Source of the DNA: a bacterium
GTDB lineage: Bacteria > Auribacterota > Tritonobacteria > UBA1439
Direction: 5' to 3'
Length of the DNA: 64,000 bases
Assembly (NCBI GenBank): GCA_028716845.1
Contig: JAQUPF010000005.1
Span: 62,001 to 126,000, forward strand
Position 1 is the stretch's first letter; every line of letters starts with the position of its first letter. The notes below the pieces were generated by a model. It saw only the letters and a program-made list of their open reading frames with translations, did no database searches and was not told the DNA's origin. Below, piece by piece: positions 1 through 64,000 of the stretch. The translations under genes were made by a program, and so were the position numbers.

Positions 1-657
1 GATGCGGCCGAGCAGGGGGTCGTAGAACGAGAGCCGCTCCCCGCGGATCGGGTTGTCGGGGGTGAAGAACGGGATGAGGACGAAATCGGCGTTCGCCGCG
101 CCGCTGAAGGCGCTCACGCGGAGGGCGTCGGAGGGGCGCTTGAGGTACTCGTCGTCGCGGCCGACGAAGAACGAGACCCAGTCCTTCGGGAAGAGGTCGT
201 TGAGGAAGATGAGGTCGCCCGTCCCCCAGGTGAGGATCTGGCGGCCGGCCTTCACGTCGAGCCAGTGGAGCGGCGTGAACCGGGCGTTGAGCTCCCTGAA
301 CTCGACGCGGAAGCGCTCCTCGACGCCGTCGCCGACGAAATCCGTCTTTACGGCGAGGGCGGTCCCGTAATCGGGGAGGAAGGCGGGATGCTCGGGCCGG
401 TAGGTGGTCTGGAGCTGGACGCGCCCCTCCATCAGGTTGAAGGAGTGGTTCCGGATGAGGCGGTTCCTGTCGGGGAGCCAGCCGAGGGCGCCCTCGCTGA
501 AGCCGTGGATCTCGAACGGGATGAGGCGACGGGCCTCCTCCACCCCATCCCGCGCGCGTTCGAGCGCCGGACGGGGCGCCTGTTCGGGCGGGTCGGCGGC
601 GGCCGGGACCGCCGCCGCGGCCGCGCAGAGGGCGACGAGGGGGAGCGCGCCTCTCAT
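1..657 (-). CDS. Outer-membrane beta-barrel-like protein, N-terminal part (cut by window edge)
   Basis: Only the first 219 codons are inside the window; the gene runs off the left edge. It starts at ATG 657 and encodes an Ala/Leu-rich signal peptide (residues 1 to about 21) followed by a mature region rich in aromatic residues and alternating hydrophobic positions, as in porins (for example GRQILTWGTGD and DLIFLNDLFPKDWVSFF). It lies 23 bases after a LolA-like gene and an RND exporter on the same strand. From family knowledge, such three-gene sets usually pair an inner-membrane RND pump with a periplasmic carrier and a DUF1302/alginate-export-type barrel. The barrel assignment is inferred from composition and context, because the C-terminal half is not visible. 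Confidence 0.6.
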   Translation of the reverse strand, partial: MRGALPLVALCAAAAAVPAAADPPEQAPRPALERARDGVEEARRLIPFEIHGFSEGALGWLPDRNRLIRNHSFNLMEGRVQLQTTYRPEHPAFLPDYGTALAVKTDFVGDGVEERFRVEFRELNARFTPLHWLDVKAGRQILTWGTGDLIFLNDLFPKDWVSFFVGRDDEYLKRPSDALRVSAFSGAANADFVLIPFFTPDNPIRGERLSFYDPLLGRI

Positions 658-680
658 CGGGCGCGTCGCGTACCGCGGCC

Positions 681-1475
681 CTACTTCAGCCATTTCGTCG
701 GGGCGCGGCGGAGGTACCGCTCGGTGAAGATGTCGTCGGGGAGGCCGACGCCGTACGCCACGTCGCTGAAGACCGAGACGGTGTGCCCGCCGCTCTCGAG
801 GTTGTTCGCCTTCGAGCGGACGACGGTCGGGTGGCCCCCGATCTCCCGCACCTCGAGCGCCTCGACGACCCGGTACTTCTTCCCGGCCCGGTCGAAGTAC
901 TCCGCCCGCATCGGCATGAAGGTCGCCCGGTCGATCCAGACGTCGTAGCGGGCGAACTCGACGCCCCGCGGCTCCCTCGGCGTGCTCCGGATGACGTACG
1001 CCTCCCCCTCCGTCCGCAGGAGCTCGTGGACGTCCTCCTCGGGGCCGCGGCCCGAGACGTCCTCGTACAGGAAGTCGCTGCCGACGAAGCTCGTGCGCTT
1101 GTCACCCGCCGCGATGCGCTTGACGAGGTCGAGCGCCGGCTGGTACAGCCACCGGTCGTCGTCGCGCCCGACGTGCTTCCAGACGAGGTAGGCCATCCCC
1201 CGCACGTCGGCCGGCCGCTGGAAGTGGACGTAGAACTTCTGATCGCCCCCCTCGGCGACGTTCCGCCGGAGGATGGTCATCCGCCGCTCGCGGGTCCTCC
1301 CCCGGCCGTCGGTGATCGTCATCTCGACCTGGGCGCGCCCGTCCGCCCCGGCGTAGTACGCGACGAGGTTCGCGCGGTTGACGATCTCCTCGGCCGTCGG
1401 CGCCTTCTCCTCCCCGCGCGCGCCCGCGGCGGACGCCGCGAGGATGCACAGTGCCGCAGCAGCTGTCCTCATCAT
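681..1475 (-). CDS. Outer-membrane lipoprotein-sorting (LolA-like) protein
   Basis: A 264-residue secreted protein. It has a signal peptide (about residues 1-22, MMRTAAAALCILAASAAGA) and then the typical start of the LolA-like family that accompanies MMPL/RND pumps: 'PTAEEIVNRANLVAYY', a GRTRERRMTILRR strand pair, and WLYQPALDLVKRIAAGDKR followed by FVGSDFLYEDV. These proteins are thought to carry a lipid or lipoprotein across the periplasm. The start is ATG 1475, which overlaps the stop of the RND gene as ATGA and follows a GGAGGGAGGG ribosome-binding site, so translation is probably coupled. Substrate is unknown. Confidence 0.8.
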   Translation of the reverse strand: MMRTAAAALCILAASAAGARGEEKAPTAEEIVNRANLVAYYAGADGRAQVEMTITDGRGRTRERRMTILRRNVAEGGDQKFYVHFQRPADVRGMAYLVWKHVGRDDDRWLYQPALDLVKRIAAGDKRTSFVGSDFLYEDVSGRGPEEDVHELLRTEGEAYVIRSTPREPRGVEFARYDVWIDRATFMPMRAEYFDRAGKKYRVVEALEVREIGGHPTVVRSKANNLESGGHTVSVFSDVAYGVGLPDDIFTERYLRRAPTKWLK

Positions 1476-4291
1476 TTCGACCCTCCCTCCGGTTTGCCGA
1501 GCTCCTCGAGACAGGCCCGCCGGCGCGCGAGGCGGTTGCAGGCGAGCATCGCCCCCACGACGAGCCCGCCCGCGGCGAGCGTCGTCCCCCCCCATCCCGT
1601 GAGGCGGTACTGGTGGAGGACGAACGCCGTGCCGGCCGTCGCGGCGAGGCCGACGGCGAGGCAGGCCGCGCAGCTGCACGCCGCCGCGGGCGCCCGGGGC
1701 GCGAAGAGCCGCCGGCGGAGCGCCGTCATGAGCGCCGGCAGGATGACGAGCGTCCCCGCCCCCGACACGACCATGATGGCCGCCATGAAGAAGCCGACCG
1801 TCCGGTACGGCACGAGCGGGGCGAGGAGGAGCGGCGTGAACCCCACGGCGATGACGATGACGTTCCTCGATATCGCGCGGGCCGGCTCCCCCGCCATCTC
1901 CATCGCGGCGGCGCGCCACTCCCCCGTCCGCGCGACGCACTCCCGCGCGCGCTGGAGGTAATGGATGGCGAAGTCCACGGACAGCCCCAGCGTGAGCGAG
2001 GAGAGCACCGCGACCGGCATGTCGTAGTCCTTCCCCGAGATCCCGATGAGGGCGTAGATGAACGTGATCGTCACGCTCAGCGGTACCATGCACAGGATCC
2101 CCCAGAGGAAGGAGCGGAAGAGGAAGGCCATCATGAGGAAGACGACGAGGAAGCTGCCGAGGAGCGAGCCCAGCATCCCGCTCACCATCCGGTCCTGCCA
2201 GACGACGTTCACCCAGGTGAGCCCCGCCCACCGGCTGATGAGCGGCAGCGGCGGCGGGGCGCCGGCCATGTGCCGCTCGACCGCCCGGGCGACCGCCTCC
2301 ATGTCCCGGTTGTCGCCGCTCCTGAGCTGCATCCAGACGTTCGCCCTCCCGTACCCGGGGGTGACGAGCTTCCAGAGGTCCTCCGGGTCGTGGCCGCTCT
2401 GCGCCTGGATGTAGCACTCGGCGACCATCCGGGCGGTGTCGGGGATCCGGAAGTCGGCCGCGGTGCCGCTCCGGAGCTCCCGGTGGACGTGCGCCACGAG
2501 CGTGGCGGCGGAGTTCGATTTCCCGACGAGGCGGTCCCAGGCCACCGCCCGCTCGAGCCCCTCCATGTACCGCAGCACCTCCGGCCGCTTGAAGAGGTCC
2601 GCGCGCGCCCGCTCCTCCGACAGCAGGCCGAGGAGCGCCTCCCAGCGCGGGGCCTCCTCGTCGGGCGCCTCCGCCGCTCGGTCGGCGCACCAGTCGTCGA
2701 CCGCGGCCACGAGCTCCGCCTCCGTCCGCGCCGAGGCCGCCCGCTCCCGGATGAGCGCCCCGAGCTCCCCGGCCGCCGCGCCGAGGGGGGCGGCCGCCGG
2801 CGCGAGCCGCGCCGCGAGGCCGTCCGGGTCGGGGGCGGCGGGCGAGGCCGGGTCGAGGACGAGGTACGCCATGTAGGTCCCCGCGAAATGCTCGTTGAGG
2901 ACCCGGTCGGCGACGCGGATCGGGTGCGACGGCACGAACCACTTCGTGGGGTTGTCGTTGACCCGGATCCTGCTGATCCCCCACGCGGAGACGGCGATGA
3001 CGGCGACGGTCGCCGCGATGATCATCCTCGATCGGCCGACGGCGAACCGGCCGAGGGCGGCGAGCGGGGCCGCCATGATCCCCGCCCCCTCCCCCGCCCC
3101 GGCGCCGAAGGCGTCGAGCCGCCGTTTCGGGATGAAGGTGGTGTACGCCGGGATGAAGGTGACCGTGAGGGCCCAGGCGATCATCACCCCCGCGCCGACG
3201 AAGACGCCGTACGTCTGGACGGGGGGGATGGGGGTGAGGGCGAGGGAGGCGAAGCCGGCGAAGGTCGTGAGCGAGGTGTAGAGCATCGGCGTGAACAGCT
3301 CCTCCATGGCGGAGATGACGGCCGCCCGCGGGTCGCCGATCCGCCGGTAGCGCTCGAAGAAGCCGCTCAGGATGTGCACCGAGTCCACGACCGATATGGG
3401 CATGAGGAAGATCGGGATCATGGAGCTCATGATGTGGACGGTGTGGCCGAGGCCGACGAGGAGCCCCATCGTGCAGACGACCGCGAGCGCCGCCACGATC
3501 ATCGGCGAGAGGACGAGGACGAACTTCCGGAAGAAGAGGAGCATGAGGAGGAGGATGACCGCCATGGCGAGGGGGGCGGAGACCGCCATCTGCCTGAACA
3601 TCTCCACGCCGAAGGTGTCCTCGGCGACCGGCAGCCCCGTGATCCCGAAGGCGTCGCCGTCCGTGCGGCGGCCGTCCATCTCCCGCATCCCGAGCCGCGC
3701 CGCCTCCGCGCGGAGGAGCCCCGCGACCCGGTGGCTGAACCGCTTCTCCCGGATCGGGACGTAGAGGCAGAGCGCCTTCCCGTCCTCCGACAGGAGCGTG
3801 CCGTCGAGCATCGGGTGGTTGCGCGCCTTCCGCCGGACCTCGCGCGCCCCCTCCCGGTCGGCGGGCGGCTCCGCCATGAGGCGCTCGAAGCGGAGGACCC
3901 CCGGCCCCGCCTGCTCGATGTTGTCGACCTCGGAGGGGGCGATGACGTCGCCGGGGATGACGCCGTCGAGCCCCTTCGCGAATTCGGTGAGCCTGAGGAC
4001 GCGGGAGAGGGTCGCGGGGTTGAAGACGCCGTCGGGGTCCTCCTCGTTCACGACGCCGACGACGATCATGTCGTGGAGGGAGAATTCCTCCTTCGTCCCG
4101 TCGTGGAAGCGGCGGACCTCCTCGGTCGGGGCGAGCATGTTCTCCGGGTCGGTGTCGACGATCTCCCACCCCGATCGCGCGCCGGTCGTGACGCCGAGCG
4201 CGGCGCAGCCGGCGGCGGCCGCGAGCGTCAGGGCGACCACGAGCCGCGGATGGTCGACGGAGAACCGGATGATGCCTGCCTGCAAGCCCAT
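1472..4291 (-). CDS. MMPL/RND-family inner-membrane exporter
   Basis: A 939-residue RND-superfamily permease with two similar halves. Each half has one N-terminal helix, a large periplasmic loop and a bundle of five helices. Family signatures are visible in both halves: 'TSLTTFAGFASLALT' (first bundle, residues about 310-325) and 'LSSLTLGLSVDFAIHYLQ' (second bundle, with the intramembrane Asp). The length and the lack of an adaptor (MFP) gene fit the MMPL/HpnN-like branch that moves hydrophobic molecules rather than tripartite drug pumps. It is followed by a coupled LolA-like gene and a porin-like gene, so the three probably form one lipid or lipoprotein export route to the outer membrane. 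The cargo cannot be read from sequence. Confidence 0.85.
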   Translation of the reverse strand: MGLQAGIIRFSVDHPRLVVALTLAAAAGCAALGVTTGARSGWEIVDTDPENMLAPTEEVRRFHDGTKEEFSLHDMIVVGVVNEEDPDGVFNPATLSRVLRLTEFAKGLDGVIPGDVIAPSEVDNIEQAGPGVLRFERLMAEPPADREGAREVRRKARNHPMLDGTLLSEDGKALCLYVPIREKRFSHRVAGLLRAEAARLGMREMDGRRTDGDAFGITGLPVAEDTFGVEMFRQMAVSAPLAMAVILLLMLLFFRKFVLVLSPMIVAALAVVCTMGLLVGLGHTVHIMSSMIPIFLMPISVVDSVHILSGFFERYRRIGDPRAAVISAMEELFTPMLYTSLTTFAGFASLALTPIPPVQTYGVFVGAGVMIAWALTVTFIPAYTTFIPKRRLDAFGAGAGEGAGIMAAPLAALGRFAVGRSRMIIAATVAVIAVSAWGISRIRVNDNPTKWFVPSHPIRVADRVLNEHFAGTYMAYLVLDPASPAAPDPDGLAARLAPAAAPLGAAAGELGALIRERAASARTEAELVAAVDDWCADRAAEAPDEEAPRWEALLGLLSEERARADLFKRPEVLRYMEGLERAVAWDRLVGKSNSAATLVAHVHRELRSGTAADFRIPDTARMVAECYIQAQSGHDPEDLWKLVTPGYGRANVWMQLRSGDNRDMEAVARAVERHMAGAPPPLPLISRWAGLTWVNVVWQDRMVSGMLGSLLGSFLVVFLMMAFLFRSFLWGILCMVPLSVTITFIYALIGISGKDYDMPVAVLSSLTLGLSVDFAIHYLQRARECVARTGEWRAAAMEMAGEPARAISRNVIVIAVGFTPLLLAPLVPYRTVGFFMAAIMVVSGAGTLVILPALMTALRRRLFAPRAPAAACSCAACLAVGLAATAGTAFVLHQYRLTGWGGTTLAAGGLVVGAMLACNRLARRRACLEELGKPEGGSK

Positions 4292-4342
4292 CGATCCCGA
4301 GGATGCGCGGGGAGGGGCGCCGCCCGCGCCCGGCGGGCCCTC

Positions 4343-4378
4343 ACCCCTCCGGGGAGAACTACCCCTCCGGGGAGAACT
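4343..4378. repeat. 18-bp tandem duplication covering the end of the rubredoxin gene and its stop codon
   Basis: The unit ACCCCTCCGGGGAGAACT occurs twice back to back. On the minus strand each copy encodes FSPEG followed by a stop (TAG, then TGA), so the last five codons and the stop have been copied. Each unit also contains CCCC-TCC-GGGG, a small hairpin. Confidence 0.9.
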
Positions 4379-5078
4379 GGTCCTTGCCGGCGCCGCAGAC
4401 CGGGCAGACCCAGCCGTCGGGGAGCTTGTCGAACGGGGTGCCGGCGGCGACGCCGTTGTCGGGGTCGCCCTCGGCGGGGTCGTAGACGTAGCCGCACACG
4501 TCGCAGATGTACTTCTTCATGGCGTCCTCCTCCCTCTTCTCCCTCGTCGACTCGATGGCCTTCGCCGGCATGTACGTCGGCGCGTACTTGGGCGTCTTCC
4601 CGCGGAGGTGCTCCCGGTAGTACGCGTAGGAGAGCGGCCTCCCCGCCTTCAGGGCGTGGGCGCTCGCCACGTCCGCGATGAAGACGGTGTGGGTGCCCGC
4701 GTCCACGCTCGAGACGACCTTCCCCTCGAACACCGCGAGGGCGTTCTCGGTGACGACCGGGCAGCCCGTCACGCCGGGCCGTCAGCAGGCCTTCGACAGC
4801 TTATCAATTTTCCTCCCCGAGTTGAACCCGAATATCCCGATGAACTTGAGCGGCGCCGTCTCGTCGAGGACGGAGACGGCGAACGCCCCGCTCCTGGTGA
4901 TGTACTCGTGGGTGAGATTCTCCTTGTGGATGCAGACGGAGATCCGCGGCGGCTCCGCCGTCACCTGCGAGACCGTGTTCGCGACGAGGCCGGTGAACCG
5001 CTCGCCGTCGCAGGAGGTGACGATGTAGAGGCCGTAGGTGATCTTGAAGAGCGCCGCGAGATCCAGGTCCCCGTCCAT
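4359..5078 (-). CDS. Flavin reductase-rubredoxin (high-molecular-weight rubredoxin) with an in-frame TGA
   Basis: Residues 1-98 (5078 to 4785) are the N-terminal part of a flavoredoxin-type FMN reductase ([49 protein letters not shown]). A TGA follows at 4784-4782, and the same frame then continues without a shift ([20 protein letters not shown]), through [12 protein letters not shown] to a C-terminal rubredoxin with two CxxCG knuckles ([20 protein letters not shown]). Family members read straight through this point, so the TGA is either recoded (selenocysteine would give an A-C-U motif), a nonsense mutation, or a sequence error. An ATG at 4520 with an ideal GGAGGACGCC site could also start a free 53-residue rubredoxin. 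Likely role: electron transfer to oxygen- or NO-reducing flavoproteins. The ribosome-binding site at 5078 is GGAAGGAGGG. Confidence 0.75.
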
Positions 5079-5251
5079 CCCCCCCCTCCTTCCCGGCCGT
5101 CGGCCGGCCGATGCGCCGCGTCACCGCGGATCTCCGCGGATAAGCGTCGGATCTTCACGGATTGTGCCTGAGGTGTATCAGTGAATACCCGTAATGCTCC
5201 GCGTCACTCCGTGGTACATTCGTCCTTCTTTCCCCCGTCCGGCGGCGGGCG

Positions 5252-6052
5252 CTAGCCGAGCGCCACGTCGAGCATCATCATCACGGTGAAGCCGAGCATC
5301 GTCCCCATCGTCGCGAAGTCGGTGTTCCCCCCCCGCTCGGCCTCCGGCACCACCTCCTCGACGACGACGAAGATCATCGCCCCGGCGGCGAAGGCGAGGG
5401 CGAACGGGAGGAGCGGGCGGGCGACCAGGACGAGGGCGGCGCCGGCGACGCCGGCGAGCGGCTCGACCGTGCCGGAGAGCTGGCCGTACCAGAAGCTCCT
5501 GAACCGCGAGACCCCCTCGCGGCGCAGCGGCATGGAGACCGCCGTCCCCTCGGGCAGGTTCTGGAGGCCGATGCCGATGGCGAGCGCGACCGCGCCGGCG
5601 AACGTCGCCGCCGGCATCCCCGCGGCGACCGCGCCGAAGGCGACGCCGACCGCGAGCCCCTCCGGGATGTTGTGGAGCGTGATGGCGAGTATGAGGAGCG
5701 TCGTCCGGCGCCAGGAGGTATGCACCCCCTCCGCCTCCGCGAGCGGAAAGCCGAGGTGGAGGTGGGGGAGGAAGGCGTCGGCGAGCCGGAGGCAGGCGCC
5801 GCCGAGGAGGAAGCCGACGGCGGGCGGGAACCACGACGGCCACCCCATCTCCGCGGACATCTCGATCGCGGGGGCGAGGAGCGACCAGTAGCTCGCCGCG
5901 ATCATCACCCCCGCGGCGAAGCCGAGCATCCCGTCGAGGAGGCGCCTGCTGAGCCGCCACGGGGCGAGCGCCGCGGCGGCCCCGATCGCCGTCATCCCCC
6001 AGGTGAAGAGCGTCGCGAGGAGGGCCTGGAGGACGGGGTGCCAGTTCCTCAT
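5252..6052 (-). CDS. ZIP-family metal transporter
   Basis: A 266-residue polytopic membrane protein with about eight helices. The two ZIP signature helices are visible: 'ITLHNIPEGLAVGVAFG' (helix IV, His/Asn/Pro/Glu metal site) and 'GIGLQNLPEGTAVSMPL' (helix V), plus VVVEEVVPEAERGGN near the end. The length fits the bacterial ZupT/GufA group, which imports Zn(II), Fe(II) or other divalent metals. Start ATG 6052 overlaps the upstream stop (ATGA), so the gene is probably translated together with the DUF2156 gene. The region 5079-5251 before the rubredoxin gene holds only a degenerate CGCGGAT-type repeat (about 5120-5225). Confidence 0.9.
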   Translation of the reverse strand: MRNWHPVLQALLATLFTWGMTAIGAAAALAPWRLSRRLLDGMLGFAAGVMIAASYWSLLAPAIEMSAEMGWPSWFPPAVGFLLGGACLRLADAFLPHLHLGFPLAEAEGVHTSWRRTTLLILAITLHNIPEGLAVGVAFGAVAAGMPAATFAGAVALAIGIGLQNLPEGTAVSMPLRREGVSRFRSFWYGQLSGTVEPLAGVAGAALVLVARPLLPFALAFAAGAMIFVVVEEVVPEAERGGNTDFATMGTMLGFTVMMMLDVALG

Positions 6053-6963
6053 GCCCCGCTCCCCTCCCCGGCCCGCCGGCGGAGGCGGTAGGTCCGCACG
6101 GTGAAGGCCGGGCAGTAGGACAGCTTCGCCCGCCGAAGCCGCTCGATGCCGAGGTCCTGCTCCCGGTCGATGTACGCGTACCGGTCCGCGAGGAGGCGCG
6201 CCGTCTCCCAGTTGACGGCCTGCGAGGATCCCTTCAGCGCCGGGTCGTACTTCTCGAAGTGGACGACCGCCGTGTCCCGGTTCAACTCGCCGAAGATCGA
6301 GAAGCCGGCGAGGCGGCCGCCCGTCTCGAGGACGATCCCCCGGAGGTCGAGCGCCTCGAAGGCGTCGAAGGCGCGCTTCAGGGCGGAGGTCTCGTGCTCG
6401 AAGCCGATCTCCTCGCAGATCCGCTCCTCGCACCATTTCTCCGCGAGGGCGAAGCACTCGGCCGCCCGCGACCGCTCCATCGGGGCGCACCGGTAGCCGG
6501 GGTTGTTCCGGCGGAACTGGGAGAGGAGGTTCTTCTTCCGGTGGAGCCGCCTCCCCTTCAGCTCCACGAGCGCCTTCGAGGAGTAGACGTAGTCGGCGTT
6601 CGCCGGGTCCTCATCCGCCGCGAAGGAATCCGCGAGGGCGGGCGTCCCCTCGACGTAGGCCGCCTCCACGAGGACGTAGCCGCCGCTCCTCCCCTCCGCG
6701 ACGAGGACGTCCGAGTATGCCGCCAGCTCCGCGGGCGACGGCGTCGGCCCGAGCGGCATGTAGAGCACGTCGTCCCTCCCGCTGTAGACGAGGATCCGAT
6801 CCCCGTCCCGCCGCCAGCGGAGATCGTAGATCCCGCCCCAGATGTAGAGGTTCGTGAAGGTGTAGTCGCAGGAGGGCTTCCCCGCCGCCGCGAGCGCGGG
6901 GGCGAGGGCGTCCCGGTCGGCGAGCCGCACCTCCCGGAAGCGGTCGAGGAAGGCCCCGCTCAC
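6049..6963 (-). CDS. DUF2156 (phosphatidylglycerol lysyltransferase C-terminal-like) protein
   Basis: A 304-residue soluble protein with a double-GNAT fold of the DUF2156 family. The conserved opening is present: FLDRFREVRLADRD, then CDYTFTNLYIWGGIYDLRW; later features are RKKNLLSQFRR, GFSIFGELN and a C-terminal AYIDREQDLGIERLRRAK with AKLSYCPAFTVR. Relatives of this domain transfer an aminoacyl group from tRNA to lipids or have unknown acyltransfer roles. The start chosen is GTG 6963 (GTGA overlap with the GNAT gene stop); ATG 6993 is the alternative. Operon with the GNAT gene upstream and the ZIP transporter downstream, both by overlap. Confidence 0.8.
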   Translation of the reverse strand: MSGAFLDRFREVRLADRDALAPALAAAGKPSCDYTFTNLYIWGGIYDLRWRRDGDRILVYSGRDDVLYMPLGPTPSPAELAAYSDVLVAEGRSGGYVLVEAAYVEGTPALADSFAADEDPANADYVYSSKALVELKGRRLHRKKNLLSQFRRNNPGYRCAPMERSRAAECFALAEKWCEERICEEIGFEHETSALKRAFDAFEALDLRGIVLETGGRLAGFSIFGELNRDTAVVHFEKYDPALKGSSQAVNWETARLLADRYAYIDREQDLGIERLRRAKLSYCPAFTVRTYRLRRRAGEGSGA

Positions 6964-7388
6964 CGCCGTTCCCGCCAGACCATCGGCGTGCATCGTTTCA
7001 GCTCCCTGAAGCCGAGCCCGTGGTAGAAGCGGCCGTGCCCCGGCTCGGCGATGAGGCCGATCCACTCGATCCCGCGCCCGCGCAGGACGTCGAGGAGCTT
7101 CAGGATGATCGCCCGCCCGATCCCCCGGCCCCTCCAGGCGGGCAGGACCGTGACGTCCTGGAGGTACGCGTCGCCCGCCCCGTCCGAGATCGCCCGCCCC
7201 ATCCCCACCATCCGGCGCCCCCGGAAGGCGCCGACGAAGCAGAGCGAGCCGCGGACCATCGCCCCGATGCGGGCGGGGCTCGACGAGTACTCTTCCCGCC
7301 ACCAGCCCGCCGCCCGGTAGAGGCGGACGACCTCGTCGGCGCGGACCCTCCTCGCGACGCGCACCCGCACGACCCTCTTCGGCCGCAC
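6960..7388 (-). CDS. GNAT-family N-acetyltransferase
   Basis: A 142-residue single-domain GNAT. The acetyl-CoA pyrophosphate-binding loop is clear (VLPAWRGRGIGRAIILKLL, matching R/Q-x-x-G-x-G/A), with motif B near FYHGLGFRELKR. The start is GTG 7388 behind a strong GGGGAGGGGAA ribosome-binding site. Its stop overlaps the start of the DUF2156 gene. Substrate unknown. Confidence 0.85.
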   Translation of the reverse strand: MRPKRVVRVRVARRVRADEVVRLYRAAGWWREEYSSSPARIGAMVRGSLCFVGAFRGRRMVGMGRAISDGAGDAYLQDVTVLPAWRGRGIGRAIILKLLDVLRGRGIEWIGLIAEPGHGRFYHGLGFRELKRCTPMVWRERR

Positions 7389-7399
7389 GTTCCCCTCCC

Positions 7400-7636
7400 C
7401 TAGAGGCCGAGCGCCGCGGTGATCCGCTCCCGGTCGAAGCCGACGACGATCTCCCCGCCGATGTCGAGGACGGGGACGCCCATCTGGCCCGACTTCTTCA
7501 CCATCTCATCCGCCCGCGCCCGGTCCGCCGACACGTCCACGTCCTCGAAGGCGACGCCCTTCTCCTTCAGGAACCCCTTCGCCTTGACGCAGTAGGGGCA
7601 CGTCGGCGTGCTGTACACCACCACGCGCTTCTCCAT
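7400..7636 (-). CDS. Glutaredoxin-like protein (CPYC)
   Basis: A 78-residue protein of normal glutaredoxin/NrdH length. The active site CPYC is at residues 13-16 (STPTCPYCVKAKGFL), the cis-Pro loop is MGVPVLDI, and the C-terminal GFDRERI matches the glutathione/substrate-binding end of the family. Start ATG 7636 follows a GGAGGA site. It lies between an FMN-binding redox gene and a GNAT gene on the same strand. Likely a dithiol reductant for a reductase or for disulfide repair. Confidence 0.9.
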   Translation of the reverse strand: MEKRVVVYSTPTCPYCVKAKGFLKEKGVAFEDVDVSADRARADEMVKKSGQMGVPVLDIGGEIVVGFDRERITAALGL

Positions 7637-7651
7637 GGCATCCTCCTCTCC

Positions 7652-8281
7652 TCATGTCGCCGGGGCGGCCGGGCGGCCCCTGGATGCGCCGCCGGCGAGC
7701 CGGCGCCCGATCTCGCGCGCCCGCCGGAGCGCCTCCGGCCTCCCGCGCACCGCGCCCTTCGCCTCGAGCCCGCCGCAGAACAGCTCCTCCACGCATCGCG
7801 CCCGCACCGTCGCGCAGAAATGGCGGACGACCGCCCGGGCGTTCTCGAAGAAGTCGCGCCGCTCCGAGGCGGCGACGCAGATGAAGGCGCAGGCCCGCTC
7901 CCGGTCGTACGGCTCCCGCCCCCGCCGGTGGCGGGCGATCCAGGCGCACTGGAACCGGTCCACCAGGATCTTCAGCTGGGCGCTCACGCTGCCGAAGAAG
8001 ACGGGGGTGGCCACGACGATGGCGTCCGCCGCGGCGACCTTCGCGTACACCTCCCGCATGTCGTCCCTGATCCGGCAGGTGCCGTCGCTCCTCGTCCGGT
8101 CGCACTCCTGGCACGGGGCGATCCGGAGGGCGTTGGCGACGATCTTTTCGGCGCGGGCGCCCGCCGCGCGCGCCCCCCGGAGCGCCTCCTCCAGGAGCAG
8201 GTCGGTGTTCCCGCCCGCGCGCGGGCTCCCGCTGATCCCCAGGATGAAGATCGGCTCCCGCCGCTCCGGGGACCGCGTCAC
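7652..8281 (-). CDS. NAD(P)H-dependent FMN reductase / flavodoxin-family protein
   Basis: A 209-residue protein of the iron-sulfur-flavoprotein/FMN reductase group. The phosphate-binding loop is at the N-terminus (ILGISGSPRAGGNTDLLL) and the typical ADAIVVATPVFFGSVSAQLKILVDR segment follows at about residue 85. It has a shortened cysteine cluster (CQECDRTRSDGTCRI, C-x2-C-x8-C), the place where Isf proteins bind a [4Fe-4S] cluster with four Cys; here only three are in the motif, so cluster binding is doubtful. Start GTG 8281 overlaps the previous stop (GTGA). Confidence 0.8.
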   Translation of the reverse strand: MTRSPERREPIFILGISGSPRAGGNTDLLLEEALRGARAAGARAEKIVANALRIAPCQECDRTRSDGTCRIRDDMREVYAKVAAADAIVVATPVFFGSVSAQLKILVDRFQCAWIARHRRGREPYDRERACAFICVAASERRDFFENARAVVRHFCATVRARCVEELFCGGLEAKGAVRGRPEALRRAREIGRRLAGGASRGRPAAPAT

Positions 8282-8736
8282 TTGAGGTGGCCCGGCGTCA
8301 GGTCGACGACCTCGTCCACCGCGAGGGCGATGAGGTACTTCGGCGCCGGGAGGAGCGCCTCCGGGTGCCGCGGGTGCCCCTTGTCGCCCTGGACGCTGCG
8401 GATGATCCGCCGCGTGATGCGGCTCCGCATCCGCCGCCGCCACTCCCGCATGACGGACGGCGCGATCCGTTCCACCGGGACGATCGCCCCCCTTCCCTTC
8501 AGGCAGTATCCCCGGAAGCGGTGCTCGTCGGCCGCCGCGAGGCTCATCCGGGGATTCGCGGAGAGGTTCCGGTACGTCCGACCGCAGTAGAGGTCGAGGA
8601 GGTAGACGCGGCCGTCCCGGTACGCCTTGACGATCCCCTTGCAGGCGTTGTGGGGGACGCCGTTCTTCCCGACGGTGGTGATGATGACGAAGTTCTGCCG
8701 CCCGAAGAAATCGAGGACCTCGCTCGACAGCCGCAT
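8278..8736 (-). CDS. Pyridoxamine 5'-phosphate oxidase-like FMN-binding split-barrel protein
   Basis: A 152-residue protein with the split beta-barrel start typical of this superfamily: NFVIITTVGKNGVPHNACKG, then RVYLLDLYCGRTYRNLSANPRMSLA. The last third (RMRSRITRRIIRSVQGDK...) is Arg-rich and not part of the barrel. Probably binds FMN or a related flavin. It opens a run of small redox genes (FMN reductase, glutaredoxin) with overlapping or short junctions. A second member of the superfamily lies at 13276-13710. Confidence 0.75.
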   Translation of the reverse strand: MRLSSEVLDFFGRQNFVIITTVGKNGVPHNACKGIVKAYRDGRVYLLDLYCGRTYRNLSANPRMSLAAADEHRFRGYCLKGRGAIVPVERIAPSVMREWRRRMRSRITRRIIRSVQGDKGHPRHPEALLPAPKYLIALAVDEVVDLTPGHLK

Positions 8737-8745
8737 CGCCGCGCC

Positions 8746-8904
8746 TCAGATCCCCCCCGCCACGAGGCCGCCGATCACCGCCCCGACGACCGTGCTCACG
8801 TACGGGTTCCCGGCGAGCGGGCATCCCCCGCCGGCGCACCTCGAGAAGTGGCCGAGGAGGAATCCCGCCGCCCCGCCGACGACGACGCCGATCACGATCT
8901 TCAT
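8746..8904 (-). CDS. Small glycine-rich membrane protein (DUF6132-like)
   Basis: A 52-residue protein made of two hydrophobic glycine-rich segments (IVIGVVVGGAAGFLLGHF and VSTVVGAVIGGLVAGGI) joined by a short loop with two Cys (CAGGGC). This looks like the small two-helix DUF6132 family, whose role is unknown. ATG 8904 has a GGGAAGGGAGG site. A TATATAAT element at 8938-8945 is the likely promoter of this and the downstream redox genes. Confidence 0.65.
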   Translation of the reverse strand: MKIVIGVVVGGAAGFLLGHFSRCAGGGCPLAGNPYVSTVVGAVIGGLVAGGI

Positions 8905-8974
8905 GGTCCTCCCTTCCCCCTCCGGGGAAACCGCACCATTATATACCCCGCCGCCGCGGGCGAGAAGCCTCAAT

Positions 8975-9140
8975 CCACCGCTGATTTTTGCTGATCAGTA
9001 CGGATCTCCACGGATACAGCTGCAGCCCGAAGTCGAAAGGGGAAAGAGGAGGTGATCGGCTCGCCGCGGATCTCGCGAGATGCGAAATACGGGATGCGAA
9101 CGACGAACTGTCTATCATCAATCCGTGGAGATCCGCCGTG
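8975..9140. repeat. Degenerate CGGAT-type intergenic repeat
   Basis: The 280-base gap between 8905 and 9184 has no gene. It carries pieces of the ATCCGTGGAGATCCG repeat in both orientations: GTACGGATCTCCACGGAT at about 8998-9015 and CAATCCGTGGAGATCCG at about 9119-9135. The same core recurs near 37588, 41580 and 62511. Confidence 0.7.
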
Positions 9141-9184
9141 CGGAAGACATTCCAGTCCGTCCGCGGCACGGTCGACCGAGGCGG

Positions 9185-9979
9185 TCAGCGGGCGATGAAG
9201 TAGAGGCCGGAGAACGCCATGCCGAGGATGACGCCGAAGACCTCGAGCCAGGCGAGGTGGCGCCGGATGTTCTCCTCGACGATGTCGCGGATCTTCTCCG
9301 GGGGATACTGCGACAGCCGCTCCACGACCGCCGCCTTCACGTCGAAGCGGTCGAGGAGCAGCTGCGCGAGCGACTCCTCGGCGCCGTAGTGCCGCCGCAC
9401 GACCGGGTGCGACCGCCCGAAGAGGAACACCTCGATCGTGCCGGTCCTTTCCAGGACCGCCTCCACCATCGCGTCGTCCACCTTGAACCCATCGAGCTGC
9501 TCGGCGACGGAGGCCTGGAGTTCGCCGGCGGCCTCGTCGAGGTCCCTGATCCCCGTCCAGTGCGCGATCCTCCCCAGGAGCCCCAGCCGCTCGCCGAGGG
9601 CGCGGCGGATCTTCTCCCGGACGGCGTCGGACACGGCGTACGAGACGAGGTCCTCCCGGAACTCGTCGAGGAGGGCGTTGAGGGCGTCGCGCACCCGGTC
9701 GGCGTCCACCCGGCGGATCGCCTCCCGGAGCCGCGCCTCGAGCATCTCGGGGTTGATGATGTACTTCTCGACGGAGGCGGCGAGCGAGTGGATGATCTCC
9801 CTGCGGCGCTTCAGGATGACCCCCGAGCCGGGCAGGAACCGGTACCGCTCGAAGAGCATCCGGATGGCGACGGTGTTGGTGAAGCCGCCGATGAAGCCGC
9901 AGAGGAGGACCGGCGTGAGGACCCGGAAGGCGGGGTGCGCCCCCTCGAGGAGGAACGAGGCGGCGGTCAGCGCCCCCAC
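9185..9979 (-). CDS. DUF445 membrane protein
   Basis: A DUF445-family protein of at least 264 residues. The family hallmark GGFTNTVAIRMLFERY (residues about 29-44) follows a first helix, a long helical region comes next (IHSLAASVEKYIINPEMLEARLREAI, ALNALLDEFREDLVSYAV), and the C-terminus is a second helix (VFGVILGMAFSGLYFIAR). Function of the family is unknown. The reading frame stays open upstream of the GTG at 9979 (LSDRVNIGAAAITLV...), so the true start may be further upstream, possibly at CTG close to the preceding stop. Confidence 0.75.
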   Translation of the reverse strand: MGALTAASFLLEGAHPAFRVLTPVLLCGFIGGFTNTVAIRMLFERYRFLPGSGVILKRRREIIHSLAASVEKYIINPEMLEARLREAIRRVDADRVRDALNALLDEFREDLVSYAVSDAVREKIRRALGERLGLLGRIAHWTGIRDLDEAAGELQASVAEQLDGFKVDDAMVEAVLERTGTIEVFLFGRSHPVVRRHYGAEESLAQLLLDRFDVKAAVVERLSQYPPEKIRDIVEENIRRHLAWLEVFGVILGMAFSGLYFIAR

Positions 9980-10077
9980 GAGCGTGATGGCGGCGGCGCC
10001 GATGTTGACGCGGTCCGAGAGCCGCGTCCGGGACGAACGGGGGCGGCCCTCATCCGCCTCCGGAGAGGCCCCGGCGG

Positions 10078-10536
10078 TCAGAACGCCTCCCTCCGGTCCT
10101 CCGGCCCGCCCCGCGGAGGGTTCCGGTAGGGCATGTTCCGGTACCAGTCCCGCCCGATCTGCGCGCCGCGCGGGTCGGTCTCGGGAAGCTCCCGGGGGCC
10201 GTACTTCACCCGGCCGTAGGAGTCATAGTAGGGGGTGTCCGACCGCATGTCGTAATACGGATCCCTCCCCGCGGGGTAGGATCGCGGCGCGATCCTCCCC
10301 CCCGCCGCGCCGGGCACGGGCGTCGAGGCCACGGGGGGAAGGCGATCCTTGAACGAGTCGTACGGATCCTCCCGCGAGGCCTGGTACGGATCGTAGTAGT
10401 CGAGGTCGCTCCGCATCCCCGCCCCCACGCTGTAGCGCTCGTCCGGCGCCGGCTGGCCGCGGCCGTCCCGCGGGGCGCAGAGCATCGCGGCGGCGGAGAG
10501 AACAACGAACCATGGAATCAGGTTGCGCGCGCTCAT
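10078..10536 (-). CDS. Secreted Tyr/Asp/Pro-rich protein of unknown function
   Basis: A 152-residue protein with a signal peptide (residues 1 to about 28: hydrophobic WFVVLSAAAMLC then GQPAPD). The mature part is low-complexity and rich in Tyr, Asp, Pro and Arg, with repeated short units such as DLDYYDPYQ, EDPYDSFKD, DPYYDMRSD and PYYDSYG. Possibly a matrix or surface protein; no known family is recognised. It follows the P-loop NTPase gene by 15 bases. Confidence 0.6.
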   Translation of the reverse strand: MSARNLIPWFVVLSAAAMLCAPRDGRGQPAPDERYSVGAGMRSDLDYYDPYQASREDPYDSFKDRLPPVASTPVPGAAGGRIAPRSYPAGRDPYYDMRSDTPYYDSYGRVKYGPRELPETDPRGAQIGRDWYRNMPYRNPPRGGPEDRREAF

Positions 10537-10551
10537 CCCGGCCTCCTCCCC

Positions 10552-11166
10552 TCAGTCGAGGGCGAATTCCATGCTCCGCAGACGGTCGTCGCCGATGCGC
10601 TCGGCGAGGAACGCCATCGTCATGTCCAGCCGCCTGTTCAGCCCCCCGCCGACGACGAGCGTGTCGTCCCGCGCCTCCCCGATCGCCTCCCTGATGCGCC
10701 GGTCGATGTCCACCTGGAACTCCTCGTTCGTGGAGCGGACGCCGTCCTCCATCCCCCGGTTGCGGCTCAGCCGGAGGTGGTCGTCGAGCGATATGTAGAC
10801 GAGGAACGAGTAGGTCCGCCGCCAGTTGTCCGAGGCCGGCTTGATGGCGCGATAGACGGCGGGGTCCACGTAGCCGAGCTCGGCGCCCCGCTCGGCGAAG
10901 ATGGTGTTGTCGAACACGCACCGGTCGCAGAGCAGGAAGTCCGGCAGCCGCTCGGCGTGCTCGAGCTCGAGGCGGATCTGCTCCTTCAGGATCCAGTACT
11001 GCCCCCGCGCCACCGACCCGCTCTCGTTGATGTCGAAGGGGCAGAGGCGGGAGAGCTCCGGCACCATTTCAACCTGGAAGGCGCGGTACTTGAGCTCGCT
11101 GAAGAGGCGGTGGACGAACGTCGTCTTCCCGACGCCGAACGTCCCGATGACGCCGATCTTGTACAT
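10552..11166 (-). CDS. P-loop ATPase/kinase (AAA_28-like)
   Basis: A 204-residue soluble protein. The Walker A loop is at the N-terminus (GTFGVGKTTFVHRLF, residues about 8-22), a Walker B-like DFLLCDRCVFDN follows at about residue 76, and a possible lid region DDHLRLSRNRGMEDGVR lies near residue 128. The layout resembles AAA_28/NadR-type kinases that phosphorylate small molecules or nucleosides. A TATACT element at 11186-11191 and GGGAGG lie upstream, so it probably starts the transcript that includes the secreted Tyr-rich protein and DUF445. Confidence 0.7.
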   Translation of the reverse strand: MYKIGVIGTFGVGKTTFVHRLFSELKYRAFQVEMVPELSRLCPFDINESGSVARGQYWILKEQIRLELEHAERLPDFLLCDRCVFDNTIFAERGAELGYVDPAVYRAIKPASDNWRRTYSFLVYISLDDHLRLSRNRGMEDGVRSTNEEFQVDIDRRIREAIGEARDDTLVVGGGLNRRLDMTMAFLAERIGDDRLRSMEFALD

Positions 11167-11249
11167 GCAGCACCCGCCTCCCTTTAGTATATACCCCGGA
11201 CGGCCTGCGCGGAAGCCCTCGCCCGGAGGAAAGTATCGGGGTCAGACCT

Positions 11250-12263
11250 CTACTTTATACTAACAAGCCGGTCCTGGACCCGCATCAGGCGCATCTGCAG
11301 TTTCCGATCTTTCGATATCTTCCCCTGAAACCGCATATGAGCGTTCGCCACGGCGGCTCCCCCTATCCCCCCCAGTTTCTCTCCCAGCTTCTGGAGAGGT
11401 TCATGGCTCATGTTCAGCCTGCAACTCATCTCTATCAGCACCCGCCGCGCCTCCCTGTGCGGCGAGTGCGCCTTCAAAAGATCCTCGGGCTTCACTCCGT
11501 ACTCCTCGCCCACCACCCGCGCGATCTCCCTCATCGGGGTCGTGCCCTGCAATATGCGGGTCTGCGGCTGTTCCTTCCGCACCCACTCCCGTCCCTCGAT
11601 AAACGTCTTCCTCGCCCACTCGATGAAGCTGTCTGTCCCCAGCACCACGCCCGCGCGCGCCTCCGCGAGCGGGCTCCTGGCCCCCTTGAGCAACCCGGAG
11701 AGGACGAAGTCACGATATCTGTTCTTGCCCGCCTTGTTGTTTCCCCCCATAGAGTCCAGCACCACATCATACGTCACGAACGCATCCTGCTTCCCTGATC
11801 CTATGTACCCCGGGAAGCTGCTCCACCTGTACCCGTTCAGTATCTTCGCCCTCTCCTCGACCGGCAGCTCCGTGTACTTCTTCAGCCGCACCGGATTCAG
11901 GTGCAGATACCGGCTCAGCTCCTTCAGGTACTCATCCGCCTCCACCACGATCGCTTTGAATCTCCCCTGATACAGGTGCCCCGCACGGTGGTGCCGCAGG
12001 TTGTAGTACGTCGTGTAGGCCGTATTGAACCGCTGCATGAACCTGCTCAGGTTCGCCTCAAGCGTCCTGAGCAAAAAGTGGAAGTGATTGCTCATCAAGA
12101 CGTAGCAATGCACTTCCACCTTGAACCGCTCGATACTCTCTCTCAGCGCCTCGAGAAATCGCACCCTGTCTCTGTCGTCCCCGAATATCCGACCCCGCTC
12201 GCTCCCGCGGCTCGTGACGTGATACCATGCTCCCGGATATTCGATCCGCAGCGGTCTCGCCAT
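11250..12263 (-). CDS. REP-associated tyrosine transposase (RAYT, HUH/Y1 family) with DnaA-like C-terminus
   Basis: A 337-residue transposase. The N-terminal Y1 domain starts MARPLRIEYPGAWYHVTSRG, has the HUH motif as HFHFLLRT (SNHFHFLLRTLEANLS) and the catalytic Tyr in the helix ELSRYLHLNPVR. The C-terminal third (about 245-320: TPMREIARVVGEEYGVK..., HSPHREARRVLIEMSCRL) resembles the DnaA domain IV helix-turn-helix often fused to RAYTs. The last codons lie inside the left inverted repeat. TATAAT at 12275-12270 is followed by six bases and then ATG 12263, with no ribosome-binding site, suggesting a leaderless mRNA. Confidence 0.9.
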   Translation of the reverse strand: MARPLRIEYPGAWYHVTSRGSERGRIFGDDRDRVRFLEALRESIERFKVEVHCYVLMSNHFHFLLRTLEANLSRFMQRFNTAYTTYYNLRHHRAGHLYQGRFKAIVVEADEYLKELSRYLHLNPVRLKKYTELPVEERAKILNGYRWSSFPGYIGSGKQDAFVTYDVVLDSMGGNNKAGKNRYRDFVLSGLLKGARSPLAEARAGVVLGTDSFIEWARKTFIEGREWVRKEQPQTRILQGTTPMREIARVVGEEYGVKPEDLLKAHSPHREARRVLIEMSCRLNMSHEPLQKLGEKLGGIGGAAVANAHMRFQGKISKDRKLQMRLMRVQDRLVSIK

Positions 12264-12269
12264 GCCGCC

Positions 12270-12278
12270 ATTATACCA
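12270..12278 (-). promoter_or_regulatory. Extended -10 element TGGTATAAT for the RAYT gene
   Basis: TGnTATAAT sits so that exactly six bases (GGCGGC) separate the hexamer from the ATG at 12263. Transcription would start at or next to the A of the start codon. Confidence 0.6.
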
Positions 12279-12322
12279 CGCCGGCCGGCTTTAGTAGTAT
12301 AGAGTAGAGGTCTGACCCCGAT

Positions 12323-13045
12323 TCAGGGGATGAGGAGGGCGGCGGCCGAGGCGGCGGCGACGGCCAGGAGCGCCCAGCGGACGAAGCCGGCCCCTCCCCG
12401 GATCGCCAGCCGGGCCGCCGTCCAGGCGCCGAGCATCGTCCCCGCGGCAAGGACGAGGCCCGGCTCCCAGGCCACCTGTCCCCGCGCGACGAAGACGACG
12501 AGGGCGCAGAGCGTCAGGCACAGGACGATGAGGACCTTGACGGCGGTGCCCCGCATGAGGTCGTAGCCGCCGCAGAGGACGAGGCCGGCGACGATGAAAA
12601 TGCCGACGCCCGCCTGGATGAAGCCGCCGTAGGCGCCGATGGCGAAGAACAGGGCGAAGCGGGACCACGCCCGGGGCGCCGGGCCGGCCGGGGATCTCCC
12701 CCGCACCCACCGGTTCGGGTCGGCCGCGAGAACGGGGAGCATGGCGAGCATCATCACGCCGATCGCGCGGCGCATGATCTCCTCGCCCAGCCCCGAGGCG
12801 ATCCAGGCCCCGAGGAGCGCCCCGGCGACCGCCGGGATCGCCGCGCGGAGGTCGCGCGGGAGGTCGAGGAGGCCGTGCCGCCGGAAGGCGCCGGCGGCGA
12901 CCACGCTCTGGAGGAGGACGGCGACGCGGTTCGTCCCGTTCGCGACGGTGGGGGGCAGACCGGCGAGGATCAGGAGCGGCAGCGTGATGAGCGAGCCGCT
13001 CCCGGCGAGCGTGTTCGCGAAGCCGGCGGCAAACCCCCCCGCCAA
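12323..13045 (-). CDS. TauE/SafE-family membrane transporter
   Basis: About 240 residues with seven to eight helices. Family features: AAGFANTLAGSGSLITLPLLI (first repeat, with the Gly-Ser-Gly turn) and IGAYGGFIQAGVGIFIVAGLV (second repeat), both matching the TauE/SafE sulfite/anion exporter fold. The listed start is TTG 13045, but the frame is open upstream (IIRLLLLAGGF), where a strong AGGAGGT site at 13073-13067 stands seven bases before an ATA codon at 13060. That spacing suggests initiation at ATA, giving five more residues and a complete first helix. Anion substrate unknown (sulfite or an organosulfur compound is usual). Confidence 0.8.
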   Translation of the reverse strand: MAGGFAAGFANTLAGSGSLITLPLLILAGLPPTVANGTNRVAVLLQSVVAAGAFRRHGLLDLPRDLRAAIPAVAGALLGAWIASGLGEEIMRRAIGVMMLAMLPVLAADPNRWVRGRSPAGPAPRAWSRFALFFAIGAYGGFIQAGVGIFIVAGLVLCGGYDLMRGTAVKVLIVLCLTLCALVVFVARGQVAWEPGLVLAAGTMLGAWTAARLAIRGGAGFVRWALLAVAAASAAALLIP

Positions 13046-13275
13046 TAGTAGAAGACGTATTATACAACCTCCTGCATCGGAAAAGGATATGATGTATTTC
13101 CCCTACACCATGATCTTCACCGATCGACCGCTGCATGCACGCGCACGCTGCAACCGGTGACTCGGCATGGCGGAGGATGCGGGGGAGCGACAACTCCGCA
13201 GTTTGATGGAAGGGATCAAGCGGCGAAACCATTCTCCCCGCATCATGATCGGCCAGTCCGCCGGATCCCGGTTTC

Positions 13276-13710
13276 TCATTTCCTCGTCGTGAATGCGTCA
13301 GGCAGGGTGCGCGCCCGGCCGCCGCCTCCGAGGAGGGGGAGGACCCGGACGACGCGGAACGTGACGAGGTACCTCGGCCCCGAAACCTCCCCCGGCGGTA
13401 TGCGCCGGCGGCGGAGCCTCGCGATGCGCGGGCTGTCCCTCTCCTCGCCGGTCATCTCCAGGTGCAGCCGGACGCCCCTCCAGCCGGGCCCCCGCTCGAC
13501 GAAGAGGTAGGCGGCGCGGGGGTTCGACCGCAGGTTCGCCCGGGTGAGGCGGTCGGCCATGATGAAGGCGACGCGCCGCCCGCCGAGGATGTGCGGCCGC
13601 GCGTAGAGCGCCGCGTTCACCCTGCCGGAGGCGTCGGCGGTGGCGAGGACGCCGGTCCCCCGGCGGCCCTCGAAGTACGCGGCGAGATCCTTTCCGAGAA
13701 CGGACTTCAT
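13276..13710 (-). CDS. Pyridoxamine 5'-phosphate oxidase-like FMN-binding protein
   Basis: A 144-residue split-barrel flavoprotein (GTGVLATADASGRVNAALYARPHI, then MADRLTRANLRSNPRAAYLFVE). The pattern 'LTRANLRSNPRAAYLF' is typical of the general stress-protein 26/PNPOx group that binds FMN or F420. ATG 13710 is chosen because it begins the conserved region (MKSVLGKDLAAYFEG); an in-frame GTG at 13752 exists. A GATATAAT element lies at 13758-13765. Gene is isolated between repeats and the RAYT/TauE region. Confidence 0.75.
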   Translation of the reverse strand: MKSVLGKDLAAYFEGRRGTGVLATADASGRVNAALYARPHILGGRRVAFIMADRLTRANLRSNPRAAYLFVERGPGWRGVRLHLEMTGEERDSPRIARLRRRRIPPGEVSGPRYLVTFRVVRVLPLLGGGGRARTLPDAFTTRK

Positions 13711-13819
13711 TTCAGCGGGCGGAACGGTGCGGCGAACGGCGCCCCTCCGCACCGCTCATTATATCGCCGCGCGGGGCGGCCGGCCAGGCGTATTCGCCGC
13801 CGCGGGGAAAGAGGAGGCG

Positions 13820-13935
13820 ATTGCCTTGCCGCGGATGCACGCGGATTCAACCACCGCCAGAAGTTGAAAGCCGAACGCAACAAGCGGACAGAACCGAAGC
13901 CGCGCGAATACTGGGGGGGCAACCGAACCGCGGGA
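13820..13935. repeat. Degenerate intergenic repeat
   Basis: The gap 13711-13944 has no gene. It holds CCGCGGATGCACGCGGATTC and a 'AGTTGAAAGCCGAACGCAACAAG' type segment that resembles the repeat family seen around 43 kb. Confidence 0.5.
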
Positions 13936-13944
13936 GGCCGGCGG

Positions 13945-15432
13945 TCACTTCACGACGACTGCCTGCGTCGCGAGGCCGGTCACCCAGCTCGAGCCCCGCT
14001 CGGGTGATTGCCGGGGCTCGACGCAGACGGCCATGAGCGTGTAGGCGCCGGGGTCGGTGTCGGGAGGAACGGCGAAGGAGAAGCGGCCCCGGGGGTTCCC
14101 GGTCGCGTTGAAATCGGTGAGGACGGGGGCGATCCCCTGCCTGAATCGAGTGTCCGGCCCCATCGTCACTATCGCGCCCGTCGGCGTCTCCACGCCGAAG
14201 TAGACGTCCACGCGGGGCGCGATGTCGTCGAGCGCCCACTCGACCGTCAGCTCGCCGCCCGCGGCGACCGTGCCGGGGCTCGCCGTGAACGCGGCCCGCG
14301 GATCTGGCGGCGGGACCGGGGGAGGCGGAGGCGGCGCCGGGGAAGGCGGCGCCCCGCGCACGGGATGGTTCACGAGGCCCGGCTCGTTGATGCCGTTGCC
14401 GCTCACCGTGTACGAGTGGCCGTCCGTCGTGATGGAGACGTGGCCGTTCGTCGTGTGGCAGTAGGCCATGTTCTCCGGCGCCCAGTCCGGACTGTTCGTG
14501 TCTCCCGCCGCGAGCCGGAGGATCCGCTGCGGCCTCTGCTCGACGACCCGCTGGAGGCGCTCGACCGTGGTCCTGCGCGGGTGGCCGTAGCCGTTCCTGT
14601 TCCAGACCGAGATGACGGCGACCTCGGGGCCCATGGCCTGGAGGAACGAGGAGGAGGAGGTGCCGTTCGTGTCCGAGCCGTGGTGGTCCACGTGCAGGAC
14701 ATCCACCGTGCGGCCGAAGTCATCGGCGACGACCCTGGAGACCGCGTTCTCCGCCCCCCCCTCGGCGTCGCTGCCGACGTAGAAATCGAAGTGCTTGTAT
14801 GTCACGAGGGCGGTGATCGACTTGTTGTTCTCGGTGATGCCGCTCGTGATGTCCCGACGGCCGCGGACGTAGATCGCCTTCTGCGTGTCGGGCGCGCCGA
14901 CCGTGAGGAAGCGGAGGACCGCCCCGTCGCCGAGGTGGATATCCGACGTCCCGTCAACCCATACGGTCCTCCTCTTTCCCGACCGGTTGACGAGGTTGAG
15001 GTAGTCCGCGTTGATGTTGGAGCCGGTGGACTGCCTGGACCCGCCCCTGTCATAGAAGGTGCCGAACGCCGGGGCCCAGCCGTCCCGGGCAACGCCGCCC
15101 ATAAGGTTCACGAGGTGGTACAACCCGCAGATGTGGTCGGTGTGGTAATGGCCGGCGACCGCGTAGTGGATGTAGTGGATCCCCTCGCGGTCGAGGAGTT
15201 GCTTCGCGGTCTGGGCCCAGGTGCGCGCCTCGCCCAGGTCGTAGAGGACGACGGTGCCGTCCGGGCCCCTGATGACCGTTCCGGTGCCGGAGCTCCCGCC
15301 GCCCCAGACGCACCAGATGTCGAGCGAGCCGGCGGAGAGGAGGGCCGGGGCGGCGATGAACAGGAGTGAGAGGACGAGCGCCGCCGCGCGGGCGCGCCTG
15401 CGCCGGGCCGTGCCGCCGCCTGCCTGCATCAT
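13945..15432 (-). CDS. Secreted ComEC-like metallo-beta-lactamase-fold hydrolase, copy 1
   Basis: A 495-residue secreted protein: Arg-rich start and signal peptide (to about residue 35, ...APALLSAGS), then a metallo-beta-lactamase domain of the ComEC/Rec2 C-terminal type. Visible metal motifs are GHYHTDHICGL (HxHxDH), a central GSDAEGGAENAV strand and HVDHHGSD. A Pro-rich linker (about 365-385) leads to a C-terminal beta-sandwich of about 100 residues (RVDVYFGVETPTGAIVTM ... GAYTLMAVCVEP). Family knowledge: ComEC MBL domains degrade one strand of DNA or cleave phosphodiesters, so an extracellular nuclease is plausible. A second copy follows upstream. ATG 15432 sits ten bases after GGAGG; GTG 15441 is also possible. 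The Pho-like operator is at 15493-15520. Confidence 0.8.
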   Translation of the reverse strand: MMQAGGGTARRRRARAAALVLSLLFIAAPALLSAGSLDIWCVWGGGSSGTGTVIRGPDGTVVLYDLGEARTWAQTAKQLLDREGIHYIHYAVAGHYHTDHICGLYHLVNLMGGVARDGWAPAFGTFYDRGGSRQSTGSNINADYLNLVNRSGKRRTVWVDGTSDIHLGDGAVLRFLTVGAPDTQKAIYVRGRRDITSGITENNKSITALVTYKHFDFYVGSDAEGGAENAVSRVVADDFGRTVDVLHVDHHGSDTNGTSSSSFLQAMGPEVAVISVWNRNGYGHPRRTTVERLQRVVEQRPQRILRLAAGDTNSPDWAPENMAYCHTTNGHVSITTDGHSYTVSGNGINEPGLVNHPVRGAPPSPAPPPPPPVPPPDPRAAFTASPGTVAAGGELTVEWALDDIAPRVDVYFGVETPTGAIVTMGPDTRFRQGIAPVLTDFNATGNPRGRFSFAVPPDTDPGAYTLMAVCVEPRQSPERGSSWVTGLATQAVVVK

Positions 15433-15492
15433 CGAGATCACGCCTCCACCCCCTTTTCCCGCCACAAGCATCGCATCCGTGGGGATCCCGCG

Positions 15493-15520
15493 TGTCATGG
15501 AAATGTGAAGAGAATGTCAG
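15493..15520 (-). promoter_or_regulatory. Pho-box-like triple direct repeat upstream of MBL copy 1
   Basis: On the plus strand TGTCAT, TGTGAA and TGTCAG begin at 15493, 15504 and 15515, an exact 11-base period; read on the gene strand these are CTGACA, TTCACA and ATGACA. This matches the PhoB/PhoP style of 6-7 base direct repeats spaced one helical turn apart. It ends 60 bases before ATG 15432. The same arrangement occurs before copy 2. Confidence 0.6.
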
Positions 15521-15641
15521 TGTTCAGGGGGTTTTCCCGCCGGGGCGCCGCAGGGACTTCCCGCGGCCCGCGCCGGGTCTCTCCCGCCCATCTTCATCCG
15601 CCCGGCGGCGCCCGCAACCGGCCGGCCTCTTTCGCCGGCGG

Positions 15642-17105
15642 TCACTGCACGAAGACGGTCTGCGTCGCGAGGCCGGTCACCCAGTTCGAGGGCTGCATGG
15701 GGGACTGCCGGGGGTCGACGCAGACGGCCATGAGCGTGTACTCGCCCTCGTCGGTCTGGAGCGGGACGGTGAAGGAGAAGCGGCCCGAGGGGTTCCCGGC
15801 CGCGTTGAAATCGGTGAGGACGGGCGCGATCCCCGGCCTGAAGCGCATGTCGGACCGCATCGTCACGAACGCGCCCGCGGGCGTCTCCGCGCCGAAGTAG
15901 ACGTCCACGCGCGGCGCGATGTCGTTGAGCGCCCACTCGACATCCATCACGCCGCCGGCGGGAACCGTCCCGGGTGTCGCCGTGAACGCGGCCCTCGGAT
16001 CAGGCGGCGGGGGAGGGGGCGGAGGAGACGCCTCGTCGGCGAGGTTGGTGACGTTGACGCCGTTGCCGCTCACCGTGTAATAAATACCATCCGTCGAGAT
16101 TTTGAGATGGCCGTTCGTCGTGTGGCAGAATTGCATATTCTCCGGGGCCCACGTAGATCTCACGACGTCTCCCGGGTGGAGCCGTATGATCCGCTGCGGC
16201 TGTTGCTCGACCACCTTCTGGAGGTTCTCGACCGTGGTCCGGCGCGGGTGGCCATTGGAGTTGCTCCAGACCGAGATGACGGCGAACTCCGGATTCATGG
16301 CGGAGAGGAACTCAGGCGAGCTGATGCCGAAGGTGTCCGAGCCGTGGTGATCGACGTGGAGGATGTCAACGTCCCTGCCGAGGTCCGACACGACATTGGC
16401 GACCTGGGCCTCGTTGTTCCCCTCCGCGTCGCTCCCGAAGTAGAAATCGAAGCCGCCGTAGGTGATCAGGCAGGTTGCGGACATGTCGTTCTCGCTCGTG
16501 CTCAGGGCGTCGGGCCTGCGCCGCACGTGGAGCGTGGTCCCGGCATCCGCCTGCCCAACGGTCAGCCAGCGAAGGATAGCGCCGTGGCCGAGGTCGATGT
16601 CCTCGGTGCCGTCCACCTTGATCGTCCTTCTCCTCGCGGTCTGGGTGACGAAATTGTAGTAGTCGGAGGGGATGGCGGAGTTGTCCTGTCTTTTGCTCCC
16701 CCCGCGGTCATAGAAATACACGGTCCCGACGTTCGGTGAGTGGCCCGTGCCGGAGTTGCCGCCGGTGAGATCCACGAGATTGTCGAGACCGCCGACATGA
16801 TCGCTGTCATAGTGCCCCGCGGAGGTGTAATGGATCTGGGTGATGCCGTTGGCGTCCATCAACGCCTTGCAGGAATTCGCCCAGGTGTTTCCGCCTCCCA
16901 GGTCGAGGAGGACCACCGTGCCGTTCGGCCCCCTGACGAGGACCCCCGTGCCGGAGCCTCCGCCGCCCCAGACACACCAGATGTCGAGGTACTGGGCGGG
17001 GAGGAGAGCGGGCGCGGAGAGGAGAACGAGGGAAAGGACGAGCGCCGCCGCGCGGCACCGCCGACGCCCCGACATGCCGACCAGTATCCGGACCACCGGG
17101 CTCAT
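15642..17105 (-). CDS. Secreted ComEC-like metallo-beta-lactamase-fold hydrolase, copy 2
   Basis: A 487-residue paralogue of the adjacent protein with the same order: signal peptide (GMSGRRRCRAAALVLSLVLL...), MBL domain, Pro linker (SPPPPPPPPDPRAAF) and C-terminal beta-sandwich ending SNWVTGLATQTVFVQ. Its first metal motif is GHYDSDHVGGL, the HxDxDH form typical of ComEC, whereas copy 1 has HxHxDH; both keep the later HVDHHGSD. Copies share most conserved blocks but differ throughout, so the duplication is not recent. ATG 17105 follows a GGAAAGGAG site with eight-base spacing. Likely extracytoplasmic nuclease or phosphodiesterase (inference). Confidence 0.8.
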   Translation of the reverse strand: MSPVVRILVGMSGRRRCRAAALVLSLVLLSAPALLPAQYLDIWCVWGGGGSGTGVLVRGPNGTVVLLDLGGGNTWANSCKALMDANGITQIHYTSAGHYDSDHVGGLDNLVDLTGGNSGTGHSPNVGTVYFYDRGGSKRQDNSAIPSDYYNFVTQTARRRTIKVDGTEDIDLGHGAILRWLTVGQADAGTTLHVRRRPDALSTSENDMSATCLITYGGFDFYFGSDAEGNNEAQVANVVSDLGRDVDILHVDHHGSDTFGISSPEFLSAMNPEFAVISVWSNSNGHPRRTTVENLQKVVEQQPQRIIRLHPGDVVRSTWAPENMQFCHTTNGHLKISTDGIYYTVSGNGVNVTNLADEASPPPPPPPPDPRAAFTATPGTVPAGGVMDVEWALNDIAPRVDVYFGAETPAGAFVTMRSDMRFRPGIAPVLTDFNAAGNPSGRFSFTVPLQTDEGEYTLMAVCVDPRQSPMQPSNWVTGLATQTVFVQ

Positions 17106-17155
17106 GCGCGCATCTCCTTTCCCATCATCAGGATCGCATCCCGGATCGGGGCGAT

Positions 17156-17183
17156 TGTCACCCAATTGTAAATGAAATGTCAG
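17156..17183 (-). promoter_or_regulatory. Pho-box-like triple direct repeat upstream of MBL copy 2
   Basis: TGTCAC, TGTAAA and TGTCAG begin at 17156, 17167 and 17178 on the plus strand, again an exact 11-base period (gene strand: CTGACA, TTTACA, GTGACA). The spacer bases differ from copy 1 while the cores are kept. It lies 50 bases before ATG 17105 in a locally AT-rich stretch. Confidence 0.6.
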
Positions 17184-17243
17184 TTGTTAGGAAGAATTAT
17201 TGTTCAGGTGAATCGCCGGGTTCCCCCGACCCGCGCCGGGGCC

Positions 17244-18554
17244 TTATTTCCCGTCGCCCTTCATCCGCGCGGCGGCGCGCCGCTCCAGGTCGTCGACATG
17301 GTAGGCCGTCCCCACCACCCACCCGAACGGCCTGAACAGGAGGCTGTAGGCCCTCGCCCGAAGCGGCGTCCTGCCGTCCCCTTTCGGGAAATGGTAATCG
17401 GTGTAGCCGCCGCCGGGCTGCCTCCCCCTGGCGATGATCTCGCGGACGTAGTACTGGTCCTCGATCACGTCGTCGAACCTGTTCTTGCCCTCCGCGTCAT
17501 CGCGCCCGGGGAGGACGACGTTCACGCCGTCGGTCGTGTCGGCCCAGAAACAGCCGTCGCCGCCGTCGCCGTAGCGGAGGCCCCGGAGAAGGTCGGCGGA
17601 GAACGCCTTCGCGCGATCGAGCGAAATCTGCCCGAGCTGGTATTTCTCGTAGACCGCCTGGAGCATGCTCACCGCCATCTGCACCTGCGTCCGGATGAGG
17701 GCGTCCGCCTCCTCGCGGAGGATCGCCTCGATCCGTCCCGAGGCGCCGGCCGGAGAGGCGGCCGCCGCCACGATGCGCCACTCCGCGCCGTGGAGGCCGG
17801 CGGTGAGCCAGTGCGCCTGCTTCTCCGCGGGCCTGCCGGTGAGGTCGTCCGTGGATTCGTAGACGGCCGAGCCGATCCGCTCGCGGGCGACGAGGCCGGC
17901 GAGCGACGGGAGCCGGGGGTCGTGCGCGGGGGCGGGCGAGGCGACGAGGTTCCTGCCGATCATCCCGCGTTGCGTGTGGTAGAGGACGCGGCCGTCCGGC
18001 TGCATCACCCAGACCTCCACCGCGGTCCCCTTCGCGACGGGCTCGATGACCGTCGCCAGCATCTCGCTCGGCCTGAAGAGGAAGCTGACCGCCCCCGCGA
18101 AGCCGCCCGCGCCGGAGCGGACGGGATGCGCGACGGCGGCCGCGTCGAGGCCCTCAACGGAGCGGAACACCTGACTCATGACGGGCTGGCCGGTCTCCCG
18201 GACCCTCGCCGCGTGCGGCTGGCCCGCGATGCTCATCCCCTCGTACTTCCGGTAGAACTCGGGCTCGACGGCGAGGAGGACGCCCCCGGGGCTGACGGTG
18301 GCGCGGTCGACCGCCCATGGACGGCCCTCGCGGATGCCGAGGAGGATTCTCCGGGCGCCGTCCCCCTCGAGGCCGGTCTCCGCGAGGCGGCCCGCGGCCG
18401 CCTCCAGGTCGGTCCCGATGCCGTGCAGCTCCCCGCGCACCTCCTCATGCGCCGCGAGGAGGACCTTGAGCGCCTCGTGCGCGGTCTGCGCGGCCGCGCC
18501 GGCGGCCGGCAGGAACATGAGCGCCGCGAGCGCCGCAAGCCATCGCCGTCTCAT
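17244..18554 (-). CDS. Secreted protein with two Cache-like sensory domains
   Basis: A 436-residue protein with a signal peptide (about 1-24, MRRRWLAALAALMFLPAAG). Residues about 30-290 look like a dCache domain (AVDRATVSPGGVLLAVEPEFYRKYEG; FLFRPSEMLATVIEPVA; VWVMQPDGRVLYHTQRGMIG), and residues about 300-430 like an sCache_2 domain (GDGGDGCFWADTTDGVNVVLPG ... GWVVGTAYHVDDLERR). No transmembrane anchor after the signal peptide and no output domain follow, so it acts as a free or lipid-less periplasmic ligand binder. Close upstream is rmuC. The separate Cache domain may work with a partner elsewhere. Confidence 0.7.
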   Translation of the reverse strand: MRRRWLAALAALMFLPAAGAAAQTAHEALKVLLAAHEEVRGELHGIGTDLEAAAGRLAETGLEGDGARRILLGIREGRPWAVDRATVSPGGVLLAVEPEFYRKYEGMSIAGQPHAARVRETGQPVMSQVFRSVEGLDAAAVAHPVRSGAGGFAGAVSFLFRPSEMLATVIEPVAKGTAVEVWVMQPDGRVLYHTQRGMIGRNLVASPAPAHDPRLPSLAGLVARERIGSAVYESTDDLTGRPAEKQAHWLTAGLHGAEWRIVAAAASPAGASGRIEAILREEADALIRTQVQMAVSMLQAVYEKYQLGQISLDRAKAFSADLLRGLRYGDGGDGCFWADTTDGVNVVLPGRDDAEGKNRFDDVIEDQYYVREIIARGRQPGGGYTDYHFPKGDGRTPLRARAYSLLFRPFGWVVGTAYHVDDLERRAAARMKGDGK

Positions 18555-18586
18555 CGCATCCCCCCATCCGCCGTCCGCGCCCCCCG

Positions 18587-19756
18587 TCATCCGTTCTCGG
18601 GGGGAGGGACGAGCTCCCTCGGCTGCGTCTCGACCTGTTTCGGCGGCTGCATCTCGTCGGCGGCGATCCCCATCTCCCGGAAGCGCCGGGCCGACGGCAT
18701 CAGCCGCGTCTCGAGCGATCCGACCGCCCTGTTGTAGTCCGTCACCGACTTCTGGAGCGACTTCCCCACGTCCGCGACATACCCGACGAACGTCGCGAGA
18801 CGGTCGTAGAGGGCGCGGCCCTCCTCCCTTATGCGTGACACGCTCTCGGCGATCGTCTGCTGCTGCCAGCCGTAGGCGATGACCTTCAGGAGGCCGAGGA
18901 GGGAAACCGGCGAGGCGACGAGCACCTTGTTCCCGATCGCCTCCTCGAAGAGGCCGGGGTCTCGCTCGTAGGCGGCGTTGAGCGACGCCTCGCTCGGCAC
19001 GAACATCACGACGAAATCGGCCGACCGTTCGAACTGCGACCAGTACGCCTTCCCGGAGAGCTCGCGCACCCGCCCGCGCAGGGCGCGCGCGTGCTCGTCG
19101 AGTTTCGCCCGGCGGACGCCGTCGTCGCGCGCCTCGGTCGCGGCGAGGTACGACTCGAGCGGCGCCTTCGAATCGACCGGCAGGATCCCCCCCGACGGGA
19201 GGCGGATGATCATGTCGGGACGGCCGGCCTCGCCGCTCGCCTGCTCGACGAAATCGACGTTGGGGGCCATCCCCGCCGCCTCGACGATGTTCCGGAGCTG
19301 CGTCTCGCCCCAGCGGCCGCGGACCGTCGGCGACCGGAGGGCCTGGGCGAGCGTCGTCGTGGTCGTCTGGAGGGCGGCGTGCATCTCCCCGAGCTGCTTC
19401 AGGTGCCGGCCGAGATCGGCGTAGGCGCCCTCCCGCCTGCCCTCGATCTCGCGGACCGACTTGTCGAGACGGTCGAGGTTCGCCCGTACCGGGTCGATGA
19501 CCTTCTCGATCTCGCTCCGCGCCCCCCGCGCGAGCTGCTCGGCGTTCGAGCGCAGGGCGTCGCTCGCGAGTGCCTTGAACGCGTCCGACAGGGAGCCCCG
19601 GGCGTCCTCGATCCAGCGGATCTTCTCCCCGGCCGCGCCCCCCTCCGCCCTGAGCCGGGCGAGCTCGGCCTCGGCCCGCGCCCGTCCCCTGAACAGGATC
19701 GCGATCCCCACCGCGGCGCCGGCCAGGAACGCGAGGAGCATGATGAGCATCGTCAT
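18587..19756 (-). CDS. rmuC: DNA recombination protein RmuC
   Basis: A 389-residue protein with an N-terminal membrane anchor (MLIMLLAFLAGAAVGIAILF), a coiled-coil region (about 25-125) and the RmuC nuclease-like domain: SPTVRGRWGETQLRNIVEAAGM, DMIIRLPSGGILPVDSKAPL (the PD-(D/E)xK-type core with D...DSK), FVVMFVPSEASLNAAYERDP and ASPVSLLGLLKVIAYGW. All are hallmark RmuC blocks. RmuC limits inversions at short inverted repeats. Start ATG 19756 follows GGGAGGAAGG. A TGC-TAGGAT element stands near 19780. Confidence 0.92.
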   Translation of the reverse strand: MTMLIMLLAFLAGAAVGIAILFRGRARAEAELARLRAEGGAAGEKIRWIEDARGSLSDAFKALASDALRSNAEQLARGARSEIEKVIDPVRANLDRLDKSVREIEGRREGAYADLGRHLKQLGEMHAALQTTTTTLAQALRSPTVRGRWGETQLRNIVEAAGMAPNVDFVEQASGEAGRPDMIIRLPSGGILPVDSKAPLESYLAATEARDDGVRRAKLDEHARALRGRVRELSGKAYWSQFERSADFVVMFVPSEASLNAAYERDPGLFEEAIGNKVLVASPVSLLGLLKVIAYGWQQQTIAESVSRIREEGRALYDRLATFVGYVADVGKSLQKSVTDYNRAVGSLETRLMPSARRFREMGIAADEMQPPKQVETQPRELVPPPENG

Positions 19757-19888
19757 CGCGACCTTCCTCCCGGCGCCATCCTAGCAAACGGAGACGCGCG
19801 GGGCAATCGGTCGACGCCGACGCGGGCCCGGCGCGGGCCCGGCGCCTTGAATCGGCCGGTTGCTGTGTGTTATCATGATGTGAGTGTG

Positions 19889-20017
19889 ATGGCGCCCTCC
19901 CTTTTTGACTCCACGGGACGGCGGGGCGCGGTGAAGACTCCGCCCCATCGCGCTCCGTCATCCGACGGCATCGAGGTTCCCTGCACGGGCATGAAATCGC
20001 TTTTGGGGGGATCGTGA
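19889..20017 (+). CDS. Small upstream ORF translationally coupled to the sulfatase-like gene
   Basis: A 42-codon frame (starts MAPSLFDSTG, ends MKSLLGGS) that lies between an extended -10 element (TGTTATCAT, 19868-19876) and the next gene. Its TGA overlaps the GTG start at 20014 as GTGA. It may be a leader peptide that couples translation of the downstream gene, whose own ribosome-binding site (GGGGGG at 20005-20010) is weak. No family is recognised, so it could be non-coding. Confidence 0.35.
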   Translation: MAPSLFDSTGRRGAVKTPPHRAPSSDGIEVPCTGMKSLLGGS

Positions 20018-22248
20018 AACGCGCACCGGGGGGACCGACGCCCGACGGGGTTCTCCCTGCCGCCGCCCTGCTCGCCGCCACGCTCTGCCTCTTCGGTCCG
20101 CTCTTCATCTACTATACAAACCTCCCCGAATACCCGTTCTTTGCCCGTGATATCATTCCGCACCTCGCCGTGGCGGCTCTCTTCTGCGCCTCCCTCATCT
20201 TCCTCCTCACCCGGCTCCTGCCGCCGGGGCAGCGGCGGAGGATCGCCGGCCTCCTCATCGCGATCTCGTACCTCCTCTGGATCCAGGGGAACATCATTGG
20301 CTGGTGGCAGGGGGTGCTGGACGGCTCGGAGATCCGCTGGGAGGCGCTCCGCCTGCAGGGCGTGCTGGACGGAGCCCTCTGGATCGCCGTCTGCGCCGCC
20401 GCGCTCCTCGGCTCCCGCTTCCTGTCCCGGACGGCACGGGGTTGGTGCGCTGCCCTTTCCCTCGTGCAGGCGCTCGGTCTCGTCCATCTCATTTATGAGT
20501 CCCCGAAGGAACTAAGCTCCAATGGATACTGGGCCGATACTCGGGTCCTCCCCAGTTTCTCGCCCGAGAATAACGTCATACTGATCGTCCCCGACGGCTT
20601 CCAGAACGATTTGTTTCAATCCATTATCGGGGAAGACAGCCGGCACAGGGACGTGTTCGACGGATTCACCTTCTTCCGGAACGCGCTCGGTGGTTTTCCC
20701 ATGACCAACCCGAGCGTCCCCCTCATGATGACAGGGCTGTATTATGACAATACGGTACCGATCCAGACATTCATCAGGTCCGCCTACCACTCCCGCTCCC
20801 TGCCCACGGTATTGAAAGAGAACGGTTATCAGGTGCACGTGACAAACACTGCAATGCGGACCTTCGAAATGAGTATCGCCTCCAACACAAAGATTCAGCC
20901 GTGGCGCGCCCTTGTGAACATGAACAACCTTGCGCATCTGTACGACGTCACCCTCCTGCGATATCTCCCCACCGCGGCGAAGCGCCGCGTCTGGACCGGC
21001 TACAGCGGCCTGATCGAGCGGTGGGTCGACGACTACATGGTGCGGGGCGGCAAGGGAGACCTCGGTGCGGTCGGCCCCGCCCTCCACAGGGAGGTGGGCC
21101 CGTTCGAGGAGATGATCCTGCGCGCCGATGCGCGGTTCGCGCAGCCCACCTTCAAGTACTTCCATGTCATGATCCCCGGCTGGCCGTTCACGCTCAACGA
21201 GCGGCTTGAGTACGAGGAGATGCCGTGGGTCGGGGCCTCGTACAGGAGGCAGGCGATCGCGACACTGCGCCTCCTCGAGAAATACCTGGGCGTCCTCCGG
21301 GACATCGGGGTCTACGACAATTCCATGATCGTCATCGCGGCTGACCACGGCCAGGGGTATCAATTCCCGCCGACGGCCGACATGCTGCAGCGCTGCGCCG
21401 GCGATGGGGATGCGGGGAGGGACGCGGAACGGATGGTGATGGCGCTGGGACATCCCCTGGTCCTGGTGAAGCCGCCCCGTGCAACCGGCAGGATGCGTGT
21501 CAGCGACGCCCCGGTGACGCTGGGAGACATCCCGAAAACAGTGGCGGACATACTGGAGCTCGACGCCGATTTCCCGGGGAGATCCATGCTCGATGTCGCG
21601 GAGGGGGAACGCAGGGAGAGGAGATTCTTCTACCATGTAGACGGACCCGAATGGGGACGCCCCTATCTCTCATCCATGAGGGAATTCGTCGTATCGGGAA
21701 TGGTCTGGTGTCCGGCGGCATGGCGCCGGACGGGACGCATGCTGCTCCCCGGCGGCGACGGCGCGGGCATGTACAGCCCCGGAACGGCCATCACCTTCGG
21801 CGAGCACGGCACCTACAAGCGTTATCAGATGACGGGGTGGGAACCGGGCGGAGAGCTCTATTCGTTCATCGAGCATGTGCATCTGGAGCGCCGGTATCAC
21901 TGTCTTGATGTTCCAATCGATGTCATCCCCGGCATCGCCGGGATGCCGTCGCTCGTCATCCCCGTCACGCGGACGGAGGCGGGCCTGGGGCTTCGGGCCA
22001 CGCTCGCCGCCTTCGACCGTCCCGGTGGGCCCCCTGCCGGCACGGTGGAGCTGTACGTCAACGGGAGCCGGACCGATGTCTGGCACGTGACAGGATCCTG
22101 GCGGGAGTACGCGTCCTCCATCCCCGGCGAATCCACGGCCGGCGGCATCCTGACCATCGCGCTCGACGTCCCCGGGGAGGCCGGCGCGGACGGGGAGCGC
22201 GACGTCCCCCGCATCGCGATCAGGTCCCTCACGCTCTCCGAGGAATAA
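20014..22248 (+). CDS. Membrane-anchored sulfatase/phosphatase-superfamily protein
   Basis: A 744-residue protein. Residues about 1-160 contain four or five helices; then an alkaline-phosphatase-superfamily domain starts at NVILIVPDGFQNDLF (metal Asp) with a nucleophile-region candidate PMTNPSVPLMMTGLY, SLPTVLKENGYQVHV, and the metal site IVIAADHGQGYQF (DHG). The last 200 residues include a beta-rich tail. This layout resembles LTA-synthase/EptA-like enzymes that transfer head groups outside the membrane, or membrane sulfatases. Which residue is the nucleophile (Thr or Ser in TNPS) cannot be fixed here. GTG start; the ribosome-binding site is GGGGGG; uORF overlap noted. Confidence 0.75.
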   Translation: MKRAPGGPTPDGVLPAAALLAATLCLFGPLFIYYTNLPEYPFFARDIIPHLAVAALFCASLIFLLTRLLPPGQRRRIAGLLIAISYLLWIQGNIIGWWQGVLDGSEIRWEALRLQGVLDGALWIAVCAAALLGSRFLSRTARGWCAALSLVQALGLVHLIYESPKELSSNGYWADTRVLPSFSPENNVILIVPDGFQNDLFQSIIGEDSRHRDVFDGFTFFRNALGGFPMTNPSVPLMMTGLYYDNTVPIQTFIRSAYHSRSLPTVLKENGYQVHVTNTAMRTFEMSIASNTKIQPWRALVNMNNLAHLYDVTLLRYLPTAAKRRVWTGYSGLIERWVDDYMVRGGKGDLGAVGPALHREVGPFEEMILRADARFAQPTFKYFHVMIPGWPFTLNERLEYEEMPWVGASYRRQAIATLRLLEKYLGVLRDIGVYDNSMIVIAADHGQGYQFPPTADMLQRCAGDGDAGRDAERMVMALGHPLVLVKPPRATGRMRVSDAPVTLGDIPKTVADILELDADFPGRSMLDVAEGERRERRFFYHVDGPEWGRPYLSSMREFVVSGMVWCPAAWRRTGRMLLPGGDGAGMYSPGTAITFGEHGTYKRYQMTGWEPGGELYSFIEHVHLERRYHCLDVPIDVIPGIAGMPSLVIPVTRTEAGLGLRATLAAFDRPGGPPAGTVELYVNGSRTDVWHVTGSWREYASSIPGESTAGGILTIALDVPGEAGADGERDVPRIAIRSLTLSEE

Positions 22249-22324
22249 ATCCGGCGGCCGTCCCCGGTCCGTTGATGAGACGCGTCCCCGCCGCCACCGC
22301 AACGACCGCGCGCCCTCCTCCGGG

Positions 22325-23081
22325 TCAGCGGATCAGGCGGCGGCGCATCCGGGCGATGCTCCACCGGAAGAGGACGGCGGCGGTCACGGCCAGGACCGCC
22401 ACGCTCGCGAGCGGCGTCGGGGCGGGCCGGCCGAGCATGAGCGCCCGGGAGAGATCGACGGCGTGCGTGATCGGGGAGAGCCGGGAGGCGATCCTGATCC
22501 AGGCGGGGAACGGGTCGAGCGGGAAGAAGATGCCGGAGAAGAAGAAGAGGGGCGTCACGAACAGCTCGAAGAAGTAGCTGAAGGAGTCGAAGTTCGGGCT
22601 CACCGAGGTCACGAGCATCGAGAGCGAGGCGAAGTGGAAGCCGACGAGGAGGGCGAGGAGGGGGACGAGGAGCGCCCACCACGACTCCACGAGGCCGAGC
22701 GCCGCGGCGACCGCGAACATGGCGGTCCCGCTCATGAGCGACTTCGTCGCCCCCCAGGCGATGTCCCCCGCCACGACGTCCTCGATGCCGACCGGCGTGA
22801 CGATGATGGCGTCGTACGTCTTCAGGTGCACCATCTTGAGGAAGCTCATGTAGGTGCACTCGTACGCCGCGGCGAACATCGCCGAGGAGACGACGATGCC
22901 CGGGGCGAGGAACCGGACGTAGGAGACGCCGTCGACGTCCCCGAGGAAGCTGCCGAGGCCGTACCCCATGGCGACGAGGTAGAGGAACGGCTCGCCCAGA
23001 TTGCCGAGCACGTTGACGTGCAGGTATTTCCTGAACGAGTCGAAGTTCCGGCGCCAGACGCGCCAGAGTTTGCCGCTCACC

Positions 23082-23089
<8 letters not shown>
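22325..23089 (-). CDS. ABC-2 type transporter permease (NodJ-like)
   Basis: A 254-residue membrane protein with about six helices and the ABC-2 permease features FLAPGIVVSSAMFAAAYECTY and FVTPLFFFSGIFFPLDPFPAW near the C-terminus, the latter matching the NodJ/DrrB group. The N-terminus is Arg-rich (KLWRVWRRNFDSFRKY). The gene overlaps the ATPase gene by eight bases, so both form a two-gene exporter. NodIJ-like systems move lipid-linked or small hydrophobic substrates; the substrate is unknown here. Confidence 0.88.
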
Positions 23090-24011
<922 letters not shown>

Positions 24012-24138
24012 GCCCTCCCCCGTTCGCCTCCGGCCCCGGATCGCCGCGGCCGGCCGCAGGCGGGTATCATACCACGGGGCGGGGCGGGCGGAACAGGGAG
24101 CCTCGCGGACGGGCCGGCCGGGGGGGCAATAATTTCCG

Positions 24139-24167
24139 TTGACAGCCGGCGCCGGAATCATGATAAT
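24139..24167 (+). promoter_or_regulatory. Sigma-70 promoter TTGACA-N17-GATAAT
   Basis: TTGACA at 24139-24144, then exactly 17 bases, then GATAAT at 24162-24167. This is one of the best consensus promoters in the window. It lies 39 bases before the ATG at 24207 and points at the sugar dehydrogenase gene. Confidence 0.8.
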
Positions 24168-24206
24168 AGTTATCGGTTGAGTAGAGATACGAAGGGGGGC
24201 CTGGAG

Positions 24207-26207
24207 ATGGGAACGACATTCCGGGGAGCGGCGGCGGGCGTCAGGCGGGCATTCAGGGGGGCGGCATGCGCCATCATCCTCTGCGCGGCCCCCTCCGTCC
24301 ACGCCGCCCTCCCGTTCACGGACAACTTCTCCGACGGCGACATGGCCGGGTGGACCGTGGTGGACCAGGGCGTCTCGGGCGGCCCCTCGAACTGGTACGT
24401 CGTCGAGGGAGGGCTCATCCAGACGAGGGCCGTCCACACGGACGTCTCCCCCCTGTACCCGGGGACCTTTGCCTGGACGGGGGACTCGTCATGGACCGAC
24501 TACTACGTGAAGGCGCGGCTCCGCCCGGCGACGGGGGGGGCGATCGGCGTGATGTTCCGCTACGGCGACCCCGACAACTATTACCGCTTCTCGATGTCCC
24601 ATGACGGTTCCTACCGCCGCCTCGTCCGCGTGGCGGGCGGCTCGGCGGCCGTCCTCGCCCAGGATTCCTCGCCCCCCACGCCCGGGAACGACTCCCTGGT
24701 CGAGATCAGGGCGGGCGGCGCCTCGATCCTCGTCATCCTCGACGGCGAGGAGATCCTCCGGGCGACCGACACCGCCTTCTCCAGCGGCGGGATCGCCCTC
24801 TATTCCCACCGCGACCCGGGGAGCCATTTCGCGTACGTGATCGCCGCGGGGCTCGAGAACGATTTCGACGGGGATTCCGTTCCCGACATCCTGGATGCGG
24901 ACGACGACAACGACGGCTTCGGCGACTCCATCGAGATCCTCTCGGGCTCCGACCCGCTCGACGCCGCATCCGTCCCCGCGCGCCTCGCGGTGGATATCGG
25001 CCCGGCGGGGATCCGGCGCCCCGCCCTCTCCCTCCCGGAGAGCCTCGGCGGCTTCGGCGTCGCGCGCGGCTACGGGTGGCACGGACTCCTCTCCACCGTG
25101 CGCGTCACCGGCGGCCTCGTCCGGCCGCTGTACGTCACGCACGCCCCCGGCGACCCCGGGCGCATCTTCATCGTCGAGCAGCGGGACGGCGTCACGGGCC
25201 GCGTCCGCATCCTCGATCTAGGGACCGGCGCGCTCCTCCCCGCTCCGTTCCTCTCGATCTCCCCGGTCTCCACCGGGGGCGAGCAGGGGCTCCTCGGCCT
25301 CGCCTTCCATCCCGACTACGCCGACAACGGCTTCTTCTACGTGAACTACACCGACGCGGGCGGCACGAAGGTGATCGCCCGTTACACGGTCTCCGGCGAC
25401 CCCGACATCGCGGACGCCGCGAGCGCCCAGACCGTCCTCACGATCCCCCAGCCGTATGAAAACCACAACGGCGGCTGGATGGGATTCGGCCCCGACGGCT
25501 ACCTCTACATCACCTCCGGGGACGGCGGGAGCGGCGGCGATCCCCATAATTACGCCCAGGACCTCGATTCGCTCCTCGGGAAGATGCTCCGGATCGACGT
25601 GGACGGCGACGACTTCCCCGGCGACCCGGGGCGCAACTACCGGATCCCGCCGGACAACCCGTTCGCGGACGGGCCCGGCCTCGACGAGATATGGGCCTAC
25701 GGCCTCAGGAATCCCTGGCGTGCCTCCTTCGACCGCGAAACCGGCGACCTCTGGACCGGCGACGTCGGACAGGACGAGCGGGAGGAGATTGATTTCCAGC
25801 CGGGGGCGAGCGCGGGCGGCGAGAACTACGGCTGGCGCTGCTACGAGGGGAGCATTCCCTACGACACGGGCGGCTGCCCGCCGCCGGCGGAGATGGTCTT
25901 CCCCGTCCACGACTATTCCCACGCCGGCGGGAACTGCTCCGTCACGGGGGGCTCCGTCTACCGGGGGAGCGCCATGCCCTGGCTGGCGGGGACCTATTTC
26001 TTCGCCGATTTCTGCACGGCCCGGATCTGGAGCTTCCGGTTCGACGGCGCGAACGTCACCGAGTTCGCCGACCGCACCGCCGACCTCGCGCCCGGCGGCG
26101 GCTTCGCGATCAACCTTGTCTCATCCTTCGGCGAGGACGCCGACGGGGAACTCTACATCTGCGACCTCGGCGGGGAGGTCTTCAGGATCGTGCCCCGGCC
26201 GCGATGA
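24207..26207 (+). CDS. Secreted PQQ-type sugar dehydrogenase (Hedgehog-interacting-like) with N-terminal LamG-like domain
   Basis: A 666-residue exported protein. Signal peptide to about residue 33 (PSVHAALPF), then a LamG/DUF1080-like beta-sandwich (NFSDGDMAGWTVVDQGV ... VMFRYGDPDNYYRF), a calcium-binding thrombospondin-type-3-like Asp cluster (DFDGDSVPDILDADDDND), and a C-terminal GSDH beta-propeller from about residue 300 (GRIFIVEQRDG; EQGLLGLAFHPDYADNGFFY; ENHNGGWMGFGPDGYLYI; AYGLRNPWRASFDR; DVGQDEREEIDF; ENYGWRCYEG). Soluble glucose/aldose dehydrogenases of this fold bind PQQ or act in adhesion. ATG 24207 has a GGAG close by. Strong promoter at 24139-24167. Confidence 0.85.
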   Translation: MGTTFRGAAAGVRRAFRGAACAIILCAAPSVHAALPFTDNFSDGDMAGWTVVDQGVSGGPSNWYVVEGGLIQTRAVHTDVSPLYPGTFAWTGDSSWTDYYVKARLRPATGGAIGVMFRYGDPDNYYRFSMSHDGSYRRLVRVAGGSAAVLAQDSSPPTPGNDSLVEIRAGGASILVILDGEEILRATDTAFSSGGIALYSHRDPGSHFAYVIAAGLENDFDGDSVPDILDADDDNDGFGDSIEILSGSDPLDAASVPARLAVDIGPAGIRRPALSLPESLGGFGVARGYGWHGLLSTVRVTGGLVRPLYVTHAPGDPGRIFIVEQRDGVTGRVRILDLGTGALLPAPFLSISPVSTGGEQGLLGLAFHPDYADNGFFYVNYTDAGGTKVIARYTVSGDPDIADAASAQTVLTIPQPYENHNGGWMGFGPDGYLYITSGDGGSGGDPHNYAQDLDSLLGKMLRIDVDGDDFPGDPGRNYRIPPDNPFADGPGLDEIWAYGLRNPWRASFDRETGDLWTGDVGQDEREEIDFQPGASAGGENYGWRCYEGSIPYDTGGCPPPAEMVFPVHDYSHAGGNCSVTGGSVYRGSAMPWLAGTYFFADFCTARIWSFRFDGANVTEFADRTADLAPGGGFAINLVSSFGEDADGELYICDLGGEVFRIVPRPR

Positions 26208-26219
26208 CGGCCCCGCCCC

Positions 26220-26810
26220 TCACTGTCCGGGACCGAGCAGCCGCTCGCTGAACACCACCGCCCAGATGTGCTTGCAGGCGAAGCCGCCCTCGAGGGCGCG
26301 GTACATGAAGTCGGGGCAGGTGCAGGAGGCGGCCGTCTCCCCCCCGGACCGGTAGATGTGGACGGCGTATTTCTCGACCTCGTACTCCCCCTCCCCCGTC
26401 TTCCGCACCCGCTGGGCGAGCCCCTGCCCGCTCCTGTCGCGCCCCCCCTCCCGGCGCATCTCGCTCCAGACGCGCACGCTGTCCTGCGGGAGCGGCGCCT
26501 CCTCGCGGTGGACGGCGACTTCCGGCACCTCCTCGCCCGCGAGCGCCGCCATCTCGTCGGCGCAGCGCTCCCTGAGCGCGCGCACCTCGAGGGGGGAATG
26601 GCCGGGGTCCCTCTCCTGGATCCCCGCGAGGATGCCGTCGGCGAGACGGTACCTTCCCTCCGCGGAGGCGACGTCGCCGCGCGCGGCGGCGGCGTGGGCC
26701 GAGTCCATCAGGTTCTCCGCCCGCCGCATGAGCCCGGCGGATTGCGACGCGAGGCAGGCGGCGGGCGCCGCGACGAGGATGAACGCGATGAAGAGCGCGG
26801 TGCGTCTCAT
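26220..26810 (-). CDS. Exported SWIM-like zinc-finger protein
   Basis: A 196-residue protein with a signal peptide (FIAFILVAAPAACLAS, cut about residue 22), a helical middle (MRRAENLMDSAHAAAARGDVAS..., TPR-like) and a C-terminal SWIM-type zinc motif: CTCPDFMYRALEGGFACKHIW (CxC...CxH). SWIM domains are usually cytoplasmic parts of SWI2/SNF2 or MuDR proteins; a secreted version is unusual. Its function is unknown. It is the last gene of the minus-strand run starting at 37245 and lies 96 bases after korB. ATG 26810 follows GGGGGATT. Confidence 0.65.
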   Translation of the reverse strand: MRRTALFIAFILVAAPAACLASQSAGLMRRAENLMDSAHAAAARGDVASAEGRYRLADGILAGIQERDPGHSPLEVRALRERCADEMAALAGEEVPEVAVHREEAPLPQDSVRVWSEMRREGGRDRSGQGLAQRVRKTGEGEYEVEKYAVHIYRSGGETAASCTCPDFMYRALEGGFACKHIWAVVFSERLLGPGQ

Positions 26811-26906
26811 GTCAATCCCCCTTTCCGTTCCACGATCTCCACGAGCCGGGCGCCGTCGTCGATGCCATACACCAGGATCGGGCACGATTGCGTCGCGGCG
26901 CACCGC

Positions 26907-27758
26907 TCACGCCTCCGCGCGGCCGTCGAGGAACGCCCGCACGGCCGCGGCCCTGTCCGGGGCGGCCTCGGCGCGTGCGGCCCGCTCGAACGACGGGCGC
27001 TCGGCCCTGTAGAACACGCCGAGGGCGATGGGGGCGTCGCCCGTATAGTCCCACTCGCGCGCCCGCCGCATCGCGGCCTCGAAATCGGAGGGGTCGTGCC
27101 CCTCGAGCTCGTACACCCGCTTGTTGTAGTCCGCGTAGCGGTTGAAGAAGGTCGCGCACACCTGGAGCACCTCCACGAGGGCGAACCCCCGGTGGGCGAC
27201 GGCCGCGGCGATCGTTTCCTTCAGGAGCTCCATCCGGTTGGAGTAGCCGCGGGCGAGGAAGCTCGCCCCGGCAGCGAGGAGGAGGGCGAGCGGGTTGAGC
27301 GGCGGCTCGACCGTCCCGCCGGGGGTGGACCTCCCCCTGAAACCGAGCGGCGAGGTGGGGGTGTACTGGCCCGTGGTGAGGCCGTAGACCCGGTTGTCGT
27401 GGATGACCATCGTGATGTCGGTGTTCCGCTTCGCCGCGAAGAGGAGGTGCTCGAGCCCCTCCCCGTAGGCGTCGCCGTCGCCCGCGAAGCCGAGGACCGT
27501 CAGCGAGGGATCGGCGCACTTGATCCCCTGGGCGACCGGGGCGACCCTGCCGTGGATCGAGTAGAAGCTGTTCACGTTGACGTAGTCGGCGATCTTCGCG
27601 TGGCAGCCGATCCCCGAGACGAGGACGATCTTCTCCAGCCCCCCCCGCTCCCCGCCGATCGTCCCGAGGGCCGCCTTCAAGGCGTTCAGGACGGCGAAGT
27701 TGCCGCAGCCGGGGCACCAGGTGTTCGCCGCCGCCGTCCCGAGGTCCCTTTCGCTCAC
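26907..27758 (-). CDS. korB: 2-oxoacid:ferredoxin oxidoreductase, beta (TPP-binding) subunit
   Basis: A 283-residue subunit. The first Cys motif is WCPGCGNFAVLNAL, followed by GIGCHAK and GRVAPVAQGIK. The TPP site is GFAGDGDAYGEGLEHLLFAAKRNTD with HDNRVYGLTTGQYTPTS. These match PorB/KorB proteins that decarboxylate a 2-oxoacid with ferredoxin as acceptor. GTG 27758 overlaps the alpha-subunit stop (GTGA). Pyruvate versus 2-oxoglutarate cannot be decided from the window; the separate alpha-gamma fusion and small ferredoxin favour the KorABD (2-oxoglutarate or mixed) type. Confidence 0.88.
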   Translation of the reverse strand: MSERDLGTAAANTWCPGCGNFAVLNALKAALGTIGGERGGLEKIVLVSGIGCHAKIADYVNVNSFYSIHGRVAPVAQGIKCADPSLTVLGFAGDGDAYGEGLEHLLFAAKRNTDITMVIHDNRVYGLTTGQYTPTSPLGFRGRSTPGGTVEPPLNPLALLLAAGASFLARGYSNRMELLKETIAAAVAHRGFALVEVLQVCATFFNRYADYNKRVYELEGHDPSDFEAAMRRAREWDYTGDAPIALGVFYRAERPSFERAARAEAAPDRAAAVRAFLDGRAEA

Positions 27759-29401
27759 TGCGCCGCCTCCCGGAGCCGCTCCTCGAGCTCCTCCAGCAGG
27801 AATTGCCGGCCGTCGTACCTGAGGACCGTCCGGTCCGCCGCCGCCCCGCGCGCCGAAAGGAGCGCGGCGAGCTGACCGGTCGCGTTGTTCTCCACGCAGA
27901 TCACCCGCCGGGCGCCCTCGAGCGCCCCCCTGATCTCGTCGACCGGCAGCGGCTCGAGGACCCGCACGTGGACGACCCGCATCCCGAGATTCCCCCCCGC
28001 CTCCGCGCACGGCCACCTGTTCGACCCCCAGCAGACGACGGCCGTTTCTGCCGCCGCGTCGCCGTACACCCCCACGCCGCCGATCCGCCGCGCCTCCGCC
28101 GCCAGGATCGCCGACTTCCGGAGGCGCTTCTCCTGCATCGCGGCCGCGACGCGGGGGGCCTCGGTCGTGATGCCGTCCTCGTCGTGCTCGTAGCTGTTCG
28201 CCTTCACCGTCGCGCGCGGGTCGCCGGGGAAGGCGAGCGGCGAGACGCCCGAGTCGGTGATCCGGTACCTCCCGTACCGTCCTCCGCCGTCCCAGAGGAG
28301 CGGCGGCTCCGGCACGGCCGCCGGGCCGGCGTCGAGGGAGTACGCCCCCTCCCCCATCGCCTTGTCCGTGAGGATGATCGCGGGGACCTGGCACTTCCAG
28401 GCGATCCCGAGGGCGGCGGCCGCCATGGCGTGCGCCTCCGCCGCGTCGCCCGGGGCGACGACGAGCCGAGGGAACTCGCCCTGCCCGGCGCTCATCACGA
28501 ACCGCAGCTCCGTCTGGGCCGTGTAGGTGGGGAGGCCCGTGCTCGGCCCGGGGCGCTGGCCGACGACGACGACGACCGGCACCTCCGCCATCCCGGAGAG
28601 GCTGAGCCCCTCCGTCATCAGGCAGAACCCGCCGCCGGAGGTCCCGACGGCCGCCCTCCTGCCGGCGTAGGCGAAGCCGAGGGCCATGCAGATGACGGCG
28701 ATCTCGCTCTCGGGATGGATGACCGTCACCCCGAAATTTCCCCCCGTCTGCGCCATGAAATGGAGGATCCCCGAGCTCGGCGTCATCGGGTAGGCGATGT
28801 AGGCGTCGAGGCCGGCGGCGGCGAGGCCGAGGCCGCACGCCTCGTTGCCCGTGAGAATCGGCAGCGGACGGCCGCCCGGCGGCTCCATCCGCTCCCGCTC
28901 CTCCGCCAGGTCATACCCGCGCCGCGCGAGCGCGAGGTTCACGTCCAGGGCGTGCCGGACCTCGGCGCGGAACACCTTCTCCAGGACGTCCCACGCAATG
29001 CCGGTCGAGCGGGCGAAGGCGCCGGCGAGGATGGAGTTTCGGGCGATCGCGGGCGCGCCCGCCTCCTTCGCGACCGCCTTCAGCGGGATGCCGAGGCCGC
29101 CGGACGCCCCCGCGTCGGAATCGAAGACCGCCCGCGACGGATCCCGCAGCCGTCCCGCGTGCCGGTTGATCGTCGCGCGGTCGAGGGCGAGGAGCCAGTC
29201 GATCCGCGCGCGGGAGACGCCGACGGGGCGGTCGGCCGCCCTGATGAGGGAGAAGTTGTGGCCGCCGCGGATGAGCGACGGGTAGTCGTAATCGACGAAG
29301 ACCCGCCAGCCGAGCCGGGCGAGGAGGCGGGCGACGAGCATCCCCGCCTGGTTGACGCCGTCCCCCGCCTGCCCGCCGATGAGCACCGACAGTTCGCGCA
29401 T
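27755..29401 (-). CDS. korA: 2-oxoacid:ferredoxin oxidoreductase, fused gamma-alpha subunit
   Basis: A 548-residue fusion. The N-terminal 190 residues are the gamma (CoA/transfer) domain (GGQAGDGVNQAGMLVARLL, DYDYPSLIRGGHNF), the rest is the alpha pyrimidine-binding domain (GNEACGLGLAAAGLDAYIAYPMTPSS; HPESEIAVICMALGFAYAG; GTSGGGFCLMTEG) and the C-terminal Rossmann-like part (VCWGSNRWPCAEAGGNLG). The alpha 'YPMTPSS' motif is usual for this group. The gene follows the ferredoxin gene by ten bases and overlaps korB. Converts 2-oxoacids to acyl-CoA with reduced ferredoxin. Confidence 0.9.
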   Translation of the reverse strand: MRELSVLIGGQAGDGVNQAGMLVARLLARLGWRVFVDYDYPSLIRGGHNFSLIRAADRPVGVSRARIDWLLALDRATINRHAGRLRDPSRAVFDSDAGASGGLGIPLKAVAKEAGAPAIARNSILAGAFARSTGIAWDVLEKVFRAEVRHALDVNLALARRGYDLAEERERMEPPGGRPLPILTGNEACGLGLAAAGLDAYIAYPMTPSSGILHFMAQTGGNFGVTVIHPESEIAVICMALGFAYAGRRAAVGTSGGGFCLMTEGLSLSGMAEVPVVVVVGQRPGPSTGLPTYTAQTELRFVMSAGQGEFPRLVVAPGDAAEAHAMAAAALGIAWKCQVPAIILTDKAMGEGAYSLDAGPAAVPEPPLLWDGGGRYGRYRITDSGVSPLAFPGDPRATVKANSYEHDEDGITTEAPRVAAAMQEKRLRKSAILAAEARRIGGVGVYGDAAAETAVVCWGSNRWPCAEAGGNLGMRVVHVRVLEPLPVDEIRGALEGARRVICVENNATGQLAALLSARGAAADRTVLRYDGRQFLLEELEERLREAAQ

Positions 29402-29411
29402 CCGAACGACC

Positions 29412-29693
29412 TCAGAGCGCCGGCTGCCTCGTCCCGGTCGGCCGGCTCATGAGGAAGATCGCCTTCGTCGGGCAGGCCGTCATGCAGGCCCCGTCGCCGA
29501 TGCAGTTCTCCGGCCGCGCCACGACGGCGACGCCGCCCTTCACCTCCAGGACGTTCGGGCCGAGCTTCCTGCAGAGGACGACGCAGTGCGTGCAGCCCAT
29601 GCACCTGACCTCGTTGATCTCCGGCACGTTCCCCTGGACGAACTCCCGCCCGAACGCCTCCACCACCGTCGCCTCAATCCTCTTCCCGGCCAT
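29412..29693 (-). CDS. korD: Ferredoxin-like subunit (KorD) of the 2-oxoacid oxidoreductase
   Basis: A 93-residue 2x[4Fe-4S]-type protein. First cluster motif CMGCTHCVVLC (C-x2-C-x2-C-x3-C, residues about 31-41), second CIGDGACMTACPTKA, which has a C-x5-C-x3-CP spacing instead of the usual C-x2-C-x2-C. That second form occurs in some ferredoxins with a [3Fe-4S] or modified cluster. It sits directly before korA. The coding start overlaps the end of the phosphoribosyltransferase gene by 20 bases (ATG 29693). Confidence 0.82.
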   Translation of the reverse strand: MAGKRIEATVVEAFGREFVQGNVPEINEVRCMGCTHCVVLCRKLGPNVLEVKGGVAVVARPENCIGDGACMTACPTKAIFLMSRPTGTRQPAL

Positions 29694-30336
29694 CGCGCGC
29701 CTCCCTTCCCGACCGCTCCCACCGCCGCATGATCGCCACGACCTCGGCGTCATCCAGATCATACCATCTCCGGTAGACCTGCGCCACCGCCCGGAAGAAG
29801 GGCGGCGTCTCCAGGATCACGACCTCGTCGGCCTCGCGGGCGAACGCCGCGGCGGTCTCCGGGCCCGCGACCGGCGCGGCGACGACCACCCGCTCCGCGC
29901 CCGCCCTCCGGCAGAGCATGAGGCACGCCCGCATCGTGGAGCCCATCGCGATGCCGTCGTCCACGAGGATGACGGTCCTGCCCCGAAGGTCAGGCAGCGG
30001 CCTGCCGCCGCGGAGCGCGGCGATCCGCCGCCCGATCTCCCGCCGTTCGCGCGCGGCGACGCGCTCGATCGTCCCGGGGCCGACCCAGCGGGCCGCCCGG
30101 GGGAAGATGAACGCGCTCCCGTCCTCGGCGACCGCCCCGAACCCCGACTCCGGCTCGTCCGGGAACGGCAGCTTGCGCGCGATGACGAGATCGAAATCGG
30201 CGCCGAGGGAGCGGGCGACCTCGTAGCCGACCTCGGCCCCGCCCCGCGGGACGGCGAGGACGATCGGCCGGCTCCCCCGGTACGGCTCGAGCGCCCGCGC
30301 GAGCCGCCGGCCCGCGTCCCGCCTGTCCGCGAACAT
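29674..30336 (-). CDS. Phosphoribosyltransferase-domain protein
   Basis: A 220-residue protein with a type I phosphoribosyltransferase PRPP motif (VILVDDGIAMGSTMRACL, residues about 120-137) and the common start MFADRRDAGRRLARALEPYRGSRPIVLAVPRGGAEVG. Members of this family are often annotated as predicted phosphoribosyltransferases of unknown substrate, found in stress-related operons. It follows the PEBP gene by six bases and overlaps the ferredoxin gene. Confidence 0.85.
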   Translation of the reverse strand: MFADRRDAGRRLARALEPYRGSRPIVLAVPRGGAEVGYEVARSLGADFDLVIARKLPFPDEPESGFGAVAEDGSAFIFPRAARWVGPGTIERVAARERREIGRRIAALRGGRPLPDLRGRTVILVDDGIAMGSTMRACLMLCRRAGAERVVVAAPVAGPETAAAFAREADEVVILETPPFFRAVAQVYRRWYDLDDAEVVAIMRRWERSGREARDGREED

Positions 30337-30342
30337 GGCCGC

Positions 30343-30891
30343 CTACCGCCGGTAGGTCCCCATCAGCCGACCCTCGGCAAGGACGCGTCCCTGCATCGCC
30401 TGAAGCAGCCGCTCCTTCGTGACCTTCCCGGAGAGGCCGAGAACGGCGTCGAGGGCGTAGACTCTGAAATAGTAGCGATGGGTGCCCGACGGCGGGCAGG
30501 GGCCGCCGTAGCCGGTCTTCCCGAAATCGTTGACCCCCTGCCTGCCGCCCCCCGGCAGCGCCCCGGCGGGCGGGACGCCCTCCGGAAGGCCCTCCGCCTC
30601 CGGGGGGATGTCCCACGCGACCCAGTGCACCCACGTCCCCGCGGGGGCGTCCGGGTCGTCGCAGACGAGCGCGATCCCCTTCGTCCCCGCCGGGAGATTC
30701 TCCCAGGCGAGCGGCGGGGAGACGTCGGCCCCGTCGCAGGTGTGCTTCCGGGGGATCGCCTCCCCGTCCCTGAACGCCGCGGACACGAGCCTGATCGTCA
30801 CGATTGAATCACCTCCCCCCGGATCCCGGCGGCCGCCCGCCGCCGGGCAGGCGACGGCGAGCGCCGCCGCGGCCGCGATCGCGCGTTTCAT
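30343..30891 (-). CDS. YbhB/YbcL (Raf kinase inhibitor/PEBP-like) exported protein
   Basis: A 182-residue PEBP-family protein with a short signal peptide (AIAAAAALAVACPAAGG). Conserved blocks: GEAIPRKHTCDGADVSPPLAW, ALVCDDPDAPAGTWVHWVAW, GVNDFGKTGYGGPCPPSGTHRYYF, then a C-terminal LLQAMQGRVLAEGRLMGTY. ATG 30891 is preferred because GGGGAG stands nine bases before it; ATG 30900 is an in-frame alternative. In bacteria the function is unclear. Same-strand neighbours YyaL (15 bases) and PRT (6 bases). Confidence 0.88.
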   Translation of the reverse strand: MKRAIAAAAALAVACPAAGGRRDPGGGDSIVTIRLVSAAFRDGEAIPRKHTCDGADVSPPLAWENLPAGTKGIALVCDDPDAPAGTWVHWVAWDIPPEAEGLPEGVPPAGALPGGGRQGVNDFGKTGYGGPCPPSGTHRYYFRVYALDAVLGLSGKVTKERLLQAMQGRVLAEGRLMGTYRR

Positions 30892-30906
30892 GTCGTCCAT
30901 CTCCCC

Positions 30907-32982
<2,076 letters not shown>

Positions 32983-33104
32983 GGCGGGGGAGGCTCCGTG
33001 TTCCGCGCCGCGGCGGGCGCACGAGGGCGCCGGCAGCGCGGCGATGAGCGCCGCGGCGATCGCCCGCGCCGGGGCCGGGCGCCGTTTTCCGCGCGCGCGA
33101 AGCA

Positions 33105-33278
33105 CTACGACCGGGGGGACTTCCGCTTCTTCGGGGCGCGCGTCTTCCGCGCGGCCCTCCCCTTCATCGGCACGCCGCAGCACCAGATCGTCGTCCCCGA
33201 GACGCCCGCGCTGCTCACCACGACCTCCCTGCCGCAGGGGACGCACACCATGCTGTCGCCCTTCCTCAGCTTCCGCAT
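33105..33278 (-). CDS. Small desulforedoxin-like rubredoxin-fold protein
   Basis: A 57-residue protein. The desulforedoxin/superoxide-reductase N-domain pattern is complete: [19 protein letters not shown] followed by IWCCGVPMK (CxxC...CC, four Cys for one Fe). After residue 40 comes a strongly basic tail ([19 protein letters not shown]) not found in classical desulforedoxin. ATG 33278 has an excellent GGAAAGGAGG ribosome-binding site, which supports a real gene. It lies 25 bases after the ferritin-like gene in the PerR-headed operon. The tail may bind nucleic acid, polyphosphate or a partner (inference). Confidence 0.8.
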
Positions 33279-33303
33279 CGCGCGCCTCCTTTCCGTGCGC
33301 CGC

Positions 33304-33729
33304 TCACCTGCCGAGCGCCTGCCCGAGATCCATCGCGTGCTCCTGCTCCACCGCGAGGATGTTCCGGAGCTGCCCGGCGAGATGGTACAGGTCCAGCTCC
33401 TCCGCCTGCCGTATCCGGGCGATGTACCGGCTGATGGCGTCGTTCTCCCCCTCGAGGTCCTGCTCGAGCATCTCGACGTTGTCGCGGGAGGTCTTCGGCG
33501 CCGGCATCTCCACCGTGGGGACCCCGCCGAGGTAGTCGATCTGCGCGGCGAGCGCCGTCGCGTGCGCGAGCTCCTCCTGCGCGTGCACGACGAGCTCCTT
33601 CTGGATGCTCTGGTACATCGCCCCCTTCAGGACCCCCTGGTGCTGCGTGTACTGGACGCACGCCGTGTACTCGAGGGCGAGGTCCCTGTTGAGGAGGTCG
33701 ATCAACTGCTCCTTCGTGATCCCGGCCAT
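33304..33729 (-). CDS. Ferritin-like domain protein (bacterioferritin/Dps-like)
   Basis: A 141-residue four-helix protein. Di-iron ligand motifs: LALEYTACVQYTQHQG (E-x2-Y), VHAQEELAHATALA (ExxH), then LEQDLEGENDAISRYIARI and AVEQEHAMDLGQAL (ExxH). The length and spacing fit the bacterioferritin-related group lacking a heme Met motif. It would oxidise and store Fe(II) and reduce peroxide. It is the second ferritin-type gene in this operon and follows the TlpA-like gene by 34 bases. Confidence 0.82.
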   Translation of the reverse strand: MAGITKEQLIDLLNRDLALEYTACVQYTQHQGVLKGAMYQSIQKELVVHAQEELAHATALAAQIDYLGGVPTVEMPAPKTSRDNVEMLEQDLEGENDAISRYIARIRQAEELDLYHLAGQLRNILAVEQEHAMDLGQALGR

Positions 33730-33763
33730 GCCGTCCTCCCTTCTCCCGCCGCGCGGGCGCCTT

Positions 33764-34279
33764 CTACTCGCCGCCCCCCGCCGAGAGGGCCTTCTCCACC
33801 TGCTTCTCGAGCGGCGCGCAGCGGGTGCAGATGATCGTGCCGTCCCTGCCGACGAGGAGGTTGTACGGGACGCCGCGGACGCCGTACGCCTTCGCCGTCG
33901 CGCCGTCGGCGTCGAGGAGCACCGTGTAGGTGATGCCGAACTTCTTCGCGAAGGCGGCGACCTTCGCCCGGCTCTCCTGGACGTCCACGTTGAGGATGAC
34001 GAGCCCCCTGTCGGCGAACTTGGCGTGGAGCTTGTTCAACTCGGGGATCTCGGTGCGGCAGTGGGGGCACCAGGTCGTGCTGAAGACGATGAGGACGACC
34101 TTGCCCGCGTGGTCGCCGAGGCTCACGGCGTTCCCCTCGAGGTCCCGCAGGGTGAAGGGGGGGGCCTTCTCGCCCCTGGCGACGCCCGTCTTCGAGGCGG
34201 CCCCGGCGGGGACGGCGAGGCAGAAGGCGACCGCGAGTCCCGCCGCGATTCCGAACAGATTCGCACCGCCCGCTTTCAT
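33764..34279 (-). CDS. TlpA-like thiol:disulfide oxidoreductase
   Basis: A 171-residue exported thioredoxin-fold protein. Signal peptide (FGIAAGLAVAFCLAVPAGAAS), then the TlpA/ResA start GEKAPPFTLRDLEGN, the active site STTWCPHCRTEIPELN (CPHC) and cis-Pro at VRGVPYNLLV. TlpA/ResA proteins reduce periplasmic disulfides with electrons from CcdA, which is the next gene upstream (28 bases). Together with the cytoplasmic thioredoxin and CcdA it makes a complete cytoplasm-to-periplasm thiol relay. Confidence 0.9.
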   Translation of the reverse strand: MKAGGANLFGIAAGLAVAFCLAVPAGAASKTGVARGEKAPPFTLRDLEGNAVSLGDHAGKVVLIVFSTTWCPHCRTEIPELNKLHAKFADRGLVILNVDVQESRAKVAAFAKKFGITYTVLLDADGATAKAYGVRGVPYNLLVGRDGTIICTRCAPLEKQVEKALSAGGGE

Positions 34280-34307
34280 GCGCGTCTCCTTTCCGATTGC
34301 ACCGCCG

Positions 34308-35021
34308 TCAGATCATGAGCGTGCCGGCCGTGACGAGGAAATACTGGCCCAGGACGATGAGGATCCATCCGAAGAGCCGCTTCACCCTCACCATCCACCC
34401 CCCCGCCTTCGGGAGGCCCGCGAGGATGCCGGAGAAGGTGCCCGCGAGGATGAGGAGTGTCCCCATGCCGAATGCGAAGACGAAGAGGAGGGCGGCCCCG
34501 TACGCGACGTTCTGCCGCGCCGCGACGTAGCCGAGGAGGGCGGCGAGGACCGGCGCGGTGCACGGCCCCACGACGAGGCCGGAGACCGCGCCGACGGCGA
34601 CCGCCCCCGGCAAACCCCTCCGCCCCCCCGCCGCGCCGCCCGACCCGGCCGCGAACCCCGGCAGGGGGATGGCGAACACGTCGAGCATGGAGAGGCCGAG
34701 GAGGATGCAGACGTTCGCCACGACGATGTAGGTCCAGGGGCTCGTCTGGATATTGCCGAAGAGCGCGCCGGTGAGCGCCGCCGCGAGGCCGAGGCCCGTG
34801 TAGGTGGCGGCCATGCCCAGGACATAGGCCAGCGAGAGGATGAAGCTCCGCGCCTTCGAGCCGCCGCTCTGCCCGCCGATGTAGGCGACGGTGATCGGGA
34901 TGACGGGATAGACGCAGGGGGTGAAGCTGACGAGGATGCCGCCGAGATAGGCGATGAGGAGGGCGAGGGCGGAGGAGGACTGGAGGGAGGCCTCCAGGCT
35001 CTCGATCATGGACTCGATCAC
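34308..35021 (-). CDS. ccdA: CcdA/DsbD-type transmembrane thiol transporter
   Basis: A 237-residue membrane protein with six helices. The paired CcdA motifs are SFTPCVYPVIPITVAYIGG (Cys in the first half) and GLVVGPCTAPVLAALLGY (Cys in the second half). This is the DsbD-beta/CcdA family that moves reducing equivalents from cytoplasmic thioredoxin to periplasmic partners. GTG 35021 overlaps the thioredoxin stop (GTGA) after GGGGGATCC; ATG 35009 is the in-frame alternative. Neighbours (thioredoxin, TlpA-like) are its likely donor and acceptor. Confidence 0.9.
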   Translation of the reverse strand: MIESMIESLEASLQSSSALALLIAYLGGILVSFTPCVYPVIPITVAYIGGQSGGSKARSFILSLAYVLGMAATYTGLGLAAALTGALFGNIQTSPWTYIVVANVCILLGLSMLDVFAIPLPGFAAGSGGAAGGRRGLPGAVAVGAVSGLVVGPCTAPVLAALLGYVAARQNVAYGAALLFVFAFGMGTLLILAGTFSGILAGLPKAGGWMVRVKRLFGWILIVLGQYFLVTAGTLMI

Positions 35022-35332
35022 AGGATCCCCCGCATCCCCCGCTCGATCTCCTCCTCCGAGACGGCGCCGGAGGCCCTCCCCCGCTCCTCCCCGTCCCTGA
35101 AGAAGACGATCGCGGGGATGCCGAGGACGCCGAGCCCCGCCGCGACCTTCGGGTGCGCGCTGATATCCACCTTGCCGAACCGGCCGCCCGGGCACCGCGC
35201 CGCGACGGCCTCGAACCGCGGGGCGACCTTGCCGCACGCCCCGCACCAGGGCGAGGAGAAGAGCACCGCCCATGCCCCGGCGGAGCCGCGGACCTCCCGG
35301 TCGAAGTCGGCGTCGGTGAGTGGAACGATCAT
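35018..35332 (-). CDS. Thioredoxin
   Basis: A 104-residue thioredoxin. Active site FSSPWCGACGKVAPRFE (WCGAC, residues about 28-32), cis-Pro in LGIPAIVFFRDGEERG. The CGAC centre differs from the usual CGPC, which changes the redox potential. It lacks a signal peptide, so it is cytoplasmic. Coupled by overlap to ccdA. Confidence 0.88.
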   Translation of the reverse strand: MIVPLTDADFDREVRGSAGAWAVLFSSPWCGACGKVAPRFEAVAARCPGGRFGKVDISAHPKVAAGLGVLGIPAIVFFRDGEERGRASGAVSEEEIERGMRGIL

Positions 35333-35348
35333 CGGCCGGTCTCCCCCG

Positions 35349-35876
35349 TCAGGCGCCGGCGGCGTCGCCCGCCGCGGGCGGCGGGGTGAACACCCTCCCG
35401 GCGAGCTCCCGGTCGACCATGAGGAGGCCGCCGGGGGACTCCCCGACGAGCCGGAGCCGCTGCACGACCCCCTCCGCCGACGCCTCCTCCTCGACCTGCT
35501 CGGCGACGAACCACTGGAGGAAGTTGTTCGTGGCGTGGTCCTCCTCGGCGAGGGCGAAGCTCACGAGCTGGTTGATGTAGCCGGTCACCTTCCCCTCGTG
35601 CTTGAGCGCCTCCTCGAAGGCGTTGAGCGCCGAGGCCCACTCGGCGGGGGGCTTCGCGACCGCATCGAGGCTCACCCGCCCCCCCCGCTCGACGAGGTAG
35701 CGGTAGAAGCGCTGCACGTGCGTGAGCTCCTCCTGCGCCTGCACCGCCATCCAGTTGGCGCACCCGCCGAGGCCGACCGACTCGAAGTAGGCGGCCATCG
35801 CGAGGTAGAGGTACGCGGAGTAGAGCTCGCGGTTGATCTGCAGGTTGAGCGCCTGCTGCATCTTCGGATTGATCAT
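35349..35876 (-). CDS. Ferritin (non-heme, FtnA-like)
   Basis: A 175-residue four-helix ferritin. Start [32 protein letters not shown], then [20 protein letters not shown] (ExxH) and [25 protein letters not shown], all typical of bacterial FtnA. The C-terminus is a variable Gly/Ala tail. It stores iron released or taken up under peroxide stress. It stands third after the regulator (regulator, superoxide reductase, rubrerythrin-like, ferritin). Confidence 0.92.
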
Positions 35877-35907
35877 CCCACCTCCTCCGTTCCCGCCGGC
35901 CCGGCGC

Positions 35908-36405
35908 TCAGGCGTACCGGGCGAGCATCTCCTCGATGAGCGCCTTGTGCCGACGCTCCTCGTCGATGATGCGGGCGAGGGCCTCCCGCGGCTCCTTCCC
36001 GAGGCGCTCGCGGCAGCAGCCGTAGAACAGGATCGACCGCTCCTCGACGGCGAGCGCCATCCGGAGCGCCTCCGCCGGCCGGGCGACGGCGGCGCCGGGG
36101 TCCCGCATTTCCCGCAGCGGCCCGAAAACGCCGCTCTCGAGCGACGCGAGCAGGTCGTCCTCCTCGAACGGGTCCCCGGCCCGGGCGCGCTCCCGCTCGA
36201 GTTCCCGGCCGAAGAAGGCGAGGTGCTCCCGCTCCTGGCCCGCGAGGAACTCCAGCGTCGAGCGGACCCCGGGATCGGTCACCGCGCGGGCGAGGGCGTC
36301 GTAGAAGCGCGCCCCGTCGCGCTCGATGGCGCAGGCGATCCTGAACGCCTCCGTGCCGCTGAAGTCGGCGACGACGAACGCGCCGTCACGCTCCTCGATG
36401 CGCAT
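35908..36405 (-). CDS. Rubrerythrin-like di-iron protein (no rubredoxin domain)
   Basis: A 165-residue helical protein with the ferritin-like ExxH pairs [52 protein letters not shown] and [14 protein letters not shown]. This is the sulerythrin/rubrerythrin-like type without a C-terminal rubredoxin knuckle. Peroxide reduction with external electron donors (for example the rubredoxin at 4359 or the desulforedoxin-like protein) is the likely role. ATG 36405; 20 bases after the superoxide reductase gene. Confidence 0.8.
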
Positions 36406-36425
36406 CGCGGTTTGCCTCCGGGGCC

Positions 36426-36800
36426 TCAGGCCTTCCAGAGGCCGTGCAGGTTGCAGTGCTCGCGGGCCGTCACGGCGCGGGCGGCGATGCAGAACTCCGC
36501 CTCCGGCGCGTCGCCCGGCTTCAGGAAGCGCCGGCAGGTCACGCCGTCGGCGATGATCTCGATCCACTCGATGTAGTGCTTCTCCTCCATCGGGTGGGGG
36601 ACCGAGCCGACCTTCACCCGCACGCCGCGGTCGGTCTTCTCGATCACGGGAACGTGCTTCTCCCGCGCGGCGTCGACGGTGTTCTCGACGAGGAGGGCCA
36701 TCTCCTCGCCGCAGCAGACGAGGGCGCCCGCCCCCGCGCCGATCACCTCGACCATGTTGCCGCACATCCCGCACTTGTACACCTGCAGCCTGGCGGTCAT
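36426..36800 (-). CDS. dfx: Superoxide reductase (desulfoferrodoxin)
   Basis: A 124-residue two-domain protein. N-terminal desulforedoxin centre: [16 protein letters not shown] ... [11 protein letters not shown] (CxxC...CC). C-terminal catalytic centre: [22 protein letters not shown] and [10 protein letters not shown], which supply the four His and one Cys ligands of the square-pyramidal iron. It reduces superoxide to peroxide without making oxygen, with rubredoxin as donor. First gene after the regulator (46 bases). Confidence 0.95.
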
Positions 36801-36846
36801 GCCGATCCTCCTTTCGGTGCCGGGAAGGGCCGCGCCCCGGCGGCGG

Positions 36847-37245
36847 TCAGTTTCTCCGCCCGCACCGCGGGCAGAGGCCCTCGAACTCGAGCCGGTGGCC
36901 GGTGATCGTGAAGCCGCAGGCGTCGCCGATCCGCCGCTCGACGCCCGGCAGGGGGTCCATGCGGAGGTCCACTACCCGGCCGCACGAGGTGCAGCGCACG
37001 TGGTAATGATTGGCGGTGGTCGCGTCGTACCGCCGCTGCGTGCCGGCCATCTCGAGCTTCAGGAGGAGGCCGTTCTGGGAGAGGATTTCCAGGTTGCGGT
37101 AGACGGTGCCGAGGCTGACGCGGGGGAGGCGCTTCCGCACCATCCGGTACACCTCGTCGGCGGTCGGGTGCGAGACGACCTTCCGCAGCTCGTCGAGGAT
37201 GACCTCGCGCTGCTTCGTGACCCTGAACTTCCGGGCCGGTTTCAT
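36847..37245 (-). CDS. perR: Fur-family regulator, probably PerR
   Basis: A 132-residue Fur-superfamily protein. Winged helix from [15 protein letters not shown] to [10 protein letters not shown], the regulatory metal site in TANHYHVRC (H-x-H), and two zinc-binding knuckles CTSCGR and CPRCGR near the C-terminus. The neighbouring peroxide/superoxide and ferritin genes favour PerR over Fur or Zur. It heads a 16-gene same-strand run. Its own promoter is overlapped by an inverted repeat, which suggests autoregulation. Confidence 0.85.
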
Positions 37246-37261
37246 CGTGGCCCCCTTTCCA

Positions 37262-37303
37262 GTATTAATTCCTAATAATACATACCCTCCGCCTCCCTGT
37301 CAA
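37262..37303 (-). promoter_or_regulatory. PerR-operon promoter with overlapping Fur/PerR-like operator
   Basis: On the minus strand TTGACA (37303-37298) is followed by exactly 17 bases and TATTAT (37280-37275). Over the -10 and start site lies GTATTAATTCCTAATAATAC (plus strand 37262-37281), whose six-base outer arms GTATTA and TAATAC form a perfect dyad. This resembles a PerR box (TTATAATNATTATAA). It is the only AT-rich palindrome seen in the neighbourhood. Confidence 0.75.
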
Positions 37304-37688
37304 GGGGGGCTAGGGGCCGGATCAATTGAAGGCAGCCATTACACGTTGTACATCTACCAAAATCGATCATCCCCGGCAAGTGGAATCGGCGGGAAATCGC
37401 CGGGGTGTCCGAATCAGCCCCCCGGCAACAAGAACAAATCCACCACGGATTGGCACGGGTGCAACCGCAGCCGAACAGCGGAAGTGCAAAGCGGAATGAG
37501 GTGGAGTTTCTGCAGCGGATTGACGCAGGCGCACAACGTTCCTGCCGCGGATCCGCGCGGATATCCCAGGATGAACTGTAGTTGCATCCGTGGAGATCCG
37601 CCATGATCCGTTCCAATCCGCGGCCCGGGGTTCATCGTTTCGCCGCGGCGCGGGCGGTATGCGGCCGGCGGGTCGCCGGTATGCTACC
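37304..37688. repeat. Gene-free stretch with composite CGCGGAT-type repeats
   Basis: No gene is supported here. It contains CGCGGATCCGCGCGGATAT, CACGGATTGGCACGGGTG and, from about 37573, the module TGTAGTTGCATCCGTGGAG... that runs to the AraC gene start and recurs (inverted) at 41501-41607 and near 62510. The end of the module holds TATGCT at 37680-37685, a possible -10. Confidence 0.75.
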
Positions 37689-38642
37689 ATGGCGTCCGTC
37701 ATGGACGCGCGGCGCGCGGCGCTCGAGGCGGAATACGGCCGTCGGATCAACCTGGCCATGGACTACGTCCGGGCCAATCTCGACGGCGACCTCTCGGTCG
37801 TCGCCATCGCCCGCGCCGCCCTCTTCAGCCCCTACCATTTCCACAGGCTCTTCACGGCGATGACGGGAGAGACGCTCTTCGACCACGTGCGGCGCGTGCG
37901 GCTGGAGAAGGCAGCGGCCTCTCTCATGTACGACGAGGGGAGGAGCGTCACCGACATCGCGCTCGACTGCGGCTTCGGCTCGTCGGCAACCTTCGCCCGC
38001 GCCTTTCGCGCCCACTTCGGCATGAGCGCCTCCGAGTGGCGGAGGCGGAAGGCATCGAAGGAAAGCAAGGAGCGCAAAACGAAACGCAAGCCGGGCAAAG
38101 CGCCGCGCGGGCCCCTCGGGTACAGTGGGGGGCGTCAACGATCAACCCCACACCAGAGGAGGTGCGGCATGAAGGTCGAGGTGAGAGAGCTGCCACCGTA
38201 CCGCGTCGCGTACGTGCGGAGCAGGAGGGGGTACGACCAGGAGGCGATACACGAGGCCTACGAGACGCTCTTCAGGTGGGCCGGCCCGAGGGGACTCTGC
38301 TGCCCCCAGGCGAAGGTGATCGGCGCCTCCTACGACAATCCCGAAATCACGCCGGCCGCCAGGTGCCGGTACGACGCCTGCATCACCATCGGCGCCGATG
38401 TCAACGCCGAGGGGCCGGTATCGGTGAAGGAGTTCCCGGGAGGCAGGTACGCGGTCTACCGCTGGCGCGGGAGGCCGCAGGACATCGGCCCGGTCTTCGG
38501 GTCGCTCATGGGCGAGTGGTTCCCGTCGAGCGGCTACCAGCCGGGCGACTCCCCCTGCCTGGAGTTCTACCACGGCGACCCCGACGCGGACCCGAAGGGC
38601 GAAGCCACGGTCGACATCTGCATGCCGGTGAAGCCGCTCTGA
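37689..38642 (+). CDS. AraC-family regulator with GyrI-like effector domain
   Basis: A 317-residue regulator. N-terminal double helix-turn-helix of the AraC type (NLAMDYVRANLDGDLSVVAIA, PYHFHRLFTAMTGETLFDHVR, VTDIALDCGFGSSATFARAFRAHFGMSASEW), a basic linker, and a C-terminal GyrI-like (SOUL/Rob-type) ligand-binding domain (KVEVRELPPYRVAYVRSRRGYD ... ACITIGADVNAEGPVSVKEFPGGRYAVYRWRG, FMSPVKPL end type). This is the SoxS/Rob-like domain order with DNA binding first. ATG 37689 is listed; ATG 37701 is the next in-frame start. It lies directly against the repeat ending in TATGCT. Confidence 0.88.
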   Translation: MASVMDARRAALEAEYGRRINLAMDYVRANLDGDLSVVAIARAALFSPYHFHRLFTAMTGETLFDHVRRVRLEKAAASLMYDEGRSVTDIALDCGFGSSATFARAFRAHFGMSASEWRRRKASKESKERKTKRKPGKAPRGPLGYSGGRQRSTPHQRRCGMKVEVRELPPYRVAYVRSRRGYDQEAIHEAYETLFRWAGPRGLCCPQAKVIGASYDNPEITPAARCRYDACITIGADVNAEGPVSVKEFPGGRYAVYRWRGRPQDIGPVFGSLMGEWFPSSGYQPGDSPCLEFYHGDPDADPKGEATVDICMPVKPL

Positions 38643-38733
38643 CCGCCGGGGTCGGATCTTGCGTTTTGCGTTTACGCCACGGGCGGGGGTGGTTTCCTCG
38701 CCCACGCACGCGGCTGCGAAGGGAGACAATGGA

Positions 38734-39219
38734 ATGGAAAAGAAGGAATTCAGGGTGTCCCCGATAGGATTCGTCAGGGCGGACGAGAACGGGTTCCGCC
38801 TCGAGGTCGAGGAGGAGTACCGGGCGGGTCTGGAGGGCCTCGAGGGCTTCAGCCACGTGGACGTCCTCTGGTGGTGCCACCTGCTCGACGACGCCGGCCC
38901 TCGCAGCGCGGTGAGGTCTGAGCGGCCGTACCGGAAGGGCCCGGCGACGCTCGGCGTGTTCGCGACGCGCTCGCCGGCGCGCCCGAACCCGATCGCGGTC
39001 AGCGTGGCGCCCGTACTGGGCATCGACCGCGCCGCCGGCGTGGTCCACATCCCCTGGATCGACGCCGAGGACGGTACGCCGATCGTCGACCTGAAACCGT
39101 ACCACCCCTCCATCGAGCGGGTCCGGGACGCGGCGGTCCCCGAATGGTGCGGCCACTGGCCGAAATGGTATGAGGATTCGGCCGATTTCGACTGGGGCGC
39201 GGAACTGACGCACGGGTGA
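38734..39219 (+). CDS. trmO: tRNA (N6-threonylcarbamoyladenosine37-N6)-methyltransferase TrmO
   Basis: A 161-residue single-domain protein of the YaeB/TrmO beta-barrel SAM-methyltransferase family. Conserved start FRVSPIGFVR, then GLEGFSHVDVLWWCHL, the signature GVFATRSPARPNPIAVSVAPVLG (family core R-S/T-P-x-R-P-N-P), and HIPWIDAEDGTPIVDLKPYHPSIE. ATG 38734 with GGGAG eight bases before. It uses S-adenosylmethionine to methylate t6A37 in tRNA. Its position after the AraC gene (91 bases) looks incidental. Confidence 0.92.
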   Translation: MEKKEFRVSPIGFVRADENGFRLEVEEEYRAGLEGLEGFSHVDVLWWCHLLDDAGPRSAVRSERPYRKGPATLGVFATRSPARPNPIAVSVAPVLGIDRAAGVVHIPWIDAEDGTPIVDLKPYHPSIERVRDAAVPEWCGHWPKWYEDSADFDWGAELTHG

Positions 39220-39244
39220 CGGGGTGGGACCGGGGGAGGAGACG

Positions 39245-39742
39245 ATGCACGCGGAGTCGGCGTGCGCCTGCTTCAGGCGCGACAGGACGGGGTGGGTCCT
39301 GGTGGCGCTCAATCTGCTGATGGCGGCGAACTCGACGCTCTACTTCACCGGGATGCTGGGGGCGGGGGTGGACGGGTGGCTCGCGATGAACTCCTGCGCG
39401 CCGAGCATATTCGTCTTCTGCCTCGGCTACCTTCTCCGCCAGCGCCCCCTGATGGCGGTCGGCGCGGGGCTGATGTTCCGGTACGGGACGCTCGGCCTCA
39501 CCACCTTCGGCTGGGACGGGATGAACCTCATCCCGCAGGCCGGGCACATCCTCATGACGCTCGCCGTGATCTACTTCGTCGTGCGGATGGTCCGCCTCCG
39601 CGGCTGGGGGGAGATCGTCACGGCGCTGCTCACGGTGGTCGTGATGCTCTACACGTGGTGGCAGTCAACGTGGTTCGGCCGGCGCCCGGAGGTGTGGAAG
39701 GCGCTGATGGATGGGAGGCTGCGGCCGGAGCTGTTCAGGTAG
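39245..39742 (+). CDS. Polytopic membrane protein of unknown function
   Basis: A 165-residue protein with four clear helices (WVLVALNLLMAANSTLYFTGML; SIFVFCLGYLL; LIPQAGHILMTLAVIYFVVRMV; IVTALLTVVVMLYTWW). Short Cys-containing N-terminus (SACACFRRDR). Nothing in the sequence identifies a function. ATG 39245 follows GGGGGAGGAG. It is followed after 11 bases by the transglutaminase-like lipoprotein, so the two may be co-transcribed. Confidence 0.7.
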   Translation: MHAESACACFRRDRTGWVLVALNLLMAANSTLYFTGMLGAGVDGWLAMNSCAPSIFVFCLGYLLRQRPLMAVGAGLMFRYGTLGLTTFGWDGMNLIPQAGHILMTLAVIYFVVRMVRLRGWGEIVTALLTVVVMLYTWWQSTWFGRRPEVWKALMDGRLRPELFR

Positions 39743-39753
39743 AAGGGGGGCGC

Positions 39754-40680
39754 ATGGTGACCCGCCTGATGGGCGCGGCGCTGTCGTGCCTTCTCGCCGC
39801 CGCGCTGCCGGGGTGCCGGCATGCGCCGGCGTGGGCGGGGGACGGCGCTGCGCGGCGGTTCTACCGCACGCAGGGCCCGGTCACGGACCCCGGGAGGCAC
39901 GCCGGCCTCTACGCGGGCCTTCCTCGCGACGTCCGGGGGCTCTGCGGGGTCGTCCAGGGCGTGATGCTCCACGTCTTCTGGGCCGACAGGTACGGCGTGA
40001 CGCTGCCGGAGGAGCGGAAGAGGGAGGTCAACCTCCGGACCGTCGAGCGGATGCTCGCGAGGATCGCCGAGCTCGACCCGAGGCCGCTCACGGCAAGGCG
40101 GGAGCCCCTGAAGCGCCTGGTGGGCAACTGCCGCGACCACGCGGTCCTACTCTGCTCGATGCTGCGCCACGCGGGGATTCCGGCGCGCGCGCGGTGCGGA
40201 TTCGCCACGTACTTCACGCCGGGGCGCCACGAGGATCACTGGGTGGTCGAGCACTGGGACGGGCCGAGGGGCCGCTGGGTGCGCGTGGACCCGCAGCTCG
40301 ACGAAGTGCAGGTGAAGGCGCTCGGCATCGCCTTCGACCCGTTCGACCTCCCCCCCGGGACGTTCGTCCCCGCGGGCGAGGCGTGGCGGCGCTGCCGGGC
40401 GGGCACGCTCGATCCCGACCGCTGCGGCATCTTCGATATGCACGGACTCTGGTTTGTCAGGGGCAACCTGGTTCGCGATGTGATGGCGCTCAACGGCCTC
40501 GAGCTGCTCCCCTGGGACTGGAACGCCCTGATGTCGCGCGAGAGGGAGCCGACGGCGGATGAGTACCGCCTGCTCGACCGAGCGGCGGAGGCGACGGCGG
40601 GCGAGGTGCCGTTCGCCGAGGTCCGCGCCCTCCACGCCTCCGAGCCCGCCCTGCGGATGCCACCCGGCTGGGCGCCATGA
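39754..40680 (+). CDS. Transglutaminase-like lipoprotein
   Basis: A 308-residue exported protein. Lipoprotein signal LSCLLAAALPGC (Cys at residue about 21). The transglutaminase-like core has the catalytic Cys in VGNCRDHAVLLCSMLRHAGIPARARCG, the His in HEDHWVVEHWDG and the Asp in WVRVDPQLDE. Lipid-anchored proteins of this fold cleave or cross-link cell-wall or protein substrates. Nearest neighbours are a membrane protein upstream and, in the opposite direction, a caspase-like gene; the two coding ends are only ten bases apart (40681-40690). Confidence 0.82.
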   Translation: MVTRLMGAALSCLLAAALPGCRHAPAWAGDGAARRFYRTQGPVTDPGRHAGLYAGLPRDVRGLCGVVQGVMLHVFWADRYGVTLPEERKREVNLRTVERMLARIAELDPRPLTARREPLKRLVGNCRDHAVLLCSMLRHAGIPARARCGFATYFTPGRHEDHWVVEHWDGPRGRWVRVDPQLDEVQVKALGIAFDPFDLPPGTFVPAGEAWRRCRAGTLDPDRCGIFDMHGLWFVRGNLVRDVMALNGLELLPWDWNALMSREREPTADEYRLLDRAAEATAGEVPFAEVRALHASEPALRMPPGWAP

Positions 40681-40690
40681 ACGCCCGGGG

Positions 40691-41500
40691 TCAGCAGGGG
40701 GAGAAGAGGGGGCGGCGCTTCGCGGCGGCGGGGCCCTCGAGCTGCGGCCGCTGGGCGTAGCCGGCGGCCGCGACCCTGTCGGCGACGCGCGCCATCCACT
40801 CCGCATAGGTGACGCCGGGGCCGGCGTCCTCCAGCGCCCGCGCGGCGAAATGGCTGAACACACCACGCCGCGTCCCCCCGAAGTCGTCCTCGGCTGCCGG
40901 CTCGTCCGCCGCGGCGGCGGCGAGGAGCAGCTCCGTCATCTCCTCCTCTCTCCGCGCGAGGATCCGTCTCTTCAGCGGGCTGCGCTCCGCCACGCGGGCG
41001 CGGATCCCGGGAGGCGGGGGGAGGAACCGGATCGCGGCGCCGGTCCGCCCGGCGGGGGCGATCCTCGTGACGGTGCCCGAATAGCACGAGTCGGAGATAA
41101 AGGTGAACGAGACGCCGTCGGGGAGGCGGTCGAGCCGCCGCCGGAGGTCGTCGTCGAGGATGAGCCGGTCGAAACCGGCCTCGCGGGGGACGAGCGCCTC
41201 GTCCCGGCCGTCGGACTCGTCCGGCACGCCGGCGTCCGGGACCCAGGTCCCGTGGCCCGAGAAGACGAAGGCGCAGACGTCGCCGGGGCGGGCGCCCGCG
41301 ACGAGGCCGTCGAGCGCGGCGAGGATCTCGTCCCGGGACGCCTCCCGGTCGAGGATGAGCCGGATGTCGCGCCGCCGGAAGCCGAATCCGCCGACGAGCA
41401 GCCGCGCCCAGGCGCGCGCGTCGTTCGCGCAGCCGGCGAGGTCCATCCCCTCGCCGGGGTAATCGTCGATGCCGATGCAGACGGCCCGCCGCGCGCCCAT
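40691..41500 (-). CDS. Caspase-like (metacaspase/C14) peptidase
   Basis: A 269-residue protein with a clear caspase fold: VCIGIDDYPGEGMDLAGCANDARAWARLL, then CAFVFSGHGTWVP (catalytic His), SDGRDEALVPREAG and FTFISDSCYSGTVTR (catalytic Cys). The usual Asp-specific S1 pocket residues cannot be judged. No signal peptide is visible, so it is probably cytoplasmic. ATG 41500 is used; the ATG at 41511 inside the upstream repeat is out of frame. Bacterial metacaspases cut after Arg/Lys and act in stress or signalling. TATGCT lies at 41515-41520. Confidence 0.85.
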   Translation of the reverse strand: MGARRAVCIGIDDYPGEGMDLAGCANDARAWARLLVGGFGFRRRDIRLILDREASRDEILAALDGLVAGARPGDVCAFVFSGHGTWVPDAGVPDESDGRDEALVPREAGFDRLILDDDLRRRLDRLPDGVSFTFISDSCYSGTVTRIAPAGRTGAAIRFLPPPPGIRARVAERSPLKRRILARREEEMTELLLAAAAADEPAAEDDFGGTRRGVFSHFAARALEDAGPGVTYAEWMARVADRVAAAGYAQRPQLEGPAAAKRRPLFSPC

Positions 41501-41814
41501 GGCTGCCCCATGGTAGCATACCGCCGGCCGCACAGCGCGCGTCCCGCGGCGGAACAATGAACCCCGGGCCACGGATTGGAACGGATCATGACGGATCTCC
41601 ACGGATTCAAGCGGTTGTACCTCGCCATAGAGAACACAGAGAACGCAGAGGATATTGCAGCTTCCGACTTTGAACGTTCAACTTTAAACTGTAGTTGCAT
41701 CCGCGGTGAAGCGGTTCGTCATGCCGATTGCGGTTGTGCTCCGGAGAGGCTTCGTGTACACTTCCCCCGTTCGCCGGCCGCCGCTCCCGGGCCGTCGAGC
41801 GGAGATCGTCAACC
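41501..41814. repeat. Gene-free region with inverted repeat modules upstream of the caspase gene and pta
   Basis: No gene is supported here. 41501-41607 is the inverted copy of the module before the AraC gene (shared pieces ATCCGTGGAGATCCG, CATGATCCGTTCCAATCCG, GGCCCGGGGTTCAT, GCGGCCGGCGG, TATGCTACCATGG). 41625-41693 carries the inverted form of the 'CTCTGCGTTCTCTGTG' and 'TTGAACGTTCAA' blocks seen at 43 and 45.5 kb. TGTACACT at about 41754 could be a -10 for pta. Confidence 0.75.
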
Positions 41815-42825
41815 ATGCCCGAGAAGAGCGCCTTCCTCGCCGATGTCTGCGAGCGCGCGCGGCGCGAACCGAAGCGGCTTGTTCTCCCCGAGGGGCACGA
41901 CGAGCGCGTGGTGCGCGCCGCAGCGACCATCGCGCGGAAGGAGATCGGATCCCCGATCCTCCTCGGCAGGCGCGACTCGATCCTCCAGTGCCTCAGGTCG
42001 ACGGGATCGAGCGCCGAGGGGATCACCATCATCGACCCCGCCGAGGCGGAGGACCGTGAGGAGTACGCCAAGACCTTCTTCGAGCTGCGCCGCCACAAGG
42101 GGGTCACCCTCGACCAGGCGCGCGAGGCGATGCGCTCCTGGATCTACTACGGCACGATGATGGTGTACAAGGGGGCCGCCGACTGCCTCGTCTCCGGCTC
42201 CACCCACTCGACCGCCGAGACGATCAAGCCCGCCCTCCAGATCATCAAGTGCAAGAAGGGCTGCTCGCTCGTCTCGAGCCTCTTCTTCATGGTGCTCGAC
42301 CGGGACGTCTTCGCCTTCGCCGACTGCGGCGTCGTCGAGAGCCCCACGAGCGAGCAGCTCGCGGAGATCACCGTGGAGACCGTGGAGACCGCCCTCCACT
42401 TCGGCATCCCCCCCGTGGTCGCCCTCCTCTCCTACTCCACGAAGGGATCGGCGAAGGGGCCGCTCACGAAGAAGGTCGCCGAGGCCGCCGACATCGCCCG
42501 CGCGAAGGCGGCGCGGCGCTTCCCGGACAACGGGGACATCGTCATCGACGGCGAGCTCCAGGTCGACGCGGCGATCGTCCCCGCCGTGGCGGCACGGAAG
42601 GCGGCCGGGAGCCCCGTGGAGGGGAAGGCGCGGATCCTCATCTTCCCCGACCTGAACAGCGGCAACATCTCCTACAAGCTCGTCCACCGCCTCGCGAAGG
42701 CGGAGGCGTACGGCCCCATCCTCCAGGGCCTCGCGAAGCCCGTCAACGACGTCTCCCGCGGCTGCTCCGCCGATGACGTCGTCGGCGTCTCCGCCGTCAC
42801 CGTCGTCCAGGCCCACGCCCTCTGA
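41815..42825 (+). CDS. pta: Phosphate acetyltransferase
   Basis: A 336-residue Pta/Ptb-family enzyme of normal length. Start LPEGHDERVVRAAATIARKEIGSPIL, then ADCLVSGSTHSTAETIKPALQII, FFMVLDRDVFAFADCGV, VALLSYSTKGSAKGPLT and the C-terminal PDLNSGNISYKLVHRLAKAEAYGPILQGLAKPVNDVSRGCSADDVV. These are Pta signatures. It interconverts acetyl-CoA and acetyl phosphate. Ribosome-binding site GGAG before ATG 41815. With ackA 3 kb downstream it makes the ATP-yielding acetate pathway. Confidence 0.95.
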   Translation: MPEKSAFLADVCERARREPKRLVLPEGHDERVVRAAATIARKEIGSPILLGRRDSILQCLRSTGSSAEGITIIDPAEAEDREEYAKTFFELRRHKGVTLDQAREAMRSWIYYGTMMVYKGAADCLVSGSTHSTAETIKPALQIIKCKKGCSLVSSLFFMVLDRDVFAFADCGVVESPTSEQLAEITVETVETALHFGIPPVVALLSYSTKGSAKGPLTKKVAEAADIARAKAARRFPDNGDIVIDGELQVDAAIVPAVAARKAAGSPVEGKARILIFPDLNSGNISYKLVHRLAKAEAYGPILQGLAKPVNDVSRGCSADDVVGVSAVTVVQAHAL

Positions 42826-43285
42826 TCCCCGGTTCGTCGTTCGTCCTTCGTCCATCGCATGCGCCGCAGCAGAAGATATCCTTTACCGCGGATTCACGCA
42901 GCTATTGAGTTTTCGCGGCGGATTCACGCGGATTTTCGCGGATGAATGAGAGCAACTCAACCGCGGTTGAACACGCATGAACTCGGACGCGGGATTCATT
43001 CACGTTCATGCACGAACAAGCAATTATGTCCGCTTTCCGCTTTCGGCCTTCTGCTTTGAACTATCTACTGTAGTTGGATCTGCGCCGATCCGCGGCCGAA
43101 ACTCCAATCCATTCCCCTCCCGACTTTCAACTTTGAACGTTCAACTTTAAACTGTAGTTTTCCTCTGCGTTCTCTGTGTACTCTGTGGCAAAACACGATC
43201 CAATCCCGCCCGCCTTCAATTATTCGATCCGCGTTGATCCGCGGAAATCCGCGGTGGATTGGCGCCTTGGAGCCGCGGCGGGAAA
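42826..43285. repeat. Gene-free region with 10-bp-phased ATCCGCG repeats
   Basis: No gene is supported in 460 bases. It contains GCGGATTCACGCGGATTTTCGCGGATG near 42923-42950, and 43161-43206 (CTCTGCGTTCTCTGTGTACT... to CCAATCC), which is identical over 46 bases to 45528-45573. At 43227, 43237 and 43247 the unit ATCCGCG repeats with an exact 10-base period. A 'TTGAACGTTCAA' dyad is at about 43132-43144. Confidence 0.8.
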
Positions 43286-45361
43286 TCAGAGGAACAGCGG
43301 GGCGAAGACCACGGCGACGATGGCCATGAGCTTGAGGAGGATGTTGATCGCGGGGCCGGCGGTGTCCTTGAACGGGTCGCCGACCGTGTCCCCGGTCACC
43401 CCCGCCTTGTGGGCGTGCGACCCCTTGCCGCCGTGGTGCCCCTGCTCGATGTACTTCTTCGCGTTGTCCCAGGCGCCGCCGGCGTTCGCCATGGTGACAG
43501 CGAGCATGTACCCCGCCCCGAGGGAGCCGACGAGGAGGCCGGAGAGCGCCTCCTTGCCGAGGAGGAGGCCGACGCCGATCGGGGCGGCGACCGCGAGGAC
43601 GCCGGGGGCGATCATCTCGCGGATCGCGGACGAGGTCGCGATGGTGATGCAGCGGGCGTAGTCCGGCTCCGCGTCGCCGTCCATGATCCCGGCGATCTCC
43701 CTGAACTGCCGGCGGACCTCGCGCACGATCCTTCCCGCCGCGTGCCCGACCGCCATCATGGTGAGCGAGGAGAAGAGGAACGGGAGCATGGCGCCGATGA
43801 TGAGGCCGATGAAGACCGGGGGTTGCATGATGTCCACCGCGTGGAGATCGACGGCGATGCCGTAGGCCGTGAAGAGGGCGAGGGCGGTGAGGGCCGCGGA
43901 CCCGATGGCGAACCCCTTCCCGATCGCGGCGGTGGTGTTGCCGACGGCGTCGAGCATGTCGGTGATCTCGCGGACCGATGCGTCCATCCCGGCCATCTGC
44001 GCGATGCCGCCCGCGTTGTCCGCCACCGGGCCGTACGCGTCGACCGCGAGCGAGATGCCGAGCGTGGCGAGCATCCCGACGGCGGCGACCGAGACGCCGT
44101 ACAGGCCGGCGCACCAGTACGCCGCGTAGATCGCGCCCCCGATGATGAGCGTCGGGAGGAGGGTGGATTCCATCGCCTTCGCGAAGCCGATGATAATGGC
44201 GGTCGCGTGACCGGTCTCGCACGCCCGCGCGATCAGCCGGGTCGGGGCGCGCTCGTACGAGGTGTAGTACTCGGTGACCTGGCCGATGAGGTAGCCGGCG
44301 GCGAGGCCCGCGACGCAGGCGATGAAGACCCCCGAACCGTAGTTCCCGAGCATGCGCGTCGCGAGCTCGTAGGTCGCCGCGACCGTGATGATGAGGGCGA
44401 CGAGCTGCCCCCTGTTGAAGGCGGCGTGGATCGCGCCGCTCTCCCGCCGGTCGGTCCGGACGAACAGCGTGCCGGCGATCGCGGCGACGATCCCGACGGC
44501 GGCGACGAGGATCGGCAGGAGGACGAGGTTGAACGGCGGCACGCCCGCAAGCATCCCGGCGGCGCCGGCTCCCAGGATGAGGTTCGCCCCCCTCCCCCCC
44601 GCGAGGGCGAGGATCGCGGCCGCGCCGAGGAGCATGGTCGAGAGGAGCGACCCGACGTAGGACTCGAAGAGGTCCGCCCCCATCCCCGCGATGTCGCCGA
44701 CGTTGTCGCCGACGTTGTCCGCGATGACGGCCGGGTTCCGCGGATCGTCCTCGGGGATGCCCGCCTCGACCTTCCCGACGAGATCGGCCCCGACGTCAGC
44801 CGCCTTGGTGAATATCCCTCCCCCCACGCGCGCGAAGAGCGCGATGGAGCTCGCGCCGAGCGAGAAGCCCGCCACGACGTTGACGATCTCGCCCATCGGC
44901 GAGCCGGCGAGGACGGCATTGACCGCGATGAATGCGAGGGAGAGGCCGAGCAGCCCCAGGCCGACGACGGACATCCCCATCACCGTCCCGCTCGCGAATG
45001 AGACCCTGAACGAGGCCGCCACGCCGCGCGTCGCCGCCTGGGCCGTGCGCCCGTTCGCCGAGGTCGCCGTCCACATCCCGACGTAGCCGGCGGCCGCGGA
45101 GAGCGCCGCGCCGAGGACGAAGCAGACGGCCGTCAGGGGCCGGATGAGCGCCGCGAGGACGACGGCGAGGACGCCCACGAAGACCACCACGTACCGCCAC
45201 TGAGTGTTGATGTACAGCATGGCGCTCGCACGTATCGTCCCGGAGAGCTTCCGCATCAGGTCCGTCCCCTCTCCCTCGCGCCAGATCGTGCGGAGCGTAT
45301 ACGCGGCGAAGAGGAGGGCGAGCAGGGCGCATACCGGCGCGAGAGAGAGTCGAGGATCCAT
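43286..45361 (-). CDS. hppA: K+-dependent membrane pyrophosphatase
   Basis: A 691-residue protein with about 16 helices. Hallmark motifs: [59 protein letters not shown] and the C-terminal [39 protein letters not shown]. The '[10 protein letters not shown]' form (Ala/Gly where K+-independent enzymes have Lys/Thr) indicates the K+-dependent class, which pumps Na+ or H+. It couples pyrophosphate hydrolysis to an ion gradient. ATG 45361; the gene is convergent to pta across repeats and divergent from ackA. Confidence 0.93.
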
Positions 45362-45673
45362 CGGCTTCTCCTTGGCGGGGCCCCCGTAGGGGGGCCGTCG
45401 CGTCGTGCAGCGGAGAGCATAATGCATGCCGCGGCGCCTGGCCAGAAAAAAGAATAAAAAAATGCGCTTCGAAACGCGGACCAAACTACAGTTCAAAGTT
45501 GAACGTTCAAAGTCGGAAGCTGCAATATCCTCTGCGTTCTCTGTGTACTCTGTGGCAAAACACGATCCAATCCTGTCTGCCTTCGATTATTCGATCCGCG
45601 TTGATCCGCGGAAATCCGCGGCGGCGCTTTTCGCTCCCCGCGGGCGGCCCGCTGTGCTACCCTACCTTGCGCA
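45362..45673. repeat. Gene-free region with composite repeats between hppA and ackA
   Basis: No gene is supported. 45528-45573 is a 46-base identical copy of 43161-43206; ATCCGCG recurs at 45594, 45604 and 45614 with 10-base phasing, as before hppA. The far left holds a short A-rich stretch (AAAAAAGAATAAAAAAATG, 45447-45465). TGC-TACCCT at 45655-45663 stands ten bases before the ackA ATG. Confidence 0.8.
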
Positions 45674-46906
45674 ATGAAGATCCTCGTCCTGAATTCCGGC
45701 TCCTCCTCGATCAAGTACCAGGTCTTCTCCGTCGACGCGGAGGAGAAGCGGCTCGCGAAGGGGCTCGCCGACCGGATCGGCATCCCCGGCTCCATGGTGA
45801 CGCACGAGGTCGACGGCGGCGAGCCGCTCGTCCTCTCCCGGGAGATTCCCGATCACGGGAAGGCGATCGGGGAGATCATCGCGCTCCTCACCGACCCCCG
45901 GACGGGGGTGCTCCGGCGCCTCGACGAGATCGAGGGGATCGGCCACCGGGTCGTTCACGGCGGCGAGCGGTTCGCGGAGTCGGTCCTCGTGGACGATGCC
46001 GTCCTCGCCGCGATCCGGGAATGCTGCGAGCTCGCCCCCCTCCACAACCCCCCGAACCTCCTCGGCATCGAGGCGTGCGCGCGCCTCCTGCCCGGCGTGC
46101 CGCAGTGCGCCGTCTTCGACACCGCCTTCCACCAGACCATGCCCCCCCGGGCGTACGCCTACGCCATCCCGTACGGGATGTACCTGAAGCACAAGATCCG
46201 CCGCTACGGCTTCCACGGCACCTCCCACATGTACGTCGCCCGCGAGGCGGCCCGCCTCCTCGGCAGGCCGATCGGCGGCCTCAGGATCGTCACCTGCCAT
46301 CTCGGCAACGGCTGCAGCGTCGCGGCGGTGGAGGGCGGCGTCTCCGTGGACACCTCCATGGGATTCACACCGCTCGAGGGCCTCGTGATGGGGACCCGCT
46401 CGGGCGACATCGACGCCTATGTCCCCCTCTACATCATGGAGCGGGAGGGGATGGGGATCGCCGGGATGAGCGACCTCCTCAACAAGGGGAGCGGCCTCCT
46501 CGGGATATGCGGCAGGCGCGACATGCGCGACATCCTCGAGGCGGCGGCGGGGGGCGACCGGCTGGCCGCGCTCGCCGTCGACGTCTTCACCTACCGGGTG
46601 GCGAAGTACATCGGGGCCTACGCGGCGGCGATGCGGGGGATCGACGCGGTCGTCTTCACGGCGGGCATGGGGGAGCGGAGCGCGCCGATCCGCTCCCGGA
46701 TCCTCGCCTACGCGGCGCACCTGGGGCTCGAGCTGGACGAGGAGAGGAACGGGCGGGGGGAGACCGTCATCTCGACGCCGCGGTCGCGCGTCGCCGCCCT
46801 CGTCATCCCCACCAATGAGGAGCTCGTGATCGCCCGCGACACCTACCGCCTGATCACCGCTCCATCGCGGCGAGGGTCTTCCGGAGATCGCCCAGGGCGT
46901 CCCTGA
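45674..46906 (+). CDS. ackA: Acetate kinase
   Basis: A 410-residue ASKHA-fold kinase. Start MKILVLNSGSSSIKYQVFSVD, VVHGGERF, PLHNPPNLLGI, VPQCAVFDTAFHQTMPPRAYAYAIPYG, RRYGFHGTSHMYVARE, HLGNGCSVAAVEGG, and VVFTAGMGERSAPIR, all diagnostic. It makes ATP from acetyl phosphate. No ribosome-binding site lies before ATG 45674; the -10-like TACCCT is ten bases upstream, so the mRNA may be near-leaderless. The C-terminus has about 13 extra residues (APSRRGSSGDRPGRP) because the stop (46904-46906) lies inside the convergent PDZ gene. Confidence 0.95.
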   Translation: MKILVLNSGSSSIKYQVFSVDAEEKRLAKGLADRIGIPGSMVTHEVDGGEPLVLSREIPDHGKAIGEIIALLTDPRTGVLRRLDEIEGIGHRVVHGGERFAESVLVDDAVLAAIRECCELAPLHNPPNLLGIEACARLLPGVPQCAVFDTAFHQTMPPRAYAYAIPYGMYLKHKIRRYGFHGTSHMYVAREAARLLGRPIGGLRIVTCHLGNGCSVAAVEGGVSVDTSMGFTPLEGLVMGTRSGDIDAYVPLYIMEREGMGIAGMSDLLNKGSGLLGICGRRDMRDILEAAAGGDRLAALAVDVFTYRVAKYIGAYAAAMRGIDAVVFTAGMGERSAPIRSRILAYAAHLGLELDEERNGRGETVISTPRSRVAALVIPTNEELVIARDTYRLITAPSRRGSSGDRPGRP

Positions 46907-47612
46907 CGAGGACGAGGTCCTGCATCCCGTCGGCCTTCCGGACGGTGTTCCCGTAGACGAGGGCGGCGCGCCGGAGGCACCAGACCGCCTTCCCCCGCTC
47001 CCCCCGGGCTTCGTAGTGGGCGGCCAGGTCGCCGTAGGCGCGGCCGATGAGGACGGCGGTGGCGAGTGCGTCCGGCCGGTCCTCGAGCGCCGTGAAGAGC
47101 GACAGGAGGGCCTCGCCGTAATCCCGCGGCGTCACCGCCCCCCGCCCGGCGCGCTCGATCTCGCGCATCTTCGCCCGGGCCCGGTCCAGCCAGTAGTCGG
47201 CGCCGCCCCTCGATTTCGCGTCGCTCCAGGGGATGATCGCCAGTCCCCACCTCTCCCGCAGGACCGCGCTCCGGAGGGAGAGCTCCGCGGCGCGCCGGAT
47301 GCCGTCACGGTGGTACTCGACGGTGACCGGCGCGGCGGCGTCCTTCAGCCCCCTCGAAACCTTCACGTAATCGTCGAGGCCGGCGATCCGCCTGCCGCCG
47401 ATGGCGGTGATCCGGTCGCCCGGCATGAGGGAGGCGCGGGCGGCCGGGGAGGAATCCTCCAGCGACAGGATCTCGACGCCCCCGCCCCGCTCGCTCTCGA
47501 CGATCTCGAGCCCCTCGAAGACCGAGCGGCGGGGGGCCGAGGCGGCCACGAGCAGGAGCGCGGCCGCCGGCACGCAGAGCCGCAGGGCCGACCGTCCGAT
47601 CCGCTGCATCAT
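46854..47612 (-). CDS. Exported PDZ-domain protein with helical C-terminus
   Basis: A 252-residue protein. Signal peptide (RLCVPAAALLLVAASAP), a PDZ domain (VEILSLEDSSPAARASLMPGDRITAIGGRRIAGLDDYVKV; carboxylate loop region present) and a C-terminal helical region (about 140-250, TPR-like) with no protease motif. Probably a periplasmic scaffold or adaptor. The 3' end overlaps ackA by 53 bases in the opposite direction. TATAAT (47619-47624) is six bases before ATG 47612 with TTGCGG 17 bases further upstream, which suggests a leaderless transcript. Confidence 0.78.
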   Translation of the reverse strand: MMQRIGRSALRLCVPAAALLLVAASAPRRSVFEGLEIVESERGGGVEILSLEDSSPAARASLMPGDRITAIGGRRIAGLDDYVKVSRGLKDAAAPVTVEYHRDGIRRAAELSLRSAVLRERWGLAIIPWSDAKSRGGADYWLDRARAKMREIERAGRGAVTPRDYGEALLSLFTALEDRPDALATAVLIGRAYGDLAAHYEARGERGKAVWCLRRAALVYGNTVRKADGMQDLVLVRDALGDLRKTLAAMER

Positions 47613-47618
47613 GGAACC

Positions 47619-47647
47619 ATTATATCGGCGGGCGCCCGCCGCCGCAA
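47619..47647 (-). promoter_or_regulatory. TTGCGG-N17-TATAAT promoter with six-base gap to ATG
   Basis: TATAAT at 47624-47619 and TTGCGG at 47647-47642 are separated by 17 bases. Six bases (GGTTCC) lie between the hexamer and ATG 47612, with no ribosome-binding site. Transcription is expected at or next to the start codon. Confidence 0.6.
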
Positions 47648-47687
47648 GAAGCCCCGGCCGATGCCCATGTGCATAAAGCACCAATTG

Positions 47688-47730
47688 ACCGCGGATCTGC
47701 ACGGATCACTGACGGATGATCGCGGATAGA
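47688..47730. repeat. Short CGCGGAT-type repeat
   Basis: ACCGCGGATCTGCACGGATC and GACGGATGATCGCGGATA recur here between the PDZ gene and the promoter region of the eight-repeat secreted gene (TGT-TACAAT, 47775-47783). Confidence 0.6.
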
Positions 47731-47837
47731 AGAAATTGGGGCCCTTCGGATGGATAACGCCCCGAACCGCTATGTGTTACAATATACATGTTCCTTTTTC
47801 TCGGATACTCAACAATGCTTCCCGGAGGATAATCCGT

Positions 47838-50102
47838 ATGCCCACACGACTCTCATTCGCAAGGCCATCGGGGAAAACGCCGCTTGTTGCAGCAGTACTG
47901 ACCCTGGGCTTCCTGTTGTCGGCCGCAAGCTGCTCCGCGGGGGTCATGTGGACACCCGACGGAGTCCTGGTGCGCGGACCCGATACCGCGGGGACTGCGG
48001 ACGTACCAACCCTGGCATCAGACGGGTCCGGTGGAGCGATCGCGTCGTGGTGGGATAATCGCAACGGCGCCAACGATATCTACGCTCAGAAGGTCGATGC
48101 CGGCGGCTCCCCCGCGTGGGTCGAAGACGGTGTCCGGTTGTGTGGCAGCGGGGCAGCGTACGGCCCGATAGCCGTATCCGACGACGCGGGCGGCGCCATC
48201 GTCGTTTGGGTCGATTACCGGTCCGGCTGGGGAAATCTGTACGCCCAGAGAGTGGACCGGTCCGGCACGCCTCTCTGGACGGCTGATGGAGTCCGGCTGG
48301 AATCTGTGAATGCCCACGCCGCCGGTCACCACGCGGGACCCGACGGTCTCGGCGGAGCGATCGTCACCTGGGTTGACGTCCGCGCCGGGTACAACGACGT
48401 CTACGCTCAACGGATTGATGCGTCGGGCAGCGTGCTCTGGGGGCCCGGCGGCGTGGCGGTTCGCGGGCCCTATGGTGAGAACGCGTACGATCCGCAGATC
48501 ACCACGGACGGCGCGGGCGGCGCGATCGTCACCTGGAGGGACATCCGCAGCGGATACGAGATATACGTCCGGAGAGTCGACGCGGCGGGGAACGTGCTGT
48601 GGACACCGGGAGGTGTCGTCCTTCGGAGCACGGGCGGATACGCGTGGTCTCCGCAGATCGCGGCGGACGGCTCGGGCGGAGCCATCGTGGCGTGGCAAGA
48701 TTTGCGATCAGGGGTCGGAGACGTTTACGCGCAGAAGGTTGACTCGGCGGGTATCACGCAGTGGACGACCAACGGCGTGGCGTTGAGGGTAATCCCCGGG
48801 AGTCACGCCCATTCGCCCCGGATAGCCCCGGACGGCTCCGGCGGCGCGATAGCGTGCTGGGACGACGCCCGCGGGGGGAACCTGGATGTCTACGCGCAGA
48901 AGGTCGATTCGGCCGGCGTGGTCCAGTGGGATATCAACGGTCTCGCCTTGAGGCAGATTCCGGGCAGCGACACTGACGCTCCGAAGCCGGTATCGGACGG
49001 GGCTGGAGGAGTTATCGTCTCGTGGGGCGATTCCCGCAGCGGAAACCGTGACGTCTACGCGCAGAAGGTCGACGCGGCCGGCGTCGCGCAGTGGGATGCC
49101 GGCGGTCTCGCCTTGAGGCAACTCACCGGCAGCGACGCGGCGTCGTCGTCCAGCCGGATAGTCACCGACGGCGTACACGGGGCCGTCGTCGTCTGGATCG
49201 ACTTTCGAAACGTCCAGGGTTCCGTCTACATGCAGCGGGCCAACGACATTGTTCCACCCTCAGTCGACACGGATCCGGCCACAAGCGTGGGAGCCACGGA
49301 AGCCACACTGAACGGTGAGATAACGGACACCGGTGACGAGAACGCGGACGAGAGGGGATTCCGCTGGCGCGAGGTGGGAGCGCCCGCCTGGACCGAATGG
49401 ACCGAAGCCGGTTCTTTCGGCACCGGAACGTTCAACCATGCCATAACCGGCCTGACGGAGGAGACGACCTATGAGTACCAGGCGATGGCGCACAACTCCG
49501 CCGGCTGGGCCGACGGAGATATAGTCACCTTCACGACAGGAACTGGACCCGTGCCTTCGCCGCTGACGGCGGGGTCGGTGACGGGGATGCGCGTGGAGCT
49601 GCCGCGGGCGGGTGAGGGGGAGGGGTTCAAGTTCATATTCGCACTCGCGACCGATCCGACGGGGACGGAGATGGGGTCGGTCTGGTGCGGGAACAATGAG
49701 TTCACGGCGGCTGACAGCTATCCGGTCGGCCCCGTGGCGGTGCGGATCACGCCGGGGCATGTGGCGATCGAGACGGCGGCGGGGGACCGGCTGCTGATCA
49801 AGAACGCGGCGGGTGAGGAGATACCGGTGTATCTGCCGGCGCTCGTGACCGTTGTCGAGCCGGTGACGCTGTACGTGGATGTGGACGGGGCGACGTATTA
49901 TGACGCGGCGCTGACTGAAGTCGCCAGCCCTGCGCCCGATGGCCGTTCGGTGGAGGTCAACTTCCAGCCGGCGCCGCCGCCCGAGCCGTTGCGGGGATAC
50001 CCGCTCTCGTTCAGGGGCATTCTCGGGCCGTGCTATCCTGACGAGGGCGAGCCGCTCGCTGAGCACTGGGGCCCCGCAGGCGTGAAGGTGTACGGCTGGT
50101 GA
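47838..50102 (+). CDS. Secreted protein with eight beta-repeat units and fibronectin-like domain
   Basis: A 754-residue exported protein. After the signal peptide (VAAVLTLGFLLSAASCSAG) come eight tandem units of about 50 residues with a consensus near DGsGGAIVxWxDxRxGxxDVYAQKVDaxGxxxW (first DGSGGAIAS, then DDAGGAIVV, DGLGGAIVT, DGAGGAIVT, DGSGGAIVA, DGSGGAIAC, DGAGGVIVS, DGVHGAVVV). They probably form a beta-propeller. A fibronectin-type-III-like domain follows (about 470-555: TEATLNGEITDTGDENADERG ... ITGLTEETTYEYQAMAHN) and a C-terminal domain. ATG 47838 follows GGAGG by nine bases. Function unknown, likely surface binding. Confidence 0.75.
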   Translation: MPTRLSFARPSGKTPLVAAVLTLGFLLSAASCSAGVMWTPDGVLVRGPDTAGTADVPTLASDGSGGAIASWWDNRNGANDIYAQKVDAGGSPAWVEDGVRLCGSGAAYGPIAVSDDAGGAIVVWVDYRSGWGNLYAQRVDRSGTPLWTADGVRLESVNAHAAGHHAGPDGLGGAIVTWVDVRAGYNDVYAQRIDASGSVLWGPGGVAVRGPYGENAYDPQITTDGAGGAIVTWRDIRSGYEIYVRRVDAAGNVLWTPGGVVLRSTGGYAWSPQIAADGSGGAIVAWQDLRSGVGDVYAQKVDSAGITQWTTNGVALRVIPGSHAHSPRIAPDGSGGAIACWDDARGGNLDVYAQKVDSAGVVQWDINGLALRQIPGSDTDAPKPVSDGAGGVIVSWGDSRSGNRDVYAQKVDAAGVAQWDAGGLALRQLTGSDAASSSSRIVTDGVHGAVVVWIDFRNVQGSVYMQRANDIVPPSVDTDPATSVGATEATLNGEITDTGDENADERGFRWREVGAPAWTEWTEAGSFGTGTFNHAITGLTEETTYEYQAMAHNSAGWADGDIVTFTTGTGPVPSPLTAGSVTGMRVELPRAGEGEGFKFIFALATDPTGTEMGSVWCGNNEFTAADSYPVGPVAVRITPGHVAIETAAGDRLLIKNAAGEEIPVYLPALVTVVEPVTLYVDVDGATYYDAALTEVASPAPDGRSVEVNFQPAPPPEPLRGYPLSFRGILGPCYPDEGEPLAEHWGPAGVKVYGW

Positions 50103-50120
50103 CGGAGTGATGCCTCGAGC

Positions 50121-50145
50121 ATGGCGAGACCGCTGAGGATTGACA
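50121..50145 (+). pseudogene. Remnant of the 5' end of a RAYT gene
   Basis: ATGGCGAGACCGCTG and nearby bases match the first codons of the RAYT at 12263 (MARPLRIE; here MARPLRID) and then diverge. Only the first eight codons are recognisable. It lies 18 bases after the stop of the eight-repeat gene. Confidence 0.6.
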
Positions 50146-50234
50146 GGCCGATGATTCCGGCTTCACCTCCGCTCGGGCGTGTGGTACCATCCCGCCGTGC
50201 AGGGGGAGGGCGAGCGCCCGCGAAAGGAGGAGTC

Positions 50235-50657
50235 ATGAGAAAGGCTTGCGCCGTTCTGCCGCTCATCGTCGCCGCCGCCGGCTGCGGCACCATGAACGTC
50301 TCGCGGCTGGGCCAGGGCATGACCGCCGACCAGGTCACCGCCGTGTTCGGTCAACCGAAACAGATCTCGGAGGGCTACATCGGCGCCGACAGGATCGAGG
50401 CGTGGGACTACGCCAGGGATTCATGGGGGATCCCCAACCCGATCGACGACTACTGGTGGATCATCCCGCCGTCGACGAACGTCACCCGCGTCTGGTTCCT
50501 GAACGGCGCGGTGAGGGACTTCCAGACGACGAAGGTGCGGCACATCGACCAGCTCAAGACCATCAACGTCCCGCCCGAGTGGAGGACGCCGCCCGACTTC
50601 AGGTCCCCGTCGATGCCGTCGTTCATCACCGAGCTCGTGGGCAAGGTCGGCCGCTGA
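50235..50657 (+). CDS. BamE/SmpA-like lipoprotein
   Basis: A 140-residue lipoprotein. Signal and lipobox LIVAAAGC (Cys at residue about 18), then the SmpA/OmlA repeat 'LGQGMTADQVTAVFGQPKQI' and DRIEAWDYARD. The family includes BamE, a part of the outer-membrane beta-barrel assembly machine, but many members have unrelated envelope roles. ATG 50235 follows AAAGGAGGAG. The TGG-TACCAT element near 50178-50186 is a likely promoter. Confidence 0.8.
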   Translation: MRKACAVLPLIVAAAGCGTMNVSRLGQGMTADQVTAVFGQPKQISEGYIGADRIEAWDYARDSWGIPNPIDDYWWIIPPSTNVTRVWFLNGAVRDFQTTKVRHIDQLKTINVPPEWRTPPDFRSPSMPSFITELVGKVGR

Positions 50658-50666
50658 CGCCGCGCC

Positions 50667-53297
50667 TCAGGTCCGGAACTTCCGGACGGCGATGTCCCCG
50701 AGCAGGGCGAGGAGCAGCAGCGCGATGAGACGCCCCGGGGCGCTCCGCCTCGCCGGGACGACCTCGGGCGGGAACGAGAGCGCGTCCGCCGGCGGATTGA
50801 GCAGGCCGCCGGCCGCGGCGGCGAGCGCCCCGAGGAGCCCCTCGTCCGGCCCCGCTACCATGGACTCGGGGCCTCTGTCGGGCGCCGGGGCGCGGCGCAG
50901 GACGGCCGCCTCCTTCCGAACGGTCACCTTCCCCTCCTCGACCCGCTCCACCACGACCATGTCCGCGTCCGCCGGCAGCGCGGCGGTTTCGCCGCCGTAC
51001 GCGTGGGGGGCGGTCTGCCGGAGGCTCACGACGCGCCGCTTCCCCGGGGCGTGCGACGGGACGGAGAGCCGGAACGACACCTCCTCGCCGACGGGGCCGA
51101 ACGTCTCCAGCTCGAGGCGCTCCCTGCCGGCGGCGGCGGGTCCGGCCCGCACGAGGTAGAGGTCGGGCGACCGCTCGCGCATCGCCCACCTGACGACCTG
51201 CGCCCAGAACTTGGCGAACATCCCCCAGCCGACCATCTCCCTCGACCAGCGCGCCTCGACGTCCGACGTGAAGGCGACGGCCCGCCCGAGGCCGTGCCGC
51301 CACCCCGCGAGGATCGGGTCCCGCAGTCCCCGGACGTCGGTGTAGAGCGCCACCTCGGCGCCCCGCTTCGGGGCGGTGATGACGTAGCCGAGGAGGGTCG
51401 GGATCTGCTCGCCGCTGATGCCGGCGAGCATCTCGCTGCCCGGCCCCATCTTCGGCCGGATCGCCTCCTCGACGAGGCCGGACTTCTCGAGGACCCTCCT
51501 CGTGTCCTCGAGCACGATCATCGGCAGCGTCGACGACTCCCGGACGTAGTAGTACTCGCCGCCCGTCCCGAGGGCGAGCGCGCGGAGGAAATCCCTGTCC
51601 GCGTCCCTGCCGATGCCGATCGTGGAGATGCTGACCTCGGAGCGGGAGTACGCCGCCACGAGGCCCCGGTAGTCGTACTCCCTGATGTCGTGCGTCTGCC
51701 CGTCGGTCATGAGGATGACGTGCCTGGCCCTGCCGCGGGCCGCCGCCAGCTGGGAGAGGGCCGCCTCGAGCGCCCCCGCGATGCGGGTGCCCCCCCCCGG
51801 CTCGATCATCCTGATGCGGTCGATGACGGCCGCCTTCCTCGCCCCCACGGCCTCGAGCGGCACGAGGACGGTGTGGAACGAGTCGAACGGGATGATCCCG
51901 ACCATGTCGTCCGGCGAGAGCTGCTTGACGAGCTCCTCGGCGGCCCGGCGGGCGGCGATCATCTTCTCCCCGAAGCCGAACCCCATGCTCCCCGACTTGT
52001 CGATGACGAGGATGATGCAGAGCCGGGCCGCCTTCTCCCGCTCGAACGGCACCGCCCCCTCCATGGAGACGGGGAGCACCTCCTCGACCGGCGTCCGCCG
52101 GTACCCGCCGGGCCCGAAGCTGTCGGCGCCGCCGAGCATCACGAGGCCGCCCCCCTCGTCGCGGACGTAGCGCCGGAGCATCTCCATGCGATCCGTACCG
52201 AGGGCGGCGCGCGGGACGTTCGACAGGACGACGCAGTCGTAGGCGAGGAGGTCGTCGAACGACGCCGGGAACAGCTCGACGCCGCCCACCCGCACCTCGA
52301 TCTCGCGCGTCGAGAGGACCTCGGCGAGGAAGTTCCTCCCCTCCCCCGTCCCGGCCAGGCAGAGGATCCTCGGTCGGTCGACCGCGAGGAGCGGGGCGGC
52401 GAGCGACGTCCCGCCGTCAGCCGCGACCGGGGAGACGGACGCCGTGATCCTGCGGACGCCCGGCGACGCGACGGCGTACGGGAGCTCGAAGGCGTTCGTC
52501 CCGGGCTGGAGGGTGACGGGCCACTCCCTGACGAGCGCCCCGCCGTCTCTGACGGCGAGCGTGGAGGGGACCGGCCGGGCGCCCGCGTTGAAGGCGATGA
52601 TCCGGGCGGTGAACGGCTCCCCGACCCGAATCTCATCGGGGAGATCGAGCCGCCTGAGCGACGCGCCGCCCCCCTCCGCCGCGGGCGGCGAGAGGCAGTC
52701 GATCCTGATGCCGCGGGCGGCGGCGCGGGCCGCGGCGGCGCGGGCGTCGCCGAGGTTCTCGTTGCCGTCGCTCAGGACGACCAGCCGCCTCGGCCCCGCG
52801 GAGGGGAGGGCGAGCGCCGCCCCGTCGATCGCGGAGGAGATGTCGGTCGCGTCGGTCGCGAGGCCGCCGTCGAACCGGTCGCCGGGCAGGTCGCGGGAGA
52901 GGGGGCGGTTCATCCGGGATCCCCGCGCGAAGAAGATGACGCCCTTCTGCGCATCCGGTCCGGCGCCTTCGAGGATCTCCGCCGCCCGCTCCCGCGCCCA
53001 CGCCTTCCCCTCCTCGCCCATGCTGTCGGAGACGTCCAGCGCCGCGATGACCGCGCCCGGCCTCGTCTCCTCGACCGTCACGCCCGCCCCCGCGAGGAGC
53101 AGGACGGCGAGGAGGAGCACGGCCGTCCGCAGGGCGGCGGCGGCGGCGACCGAGACCGCCGCCCCGCGCCGGGCGGCGACGGCGCCCGCCGCCCAGACGA
53201 GAGGGGCGAGCCAGAGGAGCCGCAGGAATCCGGGGCGGGAGAACTCGACCCCCCACCCCGCCGCGATCCGCTGGATGATTGCCGCGATATCGGTCAT
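50667..53297 (-). CDS. VWA-domain membrane protein (BatB/C-like) with glutamine-amidotransferase-like domain
   Basis: An 876-residue protein. N-terminal two helices, a first VWA-like domain (VIAALDVSDSMGEEG, MIDAS DxSxS), a Rossmann/class-I-amidotransferase-like region (about 310-400: YDCVVLSNVPRAALG ... GGGLVMLGGADSFGPGGYRRTP), a second VWA domain (CIILVIDKSGSMGFG, MTDGQTHDI), a long beta-rich part and a C-terminal helix (LIALLLLALLGDIAVRKF). It is the fourth gene of a MoxR operon. Such proteins are thought to act with AAA ATPases in envelope stress or metal insertion. Overlaps the BatA-like gene by ATGA. Confidence 0.85.
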   Translation of the reverse strand: MTDIAAIIQRIAAGWGVEFSRPGFLRLLWLAPLVWAAGAVAARRGAAVSVAAAAALRTAVLLLAVLLLAGAGVTVEETRPGAVIAALDVSDSMGEEGKAWARERAAEILEGAGPDAQKGVIFFARGSRMNRPLSRDLPGDRFDGGLATDATDISSAIDGAALALPSAGPRRLVVLSDGNENLGDARAAAARAAARGIRIDCLSPPAAEGGGASLRRLDLPDEIRVGEPFTARIIAFNAGARPVPSTLAVRDGGALVREWPVTLQPGTNAFELPYAVASPGVRRITASVSPVAADGGTSLAAPLLAVDRPRILCLAGTGEGRNFLAEVLSTREIEVRVGGVELFPASFDDLLAYDCVVLSNVPRAALGTDRMEMLRRYVRDEGGGLVMLGGADSFGPGGYRRTPVEEVLPVSMEGAVPFEREKAARLCIILVIDKSGSMGFGFGEKMIAARRAAEELVKQLSPDDMVGIIPFDSFHTVLVPLEAVGARKAAVIDRIRMIEPGGGTRIAGALEAALSQLAAARGRARHVILMTDGQTHDIREYDYRGLVAAYSRSEVSISTIGIGRDADRDFLRALALGTGGEYYYVRESSTLPMIVLEDTRRVLEKSGLVEEAIRPKMGPGSEMLAGISGEQIPTLLGYVITAPKRGAEVALYTDVRGLRDPILAGWRHGLGRAVAFTSDVEARWSREMVGWGMFAKFWAQVVRWAMRERSPDLYLVRAGPAAAGRERLELETFGPVGEEVSFRLSVPSHAPGKRRVVSLRQTAPHAYGGETAALPADADMVVVERVEEGKVTVRKEAAVLRRAPAPDRGPESMVAGPDEGLLGALAAAAGGLLNPPADALSFPPEVVPARRSAPGRLIALLLLALLGDIAVRKFRT

Positions 53298-55231
53298 TCG
53301 TCCCCCGCGGCGCTCCCGGCGGCCGCCGTCTCATCCTCCCCGGGCCGGCCGGCGCGCGCCGCGCGCGCCGCCCAGAGGATCCACTCGATCCCGAGAACCG
53401 CGCCGGCGAGGAGGAGGAAGAGGGCGCTCCGGTCGGGCGGCGCCGCGTCGGGGGGCGGCCCCGCCGCCAGCACCGCCGCGAGCGCCGCCCTGTCCTCGCC
53501 CTCGGGGTCGGCGCGCAGGTCCGATTCCGTCCGGTCGCAGAGGTTCGCCACGAATTCCCGCGAGACGGCGCCGCCGCTCAGCACGTAGCGGCCCGCCTCC
53601 TCGGTCGCGCCGAAGACGATCGGCCCGCCGGGCTCCGCGGGCACGATCTCCCGGCGCCCCCCCGGCGTGACGACCGTGTACCGCCCCGGCCCGCCGGGGG
53701 GGGCGAGCGTCCTGTAGGCCTCGCCGGTCCGCACCCCGTCCGCGTCCCCGGCGCCGAGCCACCGGAGGACGTTCAGGAAGAGGATGAGGAGGGGGAGCGA
53801 CTCCCCCTCGCCGAGCCGGGCGTCGCACAGGTCGAAACTCATGACCGCCGCCCGGCGGCCCTCCGTCTCGCCGCAGACGACGAGCGGGACGTCGCCGCGC
53901 GTCGTCGCGGAGATGACCACCGGCCGGGCCCAGGCGGGCGTCTCGATGATCCTCGATCCACCGAGGGGCACCGCATGGAGGCCGCGCAGGTTCCTCCCGA
54001 CCGGGTGCGACTCGTCCCAGTCGAGGAAGGAGAGCCCCGTCACCCACTCCCCGGTGACGCGCAGCATCCTGCTCCGCACCGGCGGGCAGATGACGAGGAC
54101 GTTCGTCGGGGGATGCCGCTCCGGCTCGCAGCGGTGGAAGATCGCCACCTGCGCCCGCTCGAGGTCCGCCGACGCGTACGAGGCGGGCGAGTGCACGTCG
54201 AGGGCAAGGCGGGGGATCGCGGCGGCGAGCGCGCGCATGCGGGCCGCGCAGGCATCGTCCCTCGTGACGAGCGCGATCCGCGAGATGCGCCCGCCGGCGA
54301 GGATCGCCCAGGCGGTGTTGTCGACGGGGAGGGCGTCAGTCGGCTCGAGCGAGATCCTGAGGAGGCCCTCCGGGAACCGCTCCCCGGCGCGCGTGGTGAG
54401 CGACCCGCCCGGCGCGAGGCGCACCGGCCGGGAGCCGACCTCCCGCCCGCCGGCGTCCGCCCTGAGCGTCCCCGAGAAGGGGGCGTCCGAGAAGTTCTCC
54501 ACCGTCACGTAGGCCGAGACCCCCTCGCCGGCGGCGAACGGGTCCCCGTACACCGCGACGCCCGTGATGGCGGCGTTCGCCTTCGGCGACCCGACGCGCC
54601 AGAGGCGCGCGGGGCCGCCGCCGGCGGGGAGGCCGAGCGAGGCGGCGCTCCGGTCGGTGAGGATGTGGACCTCGCCCGCCTCATCCTCCCCCTCCCGGAG
54701 GAGGGCGAACGCCGTCTCGACGGCGGGCGCCATGCGGTCCGGCGTGTCGGCGGCCTCGAGGCCGCCGATCAGCCGGGCGAGCGCCGACGCGTCCGCCTCG
54801 CCGGCGGCGACGACGCGCGGGGCCGCGCCGGAGACGATGACCGTCGCGCGGTCGGCCGGCCCGAGGCCGCGGACGATCCGGAGCGCCCGCTGCCGGGCGA
54901 GCTCCCATCGGGTCGCGCCCCCCTCGACCGCCTGCATGCTCGCCGACCGGTCGAGGACGAGGACGAGGTGCCGGCCGCGCGCCGCCGCGGCGGCGCTCCG
55001 CCAGTAGGGGCGGCAGGCGGCGGCGGCCAGGGCCAGCAGGGCGGCGAGCTGGAGGATGAAGAGCAGGTCCGCCCGGAAGAGGCTCGAGCGGACGACGCTC
55101 TCCCGGAGGAGCCGCCAGGGGATGATGCTCGAGATCTCGACCCGCCGCCGACGCCGGCTGAAGGAGTAGATGAGGACGAGCGCCGGGATCGAGAGGAGGG
55201 AGAGAAGGCCGAAGAGATTGGCGATGCCCAT
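53294..55231 (-). CDS. BatA-like VWA membrane protein
   Basis: A 645-residue protein. Two N-terminal helices (FGLLSLLSIPALVLIYSF; LLFILQLAALLALAAAACRPYW), a VWA domain (LVLVLDRSASMQAVEGG, MIDAS DxSxS, ILTDRSAASLG), a beta-rich middle and a C-terminal helix (LFLLLAGAVLGIEWILW). This is the BatA/DUF4159-like arrangement. Overlapping ATGA with the next VWA gene and 18 bases from DUF58. Confidence 0.85.
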   Translation of the reverse strand: MGIANLFGLLSLLSIPALVLIYSFSRRRRRVEISSIIPWRLLRESVVRSSLFRADLLFILQLAALLALAAAACRPYWRSAAAAARGRHLVLVLDRSASMQAVEGGATRWELARQRALRIVRGLGPADRATVIVSGAAPRVVAAGEADASALARLIGGLEAADTPDRMAPAVETAFALLREGEDEAGEVHILTDRSAASLGLPAGGGPARLWRVGSPKANAAITGVAVYGDPFAAGEGVSAYVTVENFSDAPFSGTLRADAGGREVGSRPVRLAPGGSLTTRAGERFPEGLLRISLEPTDALPVDNTAWAILAGGRISRIALVTRDDACAARMRALAAAIPRLALDVHSPASYASADLERAQVAIFHRCEPERHPPTNVLVICPPVRSRMLRVTGEWVTGLSFLDWDESHPVGRNLRGLHAVPLGGSRIIETPAWARPVVISATTRGDVPLVVCGETEGRRAAVMSFDLCDARLGEGESLPLLILFLNVLRWLGAGDADGVRTGEAYRTLAPPGGPGRYTVVTPGGRREIVPAEPGGPIVFGATEEAGRYVLSGGAVSREFVANLCDRTESDLRADPEGEDRAALAAVLAAGPPPDAAPPDRSALFLLLAGAVLGIEWILWAARAARAGRPGEDETAAAGSAAGDE

Positions 55232-55249
55232 GTCGCCCCGGGCCCTTTC

Positions 55250-56173
55250 CTACTTGATGATGCCGAGGCGCGGCAGCTCCCGGAGGACGAACGACTCGAG
55301 GTCCCCGTCGGTGAGCGCGAGCGCGTGGATGATCCTGTTCGCCCGGCAGAACCGCCGGAGGTCGCCGATATGCTCCTCGAGCGCCGCCGCGTACCGCCGC
55401 CGCACGGCGGGGGTGACGGAGATCATCCTGCTCTCCCTCGTCTCGACGTCCACCACCTCCGCCGAGGAGAGGTCGCGGAACGGGTCCATCTCCCCGGGGC
55501 CGAGGACCTGGATGACCTTCACGTCGTAGTTGAGGAAGCGGAGGAGGTTGAGGCCGCGGCGGCGGCCCTCCGGGTCGAACAGGAAATCGGAGAGGACGAT
55601 GAAGACGCCGCGGTGTCCCCTCGTGATGCTCGTGTAGCGCTGGAGGTAGCCCGCGAAATCGGTGCCCCCGCCCGGCCTGATGCCGAACAGGTAGTCGCTC
55701 ACGCTGAAGATGCCGCTCCGCCTCGTGAAGAACGGCGTGCCGTTGATGAAGGAGGTGTCGCTGAGCCGGTCCGAGGTCTCCAGGTCGGAGAAGGCGGCCA
55801 CCTTGACGGCGCTGTGGGTGGTGAGGCCGACGTAGCTCAGGGCGAGGGCGAGGTTCCGGGCGTAGCCGAACTTGCCGTCCCGCTCCGGGTAGAGCATGGA
55901 GCGGCTCGCGTCGAGGAGCACGTGGATGGAGAAATCGATGTCCTCCCTGAACGTCTTGAGGTAGAGGCGCTCGGTGCGGCCGTAGATGTTCCAGTCGATA
56001 TGGCGGATGTCGTCGCCGGGGAAGTACTTGCGGTAATCGGCGAACTCGATGCTCGTGCCGCTGATGTTGGAGAGGCGGTCGCCCTTCCGCGCTGTGCGGA
56101 ACTCCTTCATGCTCGCGATGCAGAGCGCCTCGAGCCGGCGCAGGAAATCGGGCGTGAAGATCTGCGTGAGCAT
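55250..56173 (-). CDS. DUF58 protein
   Basis: A 307-residue DUF58/YeaD-like protein. Core motif RKGDRLSNISGTSIEFADYRKYFPGDDIRHIDWNIYGRTERLYLKTF, followed by a VWA-like part (IHVLLDASRSMLY, FIVLSDFLFDPEG). DUF58 proteins act with MoxR ATPases. The gene is 19 bases from moxR. Confidence 0.93.
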   Translation of the reverse strand: MLTQIFTPDFLRRLEALCIASMKEFRTARKGDRLSNISGTSIEFADYRKYFPGDDIRHIDWNIYGRTERLYLKTFREDIDFSIHVLLDASRSMLYPERDGKFGYARNLALALSYVGLTTHSAVKVAAFSDLETSDRLSDTSFINGTPFFTRRSGIFSVSDYLFGIRPGGGTDFAGYLQRYTSITRGHRGVFIVLSDFLFDPEGRRRGLNLLRFLNYDVKVIQVLGPGEMDPFRDLSSAEVVDVETRESRMISVTPAVRRRYAAALEEHIGDLRRFCRANRIIHALALTDGDLESFVLRELPRLGIIK

Positions 56174-56192
56174 GGGGTGCCCCCGGGACGCG

Positions 56193-57242
<1,050 letters not shown>

Positions 57243-57332
57243 GGAAGATCCTTTCCCCTGCGGGCGATGATTATAGCCGGCGGGCACGCGGAGAACACGG
57301 GGAATAATCGGGGCTCGCCGGCCGCCCGCCGG

Positions 57333-59561
57333 TCATTCCGCGCCTCCGGCGTTGAGGTTCCTGATGATGTGCCGGTATTCGGGCGGGACCGGGATCCTCC
57401 CGACGGCGTCCTCCCCGGCCTGCTCGGCGGAGAGCCGCGCGTCCGGATCGACGGCGGTGACCGGCCGCCGGTCGGCCGCGCCCTCCCCGCCGTCCGAGGG
57501 CGAGAGCGTGAGGCGCCTCGTGGGCCGTCCCGTCTCCTCCTCGCCCGTGAGCTTGATGTACACCTTCTCCGTCATCCCCGCCGGGGGCTCGATCGGAGCG
57601 GGAGCCGTGCGGGGATCGTGCATCCCGCCGCCCGGCGCGGGCGCCGTTTTCAGATCCGCCGTCTCCCCCTTCTCCGGCTTTCCATCGGTCTCCTTCGCCG
57701 TCTCGCCCTCTCTCCCCTTCCCCGCGTCGCCGGAAGCCGCATCCTCCGTGGCGGCGTCCCCTCCCTCCCGTGCCGCCGCTTCCTCGGCCGAGGCCTCTCC
57801 CGCCGTGGAACCACCCTGCCGCATCGTCCCGGCGTCGCCGGCGCCCGCCTGCGGCACCGGTATCGCCGCCTCTCCATGCTCCATTCCGGACTCCCGGCTC
57901 CCCGGCCGGCTGCCCGAGGCCTTGTCGGGCATTCCCGCCGTTCCCCGGTCCGACTCTCCGGTCTTCTCTCCCCTCTCCGCCCCGACCTCTCCCCCCTTCG
58001 CCATATCGCCGGCCGTCTTCTCCCCGACAGCCTTCTCACCGGCCGCCGCGCCGCTCGAGGCGCCCTCGCCCGCAGCCTTCTCGCCGGCCCCCGTTTCGCC
58101 GGCTGCACGCTCGCCGGCCGCCTTCTCACCGGCCGCCTTCTCGCCGGCCCCCCGTTCGCCGGCGGCACGCTCACCGGCCGCCATATCGCCGGCCGCCTTC
58201 TCACCGGCCGCCGCGACGCCCGAGGCGCCCTCGCCCGCCGCTTTCTCCCCGGCCCTCGGTTCGCCGGCGGCACGCTCACCGGCCGCCATATCGCCGGCCG
58301 TCTTCTCGCCGGCCCCCGGTTCGCCGGCTGCACGCTCGCCGGCCGCCTTCTCACCGGCCGCCTTCTCCCCGGCCGCCGCGCCGGCGGAGGCCGCCGCGCC
58401 ACCCGCCGTGTCCCCGCTTCCCCGCTTCCCCTCGTCGCCGGCCGCCGCGCCGGCGGAGGCCGCACCCGCGCCGCCGCCCGCCTGTTCCTCTCCGGACGGC
58501 TCACCGCCGGCACCCGCCGAGAGCGATCCGAGACTCCCGCCGCCCCCGGGAGACATCTCGCCGGCGCGCAGTCCCTCGTCGCTCCGCTCGCCGCGCCCCG
58601 GGTCGGGATCACCGCTCGCCGCGTCGCCGCTTTCCCCCGTCGCCGCGCCTTCGGCGGCACTCTCGCCGCCTCGTCCCTTCTCCGCTTCCGCCGCCCGCTC
58701 ACCGTTCGCCGCGTCGCCCTGCCGCCTCTCAGCGGAGTCCCCCTCCCGCTCCCCCGCCGAGCCCTCGTCCGACGCGTCCGCGCCTCCCCGCGTCCCCGCG
58801 GGTTCGGCCGCCCCCTCGCCGCCGAGCCGATCGAGCTCCTGCGAAATCCCCTGGATCGTCTGGAGCAGCTCCTGCCGCATCTTCGCCATCTGCCGGGAGT
58901 CCTTGTACCGCTCGGGCTCCGGCTCGGCCCCGGCCCGCTCCCGTTCCGGCGTCGGCGTCGGAACGCCGGGCTCGTCCTCCTCCTCCGCCAGCGCCATTTG
59001 CTCCTCCCCGGGCGGTGCGGTCTCATCCCTGAGGCCGGTCGTCCCGATCGAGAGATCGAGGATGAGCGCCAGGATGACGGCGAGGGCCGCGAACGCGGAC
59101 GGCGGGACGCGGTGAGGAAGGATCGCCCGGATCCTCGAATCGTCCAGTTCGGAGACGATGTCCCGGGCGAGCCGCTCGTAGAGGCGCGGCTTGACGGGGT
59201 GCGCGGCGTACTCCCGGAAGGTGACGAGGCGCTGCTTGAGATTCATCTCCCCGTCGATGAGCGCGGCGGCGGCGCCCCTGCCGGTCCAGCGCCGGCGCGC
59301 CCGGAGGAGCCGGAAGACCGCCCCGCAGACGGGAACGGCGACGAGGGCCGCCGCGGCCGCCGGGGAGAGCCGGTCGAGGCGGGCGAGGACGTACCCGACG
59401 AACAGGGCGCCGAGCGAAACCGCCGCGATATCGGAGACCGCGGCCTCCAGGCGGAGGAGGTTCGCCCGCCGCCGGACGCGCTCGAGCCTCCGCTCGACGA
59501 TCTCCTCCGGCGGGAGGGGGTCGGCAAGGGGGCCGGTCGCGGTATGGGGAGGCGTCTTCAT
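57333..59561 (-). CDS. Bat-operon membrane protein with AAGEK-type low-complexity repeats
   Basis: A 742-residue protein. N-terminal cytoplasmic part, two or three helices (about 40-100 and 150-170), a helical region with YKDSRQMAKMRQELLQTIQ, then a long disordered part dominated by five-residue units (AAGEK, AAGER, TAGDM, GAGEP) at residues about 370-510, and a C-terminal motif-rich tail (KLTGEEETGRPTRRLTLSPSD ... QAGEDAVGRIPVPPEYRHIIRNLN). The short C-terminal tail resembles that of DUF4175-like or Bat-associated proteins. Its closest neighbour is moxR. Function unknown. Confidence 0.75.
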   Translation of the reverse strand: MKTPPHTATGPLADPLPPEEIVERRLERVRRRANLLRLEAAVSDIAAVSLGALFVGYVLARLDRLSPAAAAALVAVPVCGAVFRLLRARRRWTGRGAAAALIDGEMNLKQRLVTFREYAAHPVKPRLYERLARDIVSELDDSRIRAILPHRVPPSAFAALAVILALILDLSIGTTGLRDETAPPGEEQMALAEEEDEPGVPTPTPERERAGAEPEPERYKDSRQMAKMRQELLQTIQGISQELDRLGGEGAAEPAGTRGGADASDEGSAGEREGDSAERRQGDAANGERAAEAEKGRGGESAAEGAATGESGDAASGDPDPGRGERSDEGLRAGEMSPGGGGSLGSLSAGAGGEPSGEEQAGGGAGAASAGAAAGDEGKRGSGDTAGGAAASAGAAAGEKAAGEKAAGERAAGEPGAGEKTAGDMAAGERAAGEPRAGEKAAGEGASGVAAAGEKAAGDMAAGERAAGERGAGEKAAGEKAAGERAAGETGAGEKAAGEGASSGAAAGEKAVGEKTAGDMAKGGEVGAERGEKTGESDRGTAGMPDKASGSRPGSRESGMEHGEAAIPVPQAGAGDAGTMRQGGSTAGEASAEEAAAREGGDAATEDAASGDAGKGREGETAKETDGKPEKGETADLKTAPAPGGGMHDPRTAPAPIEPPAGMTEKVYIKLTGEEETGRPTRRLTLSPSDGGEGAADRRPVTAVDPDARLSAEQAGEDAVGRIPVPPEYRHIIRNLNAGGAE
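58015..58440 (-). repeat. 15-bp coding minisatellite (AAGEK/AAGER units)
   Basis: About 27 imperfect copies of a 15-base unit encode AAGEK-like pentapeptides, with larger blocks (about 60-70 residues) repeated twice. Prone to slippage, so copy number in the assembly may be inexact. Confidence 0.85.
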
Positions 59562-59598
59562 GGATGCATGGCGCGCGGGGCCGCCGCGGCGCGAGGGT

Positions 59599-60117
59599 TC
59601 AGGGGGCGCGGGAGGCGCCCGCGCGCGGTTCCTCGATCCAGACTTTCTCTTCCTCCTCCACCCAGTAGCCGGCCGGGATCACGCGCTCCTCGAAGTGGGC
59701 GGGGATGAGCTTCCCGTCCACGACCTTCTCCTCGACCCAGACGCGCCTCTTCTGCGAGGTATCGACCCACTTGGGCCGCCGGGCGATCTCCCACCTGCCG
59801 GGGCCCTTCCCCGCGATCGGGTCGGCGACGGAGAGCATGTCCTGCTGGACCCCCTGGAGGAGCTCCCGCTCGACCTTCTTCCGCTGGTAGTTCTCCATCT
59901 GCGAGCCGGCGAGACCGCCGCCGAGTCCGCCGAGGCCCGCGCCGATGAGGACCCCCTCCGTCACGTGGCCGGTGGCGGCGCCGATGGCGACGCCCGCGCC
60001 CGCTCCCAGGACAGTCCCCACGGCGGCGAAATTGCGCGTGTTGGCGAAATCCGCGCACCCCGCGACGGCCGTGCACGAGGCGAGCAGCATCCCGATCGCC
60101 GTCCTCCGCTTCACCAT
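59599..60117 (-). CDS. Glycine-zipper lipoprotein
   Basis: A 172-residue lipoprotein. Lipobox LLASCTAVAGC (about residue 21), two glycine-zipper stretches (VGTVLGAGAGVAIGAATG, LIGAGLGGLGGGLAGSQ) and a charged C-terminus with repeated W-V motifs (WVDTSQKRRVWVEEKVVDG ... AGYWVEEEEKVWIEE). Probably an outer-membrane or envelope structural protein. ATG 60117 follows CGGAGG; the TGC-TATAAT element is at 60140-60148. It lies 37 bases before the Bat-operon repeat gene. Confidence 0.75.
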   Translation of the reverse strand: MVKRRTAIGMLLASCTAVAGCADFANTRNFAAVGTVLGAGAGVAIGAATGHVTEGVLIGAGLGGLGGGLAGSQMENYQRKKVERELLQGVQQDMLSVADPIAGKGPGRWEIARRPKWVDTSQKRRVWVEEKVVDGKLIPAHFEERVIPAGYWVEEEEKVWIEEPRAGASRAP

Positions 60118-60420
60118 GCCCGTCCTCCGGACCGCACCCATTATAGCACATCCCCCCCGCCGCCCCCCCGCATCTCCGATGGCATCCTTCCCCGGAAATG
60201 CATAAGGCGGCAACGGTATTCACAGAGGGCACAGGGAAAGGCAGAGGACACCGTGCCGGGACATCTCACGTTTCGACAACATGACGGGGATCTTCTCTCT
60301 GTGCCCCCTGTGCCCGCTCTGTAATCTTTAGGGCAGGAATTGAAACTTTTCCAGGAAACCGGGGGAAGTCCGGCGCATCCCCGTCTGGCGCGCGGGCGGA
60401 AGATCGTGTATCATCGGCGC
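60118..60420. other. Gene-free spacer with inverted repeat and two divergent promoters
   Basis: No gene is supported. It holds the TATAAT of the glycine-zipper gene (60140-60145, minus), an imperfect inverted repeat of GCAC(A)GGG-like blocks ('CACAGAGGGCACAGGG' at about 60222 and 'CTCTGTGCCCCCTGTGCCC' at about 60295-60314), and TATCAT at 60409-60414 on the plus strand for the next gene. Confidence 0.6.
60409..60414 (+). promoter_or_regulatory. TATCAT -10 element, six bases before the TMEM175-like ATG
   Basis: TATCAT is preceded by GTG and followed by CGGCGC and then ATG 60421. No ribosome-binding site is present between them. Confidence 0.5.
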
Positions 60421-61110
60421 ATGGCCGCCCGGCATCCCGACTCGACGCGCTTCCTGATGACCGCCCACCGCCTCCAGGCGCTCACCGACGGCATCTTCGC
60501 CATCGCCATGACGCTCCTCGTCCTCGCCATCGACCTGCCCGGCAAGGGGAGGGACCACATCCACCTCGGCCTCCCGGGCTTCCTCGCCCGGCATGTCCAG
60601 GATTTCTTCAACTACGCCCTCGGCTTCGTCCTGCTCGCGATCTTCTGGCTCATCCACCACCAGCAGTTCCACTTCATCAGGGGGGTCGACCGGGTGCTTA
60701 TCTGGATCAACATCTTCATGCTCATGGCCGTCGGCGTCGTCCCGTTCACGACGTCGCTCGTCGGCAACTACCCCGCCGAGACGCTCGCGGAGTTCATCTT
60801 CGCGGTGAACATGTTCGTCATCGGCGCGCTCTTCTTCTGGAACTGGGCCTACGCCTCGAAGGGGCGCCGGCTCGTGGACCCGCAGATGAGCGAGGCGCAC
60901 GTGCGCGCCATCAGGAACAGGGGGCTCGTCCTGCCGTGCGTCTCGATCGTCGCCGCCGCGCTCTCGACGGTGGGGCCGCTCCTCGCCTCGTACTCCTACC
61001 TCGCCGCCCCGGTCATCCTCTTCCTCCGCCCGTTCGACACCCGCCGCGGGGCCGCCGGAAGCCGCGCGGGCGCCGGCGCGGCGCCCACGGCGGGTGGGGA
61101 GGATGGGTGA
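60421..61110 (+). CDS. TMEM175-family potassium channel-like protein (DUF1211)
   Basis: A 229-residue membrane protein with about six helices. The TMEM175 signature is RLQALTDGIFAIAMTLLVLAIDLP (RxxxxxDGxFAIAxTLLVL), then NYALGFVLLAIFWLIHHQQFHFI and FMLMAVGVVPFTTSLVGNYP. Bacterial members conduct K+ weakly. Six bases separate TATCAT from ATG 60421. The last residues overlap the next gene by GTGA. Confidence 0.88.
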   Translation: MAARHPDSTRFLMTAHRLQALTDGIFAIAMTLLVLAIDLPGKGRDHIHLGLPGFLARHVQDFFNYALGFVLLAIFWLIHHQQFHFIRGVDRVLIWINIFMLMAVGVVPFTTSLVGNYPAETLAEFIFAVNMFVIGALFFWNWAYASKGRRLVDPQMSEAHVRAIRNRGLVLPCVSIVAAALSTVGPLLASYSYLAAPVILFLRPFDTRRGAAGSRAGAGAAPTAGGEDG

Positions 61111-61529
61111 GGGCGCTCATTCTCGACGACGGGATCAGGGGGGAGATCCGCCGCGTCGCCGATCACGCCCGACGGCACCCGCTGCCGCTCCGGATGCTCC
61201 GGGACATCATGGCGGGGAGGCGGCGCGCGGTGGGCTACGACCCGCGCTTCGTCTGCGAGATACCGATGGGGTTCCGCGTCGTCTTCTCGATCGAGGAGCA
61301 CCCGGGCGGCTGGATGCGGCACATCTCGATATCGGTCGGCGGCGGGAACCTGCCGCACCCCGCTGCCGTCCGGCAGATCGCCGGCGAGTTCGGCTTCACG
61401 GGCGACCTCGGGGACTGCGAGCGGTGGGTCGAGGAGACCGAGGACGCGCGGGCCGTGAACCTCGTCCAGCCGCTCGGCGGGGAGGACGTCACCGCTCCAG
61501 CGGATTCCCCTTCTCGGTCCACTCCTTGA
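61107..61529 (+). CDS. Small conserved soluble protein, function unknown
   Basis: A 140-residue cytoplasmic protein (LILDDGIRGEIRRVADHARRH ... VCEIPMGFRVVFSIEEHPGG ... RHISISVGGGNLP). It looks compact and folded (mixed alpha/beta) with a conserved-looking MRHISISV strand, but I do not recognise the family. GTG 61107 overlaps the previous stop (GTGA) behind GGGGAGGA. Its 3' end overlaps the rhodanese gene on the other strand by 41 bases, so its last residues may be variable. Confidence 0.6.
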   Translation: MRALILDDGIRGEIRRVADHARRHPLPLRMLRDIMAGRRRAVGYDPRFVCEIPMGFRVVFSIEEHPGGWMRHISISVGGGNLPHPAAVRQIAGEFGFTGDLGDCERWVEETEDARAVNLVQPLGGEDVTAPADSPSRSTP

Positions 61530-61953
61530 TGCCGCCCTTGTAGTCGAGCACCGTGTAGCCGAGCGCCGAGAGCTTCTTCGCGGCGGCGGTGCTCGCCGGG
61601 CAGAGGAAGCTGCCGCAGTACACGACGACGGGCGTCTCACCCGGCAGCATCTTCTCCGCGGACTCCCGGTCGATCGTGCCGACGGGAAAATTCCTCGCCC
61701 CCGGGATGCGCCCCTCGGCGAAGCTGTCCTCGTCGAGGACGTCCAGGAGGACGTACGCCTCCCCGGCGTTCCTGATCCGCATGAACTGCTCGTAGGTGAT
61801 CTCGCGGACCCCGTCCTTCACCGCCGCCTCGGCGGCGACCGTCCCGATCACGCCCGCCGGCCGGGCCGCCGTCCAGGGGCACCGGCAGGCGCAGGAGACG
61901 AGCGCCACGCACGCAATCGCGGCGATCGCCGCTGGGAACAGTTTCCGGTTCAT
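61489..61953 (-). CDS. Rhodanese-domain lipoprotein
   Basis: A 154-residue exported protein. Lipobox LVSC (about residue 21), then a rhodanese domain (ITYEQFMRIRNAGEAYVLLDV, FAEGRIPGARNFPVGTI) with the catalytic Cys in VVVYCGSFLCPASTAAAKKL and a C-terminal YKGGIKEW. The active loop CGSFLC contains an extra Cys. It probably transfers sulfur in the periplasm. The 3' end overlaps the convergent gene. Confidence 0.85.
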   Translation of the reverse strand: MNRKLFPAAIAAIACVALVSCACRCPWTAARPAGVIGTVAAEAAVKDGVREITYEQFMRIRNAGEAYVLLDVLDEDSFAEGRIPGARNFPVGTIDRESAEKMLPGETPVVVYCGSFLCPASTAAAKKLSALGYTVLDYKGGIKEWTEKGNPLER

Positions 61954-62026
61954 CGTCTCCTCCTCTCATTCACGGCACCCGCAGGAAAAGGCCGGGCCCG
62001 CCCGGCGGCGGGCCCATGCCGATAAA

Positions 62027-62382
62027 TGGTGGAGGTGGCGGGAATCGAACCCGCGTCCTGCCGAACGGCCGCACCGGCATCTCCATGCTCAGCCCCATCT
62101 TTGATTTCGCATCCCCGATCTCCGAGGGGCGGGATAGCGGGGACGCTATCTCCCGGAAGACGATGGCCTCGGGCCCCGGGAGAGGAAACCCTCGGCCAGC
62201 CTGTATTCCGTCGCCCGTTCCGCCGCCACAGGCGGGCCGCGGAGGGGCGTGACCGCCGTATTAAGCGGCCAGGGCTAACTGCTCGTCCGCAGTTATGATT
62301 GCGCCAGGTGTTTTAAGAGGCCTCCTGACAACCTCTGCATGCAGCCGATGAACGCGCACGACAGTCGAATCCTTTCACCCCC
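62027..62382 (-). ncRNA. ssrA: Transfer-messenger RNA (tmRNA, ssrA)
   Basis: About 356 bases. 5' end GGGGGTGAAAGGATTCGAC (62382), 3' tRNA-like end GGGTTCGATTCCCGCCACC with encoded CCA at 62029-62027. The tag reading frame is at 62302-62261 and reads A-I-I-T-A-D-E-Q-L-A-L-A-A then TAA; the resume codon is GCA. The Ala-Leu-Ala-Ala end is the usual protease signal. It rescues stalled ribosomes. No other tRNA gene was seen in the window. Confidence 0.95.
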
Positions 62383-62459
62383 GTTTTTCAATGAGCCATT
62401 GAATCATTTACATAATAGCACATCCCCCGCCCGCAATCCATCCGAAGAATATAACGCAC

Positions 62460-62581
62460 CAATTCACCACGGGTTGCCGCGGATCATTGCGGATGCACAC
62501 TGATCCTCCTCAATCCGTGGAGATCCGTCATGATCCGTTTCAATCCGCGGCTCGGGGTGCATCGTTCCGCGGCCGGACGGC
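62460..62581. repeat. ATCCGTGGAGATCCG-type repeat between tmRNA and the next gene
   Basis: CAATCCGTGGAGATCCG, CATGATCCGTTTCAATCCG and GGCTCGGGGTGCATCGTT match the module before the AraC and caspase genes. It ends at the stop region of the following minus-strand gene (62582). Confidence 0.7.
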
Positions 62582-63664
62582 CTACCGCCATCCGTACGCG
62601 CACCGCCTCCCGTAGGCGGAGCCGTCGTCGAACACGAACGCCCCCGGCACCGCGGCCGCCGCCGGCTGGAAGTTGATCCGGTCCGTCCCCCGCTCCCACC
62701 GGAGAAACGCCGCGTCGAGGAAATTCCCGTCGCCCGTCGCGAAATCCTCCGTGGACGCCTGGTTCGCGGCCGTGCTCGGATGGGAATCGCCGGACGCCCC
62801 GCCGTACTCCCATCGCAGGCGGTTGGGGCGCGTGGCGTGATCGCCCGGGTAGGCGAGGAAGTCGAACCAGTCGTAGACCGCGACGTTGTTGAGGCCGCCG
62901 TGGGCGGCCTGGTAGGCGTCCAGCCATTCCGTCTTCAGCCAGTCGTTGAACGATCGGGCGCGCGCGGCCTCCGCGTCGGTCGTCGCGTCCCACGGCGCGT
63001 AGTGGCGCGGCGGGGCCGTCACGACGATGAAGAGGACGCCGGGATGCTCGGCGAAGATGTCGCCGAGCGGCTTGTACGAATGATCGCCGCTGGAGTAGGT
63101 GTTCCCGGGCCCCGAGGGGTGGCGGAAGACCGCCTTGTAGTTGGCGAGCGTCTGGCTCGAGCTGAACGGATCCCCGGGCTCGCTCCCGTCGCCGGTCACG
63201 TTGCTGATCGGGTAGCAGCTCTTGAACATGATGATGCGGTTCGAGCCGGTCGCGCAGCCGTGCTGCCGGACGCGGCCGAGGTAGTCGTTGAACCACCGTA
63301 TCCAGTGGTCCATGTTCGTGCTGTCGCCCGGGACGGGGTCGAGCGAGTCGGGCCGCCCGGCGTCGGGAGCGAGGTCGGTCCTGTAGGAGATGTCGTTCCG
63401 CTCGTCGATGGAGGGCTTGGCGAGGAGGGCGGCCTCGAGGCCGCCGTCGCCGTCGGCGAGCCAGTTCTGGCCGCACGAGTGGTGGATGAAGACGAGGTCG
63501 TCCTGCCCCTGGCCGCGGGCGCCCGCGGCGGGCGCAAGAACGAAGGCGCATGCCGCGACGGGCGGCAGGACCATGCGAGCCATGCCGTGGAATGGAGCGG
63601 CGAGGGAGCGGCCCGCCGCCCTACGGGACAATGAATGGAGCGCTCGTCTCCGGGAATGCATCAT
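62582..63664 (-). CDS. Secreted hydrolase-like protein (SGNH/DUF4886-like)
   Basis: A 360-residue exported protein. Basic start and signal region (MARMVLPPVAACAFVLAPAAG inside the longer N-terminus), then DLVFIHHSCGQNWLADGDGGLE and NRIIMFKSCYPISNVTGDG, which recall SGNH-like fold proteins of unknown role (HHSxG start). A later segment (VLFIVVTAPPRHYAPWDATT, FDDGSAYGRR end) supports a large alpha/beta fold with a possible active-site His. ATG 63664 lies directly after CAGGAGGAGGG; ATG 63583 is an alternative. Confidence 0.7.
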   Translation of the reverse strand: MMHSRRRALHSLSRRAAGRSLAAPFHGMARMVLPPVAACAFVLAPAAGARGQGQDDLVFIHHSCGQNWLADGDGGLEAALLAKPSIDERNDISYRTDLAPDAGRPDSLDPVPGDSTNMDHWIRWFNDYLGRVRQHGCATGSNRIIMFKSCYPISNVTGDGSEPGDPFSSSQTLANYKAVFRHPSGPGNTYSSGDHSYKPLGDIFAEHPGVLFIVVTAPPRHYAPWDATTDAEAARARSFNDWLKTEWLDAYQAAHGGLNNVAVYDWFDFLAYPGDHATRPNRLRWEYGGASGDSHPSTAANQASTEDFATGDGNFLDAAFLRWERGTDRINFQPAAAAVPGAFVFDDGSAYGRRCAYGWR

Positions 63665-63743
63665 CCCTCCTCCTGAACGGCTCCGATGGGTCGAAGAACG
63701 CCGGCGGGGTGAAATATATCGCAATTCATTCCCGCGGAATATA

Positions 63744-64000
63744 TTATATAATACGTCTTCGAACCGTGGAGAGGTAGAGCGCGTTCGACGCCTCCGCCTC
63801 CGCGCCCGCGGGCAGGACGGCGAGCGCCGCCGTCCAGATTCCCCGCATCGGGTTTTCGCAGACGACGTGCGCGAAGAGGTCCCGGCAGGTGCACCCGGAC
63901 GGGTTGGAGATGGTTTTGAAGTACGGCGCCGCCCCGCGCCGCACGCCCCCGCCGGGAAGCAGTGAGTACATTCGGCCCGCCGGGTCGATCACGACGAGAT
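63744..64000 (-). CDS. C-terminal part of a protein with beta-sandwich domain (cut by window edge)
   Basis: Only the last 85 codons are present. The frame enters from the right edge (VVIDPAGRMYSLLPGGGVRRG) and continues to TAA at 63746-63744, including NPSGCTCRDLFAHVVC and WTAALAVLPAGAEAEASN. The build (P-x-G...Ala-Ala-Leu...P-x-G-Ala) resembles the C-terminal beta-sandwich of the two MBL proteins. Function cannot be judged. Confidence 0.5.
   Translation of the reverse strand, partial: LVVIDPAGRMYSLLPGGGVRRGAAPYFKTISNPSGCTCRDLFAHVVCENPMRGIWTAALAVLPAGAEAEASNALYLSTVRRRII

Follow-up and report, generated by a model that had tools for sequence, protein, structure and literature searches.

The operators preceding two tandem MBL genes, A and B, belong to a predicted regulon of putatively secreted proteins, most likely a lineage-specific two-component regulon of the WalR/PhoB-like type. 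Both genes lie in the window, a stretch of 64,000 nucleotides (G000:C5:62001-126000) from a 2.68-Mb draft genome, G000, that is 95% complete. The repeats of the operators are probably binding sites of the only OmpR/PhoB-family regulator encoded in G000, which would drive the expression of the whole set. The operator and the regulon are of a known kind; by the tools used here, this particular case and the set of its targets appear new. The features of the two genes are the following:

17156-17182, minus strand: operator of gene A, three repeats reading TGACA-N6-TTACA-N6-TGACA on the gene strand with an 11-bp period (pattern scan and site alignment)
17130-17138, minus strand: putative extended -10 of gene A, TGC-GATCCT, 17 nt past the last TGACA (position kept across 17 sites)
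17114-17119, minus strand: putative ribosome site of gene A, AAGGAG (read from the sequence)
15642-17105, minus strand: MBL gene A, 487 aa, with a secretion-signal-like N-terminus, a ComEC-like MBL domain with H98-x-D-x-D102-H103 and HHGS, and a C-terminal beta-sandwich (profile and fold comparison)
15493-15519, minus strand: operator of gene B, three repeats reading TGACA-N6-TCACA-N6-TGACA on the gene strand with an 11-bp period (pattern scan and site alignment)
15467-15475, minus strand: putative extended -10 of gene B, TGC-GATGCT, 17 nt past the last TGACA (position kept across 17 sites)
15443-15449, minus strand: putative ribosome site of gene B, GTGGAGG (read from the sequence)
13945-15432, minus strand: MBL gene B, 495 aa, a tandem paralogue of A (64% identity) with the HxHxDH motif

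The triple repeats before A and B are genuine. They read TGTCATGGAAATGTGAAGAGAATGTCA (15493-15519) and TGTCACCCAATTGTAAATGAAATGTCA (17156-17182) on the plus strand, opposite the genes, where an earlier sequence-only reading had placed the TGTCA cores. The same reading had them 11 bases apart and 60 and 50 bases before the ATG, and these distances hold for gene B (ATG at 15432) and gene A (ATG at 17105), respectively. The pattern TGTNA-N6-TGTNA-N6-TGTNA has no match in the window besides the two operators, and 100 shuffles gave an average of 0.00. Each start is preceded by a purine-rich putative ribosome site. The claim of the earlier reading that the cores were kept and the spacers changed is also correct: the two copies are identical at 14 of 15 core bases and 5 of 12 spacer bases. 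The 17-nt linker to the -10 is identical at 6 of 17 positions and the upstream flank at 14 of 37, while the coding DNA of A and B is 72% identical. Direct repeats of about 6 bp with an 11-bp period are characteristic of operators of the OmpR/PhoB family.

Downstream of both operators, at a fixed distance, lies an extended -10-like element, TGCGATnnT, which the earlier reading had missed. The gene-strand consensus is TnACA-N6-TnACA-N6-TGACA followed by 17 nt, TGn and an A/T pattern of the -10 type. Of 17 sites from five genomes, 14 have TG exactly at offset 17 after the last TGACA and 13 have nAnnnT at offset 20, every other offset giving at most four; nine sites have TGCGA[TC] at offset 17, and it appears at none of the other offsets tested. 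An ordinary sigma-70 -35/-10 arrangement for the repeats was rejected, as the hexamer TGCGAT placed 17 nt from the last TGACA lacks the key -11 A; the hexamer 20 nt from the last TGACA, behind TGn, fits a -10. Such a layout suggests an extended -10 promoter in which the repeats cover the -35 region.

A genome scan for further triple repeats, a check set beforehand, gave five additional sites beyond those of A and B. The strict triple pattern has three matches in G000. When up to three mismatches were allowed and the genes were read alongside, seven convincing strong sites were recognized, a count from pattern-based scans that sites with only two repeats elsewhere in G000 could escape. Six of the seven lie upstream of putatively secreted, paralogous ComEC-like MBL genes, namely A, B and those on C7 (409 aa), C24 (492 aa), C1 (429 aa) and C4 (803 aa). 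The hypergeometric chance of six in seven random promoters belonging to the approximately 9-12 MBL genes comes to roughly 1e-14, with a range of 1e-13 to 1e-15. The pattern TGTCANNNAANTGTNA has six matches in G000 versus none for the reversed control. The seventh site, C5:136204, is located between a PQQ-propeller gene and an operon for putatively secreted coiled-coil proteins, and was assigned to the latter because of the position of the -10. Three other MBL genes of G000 (C9, C1:390897 and C1:244572) have no site.

When the whole genomes of 59 relatives were searched for the pattern, clear sites turned up in three members of the same family (G002, G003 and G005) and in G006, Candidatus Tritonobacter lacicola (phylum Auribacterota), which belongs to the same class, Tritonobacteria. 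These sites precede MBL genes (G002:C54, G003:C40 and G005:C294), orthologues of the coiled-coil operon (G002:C79 and G006:C126) and a PQQ-propeller gene (G003:C22); on G006:C47 one site precedes an uncharacterised ORF and a weaker one, on the same contig, an ankyrin-repeat gene. The share of MBL genes among the relatives' sites is biased because most of the scanned stretches had been picked around MBL genes, a bias from which the whole-genome pattern matches are free. A matrix trained on the G000 sites alone gives the sites of the relatives 28-41 bits; about 0.2 matches above 16 bits would be expected by chance.

The proteins encoded by A and B carry a ComEC-type MBL domain. A Pfam search of either one alone gave no match at E 0.001, and both were identified by profile search and fold comparison: for A, ComEC MBL domains in the PDB were matched at E 3e-30, with the ComEC MBL domain 9ic4 as the top fold match. 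The ComEC_Rec2 model stayed below its cut-off for A and also for B (E 9e-13). Neither protein is a full-length ComEC equivalog, scoring 37-47 bits against the 190 of TIGR00361, in the MBL part only. As in ComEC/Rec2, A has the MBL fold and HHGS, and its HxDxDH is the variant described in M. glycerini ComEC, a protein in which this domain degrades DNA. Nuclease function is known for ComEC-type MBL domains (PMC12455585) and is plausible for the proteins described here. Unlike ComEC/Rec2 they have neither the competence transmembrane domain nor the OB fold; they appear to be free enzymes, putatively secreted as judged by eye from the N-terminal sequence, and carry a beta-sandwich, TSP3 or CBM-like part at the C-terminus. 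Their next known relative after ComEC is Pce/CbpE, which has the MBL fold in common with them.

The candidate regulator is the one protein of G000 with an OmpR/PhoB-type DNA-binding domain (PF00486; G000:C7:60543-61223). It is encoded between a membrane histidine kinase and a putatively secreted TPR protein, in an operon that lies away from all the sites and bears none of its own; a second such regulator could have escaped the 95%-complete draft of G000. In two relatives the regulator genes adjoin motif-bearing genes, as would be expected of an OmpR/PhoB-family operator and its regulator. In G003 the kinase, regulator and TPR genes follow directly on a motif-bearing MBL gene; in G006 the kinase gene is followed by those of the regulator and the TPR protein, by a SagB-like gene and then by the motif with the coiled-coil operon. 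The SagB-family dehydrogenase gene of G006 (L064:6113-6787) is thus placed between the regulator operon and the motif-bearing operon. Orthologues of the regulator, about 70% identical, are present in G003, G005 and G006, and both the motif and a regulator orthologue are absent from G001 and G004. The sensor part of the kinase was found only in G000, G003 and G006, and a scan of genome contigs with the kinase gave one other record, Ca. Tritonobacter lacicola. The sensor is large, extracytoplasmic and TPR-like, and is predicted in the structural model to consist of two membrane helices with a TPR-like insert; a Cache-type frame, as in KinD, gave a weak Foldseek match only and is not claimed.

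In the proposed mechanism, an extracytoplasmic signal would be sensed by the kinase through its TPR-containing sensor. The phosphorylated regulator would bind head-to-tail on two or three TnACA half-sites with an 11-bp period, covering approximately -33 to -60, and would activate rather than repress by recruiting RNA polymerase to a promoter with a TGn-extended -10 and no separate -35. The set switched on would comprise six ComEC-like MBL phosphodiesterases or nucleases and the coiled-coil operon, and in the relatives also PQQ-propeller proteins.

The layout of 11-bp repeats is common to WalR, KdpE and PhoB (PMC4168254, PMC3264566, PMC4415409). The WalR box, TGTWAH-N5-TGTWAH, consists of 11-bp direct repeats that may lie on either strand (PMC4168254), and the half-site layout found here fits it, but the half-site nearest the promoter is usually TGTCA, with C at the fourth position, and not TGTWA. 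WalR/YycF/VicR of Firmicutes also provide the nearest PDB DNA-binding domains, VicR, WalR and YycF being among the four best matches, and the best NCBIfam score of the regulator (YycF/WalR NF040534, 214 bits versus a cut-off of 340); at 126 bits under that cut-off the regulator is not a YycF equivalog. The kinase sensor is unlike that of WalK, and the targets, ComEC-like MBL and other secreted proteins, are unlike the WalRK regulon of cell-envelope genes (PMC9210968). The KdpE half-sites, TTTATA/TTTACA with a 5-bp spacer (PMC3264566), are close to the TTTACA seen here, but KdpE targets potassium pump genes and the regulator scores far below the KdpE cut-off.

The PHO box of PhoB, with its 11-nt direct repeats and CTGTCAT-like core (PMC4415409), deserves separate consideration, as the sequence-only reading had proposed a PhoB/PhoP-like operator acting as a phosphate-starvation switch. 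The first part stands insofar as the elements before the MBL genes resemble an OmpR/PhoB-family operator; the phosphate role found no support. The regulon could be the lineage's Pho regulon, run by a diverged PhoB or PhoP, with the MBL enzymes freeing phosphate from extracellular DNA or other polymers under starvation, and the nuclease character of ComEC-type MBL domains (PMC12455585) would suit such a role. TGTCAT-N5-TGTCA resembles the E. coli core in sequence and period (PMC4415409), and the operator likewise stands in place of the -35; unlike in the PHO box, it is the strand opposite the gene that carries TGTCA here, and 20 nt separate the last core from the -10. For the kinase core the nearest matches are PnpS and PhoR, and the best full-length PDB match of the regulator is RegX3. 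Against this, the DNA-binding domain is nearest to VicR/WalR, with PhoB at rank 14, and neither protein is an equivalog of its Pho counterpart (regulator 205 bits versus 296 for PhoB TIGR02154; kinase 185 versus 334 for PhoR TIGR02966, the match being confined to the kinase core). The large TPR-containing extracytoplasmic sensor, with no PAS match in the kinase, also speaks against this reading. The earlier proposal to check whether pst, pho and phosphatase genes carry the repeat yielded no classical phosphate gene with the motif. No copy of it lies in a 13.5-kb stretch surrounding the Pst-like ABC transporter operon of G000 (G000:C8), whose PstB-like gene scores 327 bits, just below the cut-off of 343, or in the scanned Pst-like operon of G002. 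The stretch around a PstB-like match in G003 also lacks it, but G003 was left uncounted, as the transporter genes were not resolved there. No PhoU match was found in G000 (95% complete); the B. subtilis control gave none either, so a Pho system may do without one. The phosphate-starvation reading of the operators is therefore a weak one, and we regard a Pho regulon as unlikely.

The match between motif and regulator has one exception. G002 (96% complete, in 120 contigs) keeps two strong sites, yet no orthologue of the regulator or of the kinase was found in it, the nearest regulator being 38% identical. An assembly gap, a loss, or another binding regulator would each account for this, and the last would agree with a different DNA-binding protein occupying the sites in general. 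Such a protein is improbable, as 11-bp direct repeats are a signature of the OmpR/PhoB family, of which G000 has one member, and the operon of that member adjoins motif genes in two lineages.

Promoters of an alternative sigma factor, with TGACA as the -35, TGCGAT as the -10 and the upstream repeats incidental, are a still more doubtful source of the pattern. The spacing of TGACA-N17-TGCGAT is promoter-like and this is the most constant part of the element, but nearly every site retains a second repeat at exactly 11 bp upstream and most also retain the third, at exactly 22 bp, and in the relatives the -10 is more variable than the repeats. The notion that the two operators are merely a leftover of the recent tandem duplication that the 64% identity of A and B suggests can be dismissed, because five further sites in G000 precede genes that are 21-28% identical or unrelated, and copies occur in four other genomes.

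Binding by the single OmpR/PhoB-family regulator is the preferred reading. As a tentative and more specific possibility, a dedicated Auribacterota two-component system, with a TPR sensor and a sole OmpR-type regulator, may run secreted ComEC-like nucleases and surface proteins that attack extracellular DNA or phosphodiester polymers, unrelated to phosphate starvation or competence. Sequence alone was enough to define the operator, the arrangement of the promoter, a likely regulator and a set of targets in an uncultured phylum on which hardly any experiments exist. This gives a foothold for studying an unexplained family expansion, that of the dozens of putatively secreted ComEC-like MBL proteins which these bacteria encode. 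The case also indicates that pst genes and the regulator need checking before phosphate control is read from 11-bp TGTCA-type repeats.

The expansion of ComEC-like MBL genes for putatively secreted proteins is considerable in G001-G003 and G005, each genome having about twelve or more of them; the majority lack the operator. The C-terminal domain (residues 278-400) of the 409-aa MBL protein (L022) is shared with many more putatively secreted proteins encoded in these genomes, PQQ-propeller and redoxin-like proteins among them (also L021 and L045). Two similar RAYT-like transposase genes, recognized by eye, are located near A and B (window 11250-12263, minus strand) and near the MBL gene on C7 (L022:3690-4268). 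Finally, a similar C-terminal tail, approximately INFQPxxxxxPxGYxxDxGxxYGxRGxxYGW followed by 0-4 residues before the stop, is found on at least 17 putatively secreted proteins; they are encoded in the window (62582-63724, minus strand), at L024, L025, L047 and L049, and in the relatives at L069, L105 and L137. An NCBIfam scan of four of the tailed proteins matched no C-terminal sorting model, and the tail is a candidate for a new sorting tag.
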